A stretch of 64,000 nt of DNA from Sphingomonadales bacterium (GTDB lineage Bacteria > Pseudomonadota > Alphaproteobacteria > Sphingomonadales > Sphingomonadaceae), in contig JAGWMZ010000008.1 of NCBI GenBank assembly GCA_028871475.1, positions 62,001-126,000 on the forward strand. Reading direction: 5' to 3'. Shown in pieces: positions 1 through 64,000 of this stretch. The notes beneath the pieces are model-generated. The model made no database searches, was not told the origin of the DNA, and saw nothing but the letters and a program-made list of their open reading frames with translations. Numbering within the stretch: the stretch's first letter is position 1; each line of letters opens with the position of its first letter. Position numbers and translations under genes: made by a program.

Positions 1-166
1 GATTGAGGCAAGGCCTGCCCAAATTGTCGCGAAAGGTTCATCTACGACGAAAGGAGGATGGCGACCGCCCATCGGTTGCCCGCTCGGCCCTGCCCCGCCG
101 ACTCACCTGCCCATTGGGGACACAGGCTGGACATCAGCGCACCCGCGTGGCAGGCGATTCCCCACT

Positions 167-1393
167 ATGACGCCCATCACCACGCCCAATCCCAACTCCT
201 TCCGCACGCAGCCCGACGAGCGCGGCCATTTCGGTCAGTTCGGCGGGCGCTATGTTGCCGAAACGCTGATGCCGCTGATTCTCGACCTTGAGGCCGAGTA
301 TAAGCGCGCCAAGGCCGACCCTGCCTTCAAGGCGGAATTCGACGATCTGCTCGAACATTATGTCGGCCGGCCCAGCCCGCTCTATTTCGCGCCCCGGCTG
401 ACGGAAGCCTTGGGCGGCGCGCAAATCTGGTTCAAGCGCGAGGAGTTGAACCACACCGGCGCGCACAAGATCAACAATTGCATCGGCCAGATCCTGCTGG
501 CCATCCGTATGGGCAAGACGCGCATCATCGCGGAAACGGGCGCTGGCCAGCATGGCGTGGCGACGGCGACGGTGTGCGCGCGTTTTGGCCTGCCCTGCAC
601 CATCTTCATGGGGGCCACCGACGTGGCGCGCCAAAAGCCCAACGTCTTCCGCATGAAGCTGCTGGGCGCAGAAGTGGTGCCGGTGACCAGCGGCGCGGCC
701 ACGCTGAAGGACGCGATGAACGAAGCGCTGCGCCATTGGGTCGCCAATGTGCATGACACCTTCTACATCATCGGCACGGCGGCGGGCCCGCATCCCTATC
801 CCGAACTGGTCCGCGATTTTCAGAGCGTGATCGGCAAGGAAGCGCGCGCGCAGATGCTGGCGCGCACCGGGCGCCTGCCCGATCTGCTGATCGCGGCGGT
901 GGGCGGCGGCAGCAATGCCATCGGCCTGTTCCATCCCTTCCTCGACGATCCATCCGTGCAGATGATCGGCGTTGAGGCAGGCGGCCATGGCGTGGACACC
1001 GACCAGCATGCCGCGTCGCTGACCGGCGGTGTCCCTGGTATCCTGCATGGCAACAAGACCTATCTGCTGCAGGACGAGGACGGCCAGATCACCGAGGCCC
1101 ATTCGATCAGCGCTGGCCTCGATTATCCCGGCATTGGCCCTGAACATTCGTGGCTGCATGAGATCGGGCGGGTGAAATATCTGCCGATCAACGATGACGA
1201 GGCCTTGCAGGCGTTTCAGGATTGCTGCCGCCTCGAAGGCATCATTCCCGCGCTGGAAAGTGCTCATGCGCTGGCGGCGCTGCCCAAGGTGGCGAAGCAA
1301 TTTGGCAAGGATCAGATGATTTTGGTCAACGTGTCGGGCCGCGGCGACAAGGACATTTTCACGGTGGCCGACAAGCTGGGCACGAGTTTGTGA
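167..1393 (+). CDS. trpB: Tryptophan synthase beta chain
   Basis: Condenses indole with L-serine to give L-tryptophan, using PLP, in the cytoplasmic alpha2-beta2 TrpAB complex. The 408-residue product matches the family length. It has the N-terminal [10 protein letters not shown] block, the HTGAHKINN motif with the PLP lysine at K101, and the phosphate-binding GGGSN loop near residues 246-250. The ATG at 167 is the only good start: the frame is open upstream to the window edge but lacks a usable start codon. A TGA at 4-6 in another frame could end an upstream gene such as trpF, but too little is visible to say. The TGA stop at 1391-1393 overlaps the GTG of a small ORF (GTGA), so translation is probably coupled downstream. 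Confidence 0.97.
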
Positions 1394-1578
1394 GTGTTCG
1401 TTACGAACTAGCATTTTTTATAGTCTTCCTGCCGCTTTTCATCGGCGTGAGTGCCGTGTCGTGCTTCGTGCGAGGGCAGGTGTTTGACCTAGGCCCCGCT
1501 ATGGTCATCCAAGCTCTAGCCACGGACGCGATAGCCACTGCCCTATTCATTTATTATCTGCGGAAAAAATCCTCATGA
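1390..1578 (+). CDS. Small two-TM membrane protein between trpB and trpA
   Basis: A 62-codon frame starts with GTG at 1390, inside the trpB stop (GTGA), and ends with TGA at 1576-1578, inside the trpA start (ATGA). It therefore tiles the trpB-trpA gap exactly, the geometry of a translationally coupled operon gene. The predicted protein has two hydrophobic stretches, about residues 6-27 and 35-57, and a basic YYLRKKSS tail, suggesting a hairpin inner-membrane protein. The DNA is visibly less GC-rich than its neighbours (runs such as CATTTTTTATAG, AT-ending codons). I do not recognise a family. It could be a real small protein or a chance open spacer; the double overlap favours a gene. Confidence 0.55.
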
Positions 1579-2369
1579 ATCGCCTCTCCGCCGCTTTCGC
1601 CAAGAGCCGCCCGGCCCTCGTCACCTTCATCACCGGGGGCGACCCGACGCCTGAGGCCACCCCAGCCATCCTCGATGCGCTGGTCGAAGGCGGGGCCGAT
1701 GTCATCGAACTGGGCATGCCCTTCACCGATCCGATGGCTGACGGCCCCGCCATTCAGGCCGCCAATCTGCGCGCGCTGGGCGCCGGCACGCGCACGGCGG
1801 ACATCTTCGCCATCGCCAAGGGCTTTCGCCAGCGCCACCCCGATACCCCGCTCATTCTAATGGGCTATGCCAACCCAATGATCGCGCGCGGGGCCGACTG
1901 GTTCGCCAATGCCTGCGCCGAAGCGGGCGTCGATGGCATCATCTGTGTCGACATTCCCAGCGAGGAAGATGGCGAGATCGGCCCGGCCCTGCGCGCGCAT
2001 GGCATCGCTTTCATCCGCCTTGCCACCCCTACCACTGATGCGGCGCGTTTACCCGCCGTTCTCGATGGCTCCAGCGGTTTCCTCTATTACGTCTCGGTGG
2101 CCGGCATCACCGGCAAGCAGCAGGCGCAGCTCGCCTCCATCGAAGAGGCCGTGGCCAAGCTGAAGGCAGGCACGGATCTGCCCGTCGTCGTCGGCTTTGG
2201 CGTGCGCACGCCAGAACAAGCCGCCGATATTGCCAAACATGCCGATGGCGTGGTGGTCGGCTCGGCCATCGTCGATCTGGTCGCCACCCATGGCGCCGAT
2301 GCCGCAGAACCCGTGCGCACGCTGGTCGCCAGCCTCGCGCAGGCCGTTCATACGTGCCATCTGGCGTAA
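1575..2369 (+). CDS. trpA: Tryptophan synthase alpha chain
   Basis: Cleaves indole-3-glycerol phosphate to indole and glyceraldehyde-3-phosphate; the indole is channelled to TrpB. The 264-residue TIM-barrel protein has the family signature IELGMPFTDPMADGPAIQ, placing the catalytic acids at E45 and D56 (equivalent to E49 and D60 of the E. coli enzyme). Phosphate-binding segments such as VVVGFGVRTPEQA are present. The ATG at 1575 overlaps the stop of the upstream small ORF (ATGA), so the two are likely co-translated. accD follows after 28 bp. Confidence 0.97.
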   Translation: MNRLSAAFAKSRPALVTFITGGDPTPEATPAILDALVEGGADVIELGMPFTDPMADGPAIQAANLRALGAGTRTADIFAIAKGFRQRHPDTPLILMGYANPMIARGADWFANACAEAGVDGIICVDIPSEEDGEIGPALRAHGIAFIRLATPTTDAARLPAVLDGSSGFLYYVSVAGITGKQQAQLASIEEAVAKLKAGTDLPVVVGFGVRTPEQAADIAKHADGVVVGSAIVDLVATHGADAAEPVRTLVASLAQAVHTCHLA

Positions 2370-2397
2370 GGCGTAGAAATCTTCTAAGGGCGCGCCC

Positions 2398-3249
2398 ATG
2401 AGCTGGCTCAATCGTGTTCGCAATTCGCTCTCTTCGCTGGCTGCGAAGAAGGAGCAGGTCCCCGACAATCTGTGGATCAAGTGCCCCAATTGCGGGGAGA
2501 TGCTGTTCACCAAGGATTACGAGGCCAATCTGTCCGTCTGTCCGCGCTGCGACCATCATGGCCGCATCGGTACCGAGGCGCGTTTCGCGCAGATCCTGGA
2601 TGCAGGCTTTGACGTGCTGCCCAGCCCCAGGGTGAAGGACGATCCCCTCAAATTCCGCGATTCGAAGAAATATACCGATCGCATCAAAGCGGCCCGCGCC
2701 ACCAACCCGCATCCCGATGCGCTGACCAATGCGCTGGGCACCATCGATGGCCACAAGGCCGTGCTGGGTGTGCAGGATTTCCACTTCATGGCAGGCTCGA
2801 TGGGCGTGGCGGTGGGCGCGGCTTTCGTGGCAGGCGTGGAACGCGCCATCAAGGAAAAGGCGCCCTACATCATCTGCACCGCCGCTGGTGGCGCGCGCAT
2901 GCAGGAAGGCATCCTGTCGCTGATGCAGATGCCCAAGGCCACGGTTGCCCTGCGCCGCCTGAAGGCAGCGGGCCTGCCCTATATCGTCGTGCTGACCGAC
3001 CCCACCACGGGCGGCGTCACCGCCAGCTATGCCATGCTGGGTGACATTCACATTGCCGAGCCGGGCTGCCTCATCGGCTTTGCCGGTCAGCGCGTGATTC
3101 GCGACACCATCCGCGAAAAGCTGCCCGAAGGGTTCCAGCGCGCCGAATATCTGCATGAACACGGCATGGTCGACATGGTCGTGCGCCGCCCGGAACTGAA
3201 GGCGACGCTGGCCATGCTGCTCTCCTACATGTGCGCCAAGGCCGCCTGA
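2398..3249 (+). CDS. accD: Acetyl-CoA carboxylase carboxyltransferase subunit beta
   Basis: Beta subunit of the carboxyltransferase half of acetyl-CoA carboxylase; with AccA it moves CO2 from carboxybiotin to acetyl-CoA to make malonyl-CoA for fatty acid synthesis. The 283-residue protein has the N-terminal four-cysteine zinc ribbon (C29, C32, C48, C51) followed by the crotonase-like carboxyltransferase domain, including [10 protein letters not shown] and [17 protein letters not shown]. The trpA-accD-folC order is common in Proteobacteria and suggests one transcript. Confidence 0.97.
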
Positions 3250-3263
3250 GGCCCCTCACGGCG

Positions 3264-4583
3264 ATGCGCGATTTCGCCACCTCCGACCACCCCGGCGTTG
3301 CACGCCAACTGGCACGGCTGGGCGCGCTCAGCCTGCCGCAGGGGCGGTTGGGACTGGATGTCATCCACGCCCTGCTGGGCGCCTTGGGCGATCCGCAGAA
3401 CCATCTGCCCCCGGTGTTCCATGTGGCGGGCACCAATGGCAAGGGCAGCACCTGCGCCTATCTGCGCGCCATGATGGAGGCGCAGGGGCTGACCGTCCAC
3501 TCCGCCACCAAGCCCCATCTGGTGCGGTATAACGAGCGCATCCGCATCGCCGGGCGGCTGATCGAGGATGAGGCGCTGGCCAGTCTGCTGGCCGAAGTGC
3601 TCGACGCGGCCGAAGCGCTGCCCGCAGGCTATGGCGCGAGCTTCTTCGAAGTGACCACCGCCGCGCTGCTGCTGGCTTTCTCGCGCACCCCAGCCGATGC
3701 CTGCGTCATCGAAGTCGGCCTTGGCGGGCGACTCGATGCCACCAATGTGTTCGAGAGCCCCGCCGTCACCGGCATCGCCACGCTGGGCATCGACCATGAA
3801 GCTTTCCTGCTCAGCCCCGAGGACGGCACGCCGCCCGTGCCCATCGCCCGCATCGCCTTTGAAAAGGCCGGCATTGCACGCGCGAGCGTCCCCCTCGTCA
3901 CCCAGCCCTATCCGCATGAGGCCGCCGAGGAAGTGCGCCGCATCGCCCGGCTGACCGGCGCGCGCCTCTCCATGCGCGGCGAAGGCTGGGATGCCGCCAT
4001 CGGCGATGTCATCGGCTATCGCGACAGTTGGGGCGACATGACGCTGCCGCTGCCGACGCTGGTGGGCCAGCATCAGGCTGACAATGCCGCGCTGGCCGTG
4101 GCCATGCTGCGCCACCAGAACGCCGTCCACGTCAGCCCGCAGGCCATGGCGCGCGGCATCCGTGAAACACGCTGGCCCGCCCGGTTGCAAAGGCTGGGCA
4201 CGGGGCCGCTGACCGATCTGGCGGGCCCGCGCACGATCTGGCTCGATGGCGGGCATAACCCCGATGCCGGCATGGCCATCGCGCGCCATTTCGCCGGCAA
4301 GCCGGCCGTGCACCTCATCATCGGCATGCTGGCCAACAAGGACCCTGCCGCGCTGCTGCGTCCGCTGGCGCCCTCACTGCGCAGCGTCTCTGTCGTGCCC
4401 GCGCCGGGCCATGATGCCCACCGGCCCGAGGATTTCGCCAGCCATACCGACCTGCTCGTCGCTGCCTTCGATGACGTGACGCAGGCGCTGGCCGATCTGC
4501 CGCCGGAGGGTGACGTTTTGATCGCTGGCTCGCTCTATCTGGCGGGTGAGGTGTTGCGGTTGAATCAAGAATTTCCAGATTAA
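3264..4583 (+). CDS. folC: Bifunctional dihydrofolate synthase / folylpolyglutamate synthase
   Basis: Adds glutamate to dihydropteroate and then to folates, an ATP-dependent cytosolic ligase of the Mur ligase fold. The 439-residue product has the P-loop HVAGTNGKGST (about residues 53-63), the VGLGGRLDATN block and the C-terminal domain signature LDGGHNPDAG. The ATG at 3264, 14 bp after the accD stop, is preferred. An in-frame ATG at 3231 would add 11 residues and overlap accD. It is the last gene of this plus-strand run. Confidence 0.93.
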   Translation: MRDFATSDHPGVARQLARLGALSLPQGRLGLDVIHALLGALGDPQNHLPPVFHVAGTNGKGSTCAYLRAMMEAQGLTVHSATKPHLVRYNERIRIAGRLIEDEALASLLAEVLDAAEALPAGYGASFFEVTTAALLLAFSRTPADACVIEVGLGGRLDATNVFESPAVTGIATLGIDHEAFLLSPEDGTPPVPIARIAFEKAGIARASVPLVTQPYPHEAAEEVRRIARLTGARLSMRGEGWDAAIGDVIGYRDSWGDMTLPLPTLVGQHQADNAALAVAMLRHQNAVHVSPQAMARGIRETRWPARLQRLGTGPLTDLAGPRTIWLDGGHNPDAGMAIARHFAGKPAVHLIIGMLANKDPAALLRPLAPSLRSVSVVPAPGHDAHRPEDFASHTDLLVAAFDDVTQALADLPPEGDVLIAGSLYLAGEVLRLNQEFPD

Positions 4584-4591
4584 GGGATGCA

Positions 4592-4631
4592 GGGAGAAAG
4601 TGCGAGGGCGATGCCCCCTAGCATTTTTCCC
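4592..4631. terminator. Possible bidirectional terminator between folC and the AmpG-like gene
   Basis: The arms GGGAGAAAGTGC and GCATTTTTCCC pair with one bulge around a GC-rich inner hairpin, giving A-rich and T-rich sides on the two strands. It sits exactly between two converging stop codons. Confidence 0.4.
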
Positions 4632-4632
4632 T

Positions 4633-6315
4633 TCAGACCGCCTTTCCCTCGACCTTCGCCGCCCGCGCCCACTCCGCCAGCACCGCAAGAACCGACAGAA
4701 CCCCGGCCAGCGCCAGCCAGCGGAACACCGTGGCATAGCCATAATGGTCGAAGGCCTCTCCCGCCATGCCGCGCCCCAGCGTTCCGATCAGCGACACCAT
4801 GGAGGACAGCAGCGCATATTGGATGGCGGTATAGCGCTTGTCGACCTGCGCGGAGAGATAGGCGACGAAGGCGGTCAGGGCCATGCCGGTCGAGATGTTC
4901 TCATAGCAGAGCGAGACCAGCAGGCGCAGCATGGGCACATCGGTGCCGGTCCAGCTTGCCAGCAGGTCGAGGCGGGTGAGATGGGTGAAGCGGTCGATCC
5001 ACACGCCGCCATCGGCAAGGTCGGCATAGAGCAGATTGCCCAGCGGCGGCAGAATGGCCCCCAGCAACACCGTGGGGAAACGGCCAAGGCGGGTGAAGAG
5101 ATAGCCCCCCAACGAGATGCCGGCCATCGTCATCAGGATGCCGAAGATCTTGGAAGCAAAGGCCACCTGATCCTTGGTGTAATGCATCTGCTCAAGGTAG
5201 AAGGGGTAAGCAAAGCTGGCCCAGATGTTGTAGCACAGCGCATAGGTCAGGATGAAGGCCAGCAGGATCAGCACCGACCAGCCGCGCCGCGCCACCAGTT
5301 CTTCCAGCGGCGAAACGAGCGCGGAATAAATATGGTCGCCCACCACGCGCGCCAGGCCGGACGTTCCGGTTTCGACCGGCCCACTCACGCCGCGCTGCCG
5401 CAACCGATTCGCCAGCGCTGCCACGATCAGCGGCGCAACCACCGTGGCGGCCACGATCAGCGGCCCCTGCGTGCGGGTGAAGTCCCCCACCGAAAGCGGC
5501 TTGGCGCCCGGCGCCACGGGCGACAGCATCCGCACCATGAAGCTGACGATCGTCACCAGCGCCCAGCCCCAGCACAGCAGCACCGCGCCGATCAGCATCG
5601 TGCGGATGCGCGGCGCCAGCCAGCCATCGCCCGCAATATCGGCAGCGACTGCGCCCGCCGGCCGCTCGGCCTGGTCGGGAGCCACGCTGCACAGGGCCGC
5701 CACCAGCGCCAGCACGCCGGCCATGGCCAGGAACACATGCGGCCAGCTCATCCGCGCCGCCATGAACAGCGCCACCGCCCCGCCCACGATGGAGGCGGTG
5801 CGATAACCGAACTGATAGAGCGCGGTCAGCAGTTCGAGCGGGGCTTCCTCGCTGGCCGCCTCGATCCGCCAGCCGTTGATGGCGATATCCTGCGTGGCCG
5901 AGGCAAAAGCGCATACGAACGCCACCAGCGCGAAAGGACCAATGGCAGCCGCCGGGTTCATCAGCGAGAGCGTCACCATGCCCGCCACCAGCAGCATCTG
6001 GCAGGGCACGATCCACCCCTTGCGGTGCCCCAGCCGATGGAACAGCGGCAACCGCACCCGGTCAACCACCGGCGCCCAGAGCGAGGTGAAGGAATAGCAC
6101 AGGCCGATCCAGGACAGCACGCCGATGGTGGCGAGCTTCACCCCCACCTCGCCCAGCCAGGCATTGAGCGTGCCGATGAGCAGCGCAAAGGGCAGCCCGC
6201 TGGCAAAGCCCAGCCCCAGCATGCAGGCCGCCGTGCGCGTCGAAAGCGCCGCACGCATCAGCGCCATGCCCTTGGGCCGGACAGGTTTTTCAGCGGGTGT
6301 GGCGGTGGTGGCCAT
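4633..6315 (-). CDS. AmpG-family muropeptide MFS transporter
   Basis: Major-facilitator membrane protein of about 560 residues, likely importing anhydromuropeptides (GlcNAc-anhMurNAc peptides) across the inner membrane for peptidoglycan recycling. Seen in sequence: many hydrophobic helices, the N-terminal GFASGLPFALLIGTLNAWL block and the AFASATQDIAINGWRIE segment, both characteristic of AmpG-like permeases, and the TAFVAYLSAQVDKRYTAIQY region near the C-terminus. The ATG at 6315 (MATTATPAEK) is chosen because the longer frame adds a 64-residue low-complexity extension with no membrane character. It is convergent with folC and divergent from the pseudouridine synthase gene. Substrate is inferred from family only. 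Confidence 0.85.
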   Translation of the reverse strand: MATTATPAEKPVRPKGMALMRAALSTRTAACMLGLGFASGLPFALLIGTLNAWLGEVGVKLATIGVLSWIGLCYSFTSLWAPVVDRVRLPLFHRLGHRKGWIVPCQMLLVAGMVTLSLMNPAAAIGPFALVAFVCAFASATQDIAINGWRIEAASEEAPLELLTALYQFGYRTASIVGGAVALFMAARMSWPHVFLAMAGVLALVAALCSVAPDQAERPAGAVAADIAGDGWLAPRIRTMLIGAVLLCWGWALVTIVSFMVRMLSPVAPGAKPLSVGDFTRTQGPLIVAATVVAPLIVAALANRLRQRGVSGPVETGTSGLARVVGDHIYSALVSPLEELVARRGWSVLILLAFILTYALCYNIWASFAYPFYLEQMHYTKDQVAFASKIFGILMTMAGISLGGYLFTRLGRFPTVLLGAILPPLGNLLYADLADGGVWIDRFTHLTRLDLLASWTGTDVPMLRLLVSLCYENISTGMALTAFVAYLSAQVDKRYTAIQYALLSSMVSLIGTLGRGMAGEAFDHYGYATVFRWLALAGVLSVLAVLAEWARAAKVEGKAV

Positions 6316-6450
6316 GCAATTGGGTATCCTTGGCTGCATCCTTGGCGGCGGGGCGCGACTTAGGCACAGCTTGGCCGGCAATACCAGAGCGGAACATGCC
6401 CCTTGCCACGGGTTTTGACGTGAAGCCACAAGGAGCGTAAGGGCGGCGCC

Positions 6451-8157
6451 ATGCCTTTTCCTCCCAAACCTCCCCGTGGGCCTGCGCGCCCGCCCCGTCC
6501 CGGCCAATCACGTCCCGGTCAATCGCGTTCCGGCCCGTCGCGTTCCAGCCAGCCCCCGGCCAAGGGCGGCGTTACCAAGCGCCCCCCGCGTGAGGATGGC
6601 GACAAACGCGCTTCCGCCCCGCGCCGCGGCGGCACGCTGAAGCCGGTCGCCCGCGATGGCAGCCGCGAGCCGCTGCGCGACAATGGCGGCTGGAGCCCGG
6701 ACAGCACGCCGCAGGGCCGTATCGATGACGGTCGCCGGGGCGATCGGCGCGATGACCGTCGACCGGGGCGCCGCGAGGATGCCCGCAGTGGCGGTCAGCA
6801 TGGCGGGCGCGATGGCGGCGCGGGCAAGCTGGCGTGGGGCGACAAATCCCGCGCGCGCCAGAACGAGCGGCGCGGTGACGGACGGGGTCGCGATGACGCG
6901 CGCCCTGCCTATGGTGAGCAACCGCGCGATTCCTATGGCGACAAGCCAAGAGGCACTTTCGGGGACAAGCACCGCGGCACCTTCGGCGACAAGCCGCGTG
7001 GCAACTTCGGCGACAGGCCTCTTGGTGACGTCGGCGACAGGCCGCGCGGCAACTTCGGTGACAGGCCCCGTGGCAACTTCGGCGACAAGCCCCGTGGCGA
7101 CTTCGGCGACAAGCCTCGTGGCAACTTCGGTGACAGGCCCCGTGGCAACTTCGGCGACAGGCCGCGTGGCGACTTTGGCGACAGGCCCCGTGGCGACTTT
7201 GGCGACAGGCCGCGTGGCAACTTCGGTGACAGGCCCCGAGGTGCTTTCGGCGATAAAGGCCGCACTCGCGACGAACGCGGTGGTTTCGAGAGCCGTGGCG
7301 GGCGCCGGCCCGAGCCTGTCGAGCCGCGCGTGCCCGCCGGCCCCGCGCCTTATGAGCGCATCGCCGACGATACGCCTTTCGAGATCGACCCCGAGGGTGA
7401 GCGCATCGCCAAGATCCTGGCGCGTGCCGGCATCGCCAGCCGCCGCGATGTGGAGCGCATGATCGTCGATGGCCGCATCGCCATCAACGATGAGCTGATC
7501 CTGACGCCTGCCACCATCATCACCACGCTCAAGGGCATCACCGTCGATGGCAAGCCGGTGGGCGAGCCCGAAGTGGGCCGCCTCTGGGCCTTCCACAAGC
7601 CCGATGGTCTGATCACCGCCGAACGTGACCCCGCCGGGCGCCCGACCATCTATACCGCGCTGCGCAACGCCCTGCCGCCCGGAACGCCGCGCCTGATGCC
7701 GGTGGGCCGCCTCGATTTCAACACCGAGGGCCTGCTGCTGCTGACCAATGATGGCGAGTTGAAGCGCGCCATGGAGCTGCCCTCCACCGGCGTGCCGCGC
7801 ACCTATCGCGCCCGCACCTTTGGCGACATCACCCAGCCGCAGCTTGAAGAGCTGGCGCAGGGGATCGAGATCGACGGCATCCGCTATGGCTCGATCAACG
7901 CCAATATGGAGCGCCGCACCGGCCGCAACCAATGGGTCGAGGTGACGCTGACCGAAGGCAAGAACCGCGAAGTGCGCCGCGTGCTGGAACATCTGGGCCT
8001 GCAGGTGAGCCGCCTGCTGCGCGTCGCCTATGGGCCTTTCCTGCTCGGCGATCTGCCGCGCGGGGCCGCCGTGCCGCTGCCGCAGAAGGCTGTGAAGGAA
8101 TTCCGCAGGTCGCTGAAAATCGCGCCCAAGCCGGACAAGGGCGAGGCCGAAGACTGA
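6451..8157 (+). CDS. RluB/RsuA-family rRNA pseudouridine synthase with long disordered N-terminus
   Basis: Isomerises a uridine of ribosomal RNA to pseudouridine. The 568-residue protein has three parts: a basic Pro/Arg/Gly-rich leader (1-160), an array of 8-residue GD(K/R)PRG repeats (161-270), and the enzyme. The S4 RNA-binding domain begins near 317 (RIAKILARAGIASRRDVERM) and the catalytic aspartate is D422 in GRLDFNTEG. RluB/RsuA enzymes usually lack such an extension or have a shorter one at the C-terminus, so here about half the protein is probably a disordered RNA-binding arm. SD-like AAGGAG lies upstream of the ATG. The TGA stop overlaps the rsmD start (TGATG), coupling two rRNA-modifying enzymes. 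Confidence 0.92.
   Translation: MPFPPKPPRGPARPPRPGQSRPGQSRSGPSRSSQPPAKGGVTKRPPREDGDKRASAPRRGGTLKPVARDGSREPLRDNGGWSPDSTPQGRIDDGRRGDRRDDRRPGRREDARSGGQHGGRDGGAGKLAWGDKSRARQNERRGDGRGRDDARPAYGEQPRDSYGDKPRGTFGDKHRGTFGDKPRGNFGDRPLGDVGDRPRGNFGDRPRGNFGDKPRGDFGDKPRGNFGDRPRGNFGDRPRGDFGDRPRGDFGDRPRGNFGDRPRGAFGDKGRTRDERGGFESRGGRRPEPVEPRVPAGPAPYERIADDTPFEIDPEGERIAKILARAGIASRRDVERMIVDGRIAINDELILTPATIITTLKGITVDGKPVGEPEVGRLWAFHKPDGLITAERDPAGRPTIYTALRNALPPGTPRLMPVGRLDFNTEGLLLLTNDGELKRAMELPSTGVPRTYRARTFGDITQPQLEELAQGIEIDGIRYGSINANMERRTGRNQWVEVTLTEGKNREVRRVLEHLGLQVSRLLRVAYGPFLLGDLPRGAAVPLPQKAVKEFRRSLKIAPKPDKGEAED
6931..7260 (+). repeat. In-frame 24-bp tandem repeat array in the pseudouridine synthase gene
   Basis: About 13.75 copies of a 24-bp unit encode (F/Y)GD(K/R)PRG followed by N, D, T or A. 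Units differ by few bases, mostly synonymous or K/R and N/D swaps, and several neighbours are near identical, which indicates recent expansion. Array length is an exact multiple of three, so copy-number change would keep the frame. Confidence 0.95.
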
Positions 8158-8708
8158 TGCGGATCATCGCGGGAGAATGGCGCGGGCGCAAATTGCAGGC
8201 GCCCGAGGGCGACACCACGCGCCCCACCGCTGACCGCACGCGCGAAACGCTCTTCTCCATGCTGACCAGCCGGCTGGGAAGCTGGGAGGAGCTGCGCGTG
8301 GCCGACCTCTTCGCCGGTTCGGGCGCGCTGGGGCTGGAGGCTTTGTCGCGCGGGGCGGCCCATGCCATGTTTGCCGAGCAGGACCCGGCGGCGATCCGCG
8401 CACTGCGCGCCAACATCGCCAATCTGAAGGCCCAGGCCCAATGCGATGTGCGCGTGGGTTCGGTGATGGCATTGGGCCCGGCCAAGACGGCCTATGACCT
8501 CATCATGCTCGACCCGCCCTACAAGACGGGCGCGGGCGCAGTGGCGCTCGACAAATTGCGCCGCCTGGGGTGGATCAGCGAAGGCACGTGGGTCAGCATG
8601 GAAACCGAATTCCGCGAAGCTGTGCGCGTCAAAGGCTTTGCCGTGGAAAGCGAGCGCGAGGTGGGCAAGGCCCGCCTGACCCTGCTGCGGCTGGAAGCCG
8701 AGGGCTGA
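8157..8708 (+). CDS. rsmD: 16S rRNA (guanine(966)-N(2))-methyltransferase
   Basis: SAM-dependent methylation of G966 of 16S rRNA during 30S assembly. The 183-residue protein has SAM motif I DLFAGSGALGLEALSRGA (about 50-67) and the N6/N2-methylase tetrapeptide DPPY at 119-122. The ATG at 8157 shares bases with the upstream stop (TGATG). The stop at 8706-8708 faces an oppositely oriented transporter gene 12 bp away. Confidence 0.95.
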   Translation: MRIIAGEWRGRKLQAPEGDTTRPTADRTRETLFSMLTSRLGSWEELRVADLFAGSGALGLEALSRGAAHAMFAEQDPAAIRALRANIANLKAQAQCDVRVGSVMALGPAKTAYDLIMLDPPYKTGAGAVALDKLRRLGWISEGTWVSMETEFREAVRVKGFAVESEREVGKARLTLLRLEAEG

Positions 8709-8720
8709 TCAGGCCGACGA

Positions 8721-10025
8721 TCAAGCCGTGGCCAGCCGTGCCCTTGCATGGCTGCGGCTGGCCCAGGCAATGCCAATCAGCGTCACCACCGCCGCGGTGA
8801 TCGGCAGCACCGCGATCATATTGCCCATGCCCTTGGCCACCAGCGCCTGCGCGAGCCCCGGCGTGAAGGCACCCCCAACGATGCCGCCCGCGTTGAACGC
8901 CATCGACACGCCGGAATAGCGCACCGGTACCGGGAAGAGTTCGGCCAGCCAGTTGCTCAAGGGGCCATAGGTCAGCCCCATGATGAAGAGCGCGATCGAA
9001 AGCGTGACGAAAACGACGCTCAGGCTGCCCGAGGACAGGCCCGCCCAGAAAAACAGACCAACCACCGCGCCCAGCCCAGCGCCCCATGCCAGAACGCGCC
9101 CGGCGCTGCTGCGATCCGACCAGATGGCGGCCACGATGATGCCGGCGGTCAGGAACAGATTCGCCCCCAATTGCACGCCAAGGAAGCTCTGCCGGTTATA
9201 GCCTAAAGGCCCCGCGCCCTGCGCCAGCGCAAAAGCGGTGGCCAGATAGAACAGCGCGAAACAGGCGACCACACCCGCGCTGCCGGCCAGCAGGGCGCCC
9301 CAATGGTGGCGCAGCAGACTGCCCAGCGGCACGGGCGGCGGCGCATGGTGCTCCATGGCTTCGCGGAAAGCGGGCGTCTCGGAAATCTTGAGCCGCACCC
9401 ACAGGCCCACCGCCACCAGCACCGCCGAGAGCAGGAACGGCACGCGCCAGCCCCAATTGCGGAAATCGCTGTCGCTCATCACCAGCCCCAGAATCAGGAA
9501 CAGGCCATTGGCGCAAAGGAACCCGACCGGCGCGCCAAGTTGCGGCGCGCAACCAAACCGTGCCTTCCACCCAGGGGGCGCATTTTCCACCGCCAGCAGC
9601 GCCGCGCCCCCCCATTCGCCGCCAAGGCCAAAGCCCTGGCCAAAACGGCACAGGCACAACAGGATCGGCGCGAGAATGCCCGCCTGCGCATAGGAGGGCA
9701 GGAAGACCACGGCCAGCGTCGAGGCGCCCATCAGCAACAGCGAGGCCACCAGCGTCGATTTGCGCCCGATCTTGTCACCGAAATGACCGAAGGCGATAGC
9801 CCCCACCGGCCGCGCCACAAAGGCTCCGCCAAACACCATGAAAGCCGCAATCTGCTGCACCGAGGGCGATGCCTTGGGAAAGAACATCGAGCCGAAGACC
9901 AGCGCCGTTGCCGTGGCAAAGACGTAATAGTCATAAAATTCGACCGAGGTGCCCACAAGGCTGGCCATGAGAACGCGGGCGTTGCGGCGCAGGGGATGCA
10001 CCGAGGGAGAGGCGGGGGTGTCCAT
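8721..10025 (-). CDS. MFS transporter of the metabolite:H+ symporter type
   Basis: Inner-membrane major-facilitator protein of about 434 residues with 12 predicted helices. The N-terminal SLVGTSVEFYDYYVFATATALVFG and the loop FGHFGDKIGRKSTL match the metabolite:H+ symporter (MHS) branch, relatives of ShiA, ProP and KgtP, which take up organic acids, shikimate or osmolytes. The substrate cannot be read from sequence. The start at 10025 has a GAGAG purine run upstream; ATG at 10052 would add nine residues and is also possible. No metabolic neighbour hints at the substrate. Confidence 0.85.
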   Translation of the reverse strand: MDTPASPSVHPLRRNARVLMASLVGTSVEFYDYYVFATATALVFGSMFFPKASPSVQQIAAFMVFGGAFVARPVGAIAFGHFGDKIGRKSTLVASLLLMGASTLAVVFLPSYAQAGILAPILLCLCRFGQGFGLGGEWGGAALLAVENAPPGWKARFGCAPQLGAPVGFLCANGLFLILGLVMSDSDFRNWGWRVPFLLSAVLVAVGLWVRLKISETPAFREAMEHHAPPPVPLGSLLRHHWGALLAGSAGVVACFALFYLATAFALAQGAGPLGYNRQSFLGVQLGANLFLTAGIIVAAIWSDRSSAGRVLAWGAGLGAVVGLFFWAGLSSGSLSVVFVTLSIALFIMGLTYGPLSNWLAELFPVPVRYSGVSMAFNAGGIVGGAFTPGLAQALVAKGMGNMIAVLPITAAVVTLIGIAWASRSHARARLATA

Positions 10026-10178
10026 GGGCGCTTCGCTCTCTTGCCCTGACATCTTTGTCAATGCGAAAAGAGCGCGATACCAGCTATGACCGAAACGAAA
10101 AGGGCGCGACCTGCGCCGCGCTCTTTTCATTCATTGCGGTCCGGGCCGTTCATGGCCAGGGCGCCATGGCGCAAACGC

Positions 10179-10526
10179 TTACCGGGCGTCGCGATTGCGG
10201 CATTCGTCCTGCACGCTCGACGAGCAGGACGGATAGGATTTATCCATCGCGCCAGCCGGCGGGGCGGTGAGCGCACCGACATAGGGCGCGCCGTGATAGC
10301 TTGGGTCATCGGGCATGGCAGGCGCGGTGGGCGAATTGGCCGTGGCCGGGCCATCATCACGCGCGCCGACCTGCGTGCCCTCGATGGCACCCGTCTGCTG
10401 CGGCGGCTGGCCAGCCGTGGCCATGATCGAGGGGCCAAGGGCGTCGGCAAAGGCCGCGGCGCCCGCGATCGGAATCGCGGCCCCTGCCAGCAGCAGCGGC
10501 AGATAGATGAGTGTCTTGCGTTGCAT
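10179..10526 (-). CDS. Small exported protein of unknown function
   Basis: A 115-residue protein with a Sec-type signal: MQRKT followed by a hydrophobic stretch (LIYLPLLLAGAAIPIAGAAAFA). The mature part is Pro/Ala/Gly-rich and low-complexity and ends in a conserved-looking module SYPSCSSSVQDECRNRDA with two cysteines. I recall similar YP-C-S...D-C tails in small sphingomonad proteins, but cannot verify. A good Shine-Dalgarno (GAGGAGAG) lies just upstream of ATG 10526. It is divergent from uvrD and about 150 bp from the MFS gene. Function unknown. Confidence 0.7.
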   Translation of the reverse strand: MQRKTLIYLPLLLAGAAIPIAGAAAFADALGPSIMATAGQPPQQTGAIEGTQVGARDDGPATANSPTAPAMPDDPSYHGAPYVGALTAPPAGAMDKSYPSCSSSVQDECRNRDAR

Positions 10527-10673
10527 CGGGGTCTCTCCTCTCAACCATTGAGCGACTCTCCCCGCGAGCGGAGGGTGCCCTGATGCCATGGCCGCCATGA
10601 TCTCGCCCTGAATGCACCGTTCATCAGGCGTTGTAGGTTGCAAAGCGCGCATGCGTTCCCTAGGTGTTCCGGC

Positions 10674-12983
10674 GTGAACGAGACGACTCCCTCCCCCTAT
10701 GCGACCGAGCCTGACTGGCTCGCCCGGTTGAACCCGCCCCAGCGCGAGGCTGTGCTGACGACGCAAGGCCCCGTGCTGATGCTGGCAGGCGCGGGCACGG
10801 GCAAGACGGCGGCACTGACCGCGCGTTTGGCGCATCTGGTGGCGATGCGGCTGGCCTGGCCTTCGGAAATCCTCTGTGTCACCTTCACCAACAAGGCCGC
10901 GCGCGAAATGCGCGAGCGCGTGGGCCATCTCATCGGCGCGGCGGTGGAAGGGATGCCGTGGCTGGGCACCTTCCATGCGATTGCCGCCAAGATGCTGCGC
11001 CGCCATGCCGAACTGGTGGGGTTGCAGAGCAATTTCACCATCATCGACACCGATGATCAGTTGCGCCTGTTAAAGCAACTCATTCAGGCGGAGGGTATCG
11101 ACGACAAGCGCTGGCCCGCCAAGCAACTGGCCGGCTGCATCGACCGCTGGAAGAATAAGGGTCTGGCCCCGCAGGATCTCGATGCCTTTGAGAATGAGGC
11201 CTATGCCAATGGCAAGGGGCAGCATTTCTATCGGCTTTATCAGGCCCGGATGATCGCGCTCAACGCCTGCGATTTCGGTGACCTGCTGATGCATATGCTC
11301 ACCATCTTCCGCCAGCATCGCGATGTGCTCGAGCAGTATCAGCAGCGTTTCAAATACATCATGGTGGACGAGTATCAGGACACCAACTCGGTGCAATATC
11401 TCTGGCTGCGCCTGCTGGCGATGAAACCGGGCGACGCGCCGCGCAACATCTGCGTGGTGGGTGATGATGACCAGTCGATCTATAGCTGGCGCGGAGCGGA
11501 AGTCGCCAATATCCTGAAGTTCGAGAAGGACTTCCCCGGCGCCAAGGTCATCAAGCTGGAGCAGAACTATCGCTCCACGCCCCATATTCTGGGTGCCGCC
11601 TCAGGCCTCATTCGCGAAAACAGCGAGCGCCTTGGCAAGACGCTGTGGACCGACACCAAGGGCGGCGACAAGCTGCGCGTCATCGGCGTGTGGGACGCGC
11701 CCGAGGAAGCACGCCGCCTTGGCGAGGAGATCGAGCGGCTGGATCGCGAGGGACTGCCGCTGGACAAGATCGCGATTCTGGTGCGCGCCCAGTTCCAGAC
11801 GCGCGAGATCGAGGACCGCTTCATCAGCATCGGCCTGGCCTATCGCATCGTGGGTGGTTTCCGCTTTTATGAACGCGCCGAAATCCGCGATGCGCTGGCC
11901 TATTTCCGCGTGATCACCCAACCTTCCGACGATCTGGCCTTCGAGCGGATCTACAATACTCCCAAGCGGGGCCTTGGCGACAAGACGCTGGAAAAGCTCC
12001 ACCGCTTCGCGCGGGCACAGAACATGCCGCTGGCCGCCGCCGCTCTGGCGATTGTCGATACCGATGAGCTGCCCGCCCGCGCGCGCGGCACCTTGCTGGC
12101 GCTGATGCGCGATCTGGCCCGCTGGCGCGACGAGGAAAAGCGCATCAGCCCGGCTGAACTGGCGCGCATGGTGCTCGACGAATCGGGCTACACCGCCGCG
12201 CTTCAGGCCGAAAAAAGCGCGGAGGCAGCCGGGCGCCTTGAAAACCTCACCGAACTGGCGCGCGCCATGGAGGATTACGAGGATCTCGGCGCCTTCCTCG
12301 AACATGTCTCGCTGGTGATGGACAATGACGCCAATGAGGACACGCCCAAGGTCACCATCATGACCATCCATGGCGCCAAGGGGCTGGAGTTCGATCAGGT
12401 CTTCCTGCCCGGCTGGGAGGAAGGCGTGTTTCCCTCGCAGCGTTCGCTGGACGAAGGTGGTCTGGCCTCGCTGGAGGAGGAGCGGCGGCTGGCCTATGTC
12501 GCCATCACCCGCGCGCGGCGCCATTGCACCATTCTGCATGCCGCCAACCGGCGCATTTATGGCCAATGGTCCAGCTCGATTCCCAGCCGGTTCGTGGGGG
12601 AGTTGCCGCGCGACCATATCACCGAGGAATCGAGCCTGTCAGGCGGCGCCAGCCTGTGGCGCGCGCAATGGAGCGAGCGTGACGACCCCTTCGCCCATCT
12701 CGCCCGCGAAAAGCCTGATCGTGGCCAGAGCCGTGGCCCCGGCTGGCAGCGCGCCGCAACGCAAAGCTATGACACCACGCCGCGTCCTATCGCCCAGCCG
12801 ACGCGCAGCGCCGCCAGCTTCGCCGCCAAGGCCCGGCTGGACATTCGCGTGGGCGACCGCGTGATCCACGATAAATTCGGCGAAGGCCGCGTCGCGGCGC
12901 AGGAAGGCAACAAACTGGAAATCGACTTCGACACGGTGGGCCGCAAGCGCGTGCTCGACAATTTCGTGCGCAAGGTCAGCTAA
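10674..12983 (+). CDS. uvrD: UvrD/PcrA-type ATP-dependent DNA helicase
   Basis: Superfamily 1A 3'-5' helicase acting in nucleotide excision repair, mismatch repair and replication restart. The 769-residue protein shows the Q-motif LNPPQREAV, Walker A AGAGTGKT (about 38-45), CVTFTNKAAREM (Ia), DEYQDTN (II), GDDDQSIYSWRGA (III), YRS (IV), TIHGAKGLEFDQVF (V) and VAITRARRH (VI). The C-terminus GDRVIHDKFGEGRV resembles the RNA-polymerase-interacting Tudor-like module of PcrA/UvrD. Start GTG 10674 (VNETTPSPY) is preferred; TTG 10638 would add 12 residues. No GTTC-N7-GTTC SOS box is seen upstream. Confidence 0.93.
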   Translation: MNETTPSPYATEPDWLARLNPPQREAVLTTQGPVLMLAGAGTGKTAALTARLAHLVAMRLAWPSEILCVTFTNKAAREMRERVGHLIGAAVEGMPWLGTFHAIAAKMLRRHAELVGLQSNFTIIDTDDQLRLLKQLIQAEGIDDKRWPAKQLAGCIDRWKNKGLAPQDLDAFENEAYANGKGQHFYRLYQARMIALNACDFGDLLMHMLTIFRQHRDVLEQYQQRFKYIMVDEYQDTNSVQYLWLRLLAMKPGDAPRNICVVGDDDQSIYSWRGAEVANILKFEKDFPGAKVIKLEQNYRSTPHILGAASGLIRENSERLGKTLWTDTKGGDKLRVIGVWDAPEEARRLGEEIERLDREGLPLDKIAILVRAQFQTREIEDRFISIGLAYRIVGGFRFYERAEIRDALAYFRVITQPSDDLAFERIYNTPKRGLGDKTLEKLHRFARAQNMPLAAAALAIVDTDELPARARGTLLALMRDLARWRDEEKRISPAELARMVLDESGYTAALQAEKSAEAAGRLENLTELARAMEDYEDLGAFLEHVSLVMDNDANEDTPKVTIMTIHGAKGLEFDQVFLPGWEEGVFPSQRSLDEGGLASLEEERRLAYVAITRARRHCTILHAANRRIYGQWSSSIPSRFVGELPRDHITEESSLSGGASLWRAQWSERDDPFAHLAREKPDRGQSRGPGWQRAATQSYDTTPRPIAQPTRSAASFAAKARLDIRVGDRVIHDKFGEGRVAAQEGNKLEIDFDTVGRKRVLDNFVRKVS

Positions 12984-12988
12984 GCAAA

Positions 12989-13014
12989 AGGGCGAGAGGT
13001 TTCCCCCTCGCCCT
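12989..13014. terminator. Hairpin terminator between converging uvrD and RNA helicase genes
   Basis: Arms AGGGCGAG and CTCGCCCT pair perfectly. The minus strand reads the hairpin followed by TTTT, so it chiefly serves the helicase gene and may also stop uvrD transcription. Confidence 0.7.
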
Positions 13015-13042
13015 GTTCCATCTCAGCGAAACGTTCAGCGCC

Positions 13043-14545
13043 TCAGTTCAGCGCGGAGACGCCCAGAAATTCGGGGATCGGCCCGTTCCATTCGCCCGGC
13101 TTGCTGGGCGGATCATCATCGCGCCAGCGCGGGCGGCGTTCATCACGACGCGTATCGGGGCGCGTGATTTCGGGACGGGCGCGGCGTTCTTCACGGCGTG
13201 GTTCATCGCGACGAGCTTCCTCACGCCGGCTTTCGTCACGGCGGCTCTCACCACGAACCGGGCGTTCCTCACGCGGCGCATCCTCAGCCTCGGCCGCACC
13301 GCGACCGCGCGGTGCGCGCTTGTCATGCGCCTTGGCCGAGCGTGACTTGCCCTCAGCCTTGTCGTCGCGAACCTTGTCGTCGCGCGATTTTCCCGCCCTT
13401 GCCGGCCTGGCCTCTTCAGCCTCACCGCCCAGATCAAATTTGATCTCGGGGATTTTGCCGCCGGTCAGCTTTTCGACATTCTCGATCGCTTCGGCATCAG
13501 CATCGGTGTAAATCGTGAAGGCACGGCCAGACGCGCCGCCACGCCCGGTGCGGCCAATACGATGCACGTAATCGTCCGGGTGCCACGGCGTGTCAAAATT
13601 GAAGACGTGGGTCACGCCCTTCACATCGATACCGCGCGCGGCCACATCGCTGGCCACCAGAATGTTGATCGTGCCGTCCTTGAACCGGTCCAGCTCGGCA
13701 ATGCGGCTCGACTGGTCCATGTCACCATGGATTTCGCCCGCCGAGAAGCCATGGCTCTTCAGGCTCTTGGCCAGTTCGCGCACGGTCGTCTTGCGGTTGG
13801 CGAAGATGATCGCCGTGGCCACATTGTCGGTGCGCAGCAAGTGACGCAGCACTTCGCGCTTCTGCCGCGATCCGCACTTCACCTTGTGCTGGACAATGTT
13901 GATGTTGGCCGAGGCCGGGCGGGCCACCTCGATATATTTGGGATTGGTCAGGAACTTGTCAGCCAGCTTCTTGATCGGCGGCGGCATGGTCGCGCTGAAC
14001 AGCAGGGTCTGGCGCTGCGTGGGCAGCTTGGAACAGATTTCCTCAATGTCGGGGATGAAGCCCATGTCGAGCATGCGGTCGGCTTCGTCGATGACCAGCA
14101 TGTCGCAGCCGGTCAGCATGATCTTGCCGCGCTGGAACAGATCCATCAGACGGCCCGGCGTGGCGATCAGCACGTCGACGCCGCTCTGCAAGGCCTTCAC
14201 CTGGTCACCCATCTGCACGCCGCCGATCAGCAGCGCCATCTTGAGATCGTGGTTCTTGCCATATTTCTCGAAATTCTCGGCAACCTGCGCGGCCAGTTCG
14301 CGCGTCGGCTCCAGAATGAGGCTGCGCGGCATCAGCGCGCGGCGGCGCCCATGGGCCAGAATGTCGATCATCGGCAGCACGAAACCGGCCGTTTTGCCGG
14401 TGCCCGTCTGGGCGATGGCAATCAGGTCGCGCATCATCAGCACGGTGGGGATGGCCTGGGCCTGGATCGGGGTGGGCGTGTCATAGCCGGCAGCCGCGAC
14501 CGAGCGCAGCAATTCTTCCGACAGGCCGAGATCGGCAAAACTCAT
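13043..14545 (-). CDS. DEAD-box ATP-dependent RNA helicase
   Basis: RNA helicase of the RhlE/DeaD class, likely in ribosome assembly or RNA turnover. The 500-residue protein contains the Q-motif TPTPIQAQAIP, Walker A AQTGTGKT (46-52), PTRELAAQ, the DEAD box in VIDEADRMLDMGF, SAT, and the C-terminal RecA lobe with RGIDVKGVTHVFNFD and HRIGRTGRGG. From about residue 380 the tail is almost wholly charged, with runs of RRDE, RREE and DDK, probably a disordered RNA-binding arm. Start ATG 14545 (MSFADLGL) fits the family; an upstream extension would be non-homologous. Confidence 0.93.
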   Translation of the reverse strand: MSFADLGLSEELLRSVAAAGYDTPTPIQAQAIPTVLMMRDLIAIAQTGTGKTAGFVLPMIDILAHGRRRALMPRSLILEPTRELAAQVAENFEKYGKNHDLKMALLIGGVQMGDQVKALQSGVDVLIATPGRLMDLFQRGKIMLTGCDMLVIDEADRMLDMGFIPDIEEICSKLPTQRQTLLFSATMPPPIKKLADKFLTNPKYIEVARPASANINIVQHKVKCGSRQKREVLRHLLRTDNVATAIIFANRKTTVRELAKSLKSHGFSAGEIHGDMDQSSRIAELDRFKDGTINILVASDVAARGIDVKGVTHVFNFDTPWHPDDYVHRIGRTGRGGASGRAFTIYTDADAEAIENVEKLTGGKIPEIKFDLGGEAEEARPARAGKSRDDKVRDDKAEGKSRSAKAHDKRAPRGRGAAEAEDAPREERPVRGESRRDESRREEARRDEPRREERRARPEITRPDTRRDERRPRWRDDDPPSKPGEWNGPIPEFLGVSALN

Positions 14546-14733
14546 AAGTGTCTGATGTTCCGAAACTAGGAGGTAAGGATGGGAAAGCCGCCCCCCGTTG
14601 GGCCCTCCCTTTTCCGTCGCGCATGGTGCCATGAGGACGCCGCGCCGACGTCGGGTGCCGAGCCCTAAGCGCAAAGACGCGTGAAAGTCAAGAAAATCGG
14701 CGCCCTCGCGCTGTCCCGAGCCGGGAAATCGCC

Positions 14734-15258
14734 TCAGGGTGCCTTGGGATAGCGCCGCCATGGCAGCGCGACCAGCGCATGCAGTTTGACGATGCGGCAA
14801 TTGTAGCCACTGCGCGACTGCAGCCTGTCGCGGTTGGCGCAGATCATGCCGTCAGGGCTGCGCTCCACGTAAAAGCCCGAATAGAAGTCACGCGCGCGGC
14901 ACGCCTTTTCCAGAATCGCCGAAACGATGTGCTGGTCACGCATGAAAAGCAACAGGCGGTTGCCCTGCGCGCTCTGCACCCCGGCGATGGCGCCGGCGGC
15001 AAAGCAGCGGCCCATGGGGCGCTCCTCGAATCGCTCGGGGCGCTCATCCATCAGGTCATCCATCATGTCGGGCGGCATCATCGGGCCGCCGGGCGAGATG
15101 CGTATGGAAAAATGCTGTTCGATGCGCACTTGCTGGGGATTGTCGGTGGTCAACGGCCCGGTTTCACCGACACCCAAGGGCGGCATGGCGCCATGCGCCA
15201 CCCCGCCAAGCAACAACAGCCCTGCCAGGGCCCCAAGGACATATCCGTGCTGCATCAT
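14734..15258 (-). CDS. Hypothetical exported protein
   Basis: A 174-residue protein with a clear signal peptide (MMQHGYVLGALAGLLLLGGVAHG, cleavage after AHG). The mature part has a Met/Pro/Asp-rich linker (PGGPMMPPDMMDDLMDERP) and a C-terminal region with four cysteines (GRCF, KACR, MICAN, YNCR) that could form two disulfides in the periplasm. No family recognised. Tandem ATG codons at 15258 and 15255 leave the start ambiguous by one residue. It is divergent from the FAD oxidase gene, with 175 bp between the starts. Confidence 0.7.
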   Translation of the reverse strand: MMQHGYVLGALAGLLLLGGVAHGAMPPLGVGETGPLTTDNPQQVRIEQHFSIRISPGGPMMPPDMMDDLMDERPERFEERPMGRCFAAGAIAGVQSAQGNRLLLFMRDQHIVSAILEKACRARDFYSGFYVERSPDGMICANRDRLQSRSGYNCRIVKLHALVALPWRRYPKAP

Positions 15259-15433
15259 CACTTTGCAGGCCACCTTCCCCTTGGGGTACGGGCCATCTTG
15301 CCTCATCTGTTGTCCCTGGTGTCCTGTCCGTCGCATAATAGGCACGTTGTTTGAACCACCGCTTAACCCGCCAGGGGCAAATGCCCTAACGTCCCCTCTC
15401 GCCTCTTTTCGTCCCTTTCACGCAGGACCTGCC

Positions 15434-16924
15434 ATGACCCTCTCCTCCTCCGCCCCTCACACATCGGCCGATGTCTGCGCCCATCACACGGCTTTTCTGG
15501 CCGCATTGCAACAAGTGCTGGGTCCGCGCGGACTGTCAAGCGATCAGGACGCCATGGCACCCTGGCTGACCGACTGGCGCGGGCGCTACACCGGGCGGGC
15601 CCTGGCACTGGCCTCGCCGGCCGATGCGCAGGAACTGTCCGCCATCGTCAAACTGGCAGCGCAGGCCGGCATTCCCATCGTGCCGCAAGGGGGCAACAGC
15701 GGCATGGTCGGCGGCGCCACGCCCGATGACAGCGGGCACAGCCTGCTCGTGTCGCTACGGCGGATGAACAGCATTGGCCCGATCGATACCGATGCCATGC
15801 AGGTCACCTGCGGCGCGGGTGTGATTCTCCAGACCCTGCATGAAGCGGCGGAAGCCGTGGGACTGCGTTTCCCCCTGACGCTGGGCGGCAAGGGATCGGC
15901 CACGGTGGGCGGCCTTATCTCCACCAATGCGGGCGGCACCCAGGTGCTGCGACATGGCAATATGCGCGCGCAGGTGCTGGGGCTGGAGGCCGTGCTGGCC
16001 GACGGTTCGATCTGGTCGGCACTGACCCCGCTTAAAAAGGACAATCGCGGCTTTGACCTGAAACAGCTCTTCATCGGCTCGGAAGGCACACTGGGCATGG
16101 TGACGGCCGCCACGCTGGCGCTGGTGCCGGGCGTGGCGGAACGGCGCGTGCTCTGGGCCGGGGTGGAGAGCATCCATGCCGCGCGCGCCCTGCTGCTCCA
16201 TTGCCAGCGCAGGCTGGGCAGCGCGCTCGAAGGCTTTGAAGTCATCCCGCAGGCCAGCCTTGAGGCGGTGCTGGCCTTCACCCGGAAATCGCGCAGGCCG
16301 CTTGAAGGCGACCATGCGTGGAACGCGCTGATCGAGGTGGTGGCCGATGCCGACAGTGCCGCCACGCTGGGCGACCGCGTCGAGACAGCGCTGGCCGAGG
16401 CCTTTGAGGCAGGGCTGCTGCAGGATGCCGCCATTGCTGCCAGCGAAGCCCAGGCCGAAGCCTTCTGGCTGAATCGCGAAGAGGTGCCCATGGCCGAACG
16501 CGCCAAGGGCCCGGCGGTGCAGCACGACATTTCCGTCGCGGTCGAGCGCATGCCCGACTTCATCGAACAGGTCTCGCCGCGCATCCTCGCACGCTTTCCG
16601 GGCGTCCATGTGGTGGGCTTTGGTCATCTGGGCGATGGCAACATCCACTATCATGTGATCGCGCCCGAAGGCTCACCCAAGGGCTGGGAATTGCACGAAG
16701 GCAAGGCGATCAGCGCCTTTGTCTATGACGAGGTAACGGCCTGGGGCGGGTCGATCAGCGCCGAACATGGCATTGGCCAGAACAAGATCGCCGAACTGGC
16801 CCACACCGCCGACCCGGTCGCGCTGGCGCTGCTGCGCGCGGTCAAACAGGCACTCGACCCGCTCGGCCTGCTCAATCCCGGCAAGCTGGTGCCCCCGCTT
16901 GCCAGCGGCCCGGCCAAGCCCTAG
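15434..16924 (+). CDS. FAD-linked oxidase, GlcD / D-2-hydroxyacid dehydrogenase family
   Basis: Flavoprotein of 496 residues with an N-terminal PCMH-type FAD domain (SPADAQELSAIVKLAAQAG, then PQGGNSGMVGGATP, LGGKGSATVGGLISTNAGG, GSEGTLGMVTAATL) and a C-terminal FAD-oxidase domain. The metal/substrate motif VVGFGHLGDGNIHYHV and the closing LNPGKLVP are typical of D-lactate, glycolate and D-2-hydroxyglutarate dehydrogenases. It most likely oxidises a D-2-hydroxyacid and passes electrons to the quinone pool or an ETF. The exact substrate is not decidable. A D-2-hydroxyglutarate role is plausible because that is the commonest stand-alone form. Confidence 0.88.
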   Translation: MTLSSSAPHTSADVCAHHTAFLAALQQVLGPRGLSSDQDAMAPWLTDWRGRYTGRALALASPADAQELSAIVKLAAQAGIPIVPQGGNSGMVGGATPDDSGHSLLVSLRRMNSIGPIDTDAMQVTCGAGVILQTLHEAAEAVGLRFPLTLGGKGSATVGGLISTNAGGTQVLRHGNMRAQVLGLEAVLADGSIWSALTPLKKDNRGFDLKQLFIGSEGTLGMVTAATLALVPGVAERRVLWAGVESIHAARALLLHCQRRLGSALEGFEVIPQASLEAVLAFTRKSRRPLEGDHAWNALIEVVADADSAATLGDRVETALAEAFEAGLLQDAAIAASEAQAEAFWLNREEVPMAERAKGPAVQHDISVAVERMPDFIEQVSPRILARFPGVHVVGFGHLGDGNIHYHVIAPEGSPKGWELHEGKAISAFVYDEVTAWGGSISAEHGIGQNKIAELAHTADPVALALLRAVKQALDPLGLLNPGKLVPPLASGPAKP

Positions 16925-16980
16925 AAGGCCCCGCTTTAAGGCGATTTCGCCAGTCCACTACGCTTACGGAGAACCCTGAA

Positions 16981-17778
16981 ATGGCCAGCGCGCCGCAAAA
17001 TCCCGGTCTGCCGATTTTCTACCAGGATCTGGTGCCCCTCAACAGCCGCGACCATGGCAGCTGGCACAGCCGCAGCGTGGACAAGGCCAAGTGGCTGGTG
17101 GGCCAGCATGCCATTCCGCTGACGGTGGAAGAATTCCCGCAGGCTGCCCGCAATTTCCCGATCATCTTCTCCTCGGGCGAGGATTCGGTGCCGCTGGCGC
17201 TGATGGGCCTGAACGAAGGCGTGAACGTCTTTGTCGACGATGAGGGCACCTTCCTCGAAAACGTCTATGTGCCCGCCTATGCACGCCGCTATCCCTTCAT
17301 GCTGGCCCGCCTGACGCCCGAGGCGCAGGAGCTGAGCCTGTGCTTTGACCCGACCTCGGATCTGGTGGGTGAGTTCGACGATGGCGCCGCCCTGTTCGAC
17401 GGCGACCAGCCGAGCGAGACGACCAAGGGCATGCTGGGCTTTTGCGAGCAGTTCGAGCAGGCCGGCCTGCGTTCGACCGCTTTCGTCAAGGAACTGGAAA
17501 AACACGGCCTGCTGATCGACGGCGAAGTCGCCATCCAGCAGGAAGGCCCCGATGCCACCCCCGGCCAGCCGCCCTTCGTCTATCGCGGTTTCCGCATGGT
17601 CGACCAGGCCAAGCTGCAGGAAGTACGCGGCGATGTGCTGCGTGGCTGGAATCAGTCCGGCCTGCTGCCGCTGGTCTTTGCCCATCTCTTCAGCCTTGAC
17701 CTGATGCGCGAAATCTTCGGCCGTCAGGTGGCGCAGGGCAAGATGCCCCAGCCCGTGCCGGTACTGCCCACCGTCTGA
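16981..17778 (+). CDS. SapC family protein
   Basis: A 265-residue soluble protein resembling the SapC family (named from the Campylobacter S-layer locus). Recognisable parts are FYQDLVPLNSRDHGSW at the N-terminus, the PLALMGLNEGVNVFVD region and the YVPAYARRYPFML block. In alphaproteobacteria these proteins often occur without S-layer genes, and none is nearby here. The biochemical role is not known. GGAGA lies upstream of ATG 16981 and a strong terminator follows the stop. Confidence 0.85.
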   Translation: MASAPQNPGLPIFYQDLVPLNSRDHGSWHSRSVDKAKWLVGQHAIPLTVEEFPQAARNFPIIFSSGEDSVPLALMGLNEGVNVFVDDEGTFLENVYVPAYARRYPFMLARLTPEAQELSLCFDPTSDLVGEFDDGAALFDGDQPSETTKGMLGFCEQFEQAGLRSTAFVKELEKHGLLIDGEVAIQQEGPDATPGQPPFVYRGFRMVDQAKLQEVRGDVLRGWNQSGLLPLVFAHLFSLDLMREIFGRQVAQGKMPQPVPVLPTV

Positions 17779-17800
17779 TCGCTCACCAGCGACTCCGTTC

Positions 17801-17835
17801 AAGCCCCGCCCGGCCCTGCCGGCGCGGGGCTTTTG
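17801..17835 (+). terminator. Rho-independent terminator of the sapC-like gene
   Basis: Stem AGCCCCGC / GCGGGGCT around a GC-rich loop, followed by TTTT, 23 bp after the stop codon. Confidence 0.8.
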
Positions 17836-17973
17836 CATGGCTGCCGCACGTTGGAAAACGACCTGCCCACACGCTGCCGGAATGGGCTTTCCTGACGCCG
17901 GGCTGAACCATGCAGGCTCAAAACAAACCATTTTTACCTTGCTGCGTTGCCATGTTTTTACCGCCATGGCCCC

Positions 17974-18002
17974 TTGCATGGATCGCCCGGGGGGCATATG
18001 AT
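17974..18002 (+). promoter_or_regulatory. Sigma-70-type promoter of the candidate sRNA
   Basis: TTGCAT (17974-17979), an exact 17-bp spacer, then TATGAT (17997-18002). Transcription would start near 18009. It lies after the sapC-like terminator, so it can only serve the RNA downstream. Confidence 0.6.
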
Positions 18003-18008
18003 CGTCAT

Positions 18009-18111
18009 GTTCTGTCGTGCTTCCCTCATGGCATGGCGGAACTGGTGCACGCCGTGCACCTCCTCCCTGAACCTTGGCCACCTCGCGTCTTCGACGCGGG
18101 GTGGTTTTTTT
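18009..18111 (+). ncRNA. Candidate small RNA with CCUCCUCCC motif
   Basis: An orphan transcription unit of about 100 nt between two protein genes. It has its own promoter (17974-18002), a perfect hairpin GGTGCAC-gcc-GTGCACC (18044-18060), an exact CCTCCTCCC at 18059-18067 that overlaps the hairpin's 3' arm and would be complementary to Shine-Dalgarno sequences, and a strong intrinsic terminator (18078-18111). No credible reading frame fits. The CCUCCUCCC element is the hallmark of alphaproteobacterial cuckoo RNAs (CcsR of Rhodobacter), but those are usually linked to a DUF1127 gene, which is absent here. The structure is seen in sequence; function is inferred. Confidence 0.65.
18078..18111 (+). 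terminator. Intrinsic terminator of the candidate sRNA
   Basis: A 12-bp stem CCACCTCGCGTC / GACGCGGGGTGG (one T-G pair) with a TTC loop, directly followed by seven T. There is no T-run on the other strand, so it acts in plus orientation only and not for the converging amidohydrolase gene. Confidence 0.9.
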
Positions 18112-18131
18112 GTGAGGCAAGATATCAGCCG

Positions 18132-19136
18132 CTATTCGGCGGCTTCGGCCCAGTCCTGCGGGCGAATGATGGATTGCGGCACGCCTATCGACGCCACTTC
18201 GCTGGCCAGATCGCGCACCAGCGACGCGAGGATGCCCACCACTTCGGCAAAGCCCGCGCCCGGCGCCACCAGCCGCGAATCGAGATAGGCCGCGCGGTCG
18301 ATCTCCAGTTGCATGGCGTGGATGCCCCCGCGCGGGTTGGCATGGCGATCGAGCACATAGCCACCGGCATAGGGGCGGTTATGGGCGACCAGCCATCCCG
18401 AATCGCTCAGCTGCGAATAGGCCCGCGCCACCAGCATGCCGCCGCAACTTGCGCCGAACCGGTCCCCGATGACACAGGTGATGGGTGCCTGCCCCTCCTC
18501 GCGCGGCAAGGGGGGCATGGAGTGCAGATCGATCAGCAGCGCCGTGCCCCAGCGCGCGCGCAGCCGGGCCAGCTGGTCGGCAATGCAGGCGTGATAGGGG
18601 GCGTGAAGCAGATGCAGCCGCTGCGCCAGAACCTCTCCCGAAAGCGGCTGACGCCACAGCTCGCCCAGCCCCGGCACGCGGCGCGGCACCAGGCCCAGCC
18701 CGGCGCGCACCCGCTGGCTGGGGTGGCCATGGGGGCGTGCATGGCCGCCGGTCGACAGGATCGCCGCCATGGCACAGCCGCGTGTCGCGTCGGGAATCAT
18801 CGCCCAGTCGACATCATCGGGGGCCCGGTTGAGGTCAAGCATGGCGCGCGGCGCGCGGGCCACCACGAGCCCTGCCCCGGTCGCTGCTGCAACCTCGCCG
18901 GCGACCTCGTCGATCAGCCGGTCCTCCAGCCGCAGCGCCGCGCGTTCGCCCTCGCGCAGTCCCGCCATCAGCGCCGGATCATACGCCCGCCCGCCATGGG
19001 GCACGCTGACCAGAACCGGCACGCGCGAGGGATGATGAATGCGCGTCACAAAGGGTTCGCCGATGCAGCCCGCCAGAGCCGCCATGGGCCCGGCAGCAGC
19101 GTGCGAATCGCCAGCTTGCGGGGGTTTTTCGTCCAT
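18132..19136 (-). CDS. N-formylglutamate amidohydrolase family protein
   Basis: Zinc-dependent deformylase-fold protein of 334 residues (HutG/FGase family), which releases formate from N-formylglutamate at the end of one histidine-degradation route. Seen: VLVSVPHGGRAYDP, DLNRAPDDVDW, LLIDLHSMPP and the RPYAGGYVLDRH block, the usual metal and substrate positions. No hut gene is nearby, so the physiological substrate may be different. A second, shorter paralogue lies at 46340-47080. Start ATG 19136 (MDEKPPQAG) is chosen over a 26-residue upstream extension. The gene is divergent from cpdR. Confidence 0.85.
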   Translation of the reverse strand: MDEKPPQAGDSHAAAGPMAALAGCIGEPFVTRIHHPSRVPVLVSVPHGGRAYDPALMAGLREGERAALRLEDRLIDEVAGEVAAATGAGLVVARAPRAMLDLNRAPDDVDWAMIPDATRGCAMAAILSTGGHARPHGHPSQRVRAGLGLVPRRVPGLGELWRQPLSGEVLAQRLHLLHAPYHACIADQLARLRARWGTALLIDLHSMPPLPREEGQAPITCVIGDRFGASCGGMLVARAYSQLSDSGWLVAHNRPYAGGYVLDRHANPRGGIHAMQLEIDRAAYLDSRLVAPGAGFAEVVGILASLVRDLASEVASIGVPQSIIRPQDWAEAAE

Positions 19137-19306
19137 GCCGCAAGTGTGGCACGCGTTTGACTCGAATGTCAAAACCGCGCCCGGCGCGGTGAAGCCCCCC
19201 GCGCTTCGTTTCAAATCCGGACAGGGCCGAATCTGGCAAGGAATCTTTACCTCAAAGCGCGTATAAGGATGCGAACAACACGCTGAACAAAGGCGCCAGA
19301 AACACC

Positions 19307-19681
19307 ATGATCCGCATCCTGCTTGCCGAAGATGAACCCGCCATGCGCACCTATCTGGCCCGCGCGCTGGAAAATGCCGGGTTTGAAGTGGTGGCCGTGG
19401 ACCGCGGAACCGCCGCCATCCCCTATCTGGAGCGTGAACGCTTCGACCTGCTGCTCTCCGACATCGTGATGCCGGAAATGGACGGGATCGAGCTGGCCCA
19501 GCGCTGCGCCCAGATCAGCCCGCCCACCAAGGTGATGTTCATCACCGGCTTTGCCGCCGTCACGCTCAAGGCCAGCCGCGAGGCGCCCCAGGCGCGCGTG
19601 CTGTCCAAGCCGTTTCACCTGCGCGATCTGGTGATGGAGGTGCAGCGCATCTTCGGCATGCCCTCGCAGGTGAGCATCTGA
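19307..19681 (+). CDS. cpdR: Single-domain response regulator, CpdR-like
   Basis: A 124-residue stand-alone receiver. Acidic pocket E8, D9, phospho-acceptor D52 (LLSDIVMPEMDG), T80 and K101 (LSKPF) are all present. Length and sequence fit CpdR, the ClpXP adaptor that, unphosphorylated, directs degradation of CtrA-pathway proteins and is phosphorylated through the CckA-ChpT relay. A CckA homologue lies at 32665-35118 in this window. Identity as CpdR is inferred from length, motif and the alphaproteobacterial context. A TATAAG hexamer sits at 19262-19267. A 16-bp tandem duplication covers the stop codon. Confidence 0.85.
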   Translation: MIRILLAEDEPAMRTYLARALENAGFEVVAVDRGTAAIPYLERERFDLLLSDIVMPEMDGIELAQRCAQISPPTKVMFITGFAAVTLKASREAPQARVLSKPFHLRDLVMEVQRIFGMPSQVSI

Positions 19682-19702
19682 TCCGCTGAGCATCTGATCC
19701 GC
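19671..19702. repeat. 16-bp perfect tandem duplication across the cpdR stop codon
   Basis: TGAGCATCTGATCCGC occurs twice head to tail (19671-19686 and 19687-19702). The cpdR TGA lies in the first copy, so the last codons and the stop are duplicated downstream as non-coding DNA. Confidence 0.9.
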
Positions 19703-19729
19703 GCCGTGAGATTTTTTCTTCATTAGGGC

Positions 19730-19758
19730 TTGCGCGAAAAAAAAGCCCCGTCTAAAGG
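19730..19758 (+). promoter_or_regulatory. Possible tRNA-Val promoter
   Basis: TTGCGC (19730-19735), 17 bp, TAAAGG (19753-19758). Initiation near 19766 would give a leader of about 50 nt before the tRNA. The -10 match is weak. Confidence 0.35.
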
Positions 19759-19815
19759 CCAGCCCCTGCCCGGGGCGGACAACAACCCCGCAACGGCGCA
19801 GATTGGAAAGTGCGT

Positions 19816-19890
19816 GGGCGTATAGCTCAGTGGTAGAGCACTGTGTTGACATCGCAGGGGTCGCAAGTTCAATCCTTGCTACGCCCACCA
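19816..19890 (+). tRNA. tRNA-Val (anticodon GAC)
   Basis: A complete cloverleaf can be drawn by eye: acceptor stem GGGCGTA/TACGCCC, D-arm GCTC-AGTGGTA-GAGC, anticodon arm CTGTG-TTGACAT-CGCAG with GAC, T-arm GCAAG-TTCAATC-CTTGC, and encoded ACCA at 19887-19890. A strong terminator follows at once. Confidence 0.98.
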
Positions 19891-19895
19891 TTTTC

Positions 19896-19936
19896 GAAAA
19901 ACCCGCCATTCCTTTGGGATGGCGGGGTTTTTCGTT
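19896..19936 (+). terminator. Terminator of tRNA-Val
   Basis: CCCGCCATTCC and GGGATGGCGGG pair over 11 positions around TTT, flanked by A-run and T-run, so it can act in both directions. Confidence 0.88.
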
Positions 19937-20099
19937 TAAGGGCCCGAGTTTTTAGACCAGTGGCGACGCGCACATTGGGCCCAGTCACAAAAAAGCGGGA
20001 GCGCGTCGGCGCTTCACGCAGCCGCCGCCCTCCCGCTCGTTTCACCCCCATCACCGCCCCTCAGCCAGAACCGAAGGACGGATGATCAGGCAGCGCCGG

Positions 20100-20972
20100 T
20101 TACATGCCGTCCAGCCCCTTGCTGACCAGCACATTCACCGCCACGCGGCGGTTCTGCGCCTTGCCCTCGGGCGTGCTGTTGTCGGCCAGCGGATCGGCCG
20201 TGGCCATGCCCGTGGGCGTCAGCATGCGATAGGGCTTCCAGTGGCAGGCCTGCTGCAGATAATTGATCACCTTGCTGGCGCGCTTTTCGCTCAGCGCCTG
20301 GTTCACATCATCACTGCCGGTCGAATCGGTGTAGCCCACCACCAGCATCAACGCATTGTCCACGCCCTCTGCCTGGGTGGCGGCGTTGCACAGCTCAGCC
20401 TTGTCGGCGGGCGAGAGCACGGCCTTGCCCGTGTCGAAGTGGACATTGGTGGTGCTCTTGATGTTGTACTTGTCGATATCGGCCATGCGACCGCGCAGCG
20501 CCTCGGTGGCGGCGGTCTGCTCGGCAAAGCGCTGATCCGTGCCGTTGTGGATCATGTTGGCGAATTTCAGATCGCCACGGCGGAAAGTGATCTGGCTGGC
20601 CAGCAAGCCGCCGGGCCACTGCATCGTCTTGATGGTGACGGGCAGACCGTTCATCAACGCCCTCGTATCCACCTTGCCGCCACCGCCGAACAGGCCGCTG
20701 CTGCCCTTGACCTTGGTGGTTTCATTCACGACGATGACCGACTTGCTGCCGTCAGGCGCGGTCACCTGAACCTTGTCAGCATTGCGCGCGGAAATGATGC
20801 CCTTGATCTCGGGCCCCGGCGTCATCTGCGAGGCATCCGGCAGCGGAGTGCCGGTGACCGTAATATCGGTGCGGGCCGGTTCCTGCGGCTGGGCCGAGAC
20901 ATGGCCCGCCATGGGAACGGTGGCAACGGCAACCAGAGCGAACAGCCCAGACTTCTTTGACATGATGCGCAT
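20100..20972 (-). CDS. OmpA-family peptidoglycan-binding protein
   Basis: Exported envelope protein of 290 residues. A Sec signal (MRIMSKKSGLFALVAVATVPMAGHVSAQ) precedes an N-terminal region of about 130 residues with a small beta-type segment (VQVTAPDGSKSVIVVNETT), then a C-terminal OmpA/MotB domain. The latter carries STTNVHFDTGKAVLSPADK, VVGYTDSTGSDDVNQALSEKRA and NRRVAVNVLV, which bind peptidoglycan. No beta-barrel is evident, so it is periplasmic or outer-membrane associated rather than a classical OmpA porin. AAGGA lies 8 nt before ATG 20972; ATG 20963 is an alternative. Confidence 0.85.
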   Translation of the reverse strand: MRIMSKKSGLFALVAVATVPMAGHVSAQPQEPARTDITVTGTPLPDASQMTPGPEIKGIISARNADKVQVTAPDGSKSVIVVNETTKVKGSSGLFGGGGKVDTRALMNGLPVTIKTMQWPGGLLASQITFRRGDLKFANMIHNGTDQRFAEQTAATEALRGRMADIDKYNIKSTTNVHFDTGKAVLSPADKAELCNAATQAEGVDNALMLVVGYTDSTGSDDVNQALSEKRASKVINYLQQACHWKPYRMLTPTGMATADPLADNSTPEGKAQNRRVAVNVLVSKGLDGM

Positions 20973-21427
20973 AACACTATTCCTTCACGCTGTATGGCGC
21001 AGCCTTGGTGAGCCGAACCTGTCTGGCAGATGAAACGCGTGTCAGCTTACCGGTTTGCGCGGACGAAACGAGCAGAACTTGCGACAAATGGAATATGCGA
21101 TAAATAAGGGAAGGATATAAAAAATCCATAAAATAAGGTGTAGATCCTTGGCGTTTCAGTATTTACTCCATTTCGATTAACCAATCAAAGCATCGCTTCA
21201 CCTCACAACTTGCTGTTTTGACAGGAGCAAGACTGATTAAGCGCTGAAAAGACAGAAAATCGCGAGGAAGCGCCGGGGCGGATGCGCCACCATCCCCCGT
21301 CTGATGGCTGCCGATTCGCTGCCGGCATGACCAACCGCGGCCATCCTCATTGCAACGCACCGATATCGGTTGTGGCACCGCCCCGGATTTGCCATTTTCA
21401 GTCCCGTTTCACTCTGGTGCTCCTCAC
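20973..21427. other. 455-bp intergenic region, partly AT-rich
   Basis: No convincing gene. Bases 21080-21240 are strikingly AT-rich for this genome (TATAAAAAATCCATAAAATAAGG). On the minus strand TTGATT - 17 bp - TAAATA (21188 to 21160) is a fair sigma-70 promoter, which would give the OmpA-domain gene a leader of about 180 nt. A TTAACCA (CtrA-like half-site) overlaps that promoter spacer near 21177. Confidence 0.45.
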
Positions 21428-22072
21428 ATGGCCCTGACGATCCCGACCCGACGCCCCCTTCCCCGGCGCATTGCGCGCAGCAGGATGGTGGCAGGCATTG
21501 CGCTCCATTGTCTGGTGCCCGCCTATGGGCTGACGCTGATCGGCGATGCGCTGTGGGGCCAGACGCCGATGTCCTGGGCGCAATGGCTGCCCCATGCCCT
21601 GGCGCTGGGCGGGAGATTTCTGGTGATCTACGGGCTGGGCGCTGTGGCGCTGACCTTGCTGACCGCCGCCGTTGAGAGGATCGCGCCTCAACGGACAGGG
21701 GCCGGTGAACAGGATGCCGACGCCCGATCCGGCCATGCCGCCCTGATGCAGGCCATGGCACGCGCCCGGGGTCGCCTGGGCCCGGAAGGCGACGCCCTGC
21801 TCGACCGCCTGTCCGACCTCACACTCGACCTTGACGACTCGTCGACGCGCGACATGCTGCGCGACATGGCCCGCCTGCTCGATGCGGGTGCCGCTGCGGC
21901 ACCCATCGATGCCGCCACGCGCGACATGCTCAACCAGCGCAGCCTTGCCGCGCTCGAAACGCTGGTCGATGCGCTGGAACAAAAAGCCCGTGACAACGCG
22001 GTTGCGGCCTTGGACGAGGTCCATACTTTGGCCAACTATGTCGCTGCCAAGTATGGCGAAAAAATCGACTGA
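21428..22072 (+). CDS. Membrane protein of unknown function, upstream of the SPFH gene
   Basis: A 214-residue protein with a basic N-terminus and two hydrophobic segments (about 20-38 and 52-78), followed by a helical, Ala/Leu/Asp/Arg-rich cytoplasmic region of about 120 residues likely to form coiled coils. No enzymatic motif. Same strand as the large SPFH protein that follows about 100 bp later, hence a candidate membrane partner, much as NfeD-type proteins accompany flotillins, though it does not resemble NfeD. Start ATG 21428 (MALTIPTRR) gives a positive-inside first helix. Function unknown. Confidence 0.7.
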   Translation: MALTIPTRRPLPRRIARSRMVAGIALHCLVPAYGLTLIGDALWGQTPMSWAQWLPHALALGGRFLVIYGLGAVALTLLTAAVERIAPQRTGAGEQDADARSGHAALMQAMARARGRLGPEGDALLDRLSDLTLDLDDSSTRDMLRDMARLLDAGAAAAPIDAATRDMLNQRSLAALETLVDALEQKARDNAVAALDEVHTLANYVAAKYGEKID

Positions 22073-22175
22073 AAGAGACTTTGTATCTTTCCGATTTCGC
22101 TAGCGCAGCATGAAAGACAGGCGTAAATATCGCCTCGACCGTAACAATGCGGCCTTGTCAAAAAGACACCACAGG

Positions 22176-24194
22176 ATGTCATCCTCCATGCAAAACATGA
22201 TCGTGCTCGGCGCTGGCGCCGGGTTTTTCGCGTTTCTCGTTCTGCTTTTTGCCGCCTCGCGCAGTGTGCGATACGTCGGCAACAATCATGTGGCCATCGT
22301 CGAAAAACTGTGGAGCGGGGCCGGCTCCATCACCGATGGCCTCATCGCCCTGCAAGGCGAAGCCGGCTTCCAGCCCGAGGTGCTGCGCGGCGGCTATCAC
22401 TTCTTCTTTCCGTTCCAGTATCGCGTCCACACCCAGTCGCTGGTGACCATCCCCCAGGGCCAGATCGGCTATGTCTTCGCGCGTGACGGCGCCCCGCTGG
22501 GCCCGACGCAGACGCTGGCCAGCAACGCCACCACCGCCGATTTCCTCGAGGTGCGCGCCTTTCTGTCGAACGGCGGCCAGAAAGGCCCGCAGCGCACCAT
22601 CCTGCGCGAGGGCACCTATGCCATCAACACCGCGCAATTCGTCATCATCACGCGCGACCAGATCCATGGGCTGATGCTCAATTCCAGCGATGGCGAGCTC
22701 TTCGCCCAGATGCGTTCGGTCATTGCCGAAAGGCGCGGCTTCGAGGCTGTGGTCATCAAGGACAGCTCCGACCAGATCGGCATCGTAACAGTGCATGACG
22801 GCCCGGCCCTGTCGGCCGACCACATCATCGCGCCCGAGGTCGGCATCGACCAGGCGAGCGGCGCCACCTTCCACAACTCTTTCCAGGACCCGGAGAAATT
22901 CATCAGCGCGGGCGGCCGCCGCGGGCGTCAGTTGCAGGTGCTGGTGGAGGGCAGCTATTTCATCAACCGCCTCTTCGCCACGGTGGAGATGGTCGCCAAA
23001 ACGGTGATCGAGGTGGGCCATGTCGGCGTCGTCATCAGCTATACCGGCAATGACACGGGCGACACATCGGGCGAGGATTACCGCCATGGCGAACTCGTCG
23101 CCAAGGGGTCGCGCGGCGTGTGGAGCGAACCTTTGCTGCCCGGCAAATATGCCTTCAACACCTATGCCGGCAAGATCCTGATTGTGCCGACCACCAACTT
23201 CATCCTGAAGTGGGAGCAGGACACCGTAGGCCAGCACAAGTTCGACGAGAATTTGAGCGAGGTTTCGCTGATCACCCGCGATGCCTTCGAACCCACCCTG
23301 CCGCTCTCGGTCGTCGTGCATATCGACTATCGCAAGGCCCCGCTGGTGGTGCAGCGCTTTGGCGACATCAAGAAGCTGGTGGAGCAGACGCTCGACCCGA
23401 TGGTCTCGGCCTATTTCAAGAACATCGCCCAGAAAAAGACGCTGATCGAGCTGCTGCAGGAACGCAGCGACATCCAGCAACTGGCCGGCGAGGAAATGCG
23501 TGCCAAATTCACCGCCTACAATCTGGAACTGCAGGAAGTGCTGATCGGCACCCCGCGCGCGACCGGCGGCAATGACCAGATCGAAAAGGTGCTGCAGCAG
23601 CTGCGTGAACGGCAGGTGGCCGAGGAACGCGTGACGACCTATGAAAAGCAGCGCATCGCCGCCGAGAGCGAAAAGACCCTGCGCGAGGCCGAGGCACGCG
23701 CCAATCAGCAGACCGCGATCACCCAGTCCGAACTGTCGATCATCGTGAAGGAGAATGAGGGCAAGGCGGCCTTGCGCCAGGCCACCCAGCAGGCCGAGCA
23801 GACCCGCACCCTTGCCAAGGCCGAGGGTGAGCGGGTGCGCATCATCGGTGAAGGCGAGGCCGCCAAGATGATCGCCCTGGCCGCAGCGGACGCCGAACGC
23901 ATCACCAAGACAGGCCTTGCCACCGCCGAAACCATCGCCCGGCAGGCTGAGGCCTCTGGCGGCGCGCAGAATCAGCTCACCCGTCAGATCGTCGAGCGGC
24001 TGGCCGAGGCGCTGGAGAAATCAGGCGTCGACATTGTGCCCCGTATCCAGATCAGCACCGGGGGCGAGCATGGCGAAGGCCCCGCCGGCGGCCCGCTGGC
24101 AGCGCTGATCGGCATGATACTAAGCCAGAAAGGCCAGGACCTGCTGGGCAGCGACAAGGCTGCCTTGCTCAAGGCCGACAAGCAGGAGGCCTGA
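22176..24194 (+). CDS. Large SPFH/flotillin-like protein with four tandem N-terminal modules
   Basis: About 672 residues. An N-terminal TM helix (about 9-27) is followed by four related modules (about 36-84, 95-160, 198-273, 279-344). Each opens with an (I/V)G(I/V/Y)V-like strand and the later ones close with L-(R/V/L)-EG-(T/S)Y-IN or PGKYAFN. Then comes an SPFH/band-7 domain (about 363-480), a long Glu/Ala/Arg coiled coil (about 480-600), and a C-terminal DIVPRIQIS segment. SPFH proteins scaffold membrane microdomains as oligomeric rings. Typical flotillins lack the repeated front part. ATG 22176 is preferred; ATG 22110 would add 22 basic residues. Preceded by an unknown membrane protein gene and followed by a strong terminator. 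Confidence 0.82.
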   Translation: MSSSMQNMIVLGAGAGFFAFLVLLFAASRSVRYVGNNHVAIVEKLWSGAGSITDGLIALQGEAGFQPEVLRGGYHFFFPFQYRVHTQSLVTIPQGQIGYVFARDGAPLGPTQTLASNATTADFLEVRAFLSNGGQKGPQRTILREGTYAINTAQFVIITRDQIHGLMLNSSDGELFAQMRSVIAERRGFEAVVIKDSSDQIGIVTVHDGPALSADHIIAPEVGIDQASGATFHNSFQDPEKFISAGGRRGRQLQVLVEGSYFINRLFATVEMVAKTVIEVGHVGVVISYTGNDTGDTSGEDYRHGELVAKGSRGVWSEPLLPGKYAFNTYAGKILIVPTTNFILKWEQDTVGQHKFDENLSEVSLITRDAFEPTLPLSVVVHIDYRKAPLVVQRFGDIKKLVEQTLDPMVSAYFKNIAQKKTLIELLQERSDIQQLAGEEMRAKFTAYNLELQEVLIGTPRATGGNDQIEKVLQQLRERQVAEERVTTYEKQRIAAESEKTLREAEARANQQTAITQSELSIIVKENEGKAALRQATQQAEQTRTLAKAEGERVRIIGEGEAAKMIALAAADAERITKTGLATAETIARQAEASGGAQNQLTRQIVERLAEALEKSGVDIVPRIQISTGGEHGEGPAGGPLAALIGMILSQKGQDLLGSDKAALLKADKQEA

Positions 24195-24206
24195 CAAACG
24201 CCCCTC

Positions 24207-24242
24207 AATCCCCCGGTAGCGACACGCTACCGGGGGATTTTC
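24207..24242. terminator. Bidirectional terminator after the SPFH gene
   Basis: A 13-14 bp perfect stem AATCCCCCGGTAGC / GCTACCGGGGGATT with loop GACAC and TTTT on the plus strand. It also lies just past the end of the converging minus-strand gene. Confidence 0.9.
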
Positions 24243-24261
24243 CATGCGGCATTCCGGCCCG

Positions 24262-24906
24262 TCAAAGCCCGGCAGAATATTCCAGCAGCACGCGGCTGGC
24301 CGAGCCGCGCAAAGGCTGCGAGACATCGCTCGACTGACGGCTGTCATAGTGGGTGACCTGCCAACCCAGACGCAGTGCCCCGGTGCGCATCGGTCGCTCG
24401 ACCCCTGCCGTCATCCGCCAGCCCATCAGCGTCGGCTCATTCAGCGCCCAGTTGGATGTGGTGTCGTCGAAACCATTGTGCACGCGCAATTGCAGACGCC
24501 CCGCGCCAGCCGTCAGCCGCCAGCGGCCAAAGCTGCGCAGACTGGCATTGGCACCGACATAGACCTCGCGGTCGATCCGCAGGCTGCGATGGTCAAGTTC
24601 ATGGCCGAGAAAATCATTCGGATTGGTGGCCATCAACGCGCCATACTGGAACGACAGGCCATAGGTCAGGCGCCCGCGCGTTTCGCTCAGATCAATCAGC
24701 GCCACATCCAGACCGCGATGAACCGCTGCCGAGCCATTGCGCAACCCCAGTTCGATGGCACCGTCCTGTGATACAAGATCGGTGTTGAGGACCGGGCGTG
24801 CCTGCGCATGAGGCGAACCGGCCAGAACGCCCCAAACTGCCGCAAGACCGGCAGATGCACGCAAGATACGCCCAGCAGCCCAGCCAGCTTTCGCTGAATG
24901 TTGCAT
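24262..24906 (-). CDS. Exported, probably outer-membrane beta-barrel protein
   Basis: A 214-residue protein with an N-terminal signal (RILRASAGLAAVWGVLAGSPHAQA). The mature part has alternating amphipathic strands (RLTYGLSFQYGAL, SFGRWRLTAGAGRLQLRV, GALRLGWQVTHYD, SRVLLEYSAGL) and ends near an aromatic/hydrophobic strand, the pattern of a small eight-stranded outer-membrane barrel. The motif GHELDHRSLRIDREVYVGANASLRSF is lipid A deacylase-like in feel, but I cannot identify a catalytic triad with confidence. GGGGG lies upstream of ATG 24906. Function unknown. Confidence 0.65.
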   Translation of the reverse strand: MQHSAKAGWAAGRILRASAGLAAVWGVLAGSPHAQARPVLNTDLVSQDGAIELGLRNGSAAVHRGLDVALIDLSETRGRLTYGLSFQYGALMATNPNDFLGHELDHRSLRIDREVYVGANASLRSFGRWRLTAGAGRLQLRVHNGFDDTTSNWALNEPTLMGWRMTAGVERPMRTGALRLGWQVTHYDSRQSSDVSQPLRGSASRVLLEYSAGL

Positions 24907-25410
24907 GATATGCCCCCTGTTTCCCATGGCCGGTGCCCAGTCCGGAACCATGGAGATTTTCCCCGGCGGCAGTGTGCGGTCTGCTCCTTGAAAGCGATCT
25001 TCATGAAGCTGGTAAATTGCGCCCCGCTGTTTTGGGCGGGAGATTTTGGCGCGCACGATGGGCTTGCCCGCTTACCAAGCTGAACTCGCCCGGTTTTATG
25101 GCCGCAAGCGGGGCAATCGACGCGCAACGCTGGATTTACCATGAGTCGTCACAAGCACCACACGGTCGATTTTGGCGCAGGTACGCCGCGCGGCAAACGC
25201 CCCTTCAGCAAGGGCGGCACTCACCTCACCCGATCGCGAAAAACCGGACCTTGCCGCCAGCCTCTCCGATATTTGCTAAAGCATCGCAACAGCAATCCAA
25301 GACGAAAGACTGGGCTGAACCTCATGTAGCATGCCTTGCGAAGCGCCTCTCATCTGCTAAAGGCCAGTCAATTCCACTCGGGCACATCCATCCAGGGAAA
25401 GTGAGACAAC
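24907..25410. other. 504-bp intergenic region upstream of icd
   Basis: No gene I would defend. It contains an inverted repeat TTGCCCGCTT (25064-25073) / AAGCGGGGCAA (25106-25116) with one bulged G and a loop of about 32 nt. A 62-codon basic frame at 25141-25329 has no Shine-Dalgarno and unconvincing composition. The last 100 bp must hold the icd promoter; AGGGAAAG precedes the icd start. Confidence 0.5.
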
Positions 25411-26634
25411 ATGGCCAAGATCAAGGTTGCCAACCCTGTCGTCGAGATCGACGGCGATGAAATGACGAAGATCATCTGGCAGTGGATCCGCGAAAGACTG
25501 ATCCTGCCTTATCTCGACATCGACCTGAAGTATTTCGACCTCTCGGTGGAAAACCGCGACGCCACTGACGATCAGGTGACCGTCGATTCGGCCAATGCCA
25601 TCAAGCAATATGGTGTGGGCGTGAAATGCGCCACCATCACCCCCGACGAAGCCCGCGTCACCGAATTCAACCTGAAGGAAATGTGGAAGTCGCCCAACGG
25701 CACCATCCGCAACATTCTGGGCGGCACCATCTTCCGCGAACCCATCGTGATCAGCAACGTACCCCGTCTGGTGCCCGGCTGGACCGATCCCATCGTGGTT
25801 GGCCGTCACGCCTTTGGCGACCAGTATCGCGCGACCGACTTCGTGGTCCCCGGCGCCGGCAAGCTGCGCCTGGTGTTCGAGGGTGAGGACGGCCAGGTCA
25901 TCGACCGCGAAGTGTACCAGTTCAAGGCCCCCGGCGTTGCCATGGCCATGTACAACCTTGAGGACTCGATCCGCGACTTCGCCCGCGCCTCGTTCAACTA
26001 TGGTCTGTCGCTGGGCTGGCCGGTGTATCTCTCGACCAAGAACACCATCCTCAAGAAGTATGACGGCCGCTTCAAGGATCTCTTTGCCGAGGTCTTCGAG
26101 ACCGAAGGCTTCAAGGAGAAGTTCGAAGCCGCCAAGATCTGGTACGAACACCGCCTGATCGACGACATGGTCGCCTCGGCGCTCAAGTGGTCGGGCAAGT
26201 TCGTCTGGGCCTGCAAGAACTACGACGGTGACGTGCAGTCGGACATCGTGGCGCAGGGCTTCGGCTCGCTGGGCCTGATGACCTCGGTGCTGATGAGCCC
26301 CGATGGCAAGACCGTGGAGGCCGAGGCCGCCCATGGCACCGTCACCCGCCACTATCGCCAGCACCAGCAGGGCAAGGCGACCAGCACCAACCCGATCGCC
26401 AGCATCTTCGCCTGGACGCGCGGCCTCATCTATCGCGGCCGTTTCGACAACACGCCTGACGTGGTGAAGTTTGCCGAGACGCTCGAAGCGGTCTGCATCA
26501 AGACCGTCGAAGGCGGCAAGATGACCAAGGATCTCGCGCTGCTGATCGGCCCCGATCAGGGCTGGCTGACGACCGAAGCCTTCTTCGAGGAAATCGTGAA
26601 GAACCTCGAAGCCGAAATGGCCGCCTGGGCGTAA
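25411..26634 (+). CDS. icd: NADP-dependent isocitrate dehydrogenase, eukaryote-like type
   Basis: Oxidative decarboxylation of isocitrate to 2-oxoglutarate with NADP+ in the TCA cycle. The 407-residue protein belongs to the homodimeric subfamily shared by alphaproteobacteria and mitochondria. Seen: [14 protein letters not shown] near the start, [20 protein letters not shown] for isocitrate binding, the DDMVA acidic metal site and [12 protein letters not shown] with the NADP-binding region. Monocistronic: 500 bp upstream is free and a GNRA-looped terminator follows. Confidence 0.96.
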
Positions 26635-26659
26635 GCCCTTCGCCAGAGGCAAGAAATGA

Positions 26660-26685
26660 GGGGCTCGGGAAACCGGGCCCCTTTT
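26660..26685 (+). terminator. Terminator of icd
   Basis: Nine-bp stem GGGGCTCGG / CCGGGCCCC with a GAAA tetraloop, followed by five T. Confidence 0.88.
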
Positions 26686-26766
26686 TCTGTGGCCAGCCTT
26701 GTGGCAGCCACACGAATTCTCCCCCCTGCCCGTGACATCGCCGCCCCCATGCCATACCCTTCCGGT

Positions 26767-28545
26767 ATGACGGCCGCGACACCCTTTTCCCCATCCTCCC
26801 CCCTTGGCGATGCCCTGGTCATTCTCGGCGCTGCCGGGGTGGTCATCCCGCTCTTCGCGCGGTTCCGCGTCACTCCGGTGATCGGCTTCATTCTGGTGGG
26901 CCTGCTGGTGGGCCCCTATGGGCTGGGCCGCCATGTCTTCGACATCCCTTGGCTCTCCTTCATCACCATTTCAGACCCCGATTCGCTCAAGCCCTTCGCC
27001 GAATTCGGCATCATCCTGCTGCTGTTCAACGTCGGCCTCGAACTCAGCTTCGACCGGCTGTGGTCGATGCGGCGGCAGGTCTTTGGCCTTGGCGCGCTGG
27101 AACTGATCGGATCGGCACTGCTGATGGGCTTTGCCCTCGCCTTCATGGGCGAGCGCACCACCGGCGCGCTGGGCCTTGGCATGGCTCTGTCGATGAGCTC
27201 GACCGCACTGGTCCTGCCGATCGCCGGCACGGTTACCCCCGTGGGCCGCGCGGCGCTGTCCATGCTGCTGTTCGAAGATCTGGCGCTGGTGCCCACGATC
27301 TTCATTCTGGGCGCGCTGGCACCCCACAATGGCGGCGGGTGGGAGGCCCTGCTCCACACGCTGGGCCTGGGCCTTGCGGCCGTCGCGGCGCTGCTGGTGG
27401 GGGGGCGCTATCTGCTTCCCCCGCTTTTCGCCCAGGCCGCTCGCACCAAGAGCCCCGAACTCTTTCTGGCCACCAGTCTCATCGTGGTCATCACTGCCTC
27501 GCTGGCGACAGCAGGCGTTGGCCTCTCACCCATCGTCGGCGCCCTCATCGCCGGATTGCTGATTGGCGAAACGCCCTATCACGGCGAGGTGGAGGGCATG
27601 ACCGCGCCCTTCAAAGGGCTGGCGCTGGGCATTTTCCTCATCACCATCGGCATGAGCATCGACCTTGCCATGGTGCTGCGTCACTGGCCGATGATCGTGG
27701 CGGCCACCGTCGGCGTGGTGGTGGTCAAGGCCAGCGTCACGGCCATTCTGCTGCGGATGAGTGGCGCAAGGCCCGGCACCGCAACGGAAACCGGCATCCT
27801 GATGGCCAGCCCGTCTGAATCGACCCTGATCGTGCTGAGCGCCGCCAGCGGCGCAGCGCTGATCCAGCCAGGCACGGCGCAATTCTGGCAGATCGTCACC
27901 GCTCTGGGCCTGACCATCACGCCGGGGCTGGCCTGGGCGGGGCGCCGCCTGGCGCGCAGCGTCGATGCCGCCCGGCCCGCGCCCCCGCCCGAGGCCGAGA
28001 GTGACGAACCACGCGTACTCATCGTCGGCTTTGGCCGTGTGGGGCGGTTGGTGGCCGACATGTTGCGCACCCACGGCAAGCCCTATGTCGCGGTCGATTC
28101 CGATCCTGATCTGATCGAGGGCGCCCTGCGCGCCGGCTATAACGCCACTTTCGGTGATGCAGCCCATGGCCATACGCTGCAGCGCCTTGGTCTTGATCGT
28201 GCGCGAACGGTGATCCTGACGATGGATGAACCCATCGCGGCGAAGCGGCTGGTCAAGAAGCTGCGCGTCAGCCACCCCGACCTGCCGATCATCACCCGCG
28301 CGCGCGACCCCATCCATGCCGCCGCCCTCTACCGCGCCGGGGCGACGCTGGCCGTGCCCGAAACGCTTGAATCCTCGCTGCAACTCTCCGAGGCCGTGCT
28401 GGTCGATCTGGGCGTGCCGATGGGCTTCGTCATTGCCTCGATCCATGAAAAACGCGACGAATTCCGCGAGATGATCATGGCCGAAGGCGGGCTGAGCGAA
28501 AAGCCAAGCCTGAAAAGCGCGTCACTGCGCGAGAGAATGCCCTAG
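26767..28545 (+). CDS. KefB-like cation:proton antiporter with TrkA-N domain
   Basis: Membrane antiporter of the CPA2 family, about 592 residues. The first 400 residues hold about 12 hydrophobic helices with GFILVGLLVGPYGLG, FGIILLLFNVGLELSF and SMSSTALVLPI, the core of glutathione-gated K+ efflux and related exchangers. The C-terminus has a Rossmann RCK/TrkA-N domain, VLIVGFGRVGRLVADML, with the adenine-ribose acid in VAVDSD. It likely exports K+ (or Na+) in exchange for protons. No ancillary KefF/KefG gene is adjacent. Start is uncertain: ATG 26767 chosen; ATG 26749 is in frame and neither has a strong Shine-Dalgarno. Confidence 0.85.
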   Translation: MTAATPFSPSSPLGDALVILGAAGVVIPLFARFRVTPVIGFILVGLLVGPYGLGRHVFDIPWLSFITISDPDSLKPFAEFGIILLLFNVGLELSFDRLWSMRRQVFGLGALELIGSALLMGFALAFMGERTTGALGLGMALSMSSTALVLPIAGTVTPVGRAALSMLLFEDLALVPTIFILGALAPHNGGGWEALLHTLGLGLAAVAALLVGGRYLLPPLFAQAARTKSPELFLATSLIVVITASLATAGVGLSPIVGALIAGLLIGETPYHGEVEGMTAPFKGLALGIFLITIGMSIDLAMVLRHWPMIVAATVGVVVVKASVTAILLRMSGARPGTATETGILMASPSESTLIVLSAASGAALIQPGTAQFWQIVTALGLTITPGLAWAGRRLARSVDAARPAPPPEAESDEPRVLIVGFGRVGRLVADMLRTHGKPYVAVDSDPDLIEGALRAGYNATFGDAAHGHTLQRLGLDRARTVILTMDEPIAAKRLVKKLRVSHPDLPIITRARDPIHAAALYRAGATLAVPETLESSLQLSEAVLVDLGVPMGFVIASIHEKRDEFREMIMAEGGLSEKPSLKSASLRERMP

Positions 28546-28550
28546 GCACG

Positions 28551-28584
28551 AAAAACCCGTCGCAGCCACGCGCCGCGACGGGTT
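28551..28584 (-). terminator. Terminator of alaS
   Basis: Arms AACCCGTCGC and GCGACGGGTT with an 11-nt loop. The minus strand continues into TTTTT, matching the alaS direction. Confidence 0.85.
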
Positions 28585-28603
28585 CACGGTTTTCCAGACG
28601 ATC

Positions 28604-31252
28604 TTATGCGGCGATGATGGCCTTGACTGCGGCAATCGCCTCGGCGCCCTTGCTGCCGTCCGGGCCGCCACCCTGCGCCATGTCAGGACGACCACCGCCA
28701 CCCTTGCCGCCCAGAGCTTCAACACCGGCACGCACCAGATCCACCGCGCTCACCCGGTCGAGCAGATCGGCCGTTACGGCAGCCGCAATGCTGGCCTTGC
28801 CCTCATTCACCGCTACGATGACCGCAACGCCGCTGCCCATGCGCTGCTTGGCCTGATCGAGCAGCCCGCGCAGTTCCTTGGCATCCAGCCCCTCGATCAC
28901 CTGACCGGAGAAGGTGATGCCATGGACCGTCTCATCGGTCGCAACAGCGCCGCCAGAACCGCCGCCCAGCGCCAACGCCTTCTTGGCCTCAGCCAATTCG
29001 CGTTCCAGTTTCTTGCGCTCATCGAGCAAGGCCGTGACGCGGGCCTCAACCTCATCAGGCGTAGTGCGCAAAATGGCAGCCGCGCCCTTGAGTTGATCCT
29101 CGCGATGCACCAGCCACTGGCGGGCGCCTTCACCTGTCAGCGCCTCGATGCGGCGCACGCCGGAAGAAACGGCACTTTCGCTCACGATACGCAGCACGCC
29201 AATATCGCCCAGCGCGCCTACATGGGTGCCACCGCAAAGCTCAACCGAATAGGGCTTTGCCTCGCCCTTCCGCCCCATCGAGAGCACGCGGACTTCCTCG
29301 CCATACTTTTCGCCGAAAAGCGCCATCGCGCCAGCCTCGATGGCATCTTCGGGGCTCATCAGGCGCGTGGTCACAGGATCATTAGCGCGGATCTCGGCAT
29401 TCACCTCGGCCTCGATCGCCGCAATATCGTCCGCACTGAGCGCTGTGGGCTGCGAAAAGTCGAAACGCAGACGATCCGGCGCAACCAGCGACCCCTTTTG
29501 CGTCACATGCCCACCCAAACGGTTGCGCAGCGCCGCATGCAAGAGATGCGTGGCCGAGTGGTTGGCGCGAATGGCATCGCGGCGCGCGACATCAATCGCC
29601 ATCGCCACCGCGTCACCCACGGTCACCCTGCCGCTCACCACCTTGCCACTGTGGGCATGCAGGCGCCCCAACGGCTTGGCCGTATCGCTGATCGCAATCA
29701 ACAGCCCATCACCGCCGGTCATGGTGCCGGCATCGCCCATCTGACCGCCGGATTCGCCGTAGAATGGAGTCTGATTGGTGATGATGGTGACATCATCACC
29801 CGCAGCCGCCGTCTCGACTTCCTGCCCGCCCTTGACGATGGCAACGACCTGCGCCTCGCCCGTCGTGCTGGTGTAACCAGTGAATTCCGTGGCGCCTACC
29901 CGCTCGGCGATGTCGAACCAGACTTCGCCGGCGGCAGCCTCGCCGCTGCCCTTCCATGCAGCGCGGGCGGCGGCTTTCTGCTGCGCCATGGCGGTATCAA
30001 AACCGTCCTTGTCGACAGCGATACCGCGCGAACGCAAGGCGTCTTCGGTCAGGTCGTAAGGGAAACCGTAGGTGTCGTAGAGACGGAACGCGGTTTCGCC
30101 CGGCAGTATGCCGCCTTCGGTCAGGTCATGCGTTGCCTCGTCGAGCAGGCGCAGCCCCTTGTCGAGCGTCTGGCGGAATTTGGTTTCCTCACGCTCCAGA
30201 ACATCCTGGATCAGCGCCTGCGCCCGGCCAAGCTCGGGATAGGCGGCGCCCATTTCTGTGATCAGCGCGGGAACAAGTCGATGCATCAACGGCGCCTTGG
30301 CCCCAAGCAGATGCGCGTGACGCATGGCACGCCGCATGATCCGCCGCAGGACATAGCCACGCCCCTCGTTCGAGGGCAGCACGCCATCGGCGAGGAGAAA
30401 GCTGGTGGACCGCAAATGATCGGCGATCACGCGGTGGCTGGCCTGATGTTCGTCCTGCGCCTTGACTCCGGTGAGGCTTTCACTTGCGGCGATCAGCGCC
30501 TTGAAGGTGTCGATGTCGTAATTGTCATGCTCACCCTGCAGCACGGCGGCAATACGCTCCAGCCCCATGCCCGTGTCGATGCTGGGCTTGGGCAGGGTCA
30601 GGCGGGTGCCGTCAGCCTGCTGCTCGAACTGCATGAACACAAGGTTCCAGATCTCGATGAAGCGATCGCCATCTTCTTCGGCCGAGCCGGGAGGGCCGCC
30701 CCAGATGTCGGCACCGTGGTCATAGAAGATTTCCGAACAGGGGCCGCAAGGCCCGGTGTCGCCCATCGACCAGAAATTGTCGCTCGTCGGGATACGGATG
30801 ATGCGATCCTCGCTCAACCCGGCGATCTTCTGCCAAAGGCCAAAAGCCTCGTCATCGGTATGATAGACGGTGACCAGCAACTTGTCCTTGGCCAGCCCCC
30901 ACTCCTTGGTCAGCAAGGTCCAGGCATGGGTGATCGCCTGTTCCTTGAAATAGTCACCAAAGGAGAAATTCCCCAGCATTTCGAAAAACGTATGATGGCG
31001 CGCGGTATAGCCGACATTGTCGAGGTCATTGTGCTTGCCCCCGGCACGCACGCATTTCTGGCTGCTGGTGGCGCGAGGAATGCTGCGCGTTTCAAGCCCG
31101 GTGAACACGTTTTTGAAAGGCACCATGCCCGCATTCGTGAACATCAACGTCGGGTCGTTGTAAGGCACCAGCGGCGCGGACGGCACCACATCGTGCCCAT
31201 GCGAGCCGAAGTATTCGAGAAACGAGCGGCGAATGTCGTTGGTCGAGATCAT
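28604..31252 (-). CDS. alaS: Alanyl-tRNA synthetase
   Basis: Charges tRNA-Ala and edits Ser/Gly mischarging. The 882-residue protein is full length. Class II catalytic core at the N-terminus ([44 protein letters not shown]), tRNA-recognition region, editing domain with the [11 protein letters not shown] zinc motif and CGGTH, and the C-Ala domain ending in the Gly-rich [15 protein letters not shown] segment. ATG 31252 ([10 protein letters not shown]) is the family start; upstream in-frame codons are rejected. recA lies upstream in the same direction, but a terminator intervenes. Confidence 0.98.
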
Positions 31253-31394
31253 GGGCAGCCGATAAGACACCATCGCGCGGCAAACAAGCGCCAATGGCGC
31301 ATCTTTTGCGGGTCAGGGCGGATTGCGATCAGAGAAAGCACTTTTCCTGCCCCACCACGCCGGAACGGCCACAGCCAGGCTCAGGGCAGCACAC

Positions 31395-31434
31395 AAAAAG
31401 CCCGGCGTGGAATTTCGGGACATCTCCACGCCGG
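31395..31434 (-). terminator. Terminator of recA
   Basis: Perfect 10-bp inverted repeat CCGGCGTGGA / TCCACGCCGG. On the minus strand it is followed by GCTTTTT. It lies about 70 bp past the recA stop. A second hairpin (AGGGCTGGT/ACCAGCCCT, about 31478-31499) lies between but lacks a T-run. Confidence 0.75.
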
Positions 31435-31503
31435 AAGGAAGCGGGAAGAACCGGAGTAGCGCCCTTCCCGACAATTCAGGGCTGGTCAGACCAGCCCTTT
31501 ACC

Positions 31504-32574
<1,071 letters not shown>

Positions 32575-32644
32575 GTTCCGTCTCCATGCGTAAGTGGTTA
32601 ACCGTGAACGTCAACACGCACTTCGTACCGCATGTGTTCTCATC

Positions 32645-32659
32645 GAACAAGAGGGGAAC
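32645..32659 (-). promoter_or_regulatory. LexA (SOS) box of recA
   Basis: GTTC-CCCTCTT-GTTC on the minus strand, the alphaproteobacterial GTTC-N7-GTTC direct repeat. Its second half-site is part of a possible -35, TTGTTC, which is followed after 17 bp by TACGAA, so bound LexA would cover the promoter. A palindrome GTTCTCATCGAAC (32636-32648) overlaps it. Confidence 0.85.
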
Positions 32660-32664
32660 AAAAT

Positions 32665-35118
32665 TTATCCAACCACGTCCTCCGCACCCTTCGCAGCCAG
32701 AATGGAGGCGACTTTCTCGCCGATCTGATTGACCGAAAAAGGCTTTGGCATGAAATGCATATTGTCGATATCGATGTCGCGGCGCAACTGCTCCTCGGCA
32801 TAACCTGACATGAAGAGCACCGGCACATCGGGAACCAGAACACGCACCGCCCGCGCCATGGCGGGCCCATCGAGGATCGGCATCACCACGTCCGAAACGA
32901 TAAGGTCGAACATCGCCTCGCCCGACTCGCGGCGCGCCTGCACCTGATCAAGACCTTCCTCGCCATCGCTCGCCGTCGTTACCTGATAGCCCGCCCGGGT
33001 CAGCGCACGCTGCGCCACCACGCGCACGGCATCCTCATCCTCGACCAGCAGAATATCACCGCCGCCAGCCCAGGCCGTGGCGACCGGCGCATCCTTCAAA
33101 CGCGGCGGCGCACTCTGCCCGGGAAGCTCGTGATGAACCGGCAGATAGAGAGTGAAACGCGTGCCGACACCGGGCTCGCTTTCGGCAAAGATAAAGCCGC
33201 CAGACTGTTTGACGATGCCATAAACCGTTGAAAGACCAAGACCTGTCCCGCGGTTTTTCTCCTTGGTGGTGAAAAACGGCTCCCAGATCTTGCCGAGGAT
33301 CTCTGTCGGGATGCCGCCGCCCGTATCCTCCACCACCAGCGCGGTATAATCGGCCACGGGCAGGATCTCGCTGCGCATGGCGCGCACTTGCGCCGCCGTC
33401 ACACGCCGCGTGGTCAGCGCCAGGCGCCCCGCGCCATCGCCGCCAACCTTGCGGGCATGGTCCTGAATGGCATCGCGCGCATTGACCGCCAGATTGACGA
33501 TAACCTGCTCCAACTGCGTGGGGTCGGCCCGCACCGCGCCCAGGTCGCGATCATGCGTGACCTCCAGCGTGATCTTCTCACCGATCAGGCGGCGCAGCAT
33601 CTGGCTGATTTCACTGACGATATCGGGAAGTTGCAGAACCTCGGGCCGCAGCGTCTGCTGACGTGAGAAAGCCAGCAACTGCCGCGTCAAGGAGGCCGCG
33701 CGGTTCGAATTGGCGCGGATCTGCTGAATGTCGTCATAGTCCGAATCGCCCGGCGTATGGCGCAGCAGCATCAGGTCGCAGGTGCCGATGATGGCGGTGA
33801 GCACATTGTTGAAATCATGCGCCACGCCGCCCGCCAGCTGCCCCACGGCCTGCATCTTGGTCGCCTGCGCCACCTGCCGCTTGAGCCGCGTTTCCTCGGT
33901 CGTATCGGTCAGGCCGAGCAGCACCGCCGCCTCGCCCAGTCCGCGCACGCCGGCGATGCTGAGCGAAACCGGATCGTCGGGCTGGGCGGCAAGGCGAATC
34001 GCCACGTCACCGCTGGTCGCCGGGCCATGGCCGAAACGGCGGATGGCGTCAGACAGGGCCGCCTTGTCCTCCTGCACCACCAGATCGGTGGGGTAGGTGG
34101 GCGTAGCCGCACCCTCCCGGCCCGCCGCGCGCATGAAAGCGGGATTGGCAAAGAGCAGATGGCCATCGCGATCCGCCATGGCCAGACCCAGCGGCAGGCC
34201 CGCCAGCAGCGCCTCGAGATGCGGCACGGCATTGCCCGAATCGCCGCCGCCACCGCCCAGCCCGACGCCATGGTCGACCAGCACCATGAGCGAGGCATCG
34301 CGCGATGGATCAGGATCAGGCGCGGAATCCGGGTCGGCGAGCGGTACATAGAACAGCGTCAGCGGGGCCACGCAGCGCGTATCGCGCAGCCAGAAAATAT
34401 GGTCGTGTTCGTCCTGCGCCAGATGGTCGACAAAGGCGGTGCCGGCCAGTGTGCCCTGCGCCTCGCCCGTCGCGCGCAGCACGAAGGCATCATTGGCCGC
34501 CAGAATTCGCCCTTCGGCGCCCACCACCGCCGCGCAGAAACCAGCCTGCGACAGGGCCCGCCCCGGCTTGGCGGTCAGATAGCCGGCGATGTCGCTGACC
34601 ATATCGCGCCGGGTCTGCACATCGAAATGCCAGATCAGCCAGGCATCGCCGCGCCCGGCGCGCGTCACACACACCGACCAGCGCTGCCCGTCACCGCCCC
34701 GAGCCCATCCGCCATCGGCCCCGCCATCGCGCCATGCCGCGCGGGCCATATCCTCACCCGCGCCCTGCACCAGCGAGGCAGGCGGCGCGCCCTGGCCGAA
34801 GGCCTGATCATAGGCAGCATTGGCACAGACCAGACGACCGGCCCGATCCATCACCGCCACGGCCCGCTCACCAAGATCAAGCGCGGCGACCGTCACTGAC
34901 CAGTCCGGCTCGCCAAATTCCGGCGCGCGCTCCTCCGGGCGCGTGCGCAGCAGCAGCCAGCCCAGGGCGCCGAGCACCACAATACCGCCGCCAAACGACA
35001 GGCAGACCACGGCGTCGCGCGTCACCAGCCACAGCGCGGCCAGCGTGAGCGCCATGGCCAGCGCCAGAATGGCGCCGCTTTGCCACAGGGACCTGTTCCC
35101 GGCTGCCGCCCGTGTCAT
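32665..35118 (-). CDS. cckA: Hybrid sensor histidine kinase CckA
   Basis: Cell-cycle kinase at the head of the CckA-ChpT-CtrA/CpdR phosphorelay. The 817-residue protein has two TM helices (about 12-55), PAS-like sensor regions, a HisKA dimerisation domain with phospho-acceptor H434 (GGVAHDFNN), a HATPase domain (VNLAVNARDAI, VVEDTGGGIPTEI, GTGLGLSTVYGIV) and a C-terminal receiver with D743 (IVSDVVMPILDG). Order and the H-box GQLAGGVAHDFNNVLTAI are typical of CckA. The stop codon lies only 6 bp from the recA SOS box, so the recA promoter occupies the short gap after cckA. CpdR, a likely downstream partner, is encoded at 19307-19681. Confidence 0.93.
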   Translation of the reverse strand: MTRAAAGNRSLWQSGAILALAMALTLAALWLVTRDAVVCLSFGGGIVVLGALGWLLLRTRPEERAPEFGEPDWSVTVAALDLGERAVAVMDRAGRLVCANAAYDQAFGQGAPPASLVQGAGEDMARAAWRDGGADGGWARGGDGQRWSVCVTRAGRGDAWLIWHFDVQTRRDMVSDIAGYLTAKPGRALSQAGFCAAVVGAEGRILAANDAFVLRATGEAQGTLAGTAFVDHLAQDEHDHIFWLRDTRCVAPLTLFYVPLADPDSAPDPDPSRDASLMVLVDHGVGLGGGGGDSGNAVPHLEALLAGLPLGLAMADRDGHLLFANPAFMRAAGREGAATPTYPTDLVVQEDKAALSDAIRRFGHGPATSGDVAIRLAAQPDDPVSLSIAGVRGLGEAAVLLGLTDTTEETRLKRQVAQATKMQAVGQLAGGVAHDFNNVLTAIIGTCDLMLLRHTPGDSDYDDIQQIRANSNRAASLTRQLLAFSRQQTLRPEVLQLPDIVSEISQMLRRLIGEKITLEVTHDRDLGAVRADPTQLEQVIVNLAVNARDAIQDHARKVGGDGAGRLALTTRRVTAAQVRAMRSEILPVADYTALVVEDTGGGIPTEILGKIWEPFFTTKEKNRGTGLGLSTVYGIVKQSGGFIFAESEPGVGTRFTLYLPVHHELPGQSAPPRLKDAPVATAWAGGGDILLVEDEDAVRVVAQRALTRAGYQVTTASDGEEGLDQVQARRESGEAMFDLIVSDVVMPILDGPAMARAVRVLVPDVPVLFMSGYAEEQLRRDIDIDNMHFMPKPFSVNQIGEKVASILAAKGAEDVVG

Positions 35119-35164
35119 GCCGTATTCCCTTCACCCCGCCCCATGCGGCAGCGGCATTCTGCCA

Positions 35165-35719
35165 TCAGGCGCGGCGATGACGCAACCGGCGGTCGCGCTT
35201 TTGCCCGACCCACATGCGCCAGCCCAGCGCCGCAGCGCCATAGCCGATGGACGAGACGATGAGCGCTTCGACCAGCAGGCCCAGCATCAGCGCCGGGGCA
35301 GCATGCGACAACAGCCAATGCGTCCACGCGCCAAGTGAGGCATCCGAATGAAGCAAGGCGCGAAAGGTCGTCATATCGACGTTGAAACCCAGCAGATTGC
35401 TGATGGCAATGGCACCGGGAAAAATCAGCGCCCAGGTCAGCGGATTGCTGGTCCAGGTGGTGGCAATGGCGACGGGCACATTGGCCCGCACCACCACCGC
35501 GCACAGCGCCGCGATGGGTGAATGGGCAAAGGGCACGGCAATGCCCGTGAAGAGCCCCAGTGCGATGCCGCGCGGCACGCTGCGCCGGTTGAAACGCCAC
35601 AGGTCGGGTTTCAGCACCAGATGGGCGAAAGGCCGGATCCAGCGATTACGCTCCAGCTTTTCGCGCGTCGGAAAATGAACCCGCGCCCAGTTCGAGAGGG
35701 AGATGATCGCCACGCTCAA
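35165..35719 (-). CDS. DUF2062 family membrane protein
   Basis: A 184-residue inner-membrane protein. The core [22 protein letters not shown], followed by a hydrophobic stretch and [14 protein letters not shown], is the DUF2062 signature. Three to four hydrophobic segments are visible and the C-terminus is basic ([12 protein letters not shown]). Function of the family is not established. The ATG at 35719 overlaps the smpB stop (ATGA), so it is translated with smpB. It sits between smpB and cckA on the same strand. Confidence 0.85.
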
Positions 35720-36198
35720 TTGTGTTCCCGCATGATCCGCGCCTGATCCCGCTTCCAGTCACGCTCCTTCACGGTGGCGCGCTTGTCGGCATTGTTCTTG
35801 CCCTTGGCCAGAGCCAGTTCGACCTTTGCACGGCCCTTGCTGTTAAAATAGATCGACAAAGGGACCAGCGTCATGCCCTTGCGCTCAACAGCGCCGGTCA
35901 GCTTGGCGATCTCGCGCTCATGCAGCAGCAGCTTGCGCGGGCGCTTGGGCACATGGTTGTAACGGTTGCCATGGCTGAATTCGGGCACATTGGCATTGAC
36001 CAGCCAGACCTGCGCATCCTTCACCTCGGCATAGGCCTCGGCAATGGAGCCCTCGCCAAAGCGCAGCGACTTCACCTCCGTGCCGGTCAGCGCAATGCCA
36101 GCCTCATACACATCATCGATGAAATACTCGAAGCGCGCGCGGCGGTTTTCGGCGACGGTTTTCTTCTTGTCGAAGATGCTGGGTTTCGGGCGAGCCAT
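35716..36198 (-). CDS. smpB: SsrA-binding protein
   Basis: Binds tmRNA and brings it to stalled ribosomes for trans-translation. The 160-residue product has the usual N-terminal [20 protein letters not shown], the [11 protein letters not shown] and AYAEV blocks and the basic C-terminal tail ([20 protein letters not shown]) that enters the mRNA channel. Full length. No ssrA gene is seen in the window. Confidence 0.97.
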
Positions 36199-36323
36199 GA
36201 TAGGGGCGATGTAGGGATGCTGAACGCATCGCGAAAGAGGAAGTTTCGCGTTTTTACCACGGCAAACACGCAGAAGTGGTCAAATAGCGCAGGGCCTGCG
36301 ACGGCTCGAGAACACAGGACATC

Positions 36324-36357
36324 AAAAAGGCGGCGGAGCCTGTCGCCCCGCCGCCTT
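36324..36357 (-). terminator. Terminator of the decarboxylase gene
   Basis: Ten-bp stem AAGGCGGCGG / CCGCCGCCTT. The minus strand runs on into TTTTT. It lies 28 bp beyond the stop codon. Confidence 0.85.
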
Positions 36358-36384
36358 GTTATGGTTTCAGAGGGTAGCCGCGCC

Positions 36385-37629
36385 TCAGCGCAGCGACACC
36401 ACATTGTCGGAGACGCGCGGATCGCGGCGCTTGCCCGAATACTGGCTTTCCATCGGCTCGTCGGTGACATTCACCGTCTCGCCGGCGCCAAAGCCGTTGA
36501 AGCGGGTGCGCATGGCCGCGCCATAGGCGCCCAGCATGCCGATCTCGATATAGTCGCCCGGCTTGATGTCGGCGGGAAGGACGAAAGGCCCTTCCATATA
36601 GTCGGCATCATCGCAGGTGGGGCCATAGAAGGCGAACTCTTCCATGGCGCCCTCATGGGCCTCCTGGCCGTGCGAATCGATGCGCTTCACCGGGAAACGC
36701 CAATCGACATGGGCGGCATCATAGAGCGCGCCGTAAGCGCCTTCGTTGATGAACAGCTCGTTGCCGCGACGCTTTTCCACCTGCACGATCATCGAGTTGA
36801 ACTCGGCAGAGAGTGCGCGGCCCGGCTCGCACCACAGTTCCGACGAATAGGAAACGGGCAGCGATTCGAACGCGCGGTGGATCGAGGCGAAGTAATCCTC
36901 CAGCGGCGGAGGCACCATGCCGGGGTAGATCGAGGGGAAGCCGCCGCCGACATCGATGATGTCAACCGTGACCGCCGCATCGACAATCGCGGCGCGGGCG
37001 CGTTCCAGAGCCTGCACATAGGCAAAGGGCGTCATTGCCTGCGAACCGACGTGGAAACAGATGCCAAGGCAATCGGCAACCTGACGTGTCGCCTGCAGCA
37101 GCGGCGCGGCATCGGCCAGATCGACACCGAACTTGGACGCCAGGCTCAGCTCGGAATATTCCGAGGAGACGCGCAGACGCACGCAGAGCGAGAGGTCTTC
37201 CGCAGCCTTGCCGTCAGCCCCGCGCGTCGCCTCGACGATCTTCTCCAGCTCCTCGACGGTATCGAGGCTGAAGGTGCGCACGCCATGGACATGATAGGCT
37301 TCGGAAATGGCGGCGGCGGGCTTCACCGGATGCATGAAGCACAGGACCGCCTCGGGCCCCAGCGCCTCGCGCACCAGACGCACCTCGACGATCGAGGCAG
37401 TGTCATAATGCGTGATGCCGGCGTCCCACAGCGTCCAGAGCAGATCCGGGCTGGGGTTGGCCTTGACCGCATAGAGCGACTTGCCCGGGAACTTCTCAGC
37501 GTAGAAGCGGGCAGCGCGCGCAGCAGCCTGCGGGCGATTCAGGATAACCGGTTCGGTAGGCGCGAGGGCGCGAACTACAGACGGTGCGTCAGGATAAATG
37601 GACAACGCAAGGGACCCCCAATAGGCCAT
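36385..37629 (-). CDS. Ornithine/lysine-type PLP decarboxylase (group IV, eukaryote-like)
   Basis: Makes putrescine (or cadaverine) by decarboxylating ornithine (or lysine). The 414-residue alanine-racemase-fold enzyme has the PLP lysine K56 in YAVKANPSP, HVGSQ, the Gly-rich DVGGGFPSIYPG phosphate loop, CEPGRAL and the partner-subunit catalytic cysteine C339 in GPTCDDAD. It lies upstream-facing next to carboxy(nor)spermidine genes, so it probably supplies putrescine for them. It has its own promoter in the 231-bp gap (TTGCAG-16-TATATG, minus strand). The ATG at 37629 has no clear Shine-Dalgarno. Confidence 0.9.
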   Translation of the reverse strand: MAYWGSLALSIYPDAPSVVRALAPTEPVILNRPQAAARAARFYAEKFPGKSLYAVKANPSPDLLWTLWDAGITHYDTASIVEVRLVREALGPEAVLCFMHPVKPAAAISEAYHVHGVRTFSLDTVEELEKIVEATRGADGKAAEDLSLCVRLRVSSEYSELSLASKFGVDLADAAPLLQATRQVADCLGICFHVGSQAMTPFAYVQALERARAAIVDAAVTVDIIDVGGGFPSIYPGMVPPPLEDYFASIHRAFESLPVSYSSELWCEPGRALSAEFNSMIVQVEKRRGNELFINEGAYGALYDAAHVDWRFPVKRIDSHGQEAHEGAMEEFAFYGPTCDDADYMEGPFVLPADIKPGDYIEIGMLGAYGAAMRTRFNGFGAGETVNVTDEPMESQYSGKRRDPRVSDNVVSLR

Positions 37630-37699
37630 TCGGCCAGAGCTACAACAGGTGAAAGCCGCCTTGCGGTTTGGAAGTCCCCATGGGGCGGCGAGGGGGGTG

Positions 37700-37727
37700 C
37701 ATATAGGTCGGGAGCCATGAACTGCAA
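37700..37727 (-). promoter_or_regulatory. Predicted promoter of the decarboxylase gene
   Basis: Minus strand TTGCAG (37727-37722), 16 bp, TATATG (37705-37700). Initiation near 37693 gives a leader of about 64 nt. Upstream, GGACCC/GGGTTCC and a T6 run (about 37735-37775) may end transcription from the NspC gene. Confidence 0.45.
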
Positions 37728-37860
37728 GTGAAAAAATGCCGCCTGAGGAACCCTTGTTCGGGTCCAGAGGGGGTATGGGCAGCCACGATGGGCCTTATGA
37801 ATTTTTTGTGACAGGATTATGACGGTTTAAGCCCGGATTTGCAGGGTTTTATGACAGGCC

Positions 37861-39036
37861 TCACGATAGTCGATCGCGGAATGTCTCCCATCCGAATCGC
37901 TTTACGCATTCGAGCGAATCATCTGCCGAATCCCACAGCCAGATCGAAGGCAGCGGCACGCCGTTGAAGGTGGTGGTCTTCACCATCGAATAATGCGCCT
38001 GATCGAGAAAGGCGAAACGCGCGCCCGCCTCGGCCTTCACCGGCAGCACGTAATCGCCGATGACATCGCCCGCGAGACACGATGGCCCACCCAGCCGGGT
38101 CGCCACGCCCTCACCCAGCTCACCCAGCATGGCGGGGCGGTAGGGCGCCTCGATGACGTCAGGCATGTGACAGGTGGCGGAAATATCGACGATGGCCACC
38201 GGCAGGCCGTTGCTGTGCACATCCAGCACCGTGCCCACCAGAATGCCCGCATCCAACGCCACCGCTTCACCCGGCTCGATGTAAAGCTGGCAACCGGTCT
38301 GCGCCTTTACCGCGATCAGGAAGTCGACCAGTTCGTCGCGCTGATAGTCGGCGCGGGTGACATGGTGCCCGCCACCGAAGTTGAGCCACTGGATCGGCCC
38401 GCCATGAGTCGCCAGATAAGGCGCGATGCGCGGATAGAGCGCCTCCCACGTCCGCTTGAGCGGCTCGAAATCCTGCTCGCACAAAGTGTGGAAATGCAGT
38501 CCCGCCACGCCGGCCAGATGGTCGGCCTTCAACTGGTCCACAGGGAAGCCCAGACGCGAGCCAATCGCGCAGGGATCATATTTCTCCACCTCGCCCTCGC
38601 GGTGCAGCGGGTTGATGCGCAGGCCAACGTCAAACACCCCGCCCTCGACTTTCAGGATCTCGCGGAACCGCTTGATCTGCATCGGTGAGTTGAAGATGAC
38701 ATGGTCAGAGATCCGGCAGATCTCGGGCAGATCTTCCGCCTTATAGGCCGCGCAATAGGTGGCAATCTCGCCCTCGTAATGCTCATCGGCCAGCCGCGCT
38801 TCCCACAAGCCGCTGGTGCACACGCCATCGAGATACTCCCCGATGAGCGGCGCCACGCGCCACATGGAAAAGGCCTTCATCGCCGAAAGCACCTTGATGC
38901 CCGCGCGGTCGCGAATGTCGGCCAGCACGGCGAGGTTGGCGCGCAGCCTGGCCGCATCCACCACGAAGGCAGGGCTTTCCACGCGGTTCAGGTCGAAATG
39001 CGCAAAGGCGCCGGGATCACCCGCACGGGTTTCCAT
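37861..39036 (-). CDS. nspC: Carboxynorspermidine / carboxyspermidine decarboxylase
   Basis: Final step of the SAM-decarboxylase-independent spermidine (or norspermidine) route: decarboxylates carboxyspermidine with PLP. The 391-residue protein is of the alanine-racemase fold. Seen are the N-terminal SPAFVVDAARLRANLAVL, lysine in VLSAMKAFSMW, LHFHTLCEQ, LNFGGGHHVTRADY, IEPGEAV and GPSCLAGDVIGDY. Start ATG 39036 lies 5 bp after the DUF486 stop, so the genes are tightly linked. Together with the dehydrogenase at 39386-40597 it forms a complete CASDH-CASDC pair. Confidence 0.93.
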   Translation of the reverse strand: METRAGDPGAFAHFDLNRVESPAFVVDAARLRANLAVLADIRDRAGIKVLSAMKAFSMWRVAPLIGEYLDGVCTSGLWEARLADEHYEGEIATYCAAYKAEDLPEICRISDHVIFNSPMQIKRFREILKVEGGVFDVGLRINPLHREGEVEKYDPCAIGSRLGFPVDQLKADHLAGVAGLHFHTLCEQDFEPLKRTWEALYPRIAPYLATHGGPIQWLNFGGGHHVTRADYQRDELVDFLIAVKAQTGCQLYIEPGEAVALDAGILVGTVLDVHSNGLPVAIVDISATCHMPDVIEAPYRPAMLGELGEGVATRLGGPSCLAGDVIGDYVLPVKAEAGARFAFLDQAHYSMVKTTTFNGVPLPSIWLWDSADDSLECVKRFGWETFRDRLS

Positions 39037-39041
39037 CGCAA

Positions 39042-39386
39042 TCAATTCCCTCTGAAAATCAGCGCCGCTCCCGCGACGATCAAGGCAAAACCGGCCAGTT
39101 GCGGCAGCCCCGGCTTCTGACCGAAAAGCGCCCATGCCACCATCACGAAACCGGCGAGCGAGAAGACCTCCTGCATGGTCTTGAGCTGCGCCAGCGAATA
39201 GACCCTCGCGCCGATGCGATTGGCAGGAACGGCCAGGCAATATTCACAAAATGCCAGCGCCCAGCTGCCCAGCACGGCCACCCACAGCGCCTTGTTCGGC
39301 TCCTTCAGGTGGCCATACCATGCCAGATTCATGAACAGGTTCGACCCCGCCAGCATCAGCGGAGGCAGGATCAAGGCCCAATTCAT
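39042..39386 (-). CDS. DUF486 (DMT-type) small membrane protein inside the polyamine operon
   Basis: A 114-residue protein with four hydrophobic segments and the DUF486 features NLFMNLAWYGHLK and the C-terminal QLAGFALIVAGAALIF. It looks like half of a drug/metabolite transporter, which work as dimers in the EmrE manner. The ATG overlaps the dehydrogenase stop (TGATG) and its own stop is 5 bp from the decarboxylase start. That placement suggests a linked job, for example polyamine or precursor export, but this is inference; the family has no firm function. Confidence 0.85.
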   Translation of the reverse strand: MNWALILPPLMLAGSNLFMNLAWYGHLKEPNKALWVAVLGSWALAFCEYCLAVPANRIGARVYSLAQLKTMQEVFSLAGFVMVAWALFGQKPGLPQLAGFALIVAGAALIFRGN

Positions 39387-40597
39387 CAGAACTCGACCGG
39401 ACCGGCGAGTTCTTCCACGCTCCAGGGCAGGCCCTGCGTGTTGAGCATCTCCATAAAGGGATCGGGGTTGAACTGTTCCATGTTGAACACGCCCTCACCC
39501 TTCCAGGCGCCGGTCAGCATCATGGCGGCGCCGATCATCGCGGGCACGCCCGTGGTGTAGCTGACCGCCTGATTGCCGGTTTCCTCATAGCAGACCTCAT
39601 GGTCGCAGATGTTCTTGATGTAGAACGTCTTCTCGCCCGATCCATCCAGCGCCTCGCCCGTCGCGATGTCGCCGATGTTGGTCTTGCCCTTGGTGGTGGC
39701 GCCCAGCGTGCTGGGCTCGGGCAGCACGGCCTTCAGGAACTGGAGCGGGATGATCTCCACGCCATTATACATCACCGGATCAATGCGGGTCATGCCGACA
39801 TTCTGCAGCACGGTCAGATGCTTGATGTATTCATCGCCAAAGGTCATCCAGAAACGCGCGCGCTCCAGCTCGGGCAGGAATTTGGCGAGGCTTTCCAGCT
39901 CCTCGTGATACATCATGTACATGTTCTTCGGGCCCACGGCCTCGAAATCAAACTGCACCTTCTTGCCCATGGCGGGCGTCTCGATGAACTGGCCGTTTTC
40001 CCAGTGGCGGGCCGGCGCGGTCACTTCGCGGATGTTGATTTCCGGGTTGAAATTGGTGGCAAAGGCCTGCCCATGGTCACCGCCGTTGCAGTCCAGAATA
40101 TCAAGCTGACGGATGGTCTTGAGCTTGTGCTTCTTGAGCCACATGGCAAAAACGCTGGTCACGCCCGGGTCAAAACCGCTGCCCAGCAGCGCCATGATGC
40201 CCTTCTCCTTGAAGCGCTCATGATAGGCCCATTGCCAGTGATATTCGAACCTGGCCACATCCTTGGGCTCGTAATTCGCCGTGTCCATGTAATCGACGCC
40301 GGTGGCCAGGCATGCGTCCATGATCGGCAGGTCCTGATAGGGCAGCGCCAGATTGACCACCAGCCTGGGGCCGATCTGCTCGATCAGCGCGGAGAGTGCG
40401 GGCACATCCTCGGCATCAATCGCATAGGTGGCCACATCGACGCCGGTGCGCGCCTTCACCGATTCGGCAATAGCATCGCATTTGCTCTTCGTGCGGCTGG
40501 CCAGATGGATCTCGGTAAAGATCCCGGCGTTCATCGCCATTTTGTGCACCGCCACGCTGCTGACGCCGCCCGCGCCGATCACCAGAACCTTGCTCAC
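39386..40597 (-). CDS. Carboxy(nor)spermidine dehydrogenase (saccharopine dehydrogenase-like)
   Basis: NADPH-dependent reductive condensation of aspartate-semialdehyde with putrescine (or diaminopropane) to give carboxyspermidine (or carboxynorspermidine). The 403-residue protein begins with a Rossmann VLVIGAGGVSSVAVHKMA and has the saccharopine-dehydrogenase-like GSGFDPGVTSVFA and GVPAMIGAAMML blocks. Length fits the Lys1-like CASDH group. The start is GTG 40597 with AAGGAGA nine bases upstream. First gene of a three-gene operon with DUF486 and nspC. Product assignment rests on the adjacent NspC. Confidence 0.9.
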   Translation of the reverse strand: MSKVLVIGAGGVSSVAVHKMAMNAGIFTEIHLASRTKSKCDAIAESVKARTGVDVATYAIDAEDVPALSALIEQIGPRLVVNLALPYQDLPIMDACLATGVDYMDTANYEPKDVARFEYHWQWAYHERFKEKGIMALLGSGFDPGVTSVFAMWLKKHKLKTIRQLDILDCNGGDHGQAFATNFNPEINIREVTAPARHWENGQFIETPAMGKKVQFDFEAVGPKNMYMMYHEELESLAKFLPELERARFWMTFGDEYIKHLTVLQNVGMTRIDPVMYNGVEIIPLQFLKAVLPEPSTLGATTKGKTNIGDIATGEALDGSGEKTFYIKNICDHEVCYEETGNQAVSYTTGVPAMIGAAMMLTGAWKGEGVFNMEQFNPDPFMEMLNTQGLPWSVEELAGPVEF

Positions 40598-40690
40598 AAA
40601 CCTGTCTCCTTGCACGCAGGGCATGGGGCGTTCGCGCACCCATGCGCAATACGCGCTGTAAAAAGTGATGGGGCCATATAAGGTCGTTGC

Positions 40691-41662
40691 ATGACAACTC
40701 AACATATGCGCGAGCCCACCCTCGCCGGCATCCATGCCGCCGCCGCCAAAATCGCCCAAATCCTGCCCGAAACGCCGCTGTTGCCGCTCGAGGTCCATGG
40801 CACCACCATCTGGTGCAAGGCCGAGGTGCTGCAACCGGTGGGCGCCTTCAAGATTCGCGGGGCATGGCATCGCCTGTCCGATCTGACTGCGGCAGAAGCA
40901 GCAAAAGGCGTGGTCGGCGTTTCCAGCGGCAACCATGCGCAAGGCGTGGCCTGGGCCGCGCGGCGCCTTGGCATCCCGGCCATCATCGTGATGCCGGTCG
41001 ATGCGCCGAAAGTGAAGCTGGAGGCAACCGCCGCCATGGGCGCGCAGATCGTCACCTATGACCGCCCCGGCGGCGAGGATCGCGACGAAGCCGCCGCCAA
41101 GGTTCTGGCCGAAACGGGCGGCACGCTGGTCCACGCCTATGCCGACCCCTGGGTGATCGAGGGGCAAGGCACGGCGGGCCTGGCCTTGGCCGCGCAGATG
41201 GAGACGCAGGCTGGCGGCGGCCCCACCCGCATCGTCACGCCCTGCGGTGGGGGCGGGCTGACGGCAGGCCTTGCACTCGCCTGCCCGCAGGCCGAAATTC
41301 TGCCCGTCGAGCCCGAGGGTTGGGACGATATAGGCCGCAGCCTTGCCACGGGCACGATCCAGAAAGTGGCGGCCGATGCGCCCACCACCCCGTGCGACGC
41401 CTTGCAGACCCCCGCCACGCGCGAGATCAACTTTGCCATTCTGAAGCAGCGCTGCCCTCGCGCGCTCTGGGTCAGCCCGGCCGAGGTGGCCGAGGCACAG
41501 CGCCTCGCCTTCCGCCAGTTGCGCCTCGTGGTCGAGCCGGGCGGCGCGGCGGCGCTGGCTGCGGTGCTGGCCGGCAAGGCGCCGGTCGATGGACGCACAG
41601 CCGTGATGCTGACCGGCGGCAATACGGATGCCGCCGCCTTTGCCAAAGTGCTGGCGGGCTGA
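40691..41662 (+). CDS. Threonine/serine dehydratase-like PLP enzyme
   Basis: Fold-type II PLP enzyme of 323 residues with the PLP lysine K54 in GAFKIRGA, SSGNHAQGVAWAA and the phosphate loop PCGGGGLTAGLALA. It lacks the C-terminal ACT/regulatory domain of biosynthetic IlvA, so it is the short, catabolic-type serine/threonine dehydratase or a serine racemase-like enzyme. It is divergent from the polyamine operon with 93 bp between starts. Confidence 0.88.
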   Translation: MTTQHMREPTLAGIHAAAAKIAQILPETPLLPLEVHGTTIWCKAEVLQPVGAFKIRGAWHRLSDLTAAEAAKGVVGVSSGNHAQGVAWAARRLGIPAIIVMPVDAPKVKLEATAAMGAQIVTYDRPGGEDRDEAAAKVLAETGGTLVHAYADPWVIEGQGTAGLALAAQMETQAGGGPTRIVTPCGGGGLTAGLALACPQAEILPVEPEGWDDIGRSLATGTIQKVAADAPTTPCDALQTPATREINFAILKQRCPRALWVSPAEVAEAQRLAFRQLRLVVEPGGAAALAAVLAGKAPVDGRTAVMLTGGNTDAAAFAKVLAG

Positions 41663-41683
41663 AATCAGGGCGGTGACACCAAA

Positions 41684-41705
41684 CCGTCATCGTCCCGTCA
41701 CGCGC
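41684..41705 (+). promoter_or_regulatory. Possible Pho box upstream of btaAB
   Basis: CCGTCATCGTC-CCGTCACGCGC: two direct repeats spaced exactly 11 bp apart, close to the PhoB half-site CTGTCAT with 4-bp spacers. It lies 55 bp before the btaA ATG in the only gap ahead of these phosphate-starvation-type genes. Confidence 0.45.
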
Positions 41706-41759
41706 AGGAAACAGGCATGGCCTAGCCCCCGGTGAACACCCACCGGACAAGCGAGCGCC

Positions 41760-42995
41760 ATGTCTACACCTTCAGCGCCTCATCCTTCCGCCTCCCACAT
41801 CATCGACGGCGCGGTGGTGCGCACCCATGCGCCCATGGCCGAAAGGCTGCTCGACCGCGCCTTCGCGCTGGCGTTCCGGGGGCTGGTCTATGCCCAGATC
41901 TGGGAAGACCCGGTGGTCGACATGGAAGCGCTCGACATTCAGAGCGACCATCGCATCGTCACCATCGCCAGCGGCAGTTGCAATGCGCTCTCCTATCTGA
42001 CGGCCAACCCCGCGCAGGTGATGGCGGTCGATCTCAACACCGCCCATATCGCGCTGGGCCGCCTCAAGATCGCCGCACTGCGCCACCTGCCTGACCACGC
42101 CGCGCTGCGCCGCTTCTTCGTCGAGGCCGACAACCGCCGCAATGTGGCCGATTATCGCACGCTGATCGCCCCGCAACTCGATGAAACCTCGCGCCGCTAT
42201 TGGGAAGGGCGCGATCTGGCCGGGCGCCGCCGCATCAATGGATTTGCGCGCGGCATCTACAAGCGGGGGCTGCTGGGCAGCTTCATCGGCACCGCCCATC
42301 TCATCGCGCGGCTTTACCGGGTTGACCTGCGCGTCATCCTGCAGGCGCGCAGCATCGAGGAACAGCGCCGCCTGTTCGATGAAAAGATCGCCCCCGTTTT
42401 CGACAAGCGTTTCATCCGCTGGCTGACCAAGCAGCCAGCGTCGCTGTTCGGCCTTGGCATTCCGCCCGCGCAATATGAGGCGCTAGCGGGCGATCAGCGC
42501 ATGGCCAACGTGCTGCGCGCAAGGCTCGAACGCCTCGCCTGCGGCTTTTCGGTGCAGGACAATTATTTCGCCTGGCAGGCCTTCAGCCGCGGCTATGGCC
42601 GCGCGCCCGATGCCCCCGTGCCGCCATGGCTGGAAGCGCGCAATTACGAGGCCCTGCGCAGCCGCATCTCGCGCCTCAGCCTCACGCACGCCAATTTCAC
42701 CGACCATCTGATGACCCAGACCAATGCCAGCGTCGACCGCTATATCCTGCTCGACGCGCAGGACTGGATGAGCGACCAGCAACTGACCGCCCTGTGGGCG
42801 CAGATCACCCGCACCGCCCGCCCCGGCGCGCGCGTGCTGTTCCGCACGGCGGGCGAGGCGACCATCCTGCCCGGCCGCGTGCCCGAGAGCATCCTCTCAC
42901 GCTGGAGCTATTCGGAGCAAGAAGCGCGCGCTCTGGTCGAGCGTGACCGCTCCTCGATCTATGGCGGGCTGCATCTCTACCGGTTCGCCGGCTGA
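41760..42995 (+). CDS. btaA: BtaA: SAM:diacylglycerol 3-amino-3-carboxypropyltransferase (DUF3419)
   Basis: First enzyme of betaine-lipid (DGTS) synthesis: transfers the aminocarboxypropyl group of SAM to diacylglycerol, giving diacylglyceryl-homoserine. The 411-residue protein has the DUF3419 features GLVYAQIWEDPVVDMEAL, the SAM-binding TIASGSCNALSYL and AVDLNTAHIALGRLK, and the C-terminal RTAGEATILPGRV. Stop overlaps the btaB start (TGATG). These lipids replace phospholipids under phosphate limitation, in keeping with a possible Pho box upstream. Confidence 0.92.
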   Translation: MSTPSAPHPSASHIIDGAVVRTHAPMAERLLDRAFALAFRGLVYAQIWEDPVVDMEALDIQSDHRIVTIASGSCNALSYLTANPAQVMAVDLNTAHIALGRLKIAALRHLPDHAALRRFFVEADNRRNVADYRTLIAPQLDETSRRYWEGRDLAGRRRINGFARGIYKRGLLGSFIGTAHLIARLYRVDLRVILQARSIEEQRRLFDEKIAPVFDKRFIRWLTKQPASLFGLGIPPAQYEALAGDQRMANVLRARLERLACGFSVQDNYFAWQAFSRGYGRAPDAPVPPWLEARNYEALRSRISRLSLTHANFTDHLMTQTNASVDRYILLDAQDWMSDQQLTALWAQITRTARPGARVLFRTAGEATILPGRVPESILSRWSYSEQEARALVERDRSSIYGGLHLYRFAG

Positions 42996-43639
42996 TGGCC
43001 TCGCTGCCCCAGAACCACGCCGCGCTGATGGACAGCGTCTATCGCGGCCAGCGCCACATCTATGACGCCACGCGCAAATTTTTCCTCTTCGGGCGTGACC
43101 GGCTGATCGACGGGCTGGGGCTGCTGCCCGGCACCAGCCTGCTGGAAATCGGCTGCGGCACGGGGCGCAACCTTGCCGCGGCGGACGCTTGCTGGCCCGG
43201 CGGACGCCTGTTCGGTCTGGATATTTCCGAGCTGATGCTCAAATCCGCCAAGGCGAAACTGGGCAAGCAGGCAAGGCTGGCACAGGGTGATGCCTGCGGC
43301 TTCTCGCCGCGCGCCCTGTTCGGCCAGCCCACCTTCGACCGGGTGATGATCTCCTTCGCCCTCTCGATGATCCCCGAATGGCAGCGCGCGCTTGCCATGG
43401 GCTGCGAAGTGCTGGCGCCGGGCGGCTCGCTTCATATCGTCGATTTCGGCGATGGGTCGGGGCTGCCTGCCATCGCCCGCAAGGCGCTCAACCGCTGGCT
43501 GGCCCATTTCCACGTCACGCCCCGGCTCGATCTGGCCGATACGGCATGGCAGATCGCGCGCGAACGTGGCCTGCGCGTGGAAACAATCCGTGGACCTATG
43601 GGCTATTACCAGATCGTGGTGGTGAGGAAGACGCGCTGA
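42995..43639 (+). CDS. btaB: BtaB: diacylglyceryl-homoserine N-methyltransferase
   Basis: Class I SAM methyltransferase of 214 residues with motif I LLEIGCGTGRNL (about 49-60) and GLDISELMLK. It N-trimethylates diacylglyceryl-homoserine to DGTS. The opening YDATRKFFLFGRDRLID matches the BtaB type. Identity is supported by the overlap with btaA; without that neighbour it would only be called a generic methyltransferase. Confidence 0.9.
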   Translation: MASLPQNHAALMDSVYRGQRHIYDATRKFFLFGRDRLIDGLGLLPGTSLLEIGCGTGRNLAAADACWPGGRLFGLDISELMLKSAKAKLGKQARLAQGDACGFSPRALFGQPTFDRVMISFALSMIPEWQRALAMGCEVLAPGGSLHIVDFGDGSGLPAIARKALNRWLAHFHVTPRLDLADTAWQIARERGLRVETIRGPMGYYQIVVVRKTR

Positions 43640-43655
43640 ACCGCGCGCCCTCCCT

Positions 43656-44864
43656 TCAATCCTTCACGAAGAAGCTGGCCAGCTCGACATGGTTGGACCA
43701 GCGGAACTGCCCCACCGGGCGCAGCTCGACCAACCGATAGCCGCCCGCCACCAAGGCTGCGGCATCGCGCGCCCAGCTTGAGGGGTTGCAGCTGATGTAA
43801 ACCACGCGCGGCACGGTGGAGCCGGCGATCCGCCCGATCTGCTCCCTGGCCCCGGCGCGCGGCGGGTCGATCACCACGCCCGAAAAGCGATTAAGTTCAT
43901 CGGTCAGCAGCGGATTGCGGAACAGGTCGCGGTGCAGCCCATGCACCGGCAGCCCCGCCCCGCTCGCCCCCGCCTTGCAGGCCAGATGCGCGGCGCGGTC
44001 CGCCTCCACCGCCAGCACCTTGCTGCCCGCCTTGGCCAGCGCAAAGGCAAAGGTGCCAAGGCCCGCGAAGAGATCGGCCACCACCGGCGCGCCCCTCAGC
44101 CAGCCCGTCACGGCCTGTGCCAGCGCCTGCTCGCCATCCGCCGTGGCCTGCAGGAACGCGCCCGGCGGCAAAGGCACCGACACGCCCGAGAGCGAGACCG
44201 TCACCGGCTCAGGTTCCCACAGGCTTTCGGGGCCATAGCCTTGATCAAGCGCCAGACGCGCCAGATTGTTCTCCCGCGCAAAATCCAGCGCGGCTTCCGT
44301 CTCGGCCAGCCCTTCGATCTTATAGCCCTTGATCGAACAATCCACGCCCTGCTCGGTCAGCGTCAGGTCGATGTCGACCGCCAGCTTGCCCTGCCGCCGC
44401 GCCAGCATCTTGCGCAAAGGCTCGATCAGCGCGAACAGCTCGGGCGCCAGCACCGGGCATTCCTTCAGATTGACGATCTGATGCGACTGCGCTTCCTTAT
44501 AGCCCAGCACCACCCCGCCCGTGCGCCCGCCATGCAGGCTGGCCCGCCGCCGCGAGTGCGAGGGCGAGAGATGAACAGGCGCCACCACCTCGGGCTCCAT
44601 CTTCTGGCTGCGGGCGGCATTCACCACACGCTCAGTGACAAAATCGCTCAGCGCCGCGTCGTCGACATGCTGCAACTGACACCCGCCGCACACGCAATAA
44701 TGGCGGCAGGCGGGCTCGGCATGATGAGGCCCGTGGCGCAGCGATCCATCATCGCGCACATGATCGCCCGGCGCGCCCATCAGCACATGGCGGCCCCCAG
44801 CCGTCACGCCATCCCCGCGCGCGGCCAGCCGCACGATCAGTTCCTCGGTCTCATCCTCGATCAC
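43656..44864 (-). CDS. RumA/RlmD-type 23S rRNA (uracil-5)-methyltransferase
   Basis: SAM-dependent m5U methyltransferase of rRNA or tRNA. The 402-residue protein has a shortened TRAM-like front, four cysteines for a 4Fe-4S cluster (C53, C59, C62 in CRHYCVCGGC, with a fourth in LKECPVL), motif I DLFAGLGTFAFAL, DPPRAG and the catalytic cysteine in YISCNPSSWARD, followed by the base glutamate in HVELASFF. Start is GTG 44864 with TAGGAAT upstream; no ATG option exists. Last gene of the ispE operon. Confidence 0.9.
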   Translation of the reverse strand: MIEDETEELIVRLAARGDGVTAGGRHVLMGAPGDHVRDDGSLRHGPHHAEPACRHYCVCGGCQLQHVDDAALSDFVTERVVNAARSQKMEPEVVAPVHLSPSHSRRRASLHGGRTGGVVLGYKEAQSHQIVNLKECPVLAPELFALIEPLRKMLARRQGKLAVDIDLTLTEQGVDCSIKGYKIEGLAETEAALDFARENNLARLALDQGYGPESLWEPEPVTVSLSGVSVPLPPGAFLQATADGEQALAQAVTGWLRGAPVVADLFAGLGTFAFALAKAGSKVLAVEADRAAHLACKAGASGAGLPVHGLHRDLFRNPLLTDELNRFSGVVIDPPRAGAREQIGRIAGSTVPRVVYISCNPSSWARDAAALVAGGYRLVELRPVGQFRWSNHVELASFFVKD

Positions 44865-44873
44865 GATCTATTC

Positions 44874-46286
44874 CTACAAACAGGCCTGCACCGCACGGGG
44901 CACGGCATCGGCCAGCGCCATGGCGGTAAAAGGGCCTTTCAGCAAGCCGGCGGCGCGCCCATGCAGCCAAACGCCCTGACAGGCGGCGGCGAATGGATCT
45001 TTCGGCATGGTCGCCAGCCGCCCGGCGATGATCCCCGCCAGCACATCGCCCGAACCCGCCACGCTGAGCCAGGCGGAGGCGCGCGGCACCATCGCCCAGC
45101 GGCCATCCCTGCTGGCGATCACCGTATCGGGGCCCTTGGCCACCACCGCGCCCAGATGACGCGCCAATGCCAAGGCGCGCTCGACCTTGCTGCCCGTGCC
45201 TTCCAGCGCGAAGGCCCTTTCAAGCCGCGCCAGTTCACCTTCATGTGGCGTGGCGATCATGGGGCCGCCTTCGGTCATCCGGGGCGTCAGCATCGAAAGA
45301 CCATCGCCATCGACGACATGAGGATGCGCCCCGCACAGCGCCAGCCCATCGGCCAGCCGGGACCGCGCCGCATCGCCGCGCCCCAGCCCCGGCCCGATCA
45401 GCGTGACGCCCTTGTCGGGCCGGTCCCACGCGGCCAGCGGTTTGACCACCAGATCGGGCGGCACAGCCAGAGCCTGATCACTGAGCATCTGCACATAGCC
45501 CGCACCGGTGCCAGCGGCTGCGCGCGCGGCCATCTGCGCGGCGCCCGGCATGTCGCCCACCACCATGCCAACCAGCCCGCGGGTATATTTATGCGCTCCT
45601 GCCGCTGGCGGAGCAATATGAATGCCCTCCACCATGCGCCCCGCGCCCACCGCCGGCGCGCAGCCGATGTCCACCAGCCGCAAATCGCCCATCCGCGCCA
45701 CCGCCGGCATCAAACCATGCGAGCGCTTCCACGCGCCCAAAGCGATGGTCATCTGATAATCCGGCAGGCTCTGGCCGAAATCATCACCGCAATCGGATTC
45801 CACACCAGACGGCAGATCGACCGCAATGCGATAGCGGTGCTGCGCCGCCAGTCCTTGCAGCATGGCCAGATGCGCCGGCGACAAAGCACGCGACAGGCCC
45901 GTGCCAAACAGGCAATCGACCAGCACCTCGCCCCGCATGGTCTGCCAGTCCGCGCCATCGCAGACCGCGCCCTCATAGGCCTGACACATGGCACGCGCCG
46001 CATCGCTGACCGGAGGGGCGGCCATCACCACCTGCACGCGCCCGCCGCGCTCCAGCAAAGCGCGGGCGATCACCCAGCCGTCGCCACCATTGTTGCCCGG
46101 CCCCACCAGCACGCTGACGGTCCGCTCCGGGCCCGCAACGCGCCATACATAGTCCGCCGCGCCGCGCCCGGCCCGCTCCATCAGCGCGGCAACGCTGATC
46201 CCGGCGTCAAACATCTGCTGCTCGGCGGCGCGCATCTGGCTGGCGGTGAGAATATCGGCGCCAAAGCGCACAGGGTCGACCATCAT
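44874..46286 (-). CDS. nnr: Bifunctional NAD(P)H-hydrate epimerase / ADP-dependent dehydratase
   Basis: Repairs damaged (hydrated) NADH and NADPH. The 470-residue protein fuses the YjeF-N epimerase (MRAAEQQMF, VGPGNNGGDGWVIARAL, DCLFGTGLSR) to a C-terminal ribokinase-like dehydratase (KYTRGLVGMVVGD, PHEGELARL, KGPDTVIA, GSGDVLAGIIAGRL with the catalytic Asp). Full length. Nine bases separate it from the downstream methyltransferase. Start at the first of two ATGs (46286). Confidence 0.93.
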   Translation of the reverse strand: MMVDPVRFGADILTASQMRAAEQQMFDAGISVAALMERAGRGAADYVWRVAGPERTVSVLVGPGNNGGDGWVIARALLERGGRVQVVMAAPPVSDAARAMCQAYEGAVCDGADWQTMRGEVLVDCLFGTGLSRALSPAHLAMLQGLAAQHRYRIAVDLPSGVESDCGDDFGQSLPDYQMTIALGAWKRSHGLMPAVARMGDLRLVDIGCAPAVGAGRMVEGIHIAPPAAGAHKYTRGLVGMVVGDMPGAAQMAARAAAGTGAGYVQMLSDQALAVPPDLVVKPLAAWDRPDKGVTLIGPGLGRGDAARSRLADGLALCGAHPHVVDGDGLSMLTPRMTEGGPMIATPHEGELARLERAFALEGTGSKVERALALARHLGAVVAKGPDTVIASRDGRWAMVPRASAWLSVAGSGDVLAGIIAGRLATMPKDPFAAACQGVWLHGRAAGLLKGPFTAMALADAVPRAVQACL

Positions 46287-46339
46287 TCAGGTCCTTCCTT
46301 GTCGGGCAGCGTCAAACCTCACCCCGCCGCGCGCCAAGG

Positions 46340-47080
46340 TCAAGCCCCGCTGGCGCTCGCCACATGGGCGCACAAGGCAGAGAGGCGCGCGGCCCATTCC
46401 GCCTGCCCCGCTGGCCCGGAAATCAGATCCTGCCGCAATTCAACACCGAGATAGAGCCGCCCATGCCCTTCGCCATGCCGGTCCATCGAGTAGTTCAGCA
46501 CATGGCCCGAATAAGGCTGCTGGTCGCCCACGCACAGGCCGGGCTGATCGCGAAGCCACGGCAGGGCGATATGCGGCGCGCGCGCATCGCGGTTGTAGAG
46601 CACGCCGATATGCCAGGGCCGCTGCTCCTGCGGGTGTTCGCTGAGCGAGGGGGTGAAGCTGTGCAGCGAGAGGATCAGCGCGGGCTCGTTGGCCGCCAGC
46701 ATCGCCTCGAGCGCTTCGTGATAGGGCCGATGATAGCGTGCGAGTCGCGCCGCGCGCCCGGCCGCGTCGAGCACATTGCCGGGAATAGGCACCAGATCGC
46801 TGGTTTCCGGGATCACGCCGGGGCTGAACTCATCGCGATTGAGGTCGCACACCAGCCGGCTGACATGGCCGAGCCAGGCCGTATCGGCCCCGCCCTGCGC
46901 CACCATCAGATCCGCCACAGCAGCCACGCCAATGTCGATGGCGATATGCTCATCCAGATGACGGGCGGGAATGCCCAGATCCACGCCATCGGGCACGCGG
47001 TTGCTGGCATGGTCGGAAATGATGGTGATGCCGCCCTTGCGCGGCTGGCCCAGCAGGCGCCATGACGGATCGCGGCTCAT
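46340..47080 (-). CDS. N-formylglutamate amidohydrolase family protein, short form
   Basis: A 246-residue paralogue of the gene at 18132-19136. Seen: IISDHASNRVPDG, HIAIDIGVAAVADLM, VCDLNRDEF, LILSLHSFTP and QPYSGHVLNYSMDRHG. Its ATG overlaps the ispE stop (ATGA), so it is co-translated. Nothing in the operon concerns histidine degradation, so the substrate is open. Short members of the family act on other formylated or acylated amino acids, but that is family knowledge rather than evidence here. Confidence 0.87.
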   Translation of the reverse strand: MSRDPSWRLLGQPRKGGITIISDHASNRVPDGVDLGIPARHLDEHIAIDIGVAAVADLMVAQGGADTAWLGHVSRLVCDLNRDEFSPGVIPETSDLVPIPGNVLDAAGRAARLARYHRPYHEALEAMLAANEPALILSLHSFTPSLSEHPQEQRPWHIGVLYNRDARAPHIALPWLRDQPGLCVGDQQPYSGHVLNYSMDRHGEGHGRLYLGVELRQDLISGPAGQAEWAARLSALCAHVASASGA

Positions 47081-47910
47081 CGCAGCGCTCCTGCCAAGTG
47101 CCACCAGCCGGGATGGTCGGCGGCGAAACGCGCGGCGGCATCGTCACGCGCGGCGGCGTCCTCGAACAGCGCAAAACAGGTCGCGCCAGAGCCTGACATG
47201 CGCGAGAGGAAAGCACCCGTCTCGCCAAGCGCGGCCAGCACGTCGGCCACCGGCGGACAGATGGAAATGGCGGGCGCTTCCAAATCATTGCGGCCTTTCA
47301 CGGCGATCTCGCGCGCGGTGCCCTGCGGCATGGCGCCGCGATCCATCCCGTCCCACGCGCGGAACACCGGGCCCGTGGGCAAGGGTACGCGCGGATTGAC
47401 CAGCAGCACCGGGCAGCCAGCCAGATCGGTGGGTGCGGGCGCCAGATCGGTGCCCGTGCCACGCCCGATCATCGAGACACTTTCAACGCAGGCGGGCACA
47501 TCCGCGCCCAGCCGGGCTGCCGCTGCCTGCCAGCCATCGGGCAAGCCGTGAACGCGGCGCATCAGGCGAAACACCGCCCCGACATCGGCCGAGCCCCCCC
47601 CCAGCCCCGCCGCCACGGGCAGCGCCTTGTCGAGCGCCACGCGCCAACCGGCATCACGCGGCAGCAGCGCCAGCGCGTCGAGCACGAGATTGCCCTCCTC
47701 GCCCGCCAGCAGCGGCGCGAATTCGCCATGGATGGTGAGCGCGTCGGCTGCGGCCTCCTCGACCGTCAGCCCATCGCCCGCGTCGACAAAGGCGAAATAG
47801 GTTTCCAACTCGTGGTAACCATCTTCGCGGCGGCGGCGCACATGCAGCGCCAGGTTGATCTTGGCATAGGCGGTTTCGGTCAGCATCGGAGGCATGGCTT
47901 GCGTGGTCAT
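47077..47910 (-). CDS. ispE: 4-diphosphocytidyl-2-C-methyl-D-erythritol kinase
   Basis: GHMP kinase of the MEP isoprenoid pathway, phosphorylating CDP-ME. The 277-residue protein has YAKINLALHV at the N-terminus, the ATP loop PVAAGLGGGSADVGAVFRLM, LGADVPAC and the C-terminal SRMSGSGATCFALF. Start ATG 47910 (MTTQAMPP); the open frame upstream is low-complexity and rejected. First gene of ispE - amidohydrolase - nnr - rRNA methyltransferase. Confidence 0.95.
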   Translation of the reverse strand: MTTQAMPPMLTETAYAKINLALHVRRRREDGYHELETYFAFVDAGDGLTVEEAAADALTIHGEFAPLLAGEEGNLVLDALALLPRDAGWRVALDKALPVAAGLGGGSADVGAVFRLMRRVHGLPDGWQAAAARLGADVPACVESVSMIGRGTGTDLAPAPTDLAGCPVLLVNPRVPLPTGPVFRAWDGMDRGAMPQGTAREIAVKGRNDLEAPAISICPPVADVLAALGETGAFLSRMSGSGATCFALFEDAAARDDAAARFAADHPGWWHLAGALR

Positions 47911-48057
47911 GCGTGTTGCCTTGGCGCGGGCGGGGGGCGGGCGCAAGAGGGAAGCGGTATGAAAGGCGCCCGTCCCGAATGTCCTTCGCACCGGCGCGTC
48001 AGGGCCCGCGCAGGCTTGCGCTTCATCGCGCCGCGCGCCAAGGCAGCGGCCAACGGC

Positions 48058-48909
48058 ATGACCCAACCGATTCCCTCCTCCTCGCCCATGAGCGCCCCGA
48101 TCGCCCCGGCGATCTCGGGCGCGCTTGACTGGTGGCGTGAGGCGGGCGTGGACATGGGCTTTACCGACACGCCGCGCCAATGGCTGGCGCCGCGCGCCGA
48201 TCCCGATGCGCCGCAGCAGCGCCCGGCAACACCCCTTCCCGCCGCCTTTGCCGAGGCGATCGCGGCTGCCAACGCGCCCGCCGCCCAGTCAGTTGAAGAG
48301 AGGCCTCTGATCGGCGGCGACCCGGCAGCCTTTCCGCAGGATCTGGCCGCTTTCGATGCCTGGTGGCTTAGCGAAGCCTCGCTCGATGGCGGCCATATCG
48401 AAGGGCGCGTGGCTGCCCGCGGCCCCGCCGATGCGCCGCTGATGGTGCTGGTGACGCAGCCCGAGGCGGGTGATGCGGCCACCGGGCGTCTGCTGTCCGG
48501 TCCATGGGGCGCTTTGCTGAGCGCGATGCTGGGCGCGATGGGCCTTGCCGAGGATGAGGTGCGCATTGCCGCCGTTCTGCCGCGCCACATGCCGCAGCCC
48601 GACTGGAGCGCGCTCAATGCCGCAGGACTTGGCGCGGTGATCCGCCATCATGTGACGCTGGCCCGGCCGGGACGGATTGTTGCGTTTGGGGGCAACATCC
48701 TGCCGCTCTTGGGCCACGCCTTGCCGCAAAGCCCTGCCGTTTTATCAGATGTTAACCAACAAGAGGCAGGGCAAAGCGGCCGCGAATCCCCGATTTCGGG
48801 GGGGGTAAAAGCGTCCTCGATCATGGCGATGCCGGATCTGGGCATGCTGCTGGAACGGCCGAGGGCAAAGGCCGTCTTCTGGCAAAGCTGGCTGGGGTGG
48901 CAGGGGTAA
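48058..48909 (+). CDS. Uracil-DNA glycosylase-like protein lacking cysteines
   Basis: A 283-residue protein whose middle (PLMVLVTQPEAGDAATGRLLSGPWGALLSAML) resembles motif A and the surrounding glycine-rich region of family 4/5 uracil-DNA glycosylases, with IAAVLPRHMPQPDW in place of motif with N-x-x-K and MAMPDLGMLLERPRAKAVFW near the end in place of the HPS region. There is not a single cysteine, so the 4Fe-4S cluster of those families is absent, and the canonical catalytic signature is degenerate. It may be non-catalytic. Start options are ATG 48058 or 48088. Divergent from ispE. Confidence 0.6.
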   Translation: MTQPIPSSSPMSAPIAPAISGALDWWREAGVDMGFTDTPRQWLAPRADPDAPQQRPATPLPAAFAEAIAAANAPAAQSVEERPLIGGDPAAFPQDLAAFDAWWLSEASLDGGHIEGRVAARGPADAPLMVLVTQPEAGDAATGRLLSGPWGALLSAMLGAMGLAEDEVRIAAVLPRHMPQPDWSALNAAGLGAVIRHHVTLARPGRIVAFGGNILPLLGHALPQSPAVLSDVNQQEAGQSGRESPISGGVKASSIMAMPDLGMLLERPRAKAVFWQSWLGWQG

Positions 48910-48996
48910 GGTGACGTTTTCCGACCGATCAGGGCGAGCGATCGCCCCCGGATCGGCCATGACAGGACGGATCGAAGTTTGAACGGACGGGGCTCG

Positions 48997-50844
48997 ATGA
49001 TGGCTGGACACCACAGGTTGCGCGCCGGTTTGCGCGCAATGAAGGGGCACCCTGCGCGCACCATGGTCAGTGCCGGGCTGGCGCTGGCGCTGGCCGCCGT
49101 GCCTTCGCTGGCCTGCGCCAATTCCGCCGCTGCCGATTATTTCATGGGCCGCAATGCCCGCTCCGCCGTGCCCAAGCTGCTGACGGAGGACGAGCGCAGC
49201 TGGTACAAGGATGCCTTCGCCGCGCTGAAGCGTTCGGATTGGGCGAGCCTGCGCCAGATGCTGGCCGACCGCCCCGATGGCCCACTGCACCCCGTGCTGC
49301 GCGCCGAATATTATCTGGCGCCCGGCAGCCCGAGGATCGATCTCGACACGCTGTCGACATGGCTTTCCACCGGCACCAACCTGCCCGAAGCCGAGCAGAT
49401 CGAGTTGCTGGCCACCAAGCGCGGCGGCGTGGCGCTGCCCGCCCTGCCGCAGCCCCAGCAATTGGTGAGCTGGCCCACCGCTCCGCGCCGCAGCCGCCCG
49501 CGTTCGGTGAGTGACGGCACCATGCCCGCCGCCGTTGCCACCGCCATCAACGACAAGATCAAGACCGACGATCCTGTCGGCGCCAAGGTTCTGCTCGACG
49601 GCGTGGATGCCACGCTCAGCCCAGAGGCGCGGGCTGAATGGCGCGAAAAGGTCGCCTGGACCTATTACATCAACAATATGGACAATGAGGCCTATGCGCA
49701 GGGCATCGCCGGCGCGCAGGACCCCAATGCCCCCACCGCCGGCGCATGGGTGGCGGAGTCCTGGTGGACGGCCGGCCTTGCCGCCTGGCGTCAGGGCGCA
49801 TGCCAGCAGGCCGCCCCGGCCTTCGCCGCCGCTGCCAAAACGGCCACCAATCAGGAGTTGACGGCGGCGGCCAATTACTGGCTCTCGCGCGCCTATGTCC
49901 GGTGCCGTCAGCCGGAACTGGCGGCTGTCCCCTTGCGCGCCGCCGCACGAGCGGATGAGACGCTCTATGGCATGTTGGCCGCTGAGCAGCTCGACCTGAA
50001 AATGCCCGGCACCCATGCCCAGCCCGACTTCACCCTGGCCGACTGGCAGGGGCTGCGCGATGACCCCAATGTGCGCATCGCGGTGGAGCTCTCCGAGATT
50101 GGCGAGGATGCGCTGGCCGACGATGTGCTGCGCTATCAGGCCCGTATCGGCGCGCCCGGCCAGTATCAGCGCCTGTCGCGTCTGGCGCGCGACCTTGGTC
50201 TGCCCGCCACGCAATTGTGGATGGCCTATAACGCGCCCGATGGCGGCAGCCCGGTGCCTGCCAGCCGCTATCCCACCCCCAAATGGACCCCGGCCGATGG
50301 CTGGAAGGTGGACCCCGCGCTGCTCTTTGCCCATACGCTGCAGGAAAGCTCGTTCCGCGCCAGCGCCGTCAGCCCGGCAGGGGCGCGCGGCCTGATGCAG
50401 ATCATGCCCGCCGCCGCGCGCGACCATGCCGCCATGCTGGGCGTGTCGGGCAATGTCGCGGATCTGACGCGGCCTGACATCAACCTCGCCTTCGGGCAGG
50501 AACATCTTGAGGCGCTGCGCAATTCCTCCGCGACGCAGGGCCTGCTGCCCAAGGTCATCGCCGCCTATAACGCCGGGCCCCAGCCCGTGGCCCGCTGGAA
50601 CACGCAGATCCACGACAATGGCGACCCGCTGCTCTGGGTGGAATCGGTACCCTATTGGGAAACGCGCGGCTATGTCGCCACGGTGATGCGCAACTACTGG
50701 ATGTACGAGCGCCAGGCCGGCGGCTCGTCGGACAGCCGCATCGCGCTGGCCCAGGGCCTGTGGCCCACCTTCCCCGAACTGGCAGGCAGCCGGGGCGTGC
50801 GCATGGCCGCCAATGACACCATCGTAACGCGCACGCAGGACTAA
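48997..50844 (+). CDS. Soluble lytic murein transglycosylase (Slt-type)
   Basis: Periplasmic muramidase that cleaves peptidoglycan with 1,6-anhydro product. About 615 residues: signal peptide (MVSAGLALALAAVPSLACA), a long superhelical region with TPR-like repeats, and a C-terminal SLT domain with catalytic E450 in HTLQESSFRASAVSPAGARG, then LMQIMPAAA and IAAYNAGPQPVARW. Tandem ATGs at 48997/49000 are the likely start region. moaB begins 4 bp after its stop. Confidence 0.92.
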   Translation: MMAGHHRLRAGLRAMKGHPARTMVSAGLALALAAVPSLACANSAAADYFMGRNARSAVPKLLTEDERSWYKDAFAALKRSDWASLRQMLADRPDGPLHPVLRAEYYLAPGSPRIDLDTLSTWLSTGTNLPEAEQIELLATKRGGVALPALPQPQQLVSWPTAPRRSRPRSVSDGTMPAAVATAINDKIKTDDPVGAKVLLDGVDATLSPEARAEWREKVAWTYYINNMDNEAYAQGIAGAQDPNAPTAGAWVAESWWTAGLAAWRQGACQQAAPAFAAAAKTATNQELTAAANYWLSRAYVRCRQPELAAVPLRAAARADETLYGMLAAEQLDLKMPGTHAQPDFTLADWQGLRDDPNVRIAVELSEIGEDALADDVLRYQARIGAPGQYQRLSRLARDLGLPATQLWMAYNAPDGGSPVPASRYPTPKWTPADGWKVDPALLFAHTLQESSFRASAVSPAGARGLMQIMPAAARDHAAMLGVSGNVADLTRPDINLAFGQEHLEALRNSSATQGLLPKVIAAYNAGPQPVARWNTQIHDNGDPLLWVESVPYWETRGYVATVMRNYWMYERQAGGSSDSRIALAQGLWPTFPELAGSRGVRMAANDTIVTRTQD

Positions 50845-50848
50845 GCCC

Positions 50849-51388
50849 TTGGCCATTGACGACAGTCGGACCTTCAAGCCGATCAACATCGCCCTGCTGA
50901 CAGTGTCCGACACGCGCACGCAGGCAGACGATACGTCCGGCGATATTCTGGCCGAGCGGATCACCACCAAGGGCCATGTGCTGGTGGCGCGCAAGATCAT
51001 GCGCGATGATGCCGAACTGCTGGCCGCCACCATCTGCGACTGGGTGCGTGACCCCAAGGTAGACTGCATCGTCTCGACCGGCGGCACCGGCCTCACCGGG
51101 CGCGATGTGACGCCCGAGGCGCTGGACCATGTGGTGGCGACCTTTGCCGGCAAGGCGATCCCCGGCTTTGGCGAGTTGTTCCGCTGGATCAGCTATTCCA
51201 CCATTGGCACCTCCACCGTGCAGTCGCGTGCCATGGCGATTGTGGCCGAGGGCACCTATGTCTTTGCCCTGCCCGGATCGAACGGGGCGGTGAAGGACGG
51301 CTGGGACCATATCCTCGACGAGCAACTCGACAGCCGGAACCGGCCTTGCAACTTTATCGAACTGATGCCGAGGTTGAAGGAAGTCTGA
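50849..51388 (+). CDS. moaB: Molybdenum cofactor biosynthesis protein B
   Basis: MPT adenylyltransferase-fold protein of 179 residues. Seen: NIALLTVSDTRTQADDTSGD, the signature CIVSTGGTGLTGRDVTPEAL, and FALPGSNGAVKDGWD. It probably adenylates molybdopterin, or is dispensable as in E. coli, before Mo insertion. TTG start at 50849 is four bases after the transglycosylase stop; an internal ATG would truncate the first strand. No other moa/moe gene is in the window. Confidence 0.93.
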   Translation: MAIDDSRTFKPINIALLTVSDTRTQADDTSGDILAERITTKGHVLVARKIMRDDAELLAATICDWVRDPKVDCIVSTGGTGLTGRDVTPEALDHVVATFAGKAIPGFGELFRWISYSTIGTSTVQSRAMAIVAEGTYVFALPGSNGAVKDGWDHILDEQLDSRNRPCNFIELMPRLKEV

Positions 51389-51401
51389 AAGGGAAAGACA
51401 G

Positions 51402-51428
51402 ATGCGAGGGCCATCGGCCTCGCATTTT
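51402..51428 (+). terminator. Terminator of moaB
   Basis: Stem ATGCGAGG / CCTCGCAT with an 8-nt loop, followed by TTT. It abuts the end of the converging nat gene. Confidence 0.75.
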
Positions 51429-52311
51429 AATTGTCTTCCTGATCCCGCTGAAAAACGCCGAGCATTTCGACCTCATCCAACGTCAGTTCGACCCGGAACA
51501 CATCCGCCAAAACCTCACGCCATGCCCGCGTATCGGCGATATCGCGCACATCGCTGATGCCGCCCGCATGGATGCTCAGCCGCGGCCCGTTGAGCGAAGC
51601 AAAGCCATCCGCAAGCACGATGGAAGCGAGGCAGGCGGTGGTAAAGCGCGTGCCAGGCCGCGTGCTGGTCCAGTGGTTGGACAGTTCCAGATCGACCGGG
51701 GCGACCTTGCCAAGACCGAAACTGTATTGGGCCTGAAACGCCCCATGGCCTTGCGCGCGTCCATCCGTGGCGCTGGCCGGGCCGGCGCGCTCCAGCAACC
51801 ATTCGCCTGTCGCTTCGCCCGAACCGCCGATATGGCGCAGCCGATGGTCCGCGCCATCGGGCGTGGACGCCTCGGCGCCATCGACCAATGGCATGGGCGG
51901 GACATAGGAACCGCCAAATCCCGCATCCGCGATCCATGGCGCCCCCGCGATCGTCACCAGACGCAGCGTATGGGTCAGCGGCGGCATGGTGAGGGCATCG
52001 CCGGGCCACTCCATCCCCAGCCAGACCCGCCCGAGCAGCGGCCGGTTCTCCAGCGCGATCTTCGCCAGCATCGCACCGAAAAGCGTGTTGTGCTCGAAAC
52101 AATAGCCGCCACGCCTTGGGCCCTCGATCAGCTTGGCGCGAAGGCTTGGCGGGTCGATGCGAATGCCGCGCCCCAGCATCACGTCGAGATTTTCAAAGCC
52201 GATCGTCTGGCGGTGCGCGCGCTGCATCATCGCCAGCCCTTCAGGGTCCGGCGTCGGGATCGACGTCAGACCGATGCGCGTCAGATAATCGTCAAGCACA
52301 AGCTCATCCAT
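51427..52311 (-). CDS. Arylamine N-acetyltransferase
   Basis: Transfers an acyl group from acyl-CoA to arylamines or related acceptors through a thiol protease-like triad. The 294-residue protein has the catalytic C71 in RRGGYCFEHN, the histidine in LTHTLRLV and the aspartate in WIADAGFGG, plus HRQTIGFENLDV. Start ATG 52311 lies 8 bp inside the upstream lacI-type gene, so the two are expressed together. The physiological acceptor is unknown. Confidence 0.93.
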   Translation of the reverse strand: MDELVLDDYLTRIGLTSIPTPDPEGLAMMQRAHRQTIGFENLDVMLGRGIRIDPPSLRAKLIEGPRRGGYCFEHNTLFGAMLAKIALENRPLLGRVWLGMEWPGDALTMPPLTHTLRLVTIAGAPWIADAGFGGSYVPPMPLVDGAEASTPDGADHRLRHIGGSGEATGEWLLERAGPASATDGRAQGHGAFQAQYSFGLGKVAPVDLELSNHWTSTRPGTRFTTACLASIVLADGFASLNGPRLSIHAGGISDVRDIADTRAWREVLADVFRVELTLDEVEMLGVFQRDQEDN

Positions 52312-53341
52312 GGCGCGGCTGGGCTGTCGAATGACGCATGCAGAGCACATGCTCATGCGTGGTGGGGGCCACACTGCCGCGGCCAGACATGAGGGCCAGC
52401 AGGCCATCGGTGGCCTGCCGGGCCATGTCCACGACAGGCTGACGCACGGTGGTCAGCGTCGGCCAGGCCAGCCGCGCCACATCCGAATCATCGAAGCCCG
52501 CGATGGAGAGCGTTTCGGGCACGCTGATCCCTGCCTCGCGCGCTGCCATCAGCGCGCCCACCGCCATATCGTCATTCTGCGCCAGAATAGCCGTGGGCAT
52601 GATCCCGCCCGAGATGATGCGCTGCATGGCAGCCACCCCGCTTTCCCGCGTGAAATCGCCCGGCTGTTCCACCACCGGCAGATAATCCAGCCCATAGGCC
52701 GCGAAAGCCTCGACATAACCCTGCCGGCGCAGGGCACTCGATATGTGGTCGCGGTGGCCATAGATCACCCCGATACTGCGGTGGCCCAAACGCAGCAGAT
52801 GCTCCGCCACGGCCCGGGCGGCAGCCACATCGTCCATGGTCGCGCAAGCACCGCGCCCGGGAAAACTGCGCGGCGCCACCCGCCCATAGGGCATGCCGAT
52901 GGCATCGAGCGCATCGAGCACCGGTTCAAGATCGGAGCTGGGCGGGGCGAGCACCACACCATCGAGCGCCGCCACGCGCAGCAGCGAGACCAGCCCCTGC
53001 GGGTCCTGCGTGGCATCGGCGAAAGGCAGAACGATCAGCCGATAACGCTCACCCGCCAGCCTTTCGAGCGCGCCGCGCTGCAATTCGACGACATAGCTGG
53101 GACTGGGGCGTTCATAGGTCAGGCCGATCAGGTAGGATTTCCGGGCGATCAGCCCCTGCGCCATCACATTGGGATGATAGTTCAGTTCGCGCGCGATGGC
53201 CTTGACCTGCTCGCGCACCGCCTGCTTCACATGAGGCTCATCGTTCATCACACGGCTGACCGTCTTGGGAGAGACACCCGCCCGGCGGGCGATATCGACG
53301 ATCGTGGCCCGTTTTTCGTCTGGTTTGCTCGAGGATGTCAT
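52304..53341 (-). CDS. LacI-family transcriptional regulator
   Basis: DNA-binding repressor/activator of 345 residues. The helix-turn-helix and hinge occupy about residues 13-60 (TIVDIARRAGVSPKTVSRVM, NYHPNVMAQGLIARKS), followed by a periplasmic-binding-protein-like sensor with GRGACATMDD, RLGHRSIGVI and SIAGFDDSDVARLAWPTLTT. The effector is probably a sugar or small metabolite, but no sugar gene is nearby. It overlaps nat and is divergent from the radical SAM gene. An inverted repeat TCGCCCT/AGGGCGA (53343-53371) just ahead of its start is a candidate operator. Confidence 0.92.
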   Translation of the reverse strand: MTSSSKPDEKRATIVDIARRAGVSPKTVSRVMNDEPHVKQAVREQVKAIARELNYHPNVMAQGLIARKSYLIGLTYERPSPSYVVELQRGALERLAGERYRLIVLPFADATQDPQGLVSLLRVAALDGVVLAPPSSDLEPVLDALDAIGMPYGRVAPRSFPGRGACATMDDVAAARAVAEHLLRLGHRSIGVIYGHRDHISSALRRQGYVEAFAAYGLDYLPVVEQPGDFTRESGVAAMQRIISGGIMPTAILAQNDDMAVGALMAAREAGISVPETLSIAGFDDSDVARLAWPTLTTVRQPVVDMARQATDGLLALMSGRGSVAPTTHEHVLCMRHSTAQPRHG

Positions 53342-53400
53342 GTCGCCCTGTATTGGCGCGGCAAAGGGCGAGCGTCAACTACGCCGCATATCACGGCCGA

Positions 53401-53430
53401 TTGACATATGTTCTTATTTTGTTCATGCTA
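53401..53430 (+). promoter_or_regulatory. Promoter of the radical SAM gene
   Basis: TTGACA (53401-53406), 17-18 bp AT-rich spacer, CATGCT/ATGCTA (53424-53430). Predicted initiation falls at or beside the ATG (53436), suggesting a leaderless message. The spacer start holds the palindrome ACATATGT (53404-53411). Confidence 0.5.
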
Positions 53431-53435
53431 ATGTC

Positions 53436-54521
53436 ATGTCTTCACCTTCGCCCCCTGCCCCGCGCGGGCGCGGCGCCGTCAGCGGGCGCGCCAGCACGCG
53501 TTTCAATCTGCCCGGACGCGAGGTGGATGGTGATTGGCTCGACAGCCGCGCCGAGCTGGAGGAGGACCTGCCCCCGCTGCGCACGACGGTGACCGAGGAA
53601 GCCGCGCGCTCGATCCTCTCGTTCAATCGCTCTCCCGACATCGGGTTTGACCGCTCGATCAACGCCTATCGCGGCTGCGAGCATGGCTGCATCTATTGCT
53701 ACGCCCGCCCCACCCACGCCTATCTCGACCTGTCCCCCGGGCTGGATTTTGAAAGCCGCCTGTTTGTCAAACCGCAGGCCGCCCCGCTCTTGCGCAAGAC
53801 ACTGGCGGCCAGAGGCTACCGGCCCGCCCCGATCGCTATGGGCACCAACACCGATCCCTATCAGCCGATCGAGGCACGATACCGCATCACGCGCCAAATT
53901 CTGGAACTCTGCCTGGAAACGCGCCACCCGGTCACCATCACCACCAAATCGGACCGGGTACTGGCCGACCTTGACCTGCTGCGCGAACTGGCCAGCCGCA
54001 AGCTGACGGCGGTGGCCATTTCGGTGACCAGTCTGGATGCGGCGCTCTCGCGCAAGCTTGAGCCGCGTGCTGCCTCACCCATGAAGCGGCTGGATGCGCT
54101 GGATGCTTTGGTCAAGGCCGGCGTGCCCGCGCATGTGAATGTCTCCCCCATCATCCCGGCCATCACCGAGGACTGGATCGAACGGATTCTGGAACAGGCG
54201 GCGGCGCGCGGGGTGAAAGGGGCAAGCTGGATCATGTTGCGCCTGCCCCATGAAGTGGCGCCGCTGTTTCGCGAGTGGCTCGACACACACTTCCCCGAGC
54301 GCGCGGCCAAGGTCATGTCCATCCTGCAACAGATGCGCGGCGGGCGGGACAATGACCCGAATTTTCATACGCGGATGAAGCCGCAAGGCGTCTGGGCTGA
54401 CCTGACCCGCGCGCGGTTCCGCAAGGCCAAGGCCAGGCTGGGCATGGAAAGCGGGCGGATCGAGCTTGATTGCTCAGGCTTCATCGCGCCCGAGAAGGAC
54501 GGCCAGATACGCCTGTTGTAA
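53436..54521 (+). CDS. PA0069-family radical SAM protein
   Basis: Radical SAM enzyme of 361 residues, related to SplB (spore photoproduct lyase) but of the PA0069/Rv2578c-like group. The 4Fe-4S cysteines are C81, C85 and C88 in RGCEHGCIYCYARPTH. Other blocks: SPDIGFDRSINAYRGC, the GTNTDPYQPIE loop, ITTKSDRVLADLDLL and VNVSPIIPAITE. The reaction is not known for this group. There is no Shine-Dalgarno and the predicted promoter abuts the start codon. Confidence 0.88.
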   Translation: MSSPSPPAPRGRGAVSGRASTRFNLPGREVDGDWLDSRAELEEDLPPLRTTVTEEAARSILSFNRSPDIGFDRSINAYRGCEHGCIYCYARPTHAYLDLSPGLDFESRLFVKPQAAPLLRKTLAARGYRPAPIAMGTNTDPYQPIEARYRITRQILELCLETRHPVTITTKSDRVLADLDLLRELASRKLTAVAISVTSLDAALSRKLEPRAASPMKRLDALDALVKAGVPAHVNVSPIIPAITEDWIERILEQAAARGVKGASWIMLRLPHEVAPLFREWLDTHFPERAAKVMSILQQMRGGRDNDPNFHTRMKPQGVWADLTRARFRKAKARLGMESGRIELDCSGFIAPEKDGQIRLL

Positions 54522-54545
54522 CTCGAACAATACCTGCTTTCCCCC

Positions 54546-57500
54546 TCAGGCCACCAGTCGCAACTGTGCCCGGCCCCGTTGCGGTGCGAAGGAGAGCACC
54601 CGAACCCCCTCGATCTGGCCGATCACCTCGACCAGATCACCATCCAGCGCGAAATCGCGACCAAGGCGCAATTGCGGGGGCACCTCATCGCCGGTCTTCA
54701 GCACGGCGATCACCTCACCCTGGCCTGACATGGCCGATTCCCCGCCGCCGCCAAGGCGCGGCAGCATGGCTGCCAGCTGCGCAAAGGCCGAGGGCTCGGA
54801 CACCTCCAGCCGCAGCATCATGCGCGCGGCATTGCGCACCTCGCTCAGCGGCTGGCCGCCGCGGATGGTGATGCGCGGCGGCTCTTCGGGGCTGGGGCTG
54901 TCAAGCTCGACCGAGAGCAGGATACAGGTACTCTCCTTCGCCCAGTTCAGGAAGGGTTCGACCAGCGATTCCTCAAAGCAGGAGGCGGAGAACTGGCCCG
55001 TCGAGTCCGAAAACTCGGCCATGATAAAATCCTTGCCGCGCTTGGTTTTGCGCTTCTGCACGCTTTCCACCATGCAGGCCATCACGGCATTGGCCCGCCC
55101 GCCCGGCGGCGCGCCCTGCGCCATCAGCGCGCCATAGGAACGCGCGCCATTGGCCGAGGCGATGGCGTGCCACTGCGCCACCGGATGGGCAGCGAAATAG
55201 AAGCCGAAATTCTCGCGCTCCTTGGCCATCTGGTCCATGCGGCTCCACGCCGGGGCGTCAGCCAGGCGCAGGGCGGCGGTATCCCCCGCTCCCCCGAACA
55301 GGCCGCCCTGCCCCGATGTTCGCGCGCGTTCGGCCTCATCGGCGCAGGCCAGCAGCATGTCGGCGTTGGCCAGCACTTTCGCGCGATTGGGCTCCAGAGA
55401 ATCAAAAGCGCCGCTGGCCGCCAGGCCTTCGAGCGCGCGCCGGTTGAGCGCGCCATAGGGCACGCGGGTGAACAGGTCTTCGAGATCCTTGAACCGACCA
55501 TTGGCCTCGCGCTCGGCGACAACCTGCTCCATCGCCTTTTCGCCCACATTGCGAATACCGGCCAGAGCGTAACGCACCGCATAGCCCTCGGGCGTTTCCT
55601 CGACCGTGAACTCCGCCTCGGACCGGTTCATGTCGGGCCCGGCGATGGCAAAGCCGTTGCGGCGCATATCGTCCACGAAAATGGCCAGCTTTTCCGACTG
55701 ATGCATGTCGAAACACATGGCGGCGGCATAGAATTCATGCGGGTAATGCGCCTTGAACCATGCCGTTTGATAGGCGAGCAAGGCATAGGCGGCAGCGTGC
55801 GATTTGTTGAAGCCATAGCCCGCAAATTTGTCGATCAAGTCGAACAGTTCATTGGCCTTGGCGGCGGGAATGTCGGAGACGGCGGCACAGCCCTCGACAA
55901 AGCGCGTGCGCTGCTTGTCCATTTCGGCCTGCACCTTCTTGCCCATCGCGCGACGCAGCAGGTCGGCATCGCCCAGCGAGTATCCGGCAAGGATCTGCGC
56001 GGCCTGCATCACCTGTTCCTGATAGACGAAGATGCCATAGGTTTCCGAAAGGATGCCGCTCAGCTTCTCATGCGGATATTCGATCTCCTCCAGCCCGTTC
56101 TTGCGGCGGCCGAAGAGGGGAATATTGTCCATCGGCCCCGGGCGATAGAGCGAGACGAGCGCGATGATGTCGCCGAAATTGGTGGGCTTCACCGCCGCCA
56201 GCGTGCGGCGCATCCCTTCGGATTCGAGCTGGAACACACCCACCGTATCGCCGCGTTGCAGCAGCTTGTAGACATCCTCGTCATCCCAGGCCAGCGCACC
56301 AAGGTCGATCGAGATCCCTCGCTTGCCCAGCAGATCGACCGCCTTGCGCAGGACAGAAAGCGTCTTGAGCCCCAGAAAGTCGAATTTGATGAGCCCTGTG
56401 TCCTCGACATATTTCATGTCGAACTGGGTCACCGGCATGTCCGAGCGCGGATCGCGATAGAGCGGCACCAGTTGCGCCAGAGGACGGTCGCCGATCACCA
56501 CGCCCGCCGCATGGGTCGAGGAGTTGCGCGGCATGCCTTCAAGCTGCATGGCAAGGTCGATCAGCCGCCTGACCTCGGGGTCATTGGTGTATTCGCGGTG
56601 CAGTTCCTGCACGCCGTTGAGCGCGCGTTCCAGCGTCCAGGGGTCGGTGGGATGGTTGGGCACCATCTTGGTCAGCCGGTCGACCTGACCGTAGCTCATC
56701 TGCAAAATGCGGCCCGTATCGCGCAGCACGGCGCGGGCCTTCAGCTTACCAAAGGTGATGATCTGCGCCACATGGTCCGCACCATATTTACGCTGGACGT
56801 AGCGGATCACCTCGCCGCGCCGGGTTTCGCAAAAGTCGATATCGAAGTCGGGCATCGACACGCGCTCGGGGTTGAGGAAACGCTCGAAGAGCAGGCCCAG
56901 CTTCAAAGGATCAAGGTCGGTGATGGTGAGCGCCCAGGCCACCAGCGAACCCGCGCCCGAACCACGCCCCGGCCCCACCGGAATGTCGTTCTGTTTACCC
57001 CACTGGATGAAGTCGGCCACGATCAGGAAGTAGCCGGCAAAGCCCATGCGGTTGATGATGCCCGTCTCGAAATCGAGCCGCTCGGCATAGTCCAGAAAGT
57101 CCTCGGTCACGCCAAGGGGCTTGAGCGCCTCATAGGCGGTGACGCGTTCGTCGCCCTGTTTAGCCAGCGCGGCGTCCAAAGTCGCCTCGTCAACACCCGG
57201 CCAATAGGGCGCCAAACGCTTGGCCAGCCCCATGCGGGCATGGTCGACCATCATCCGCGCCTCGCCTTCCTTGTCACCGGCGAGGCTGGGCAACAAGGGC
57301 TTGCGCTTGGGAGGGATATAGGCGCAGCGCTGCGCCACCACCAAAGTGTTGGCCAACGCCTCGGGCACATCGGCAAAACTGTGGGCCATCACCTCGGCCG
57401 ATTTGACCCAGGCCTCCTTGATCGAGCGGGGACGATCGGCCGCATCCACATGGGTGGAATGGGCAATGCAGAGCATCGAATCATGCGCGGCAAAGCCTTC

Positions 57501-58154
57501 GGGATCAGCGAAGTGTGCAGCATTGGTGGCGATCAGCGGCAGATTGCGAGCATAGGCGAGATCGATGACCTGCCCCTCGGCGGCGTCCTCTGCCTCGATC
57601 CCGCGCCGGGCGATGTCGATATAGAGACGGCCCGGAAAATACAGTTCGAGCGCGTCAAGATAACGCCCAGCCGCCTCATGCTGCTCCTCGGCGGTGAGAC
57701 GGGTCACCGCGCCATCACCCGCCGCCGTCAGACAGATCAGCCCGTCGCTATGGCCCTCCAGCGCGGACAGCGGCACATGCGGATCAAACTCCAGCGGTCG
57801 CTCCAGATGCGCCTGACTGACCAGATGGCACAGGTTCAGCCACCCCGCCTCATTTTGCGCCAGCAGCACCAGCCAGTCGAGTGTGGGGGCCGCCGGGCCG
57901 AAGGTTCCGTTGACATTGCCTCCCTCGGGCCTGGCAATCGCCAGCGTTGTCCCGACGATGGGCTGCACGCCCACGTCCTTGCAGGCGCTGGCAAAGGCCG
58001 GGGCGGCGTAAAGTCCGTTCTTGTCCGTCAGCGCCACCGCCGGAAACCCACGCTTCTTCGCCAGCTTGGCCAGAGCCTTGGGGTCAATGGCGCCATCCAG
58101 CATGGTGAAGCTGGAATAGATGCGCAGGGGCACGAAGGGGGAGTAAGAAGCCAT
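54546..58154 (-). CDS. dnaE: DNA polymerase III subunit alpha
   Basis: Replicative polymerase of about 1202 residues. Seen in order: PHP domain (FVPLRIYSSFTMLDGAI...), palm with catalytic aspartates in PDFDIDF (D436, D438, D440), GPGRGSGAGSLVAWAL, the AAGVVIGDRPL and FDFLGLKTLSVL segments, FNKSHAAAYALLAYQTAWFK, helix-hairpin-helix region, and OB domain (VMACMVESVQKRKTKRGKDF) with a C-terminal VIGQIEGVRVLSFAP. In the PHP domain the first HxH pair is P9/Y13 and TDH is TDK, so metal binding there is probably lost. Start ATG 58154. Confidence 0.97.
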   Translation of the reverse strand: MASYSPFVPLRIYSSFTMLDGAIDPKALAKLAKKRGFPAVALTDKNGLYAAPAFASACKDVGVQPIVGTTLAIARPEGGNVNGTFGPAAPTLDWLVLLAQNEAGWLNLCHLVSQAHLERPLEFDPHVPLSALEGHSDGLICLTAAGDGAVTRLTAEEQHEAAGRYLDALELYFPGRLYIDIARRGIEAEDAAEGQVIDLAYARNLPLIATNAAHFADPEGFAAHDSMLCIAHSTHVDAADRPRSIKEAWVKSAEVMAHSFADVPEALANTLVVAQRCAYIPPKRKPLLPSLAGDKEGEARMMVDHARMGLAKRLAPYWPGVDEATLDAALAKQGDERVTAYEALKPLGVTEDFLDYAERLDFETGIINRMGFAGYFLIVADFIQWGKQNDIPVGPGRGSGAGSLVAWALTITDLDPLKLGLLFERFLNPERVSMPDFDIDFCETRRGEVIRYVQRKYGADHVAQIITFGKLKARAVLRDTGRILQMSYGQVDRLTKMVPNHPTDPWTLERALNGVQELHREYTNDPEVRRLIDLAMQLEGMPRNSSTHAAGVVIGDRPLAQLVPLYRDPRSDMPVTQFDMKYVEDTGLIKFDFLGLKTLSVLRKAVDLLGKRGISIDLGALAWDDEDVYKLLQRGDTVGVFQLESEGMRRTLAAVKPTNFGDIIALVSLYRPGPMDNIPLFGRRKNGLEEIEYPHEKLSGILSETYGIFVYQEQVMQAAQILAGYSLGDADLLRRAMGKKVQAEMDKQRTRFVEGCAAVSDIPAAKANELFDLIDKFAGYGFNKSHAAAYALLAYQTAWFKAHYPHEFYAAAMCFDMHQSEKLAIFVDDMRRNGFAIAGPDMNRSEAEFTVEETPEGYAVRYALAGIRNVGEKAMEQVVAEREANGRFKDLEDLFTRVPYGALNRRALEGLAASGAFDSLEPNRAKVLANADMLLACADEAERARTSGQGGLFGGAGDTAALRLADAPAWSRMDQMAKERENFGFYFAAHPVAQWHAIASANGARSYGALMAQGAPPGGRANAVMACMVESVQKRKTKRGKDFIMAEFSDSTGQFSASCFEESLVEPFLNWAKESTCILLSVELDSPSPEEPPRITIRGGQPLSEVRNAARMMLRLEVSEPSAFAQLAAMLPRLGGGGESAMSGQGEVIAVLKTGDEVPPQLRLGRDFALDGDLVEVIGQIEGVRVLSFAPQRGRAQLRLVA

Positions 58155-58272
58155 GGGGGGCAGACTATGGGATGCGGGGGTGGGTGATCAATTCAAGCCT
58201 GTGGGCAGGGCTGGGGATAAGGTGGGGATGACAGGGGATAAGGGAAGGAGACAGGATGGCACCTGCGTCCTC

Positions 58273-58779
58273 TTACCCTTCCCGCAGAACCTTTTCGATC
58301 GCCGCGCGCAAGGTCTCCGGCTTCGCTCCGGGCGCAAACCGGCGGACCACATGCCCGTCACGGTCCACCAGAAATTTGGTGAAGTTCCATTTCACCTTGC
58401 GCGTGCCGAAGATGCCGCGCGCCCGATCCTTCAGCCATTGCCACAAGGGCGGCGCGCCGGGGCCATTGACCTCGACCTTGGCCATCAGCGGAAAGGAGAG
58501 GCCGAAGTTCACCTGGCAGAACTGCGCGATCTCTTCCGCGCTGCCCGGTTCCTGTCCGCCGAACTGGTTGCAGGGGAAGGCCATCACCTCGAACCCCTGA
58601 TCACGGTAATCCTGCCAAAGCTGCTCCAGCCCCGCATATTGCGGGGTGAAGCCGCATTGGCTGGCGGTGTTGACGATCAACACCGCCTTGCCCAGGCGGT
58701 CGGCCAGCGAAACCTCCTGCCCGTCGGGCTGGCGGGCGGTGAAATCGCTCAGGCGCTCACCCTGACGCTGGCCGTTCAT
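58273..58779 (-). CDS. Glutathione peroxidase (BtuE-like)
   Basis: Thiol peroxidase of 168 residues reducing hydroperoxides with glutathione or thioredoxin. The peroxidatic cysteine is C42 in VNTASQCGFTPQY (cysteine in place of selenocysteine). The rest of the tetrad is in FPCNQFGGQEPG and WNFTKFLVDRDG. Its second cysteine, in FPCNQF, could resolve the sulfenic acid. Cytoplasmic, with no signal. Confidence 0.94.
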   Translation of the reverse strand: MNGQRQGERLSDFTARQPDGQEVSLADRLGKAVLIVNTASQCGFTPQYAGLEQLWQDYRDQGFEVMAFPCNQFGGQEPGSAEEIAQFCQVNFGLSFPLMAKVEVNGPGAPPLWQWLKDRARGIFGTRKVKWNFTKFLVDRDGHVVRRFAPGAKPETLRAAIEKVLREG

Positions 58780-58787
58780 GCCCTCAC

Positions 58788-59066
58788 TCAGACCGCGTGG
58801 GGGAAGTCGGGGCGATTGTACAGGACCATGGCTTCCTCGGCCTTGATGCGGTGGTGGCCAGTGCGCTCGATCTCATACTGCTCGCGCTGGGCCTCGGGCA
58901 GCAGGGCGATATAGCGGATGAGATCGGCCAGCGTGCCATGACGCAGCGTCTTGAGTTCGGAAAGCACACCGCCATCGCCGGGGTGATGCAGCGTGGCGTC
59001 CTGATCCCACCGCAGCCCCTCGGGCAGGTGCGAGTCGCCGCCGAACGTGCTGGGCGAATTGGGCAT
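58788..59066 (-). CDS. Conserved-looking small hypothetical protein
   Basis: A 92-residue soluble protein (start MPNSPSTFGGDSHLPEG) with a strong Shine-Dalgarno AGGAAGGA upstream of ATG 59066. The C-terminal half is helical and charged (TLADLIRYIALLPEAQREQYEIERTGHHRI). It ends 8 bp before the glutathione peroxidase start, so both are probably on one transcript. No family recognised. Confidence 0.72.
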   Translation of the reverse strand: MPNSPSTFGGDSHLPEGLRWDQDATLHHPGDGGVLSELKTLRHGTLADLIRYIALLPEAQREQYEIERTGHHRIKAEEAMVLYNRPDFPHAV

Positions 59067-59149
59067 TGTGTCATCCTTCCTGAAGTGCTGTCTTTGGGAT
59101 ATGGATTTGGCGTGTCGAGGCGTGCTTGACAAGAGGCTGACCGTGCCTG

Positions 59150-59749
59150 TCAACCATAGCGGGCCAGCAAACCGTCAAGATGGCGGCGCACCGCGCTCCA
59201 TTCACCGGCCAGAATGGAATAGACCGCCGTGTCGCGGGAACGCGTGCCGCCCTGCCCGTCGCTCACGATCATATGGCCGCGCAGGATGCCATCGGGCCGC
59301 GCGCCGATCCGCTCGATGGCGCGGCGACTGGCAAGGTTGAAGACATCGGTGCGGATCTGCACGCAGGCGATGCCGAGCACCTCGAAGGCATGGCCCAGCA
59401 GCAGCCTTTTGGCCTGCGTGTTGAGGCCCGTGCGGCGCACCCATGGCGCATAGAGCGTGCCGCCGATTTCGAGGCGGCGATGACCCGCATTCATGCGCAT
59501 GAAACGCGTGGTGCCGGCAATTTTCCCACCCGCATCCAGCACGGTAAAGGCCTGCACGCGGCCAGCAGCGGTATCGGCCTCGATCTGGTCGAGCCAGCGA
59601 TCAATCGTTGCGGGGGCCGGAACCATCGTCGACATCGCATGGTCAAAGCCGGTGGCGAAGGCCGCCAGCAGATCGTCACGGTCCGCGCGGACCAGCGGGC
59701 GCAGCGTGACATGCTCACCGCTCAGCACCGGGGCGGCGGGCCAGCTCAT
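59150..59749 (-). CDS. GNAT-family N-acetyltransferase (RimJ/RimL-like)
   Basis: Acetyl-CoA-dependent N-acetyltransferase of 199 residues. Seen: [18 protein letters not shown], the beta-strand [42 protein letters not shown] around the CoA site, [19 protein letters not shown] and GHMIVSDG near the C-terminus, typical of RimJ/RimL proteins. Acceptor unknown. ATG 59749 overlaps the lolD stop (ATGA). Confidence 0.9.
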
Positions 59750-60429
59750 CGCGCCTGCTCCACCAGATGCCCTTCAACCAGCCGTACCACCCGGTCCATC
59801 CGCGCGGCAAGGCGCTCATTATGCGTGGCAATCAGGGCGGCAGCGCCGCTGCCGCGCACCAGCTTGAGGAATTCGGCCAGAACCTTGTCGCTGGTCGCCT
59901 CATCCAGATTGCCGGTGGGTTCGTCGGCCAGCACCAGAGAAGGCGCATTGGCCAGGGCGCGGGCCACCGCCACCCGTTGTTGCTCGCCGCCCGAAAGCTG
60001 GCTGGGCCGGTGTTCCACCCGCTGGGCAAGGCCAAGTGCCGTGAGCAGTTCCGCCGCGCGCGCCTCGGCCTGGGCCCGATCCTTGCCGGCCACCAGTTGC
60101 GGCAGCACCACATTTTCCAGCGCCGAGAAATCCGGCAGCAGGTGATGGAACTGATAGACGAAGCCCAGATGGTCGCGGCGCAGCGCGGTGCGCGCGTCGC
60201 CATCCATGGCGCCCGTTTCCTGCCCGGCGATCACGATGCTGCCGCCAAAGCCGCCTTCCAGCAGCCCCACCGCCTGCAGCATGGTGGACTTGCCCGAACC
60301 CGATGGGCCCAGCAAGGCAACGATCTCTCCGGGCGCGATGGCCAGATCCACCCCGCGCAGGACATGGATGGTCACCCCGCCCTGCGTGAAGCTGCGGGTT
60401 AGCCCGCTCAGACGAACGACATCACTCAT
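59746..60429 (-). CDS. lolD: Lipoprotein-releasing ABC transporter ATP-binding protein
   Basis: ATPase of the Lol complex, which extracts outer-membrane lipoproteins from the inner membrane and hands them to LolA. The 227-residue protein has Walker [10 protein letters not shown] (41-49), the Q-loop [17 protein letters not shown] with the Lol-type FHHLLPDF segment, signature [16 protein letters not shown], Walker [13 protein letters not shown] and the H-loop ATHN. It overlaps the permease gene by 8 bp. Confidence 0.96.
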
Positions 60430-61663
60430 AACGCAGCACCTGCACAGGGTCCGTGCTCGCCGCCTTCAGCGCGGGGAACAGGGTGAAGGCAAAGGACAGG
60501 CCCAGCGCCAGCACGATGATGACGGTGACCTCGACGGGCGAAGCCTTGGCGGGCAGTTCGGTCAGGAAGCGGATCTTGGGGTCCCACAGGTTCTGGCCCG
60601 AGACCATCTGGATGAAATTCACCACATTCTGGCGGAAGATGAGGAAGATGGTGGCGATGAGGCAGCCCATTGCGGTGCCCAGCCCGCCAATGGTGCAGCC
60701 CACCGTCAGGAAAATCTTCATCACCGACCTGCGGCTGGCCCCCATGGTGCGCATGATGGCGATGTCGCGCGTTTTCGCCCGCACCAGCATGATGAGCGAG
60801 GAGAGGATGTTGAAGGCCGCCACAAGCACGATCAGCGAGCAGACGACGAACATCACCACCCGCTCCACCGCCAGCGCCTCGAAGAGCGAACCATTGATGG
60901 CCTTCCAGTCGCTGATAACAGCATGGCCCTGCAACTGTTTGGCCAGAGGCGCGAGAATATCGCCCACCTTGTCAGGCTCGGTGACCTTCACTTCCACGGC
61001 ATTGATCGAATCGCCCATCAGCAGCAGCGTCTGGGCATCGGAGACCGGCATGACGACAAAGGCCTTGTCGAAATCATAGACGCCGATCTCGAAGATCGCC
61101 GCCACCGTATAGCTGACCTGCCGCGGCACCGTGCCAAAGGGGGTGGAGCGCCCCGCCGGATTGATGATGGTGATCTGGTCACCCACCTGCGCGCCAAGGT
61201 CGAGCGCCAGTTCCTTGCCGATGGCCACGGTGCCCGCGTCCGGCTTCACATCGGCCATGTTGCCCGCAATCACCTTGGGCGCCATCTTGGCAATGTCACC
61301 CGCCGTCTGGCCGCGGATCACCACCGCCGACACGCGCCCGTTGAGGCTGCCCAGCAGGGGCTGCTCGATCATCGGGCTGACCTGCACCACGCCGGGGGTG
61401 GCCTGCGCCTGCTTCACGATGTCCTGCCAGTCGTCCACCCGCCCGCCATAGCCCTGGATGACGGCATGACCGTTGAGACCCACGATCTTGTCGAAAAGCT
61501 CGGCACGAAAGCCGTTCATCACGCTCATCACGATGATGAGCGCCGCCACGCCCAGCGCCACGGCAACAAGGCTGATGCCCGCCACCAGCGCAATAAACGC
61601 CTCGCCGCGCCCGGGACGCAGATAGCGCCGCGCGACAGTCCATTCAAAAGTCGAGAGGATCAC
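60422..61663 (-). CDS. Lipoprotein-releasing ABC transporter permease (LolC/LolE/LolF type)
   Basis: Inner-membrane permease of 413 residues with the MacB-like layout: one TM helix (about 23-50, [20 protein letters not shown]), a periplasmic domain of about 200 residues, then three C-terminal TM helices. [19 protein letters not shown] and [18 protein letters not shown] are hallmarks of LolC/E. Only one permease gene accompanies lolD; many alphaproteobacteria use a single LolF homodimer. GTG 61663 (VILSTFEW) aligns with the usual start MILS-x-x-EW; the frame continues upstream to ATG 61747, giving 28 extra residues. Confidence 0.93.
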
Positions 61664-61927
61664 GCCGAAAGGTCCGATCGGTTCAATGCCAGGTCCTGCG
61701 GTGCCACACCGCCGCAACGGCCTCATGCCGGACCATCGCCGGGCCATGCCTTAGGCGCCTGCGCGGCGGCTGGCAATCGCCCGCGCAGGCTTTCCAGCGC
61801 CGCGCAAGGAAATCGCAGCACGGCCAAACAGGGCCTTGGGCCCAAACGCGGATCTACAGGCCCGCCCCTAAGGGTTCTTCACGGGAAATTACTCATAATT
61901 AACCTTGTCCGACTAGCGTATCGGACC

Positions 61928-63697
61928 ATGCTTTCGCGCCCTGCTCTTCACACTGCGGCCGTGACCGGCGTGGCTTTTGCCGCGATGGGCATGATTGCCT
62001 TGCAGACTTCGCCCATGGCGAGCGGGCTGGCGTTTCTCTGGCCCTCGACCGCGCTGCTGGTGGTGCGCCTGCACACGCGGCGCCTGCGCGACTGGCCGCT
62101 GATGGTGGCTGCCTGCATGCTGGCGCTCGGCGTCATGCTGGCACTGCACGGAGTGCAGGGCCGCTGCATCGCGCTGATGACGACTGTCGACACGATCGAG
62201 ACGCTGGGCGCGAGCTGGATGATGCGCGCGCTGATGAAGCAAGGCGACCAGCCTGTGCCGAGCGAGGAAATCGGCTGGCTGCTGCGAGCGATCTTCGCGG
62301 TCAGTCTGCTGCCTGCCTTTGCCTGCGGCCTGCTCCTCTGGGCCATGTTGGGCTTGACACCGCATGGCTGGGAAACCGGGCGCGACTGGTTTCTGGGCCA
62401 TGCGCTGGGCATGATGATCCTGCTGCCGTGTTTTTCGCGGATGCAGCGCCTGCGTCACAACCTCCACGATCTGATGGCCACCTTCGAACGCCGCTGGTCC
62501 TGGCGGGATGTGGCAACGCTGGGCTTTACCGCGCTGATGGCGGCCTCGGCGATTGTCGCCTTTGCCCTGTCCACCCGACCCCTGCTGTTTCTGCCGGTGC
62601 TGGTGCTGGTCGCGGCGATGCTGTGGGTCGAGCTTTTCACGCTGAGCTGGATGTATCTGATACTGGCCACCATCTCCGCGGTGATGACCATCAAGGGTTT
62701 CAGCCCGCTCGCGCAGATGCATGTCAGCATGGCCCAGCAACTGGCCTCGGCGCAGGTCTATCTGCTTTTCACCGTGGCCTGCGTGACGCCGGTCTCGGGG
62801 CTTGTGCGCAAATTGCAGCGCAGCCTGCGCGAATTGCGCGAAAGCGAGGCGCGCTATCGCCTGCTGGCGGACCATTCCACCGACATCATCGTCAGTTCAG
62901 GACTGGAAGGCCGCGCGCATTTCTGCTCGCCCTCGATCAGCAAGCTGTGCCAGCGCGACCCTGACGCGATGATCGGGCGCCGCCTGCTCACGCTGGTCGA
63001 TCCGCAATACCGCCGCCGTGTCGCAGAAGCCTATCTGCGCGCACTGGCCCGGCCGGGAACAACAGTGGAAGTCGAATTCGCGGGCCTGCGCTGCAATGGC
63101 CAGGCCCGCTGGTTCGAGGCGCATCTGCGCGGCGTGGCCGACCAGCGCGGCGTGGCCGAATGCGTGGTCAGCGTCATCCGCGACATGTCCGAGCGCAAAC
63201 AGGTGGAAAGCGCACTGACCCAGGCGGCCTTCACCGATCCGCTCACCGGCCTTGCCAATCGCCGCGCGCTGATGGAGGCCATGGTCGGCTGCATCGACAA
63301 CCGGCAGGCCGGCTGCCTGGCCGTCATCGACCTTGATCATTTCAAGCTGGTCAACGACCGCTTTGGCCATGCGGCGGGCGATGCGGTGCTGCGCAGCTTT
63401 GCCCGGGTGGCGCGGCAGGGGCTGCGTGCCACCGACATGCTGGCCCGCATCGGCGGCGAGGAATTCGCCCTGCTGCTGCCCGACGCCGACATCGCCATCG
63501 CCGAACGTATCTGCAAACGGATCGGCGCGCGTCTGGCCAGTACCGTCACGCATCATGACGGCAGGCCGATCACAGTCACCTCCTCCATGGGCCTGTCATC
63601 CCTATGCGGTGATCCCGCCGCCACGCTCGAGGCGGCGGACAAGGCGCTCTACATCGCCAAGGCCGGTGGCCGGGCCCGCCTGCAAGTGGCAGCCTGA
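61928..63697 (+). CDS. Diguanylate cyclase with MASE1-like sensor and PAS domain
   Basis: Probable c-di-GMP synthase of 589 residues: an N-terminal integral-membrane region of about 8 helices resembling MASE1 (1-300), a PAS domain (about 320-430, RLLADHSTDIIVSSGLEGR to VSVIRDMSERKQ) and a GGDEF domain with the active A-site GGEEF (509-513) in ARIGGEEFALLLPD, and DPLTGLANRRAL. No clear RxxD inhibitory site precedes GGEEF, so product inhibition may be absent. No EAL domain. Upstream TTAA at 61899-61902 with ATTA seven bases earlier resembles a CtrA site. Confidence 0.9.
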   Translation: MLSRPALHTAAVTGVAFAAMGMIALQTSPMASGLAFLWPSTALLVVRLHTRRLRDWPLMVAACMLALGVMLALHGVQGRCIALMTTVDTIETLGASWMMRALMKQGDQPVPSEEIGWLLRAIFAVSLLPAFACGLLLWAMLGLTPHGWETGRDWFLGHALGMMILLPCFSRMQRLRHNLHDLMATFERRWSWRDVATLGFTALMAASAIVAFALSTRPLLFLPVLVLVAAMLWVELFTLSWMYLILATISAVMTIKGFSPLAQMHVSMAQQLASAQVYLLFTVACVTPVSGLVRKLQRSLRELRESEARYRLLADHSTDIIVSSGLEGRAHFCSPSISKLCQRDPDAMIGRRLLTLVDPQYRRRVAEAYLRALARPGTTVEVEFAGLRCNGQARWFEAHLRGVADQRGVAECVVSVIRDMSERKQVESALTQAAFTDPLTGLANRRALMEAMVGCIDNRQAGCLAVIDLDHFKLVNDRFGHAAGDAVLRSFARVARQGLRATDMLARIGGEEFALLLPDADIAIAERICKRIGARLASTVTHHDGRPITVTSSMGLSSLCGDPAATLEAADKALYIAKAGGRARLQVAA

Positions 63698-63875
63698 CCG
63701 GCTTGCAATTCGCCCAGCGCACACCACATGGCGGGGCGTCGCGATGGCGCCCCTTGCAAATTGACGCGAAACTCGCCAAAGCGCGCCCGAACCCGAGGCC
63801 CGCGCCCGAAGGGACGCGACAGGCCGCTTACACATCCGCCTTCAAACGCGGCGCACAAAGGCTCTCACGTCCGGC

Positions 63876-64000
63876 ATGACCGACATTTCTACCGCCTCCG
63901 AACTGGCTCGCGATTCGTTCGACTCGACTCCCTGGGATCTTGAGGATGACGCCCTGCATGAGGAATGCGGCATCTTCGGGACAATCGCCTGCAAGAGCGC
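63876..64000 (+). CDS. purF: Amidophosphoribosyltransferase, 5' end only
   Basis: First committed step of purine synthesis, PRPP + glutamine to phosphoribosylamine. Only the first 41 codons lie in the window. They read into HEECGIFGTIACKS, whose cysteine (C31) is the N-terminal nucleophile of the Ntn-type glutaminase domain, typical of PurF. The 30 residues before it would be a cleaved propeptide. Upstream, 63698-63875 holds only a weak hairpin (GGGGCG/CGCCCC, 63733-63753). Confidence 0.88.
   Translation, partial: MTDISTASELARDSFDSTPWDLEDDALHEECGIFGTIACKS

Follow-up and report, generated by a model that had tools for sequence, protein, structure and literature searches.

Results

The window, i.e., the whole 64,000-nucleotide stretch of Sphingomonadales DNA that was analyzed, contains a SapC-family gene (16981-17778, +; PF07277, 209 bits) and, convergent to it, an N-formylglutamate amidohydrolase (FGase) gene (18132-19214, -, start codon approximate; PF05013, 197 bits), followed by a gene for a single-domain response regulator (19307-19681, +; PF00072). 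A tRNA gene lies further on at 19816-19887 (+; Rfam, 68.6 bits). The interval between the SapC and FGase genes had been proposed to hold a free-standing non-coding transcription unit, and this placement is borne out by the gene order SapC (+), element (+), FGase (-), response regulator (+), with each neighbor found in 39 of 40 syntenic loci. We infer that the host genus is Novosphingobium, since the closest named relatives of its HisI protein are N. rosa and other Novosphingobium.

The predicted sRNA transcript is ~100 nt long (18008-18111, +), its start being placed from the -10 element, and a covariance model described below, R1, matches it at 18005-18113 with 102.4 bits. All of its features lie on the + strand. 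The putative -35 element, TTGCAT (17974-17979), has a TTG that is near-invariant in 30 same-genus loci, and the putative -10 element, TATGAT (17997-18002), follows after a 17-nt spacer. This is the promoter named in the original prediction: its letters are present and a promoter-like pattern, TTGnnn-N15-19-(T/C)AnnnY, occurs upstream of 35 of 41 orthologues, but a consensus promoter scan of the locus returned no sigma-70 site at the scan threshold, below which TTGCAT/TATGAT fell. The transcript would open with a 5' hairpin (18009-18042; 13 bp in the window) that the original prediction missed, although every feature it named is present; the loop of this hairpin, UCCCUCAU (18022-18029), is the first C-rich segment. 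Next come the perfect 7-bp second hairpin, GGUGCAC-GCC-GUGCACC (18044-18060), the 9-mer CCTCCTCCC (18059-18067), which overlaps the 3' arm of that hairpin as had been described, and the conserved core CUCCCUGAACCUUGGCC (18063-18079), a single-stranded linker into the terminator stem and the second putative pairing segment. The unit ends in an intrinsic terminator (18076-18111), also foreseen, with a stem at 18076-18104 (14 pairs in the terminator prediction, 13 in the fold of the whole stretch) and seven T at 18105-18111. An Rfam scan of 17974-18111 returned no family at its cut-off.

By blastn, the element was matched in its own genome and in all but one of 36 same-genus relatives, while 24 genomes from other families gave no match. 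R1, which was built from 30 same-genus loci, matched 190 of the 195 genomes of the genus (one match per genome, with two exceptions) and all 149 of good quality (completeness of 90% or more, contamination of 5% or less). A covariance search across Sphingomonadales, suggested along with the original prediction, gave matches in 286 of the 396 genomes sampled from the order. Other families account for 35 of the 286; there the matches were weak, and those examined were suhB-like RNAs. With other families set aside, about 250 of the genomes sampled within the host's own family were matched.

Stem pairing, a second check put forward with the original prediction, was examined at two depths. The stretch 17974-18111 folds at -68.9 kcal/mol (z -5.3), a value that none of 200 shuffles reached. 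Among the 30 same-genus sequences, 12 of 31 pairs had changed on both sides; the covariation score was reached by 0 of 500 shuffles and the number of pair types by 39 of 500. The second alignment comprised 41 sequences (11 same-genus and 30 other-genus loci, from 30 genera of the family) and, since these were aligned to R1, it leans towards the R1 structure: 96.6% of cells were paired and 25 of 31 pairs had changed on both sides, which none of 500 shuffles reached, while slid control alignments of the same 41 sequences gave 12-16 such pairs. All three hairpins contain pairs with compensatory change. In the 41 sequences, every one of the 12 modeled pairs of the 5' hairpin had changed on both sides. 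The second hairpin is near-constant within the genus, and across genera 7/7 of its pairs had changed on both sides (97.8% of cells paired); the terminator has 12 modeled pairs, 6 of them changed on both sides (99.6% of cells paired). The predicted mean unpaired probability was 0.99 for loop 1, CCCTCA (n = 32), and 0.78 for the linker CTCCCTGAACC (n = 43).

Conservation lifts the unit above chance, and the 9-mer alone does not: genome-wide, it occurred at 36 sites compared with 53 for its reversed control, and is thus no commoner than the reversed form. It was kept in close relatives (27 of 30 same-genus loci), but just eight of the 30 loci from other genera have it, whereas CTCCCTGAACC was present in all 41 loci, including 30/30 of other genera. 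Therefore, the 9-mer is a local outcome of the second hairpin meeting the core and not the defining element. The constant part, CUCCCUGAACC, was likewise found in 41/41 loci, the full core, CUCCCUGAACCUUGGCC, in 11/11 same-genus and 28/30 other-genus loci, and a longer form, CTCCCTGAACCTTGGCC, in 39/41.

That the interval encodes a small translated ORF, or is the leader of an mRNA, is very hard to credit, for although an ATG is present in the loop region (CTCATGG), the unit has its own terminator, the downstream gene is convergent, and the distance from ATG to linker, taken modulo 3, is spread over 15, 5 and 6 sequences, so that the frame is not kept and a coding gene was rejected. Nor do we give much more weight to the kinship suggested in the original prediction, that the unit is a cuckoo/CcsR-type RNA defined by CCUCCUCCC. 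The exact 9-mer at 18059-18067 speaks for such a kinship, but CCUCCUCCC occurs as a single copy, lies in the linker, and is poorly kept in other genera as given above, so the identity failed on motif number, position, and conservation alike; moreover, the Rfam CcsR1 model (RF02791) scored 11 bits against a gathering score of 65.3. Cuckoo RNAs have a DUF1127 host gene upstream, and none was found among the five neighboring proteins scanned, as the original prediction had itself remarked. Of the sphingomonad branch of anti-Shine-Dalgarno regulators that it envisaged, what stands is a stand-alone structured RNA gene with an anti-Shine-Dalgarno sequence, and what falls is the link to cuckoo RNAs.

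A different family is indicated by the best, sub-threshold Rfam match of the window RNA, which was suhB (RF00519; 33.5 bits against a gathering cut-off of 41). Twenty of the 30 orthologous loci were scanned: suhB scored 29.1-39.3 bits in seven, and the other 13 gave no suhB match at E up to 0.1. Low suhB scores are unspecific, as 13 of 14 control genomes match at E up to 1 and 2 of 14 at E up to 0.01. In a class-wide search, 81 of 142 genomes were matched by suhB, 65 of them above the cut-off. A separate suhB search and the R1 search both saw 15 genomes of other families of the order, and the best R1 match overlapped a listed suhB match in 14 of them; in the fifteenth (G047), it was the second-best R1 match that did so. 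The FGase gene lay within the 1.5-kb flank of 14 of the 23 R1 loci of other families, and the family 10-mer TTTCCTCCCT was present in 21 of the 23. CCTCCCT is common to the window and all 14 FGase-linked copies of other families, CCTCCCTGAAC to the window and only four of the 14.

According to a 2025 Caulobacter study, most species carry one alphaR8 RNA adjoining the FGase gene, and the family is described there by a terminator, a weak hairpin, and a single-stranded UUUCCUCCCU downstream of the hairpin (PMC12559287). The window RNA has the FGase-adjacent gene and the Rho-independent terminator; it has neither the 10-mer UUUCCUCCCU, which was found in 0 of 41 family loci, nor a score at the RF00519 cut-off. 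Of that region, TCCTCCCT remains in 11/11 same-genus and 19/30 other-genus loci. By position and architecture the element would thus count as the FGase-linked alphaR8 RNA, but by the 10-mer and the Rfam score it falls short of strict membership. Since the 10-mer is absent, the score lies below the cut-off, and low suhB scores are unspecific, we take it for a descendant of that RNA (MmgR, SisA) that has diverged, and not for a standard member.

Elsewhere in this genome, GCCTTTCAGGCATCCTCTCC, the canonical suhB core, recurs in nine further copies, five of which score above the Rfam cut-off. The cores of these copies (L074-L081 and L083) are almost identical; two copies lie ~430 bases apart (C44), and three (C37, C55, and C23) have similar flanks, as if recently duplicated or mobile. 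Standing copies of canonical type in the same genome would suit an independent sphingomonad anti-Shine-Dalgarno sRNA that came to lie beside the FGase gene by chance and merely resembles alphaR8, as would the score below the Rfam cut-off, the lost 10-mer, the extra 5' hairpin, and the sharing of CCTCCCTGAAC with only four of the 14 FGase-linked copies. Nevertheless, the same neighbors and overlapping model matches recur across families, and CCTCCCT is found in all 14 copies, so we regard an independent origin as unlikely.

With descent from alphaR8 as the preferred reading, the own genome was searched with the 16-nt complement of the core, allowing up to three mismatches, which gave 40 sites (one being the sRNA gene itself) compared with 16 for the reversed control. 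Twenty-nine of the 39 non-self sites were inspected by script, and no convincing ribosome-binding-site target was found among them. The best non-self site, with one mismatch, lies in the interval between hisI and comF, gene names that reflect our reading of the ORFs, on the strand opposite hisI. This stretch contains two TTGAGGGA sequences and ends in a terminator. The region of the candidate partner in the own genome (G000:C5, ~81865-82185, -; L221) is non-coding, with G-rich repeats and a terminator. Rfam returned a single row for the hisI-comF stretch, at chance level (E 0.61), and no match at cut-off for 20 related hisI-linked loci. As DNA the interval is poorly conserved, being matched by blastn in three of 61 genomes (the own, G030, and G024); among the matches listed, a similar arrangement around HisI was seen in many genera.

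To obtain frequencies free of selection for the complement, HisI was looked for in 75 genomes, of which 74 matched; the hisI intervals of 60 were compared together with the own, and 13 were left out (G030 and twelve genomes of other families). The frequencies quoted here do not draw on another set of 47 (the own locus and 46 named ones, of 81 looked at), which is biased by having been chosen by match to the core. A partner-type terminator stood beside hisI in 35 of the 61 genomes. GTTCAGG was present in 26 of the 35 partner regions, compared with 0.46 expected from composition and 0 for the reversed word, and absent from nine; it was found in 0 of the 26 hisI intervals without a partner terminator (600 bases examined). 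TGAGGG was present in 31 of the 35 (mean 1.11, compared with 0.10 expected and 0.09 for the reversed word). In a number of loci (G339, G066, G193, and G243; L272, L276, and L277), the terminator is kept and the linker complement is lost or altered; G339, G066, G193, and G243 keep TGAGGG and an unchanged sRNA core. A recurrent block, TTGTTGCA(C/G)GATAACCACAG ... AAAATCCA, lies between hisI and the partner (e.g., L254, L258, L264, and L292) and is possibly a shared promoter or regulator site.

Whole-length duplexes between sRNA and partner were only modestly better than shuffles (median z -1.8), and since this is a poor statistic, it was replaced by duplexes of the linker only. For the 32 partner-bearing genomes with a known sRNA, the common linker, used for every genome, formed duplexes with a median of -26.3 kcal/mol compared with -19.7 for the reversed linker; it beat the reversed linker in 30 of 32 partners and, in 23 of 32, ranked with the best 1% of shuffles. 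Three partner-bearing genomes gave no R1 match; two of them, G154 and G062, had a weak complement and the third, G173, a good one. The linkers of two suhB paralogues of the own genome had no affinity for the own partner beyond that of shuffles, and a 16S-like anti-Shine-Dalgarno sequence had little (25 of 200 shuffles were as good); the partner therefore looks specific. The sRNA loop CCCTCA was found in 31 of 32 partner-bearing and in 0 of 17 partner-less genomes (two of the latter from other families). In a tree of 44 genomes, this loop and the partner mark a single clade, so both may have arisen in one joint event. In the predicted fold, the partner sites are mostly paired (0.33-0.37 unpaired), and the fold of its body is only slightly more stable than that of shuffles (median z -1.2).

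One lineage bears on the pairing more directly. The sRNA core of G210 is CCTGAACCTCGACC instead of the CCTGAACCTTGGCC found in 39 of 41 loci, and the partner in this genome has GGTCG-T-GGTTCAGG in place of the GCCA-n-GGTTCAGG typical of other partners. Within this four-base block (UGGC/GCCA to CGAC/GTCG), both changed sRNA positions are matched in the partner and the other two are unchanged. The gain in energy is small (-20.8 for its own linker compared with -20.4 for the common linker, the latter binding another site), and the common linker is preferred by each of the 31 remaining partners. In G331, a single change in the sRNA is left without compensation in its partner. G071, G294, G176, G190, and G139, with a deviant sRNA core, are uninformative on compensation because no partner was found at hisI in them.

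It is possible, and should be taken seriously, that the hisI-linked RNA has nothing to do with the sRNA, its G-rich sites serving another RNA or a protein, e.g., as a Csr-type sink, and the complementarity being coincidental. The own-genome site came from the complementarity search itself, most of the site bases are predicted to be paired, the linker complement is missing from nine of 35 partner regions, and the distribution is confined to a single clade. Against it stand the complements of both sRNA segments, for which controls were far lower, and the two compensated positions in G210. A Csr sink in particular was rejected, since CsrA (PF02599) was found in 0 of 61 genomes. We consider it doubtful on the whole that the two RNAs are unrelated, and the most likely reading is that the partner may sequester the sRNA as a dedicated sponge, by analogy with the system discussed below.

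Discussion

Taken together, we think it probable that the window encodes (18008-18111, +) a ~100-nt sRNA descended from the alphaR8 RNAs (SuhB/MmgR/SisA) that would repress mRNAs by pairing with their Shine-Dalgarno regions and may be sequestered by a hisI-linked RNA. This reading rests on the conservation of the locus and its gene order, on the pairing of the stems, on complementarity, and on two compensatory changes within a single lineage. Such an RNA would presumably be transcribed, make use of a chaperone, and find its mRNA targets by way of two unpaired C-rich segments, one being the UCCCUCAU loop of the 5' hairpin and the other the linker CUCCCUGAACCUUGGCC that precedes the terminator, both of which are predicted to pair with Shine-Dalgarno regions and so to bring about repression. 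Anti-Shine-Dalgarno pairing is the natural reading of two unpaired C-rich segments in a terminator-ended RNA, although here it is a prediction. Both SisA of Caulobacter (PMC12559287) and NfeR1 of Sinorhizobium (PMC10746234) are reported to pair with mRNAs where translation starts. In the clade formed by Novosphingobium and its Erythrobacter-like relatives, the partner would be transcribed, if at all, away from hisI, with the terminator at its end; it mostly carries a GCCA-n-GGUUCAGGG-like sequence, the linker complement, together with UGAGGG, the loop complement, and could by these two sites sequester the sRNA, as CrfA does alphaR8 RNAs in Caulobacter.

If this holds, Novosphingobium and its Erythrobacter-like relatives would possess a private two-RNA circuit, in which the ancestral FGase-linked alphaR8 sRNA acquired a longer core and a second loop rich in C, while an RNA beside hisI that Sphingomonas-like genera lack turned into its dedicated two-site sponge, sparing the SuhB paralogues; we regard the case for this broader picture as evenly balanced. 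As to novelty, the sRNA counts as no more than a divergent branch that the Rfam cut-off misses; for the partner, novelty rests on literature searches and Rfam. Since the sRNA lies below the cut-off, Rfam-based annotation would miss an RNA matched in about 250 sampled genomes of the family. The distribution of alphaR8 RNAs was reportedly surveyed by Lagares and co-workers in 2016. Among the matches listed, our literature search returned no description of the sphingomonad RNA or of the hisI-linked partner; the alphaR8 distribution study (ref 42 of PMC12559287) and the cuckoo family paper lay outside its scope. Next to the SuhB copies, the window RNA would be the regulator that is passed on vertically. 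Should the partner indeed act as a sponge, Caulobacter would not be alone in controlling alphaR8 RNAs in this way, and the predicted pair, with its natural compensatory change, would offer a direct test of how an sRNA and its sponge evolve.

Among known systems, the alphaR8/suhB RNAs (MmgR of Sinorhizobium meliloti and SisA-D of Caulobacter) are the closest, sharing with the window RNA the adjacency to the FGase gene and the succession of a hairpin, a C-rich single strand, and a terminator. Pairing that depends on Hfq is a further mark of that family. The window RNA differs from them in that UUUCCUCCCU is replaced and UCCUCCCU is kept, in an additional hairpin at the 5' end whose loop is also C-rich, and in a 17-nt near-invariant core, and it remains under the Rfam cut-off. 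SuhB of Sphingopyxis granuli TFA is reported as a 61-nt RNA that represses thnR with Hfq (PMC6563040). It is likewise a sphingomonad sRNA, bears the suhB name, and acts on a 5' UTR (PMC6563040); compared by length alone, it would fit the nine-copy type and not the ~100-nt window RNA. With NfeR1/ar14 and the cuckoo RNAs, the window RNA has the anti-Shine-Dalgarno motif CCUCCUCCC in common, but those RNAs are described as having three or four hairpins with the motif in each loop, whereas the window RNA has one copy between hairpins (PMC10746234, PMC3927594). A sponge of the CrfA type is marked by its induction on carbon starvation and by a fall in the level of the sRNA. CrfA of Caulobacter is reported as an RNA in its own right, with a stem loop rich in G and A that can pair with the alphaR8 core (PMC12559287), and the candidate hisI-linked partner, which is likened to it by description and not by homology or position, would also be a separate RNA complementary to that core. 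It differs from CrfA in having two kinds of site and in showing no fit to the two paralogue linkers tested.
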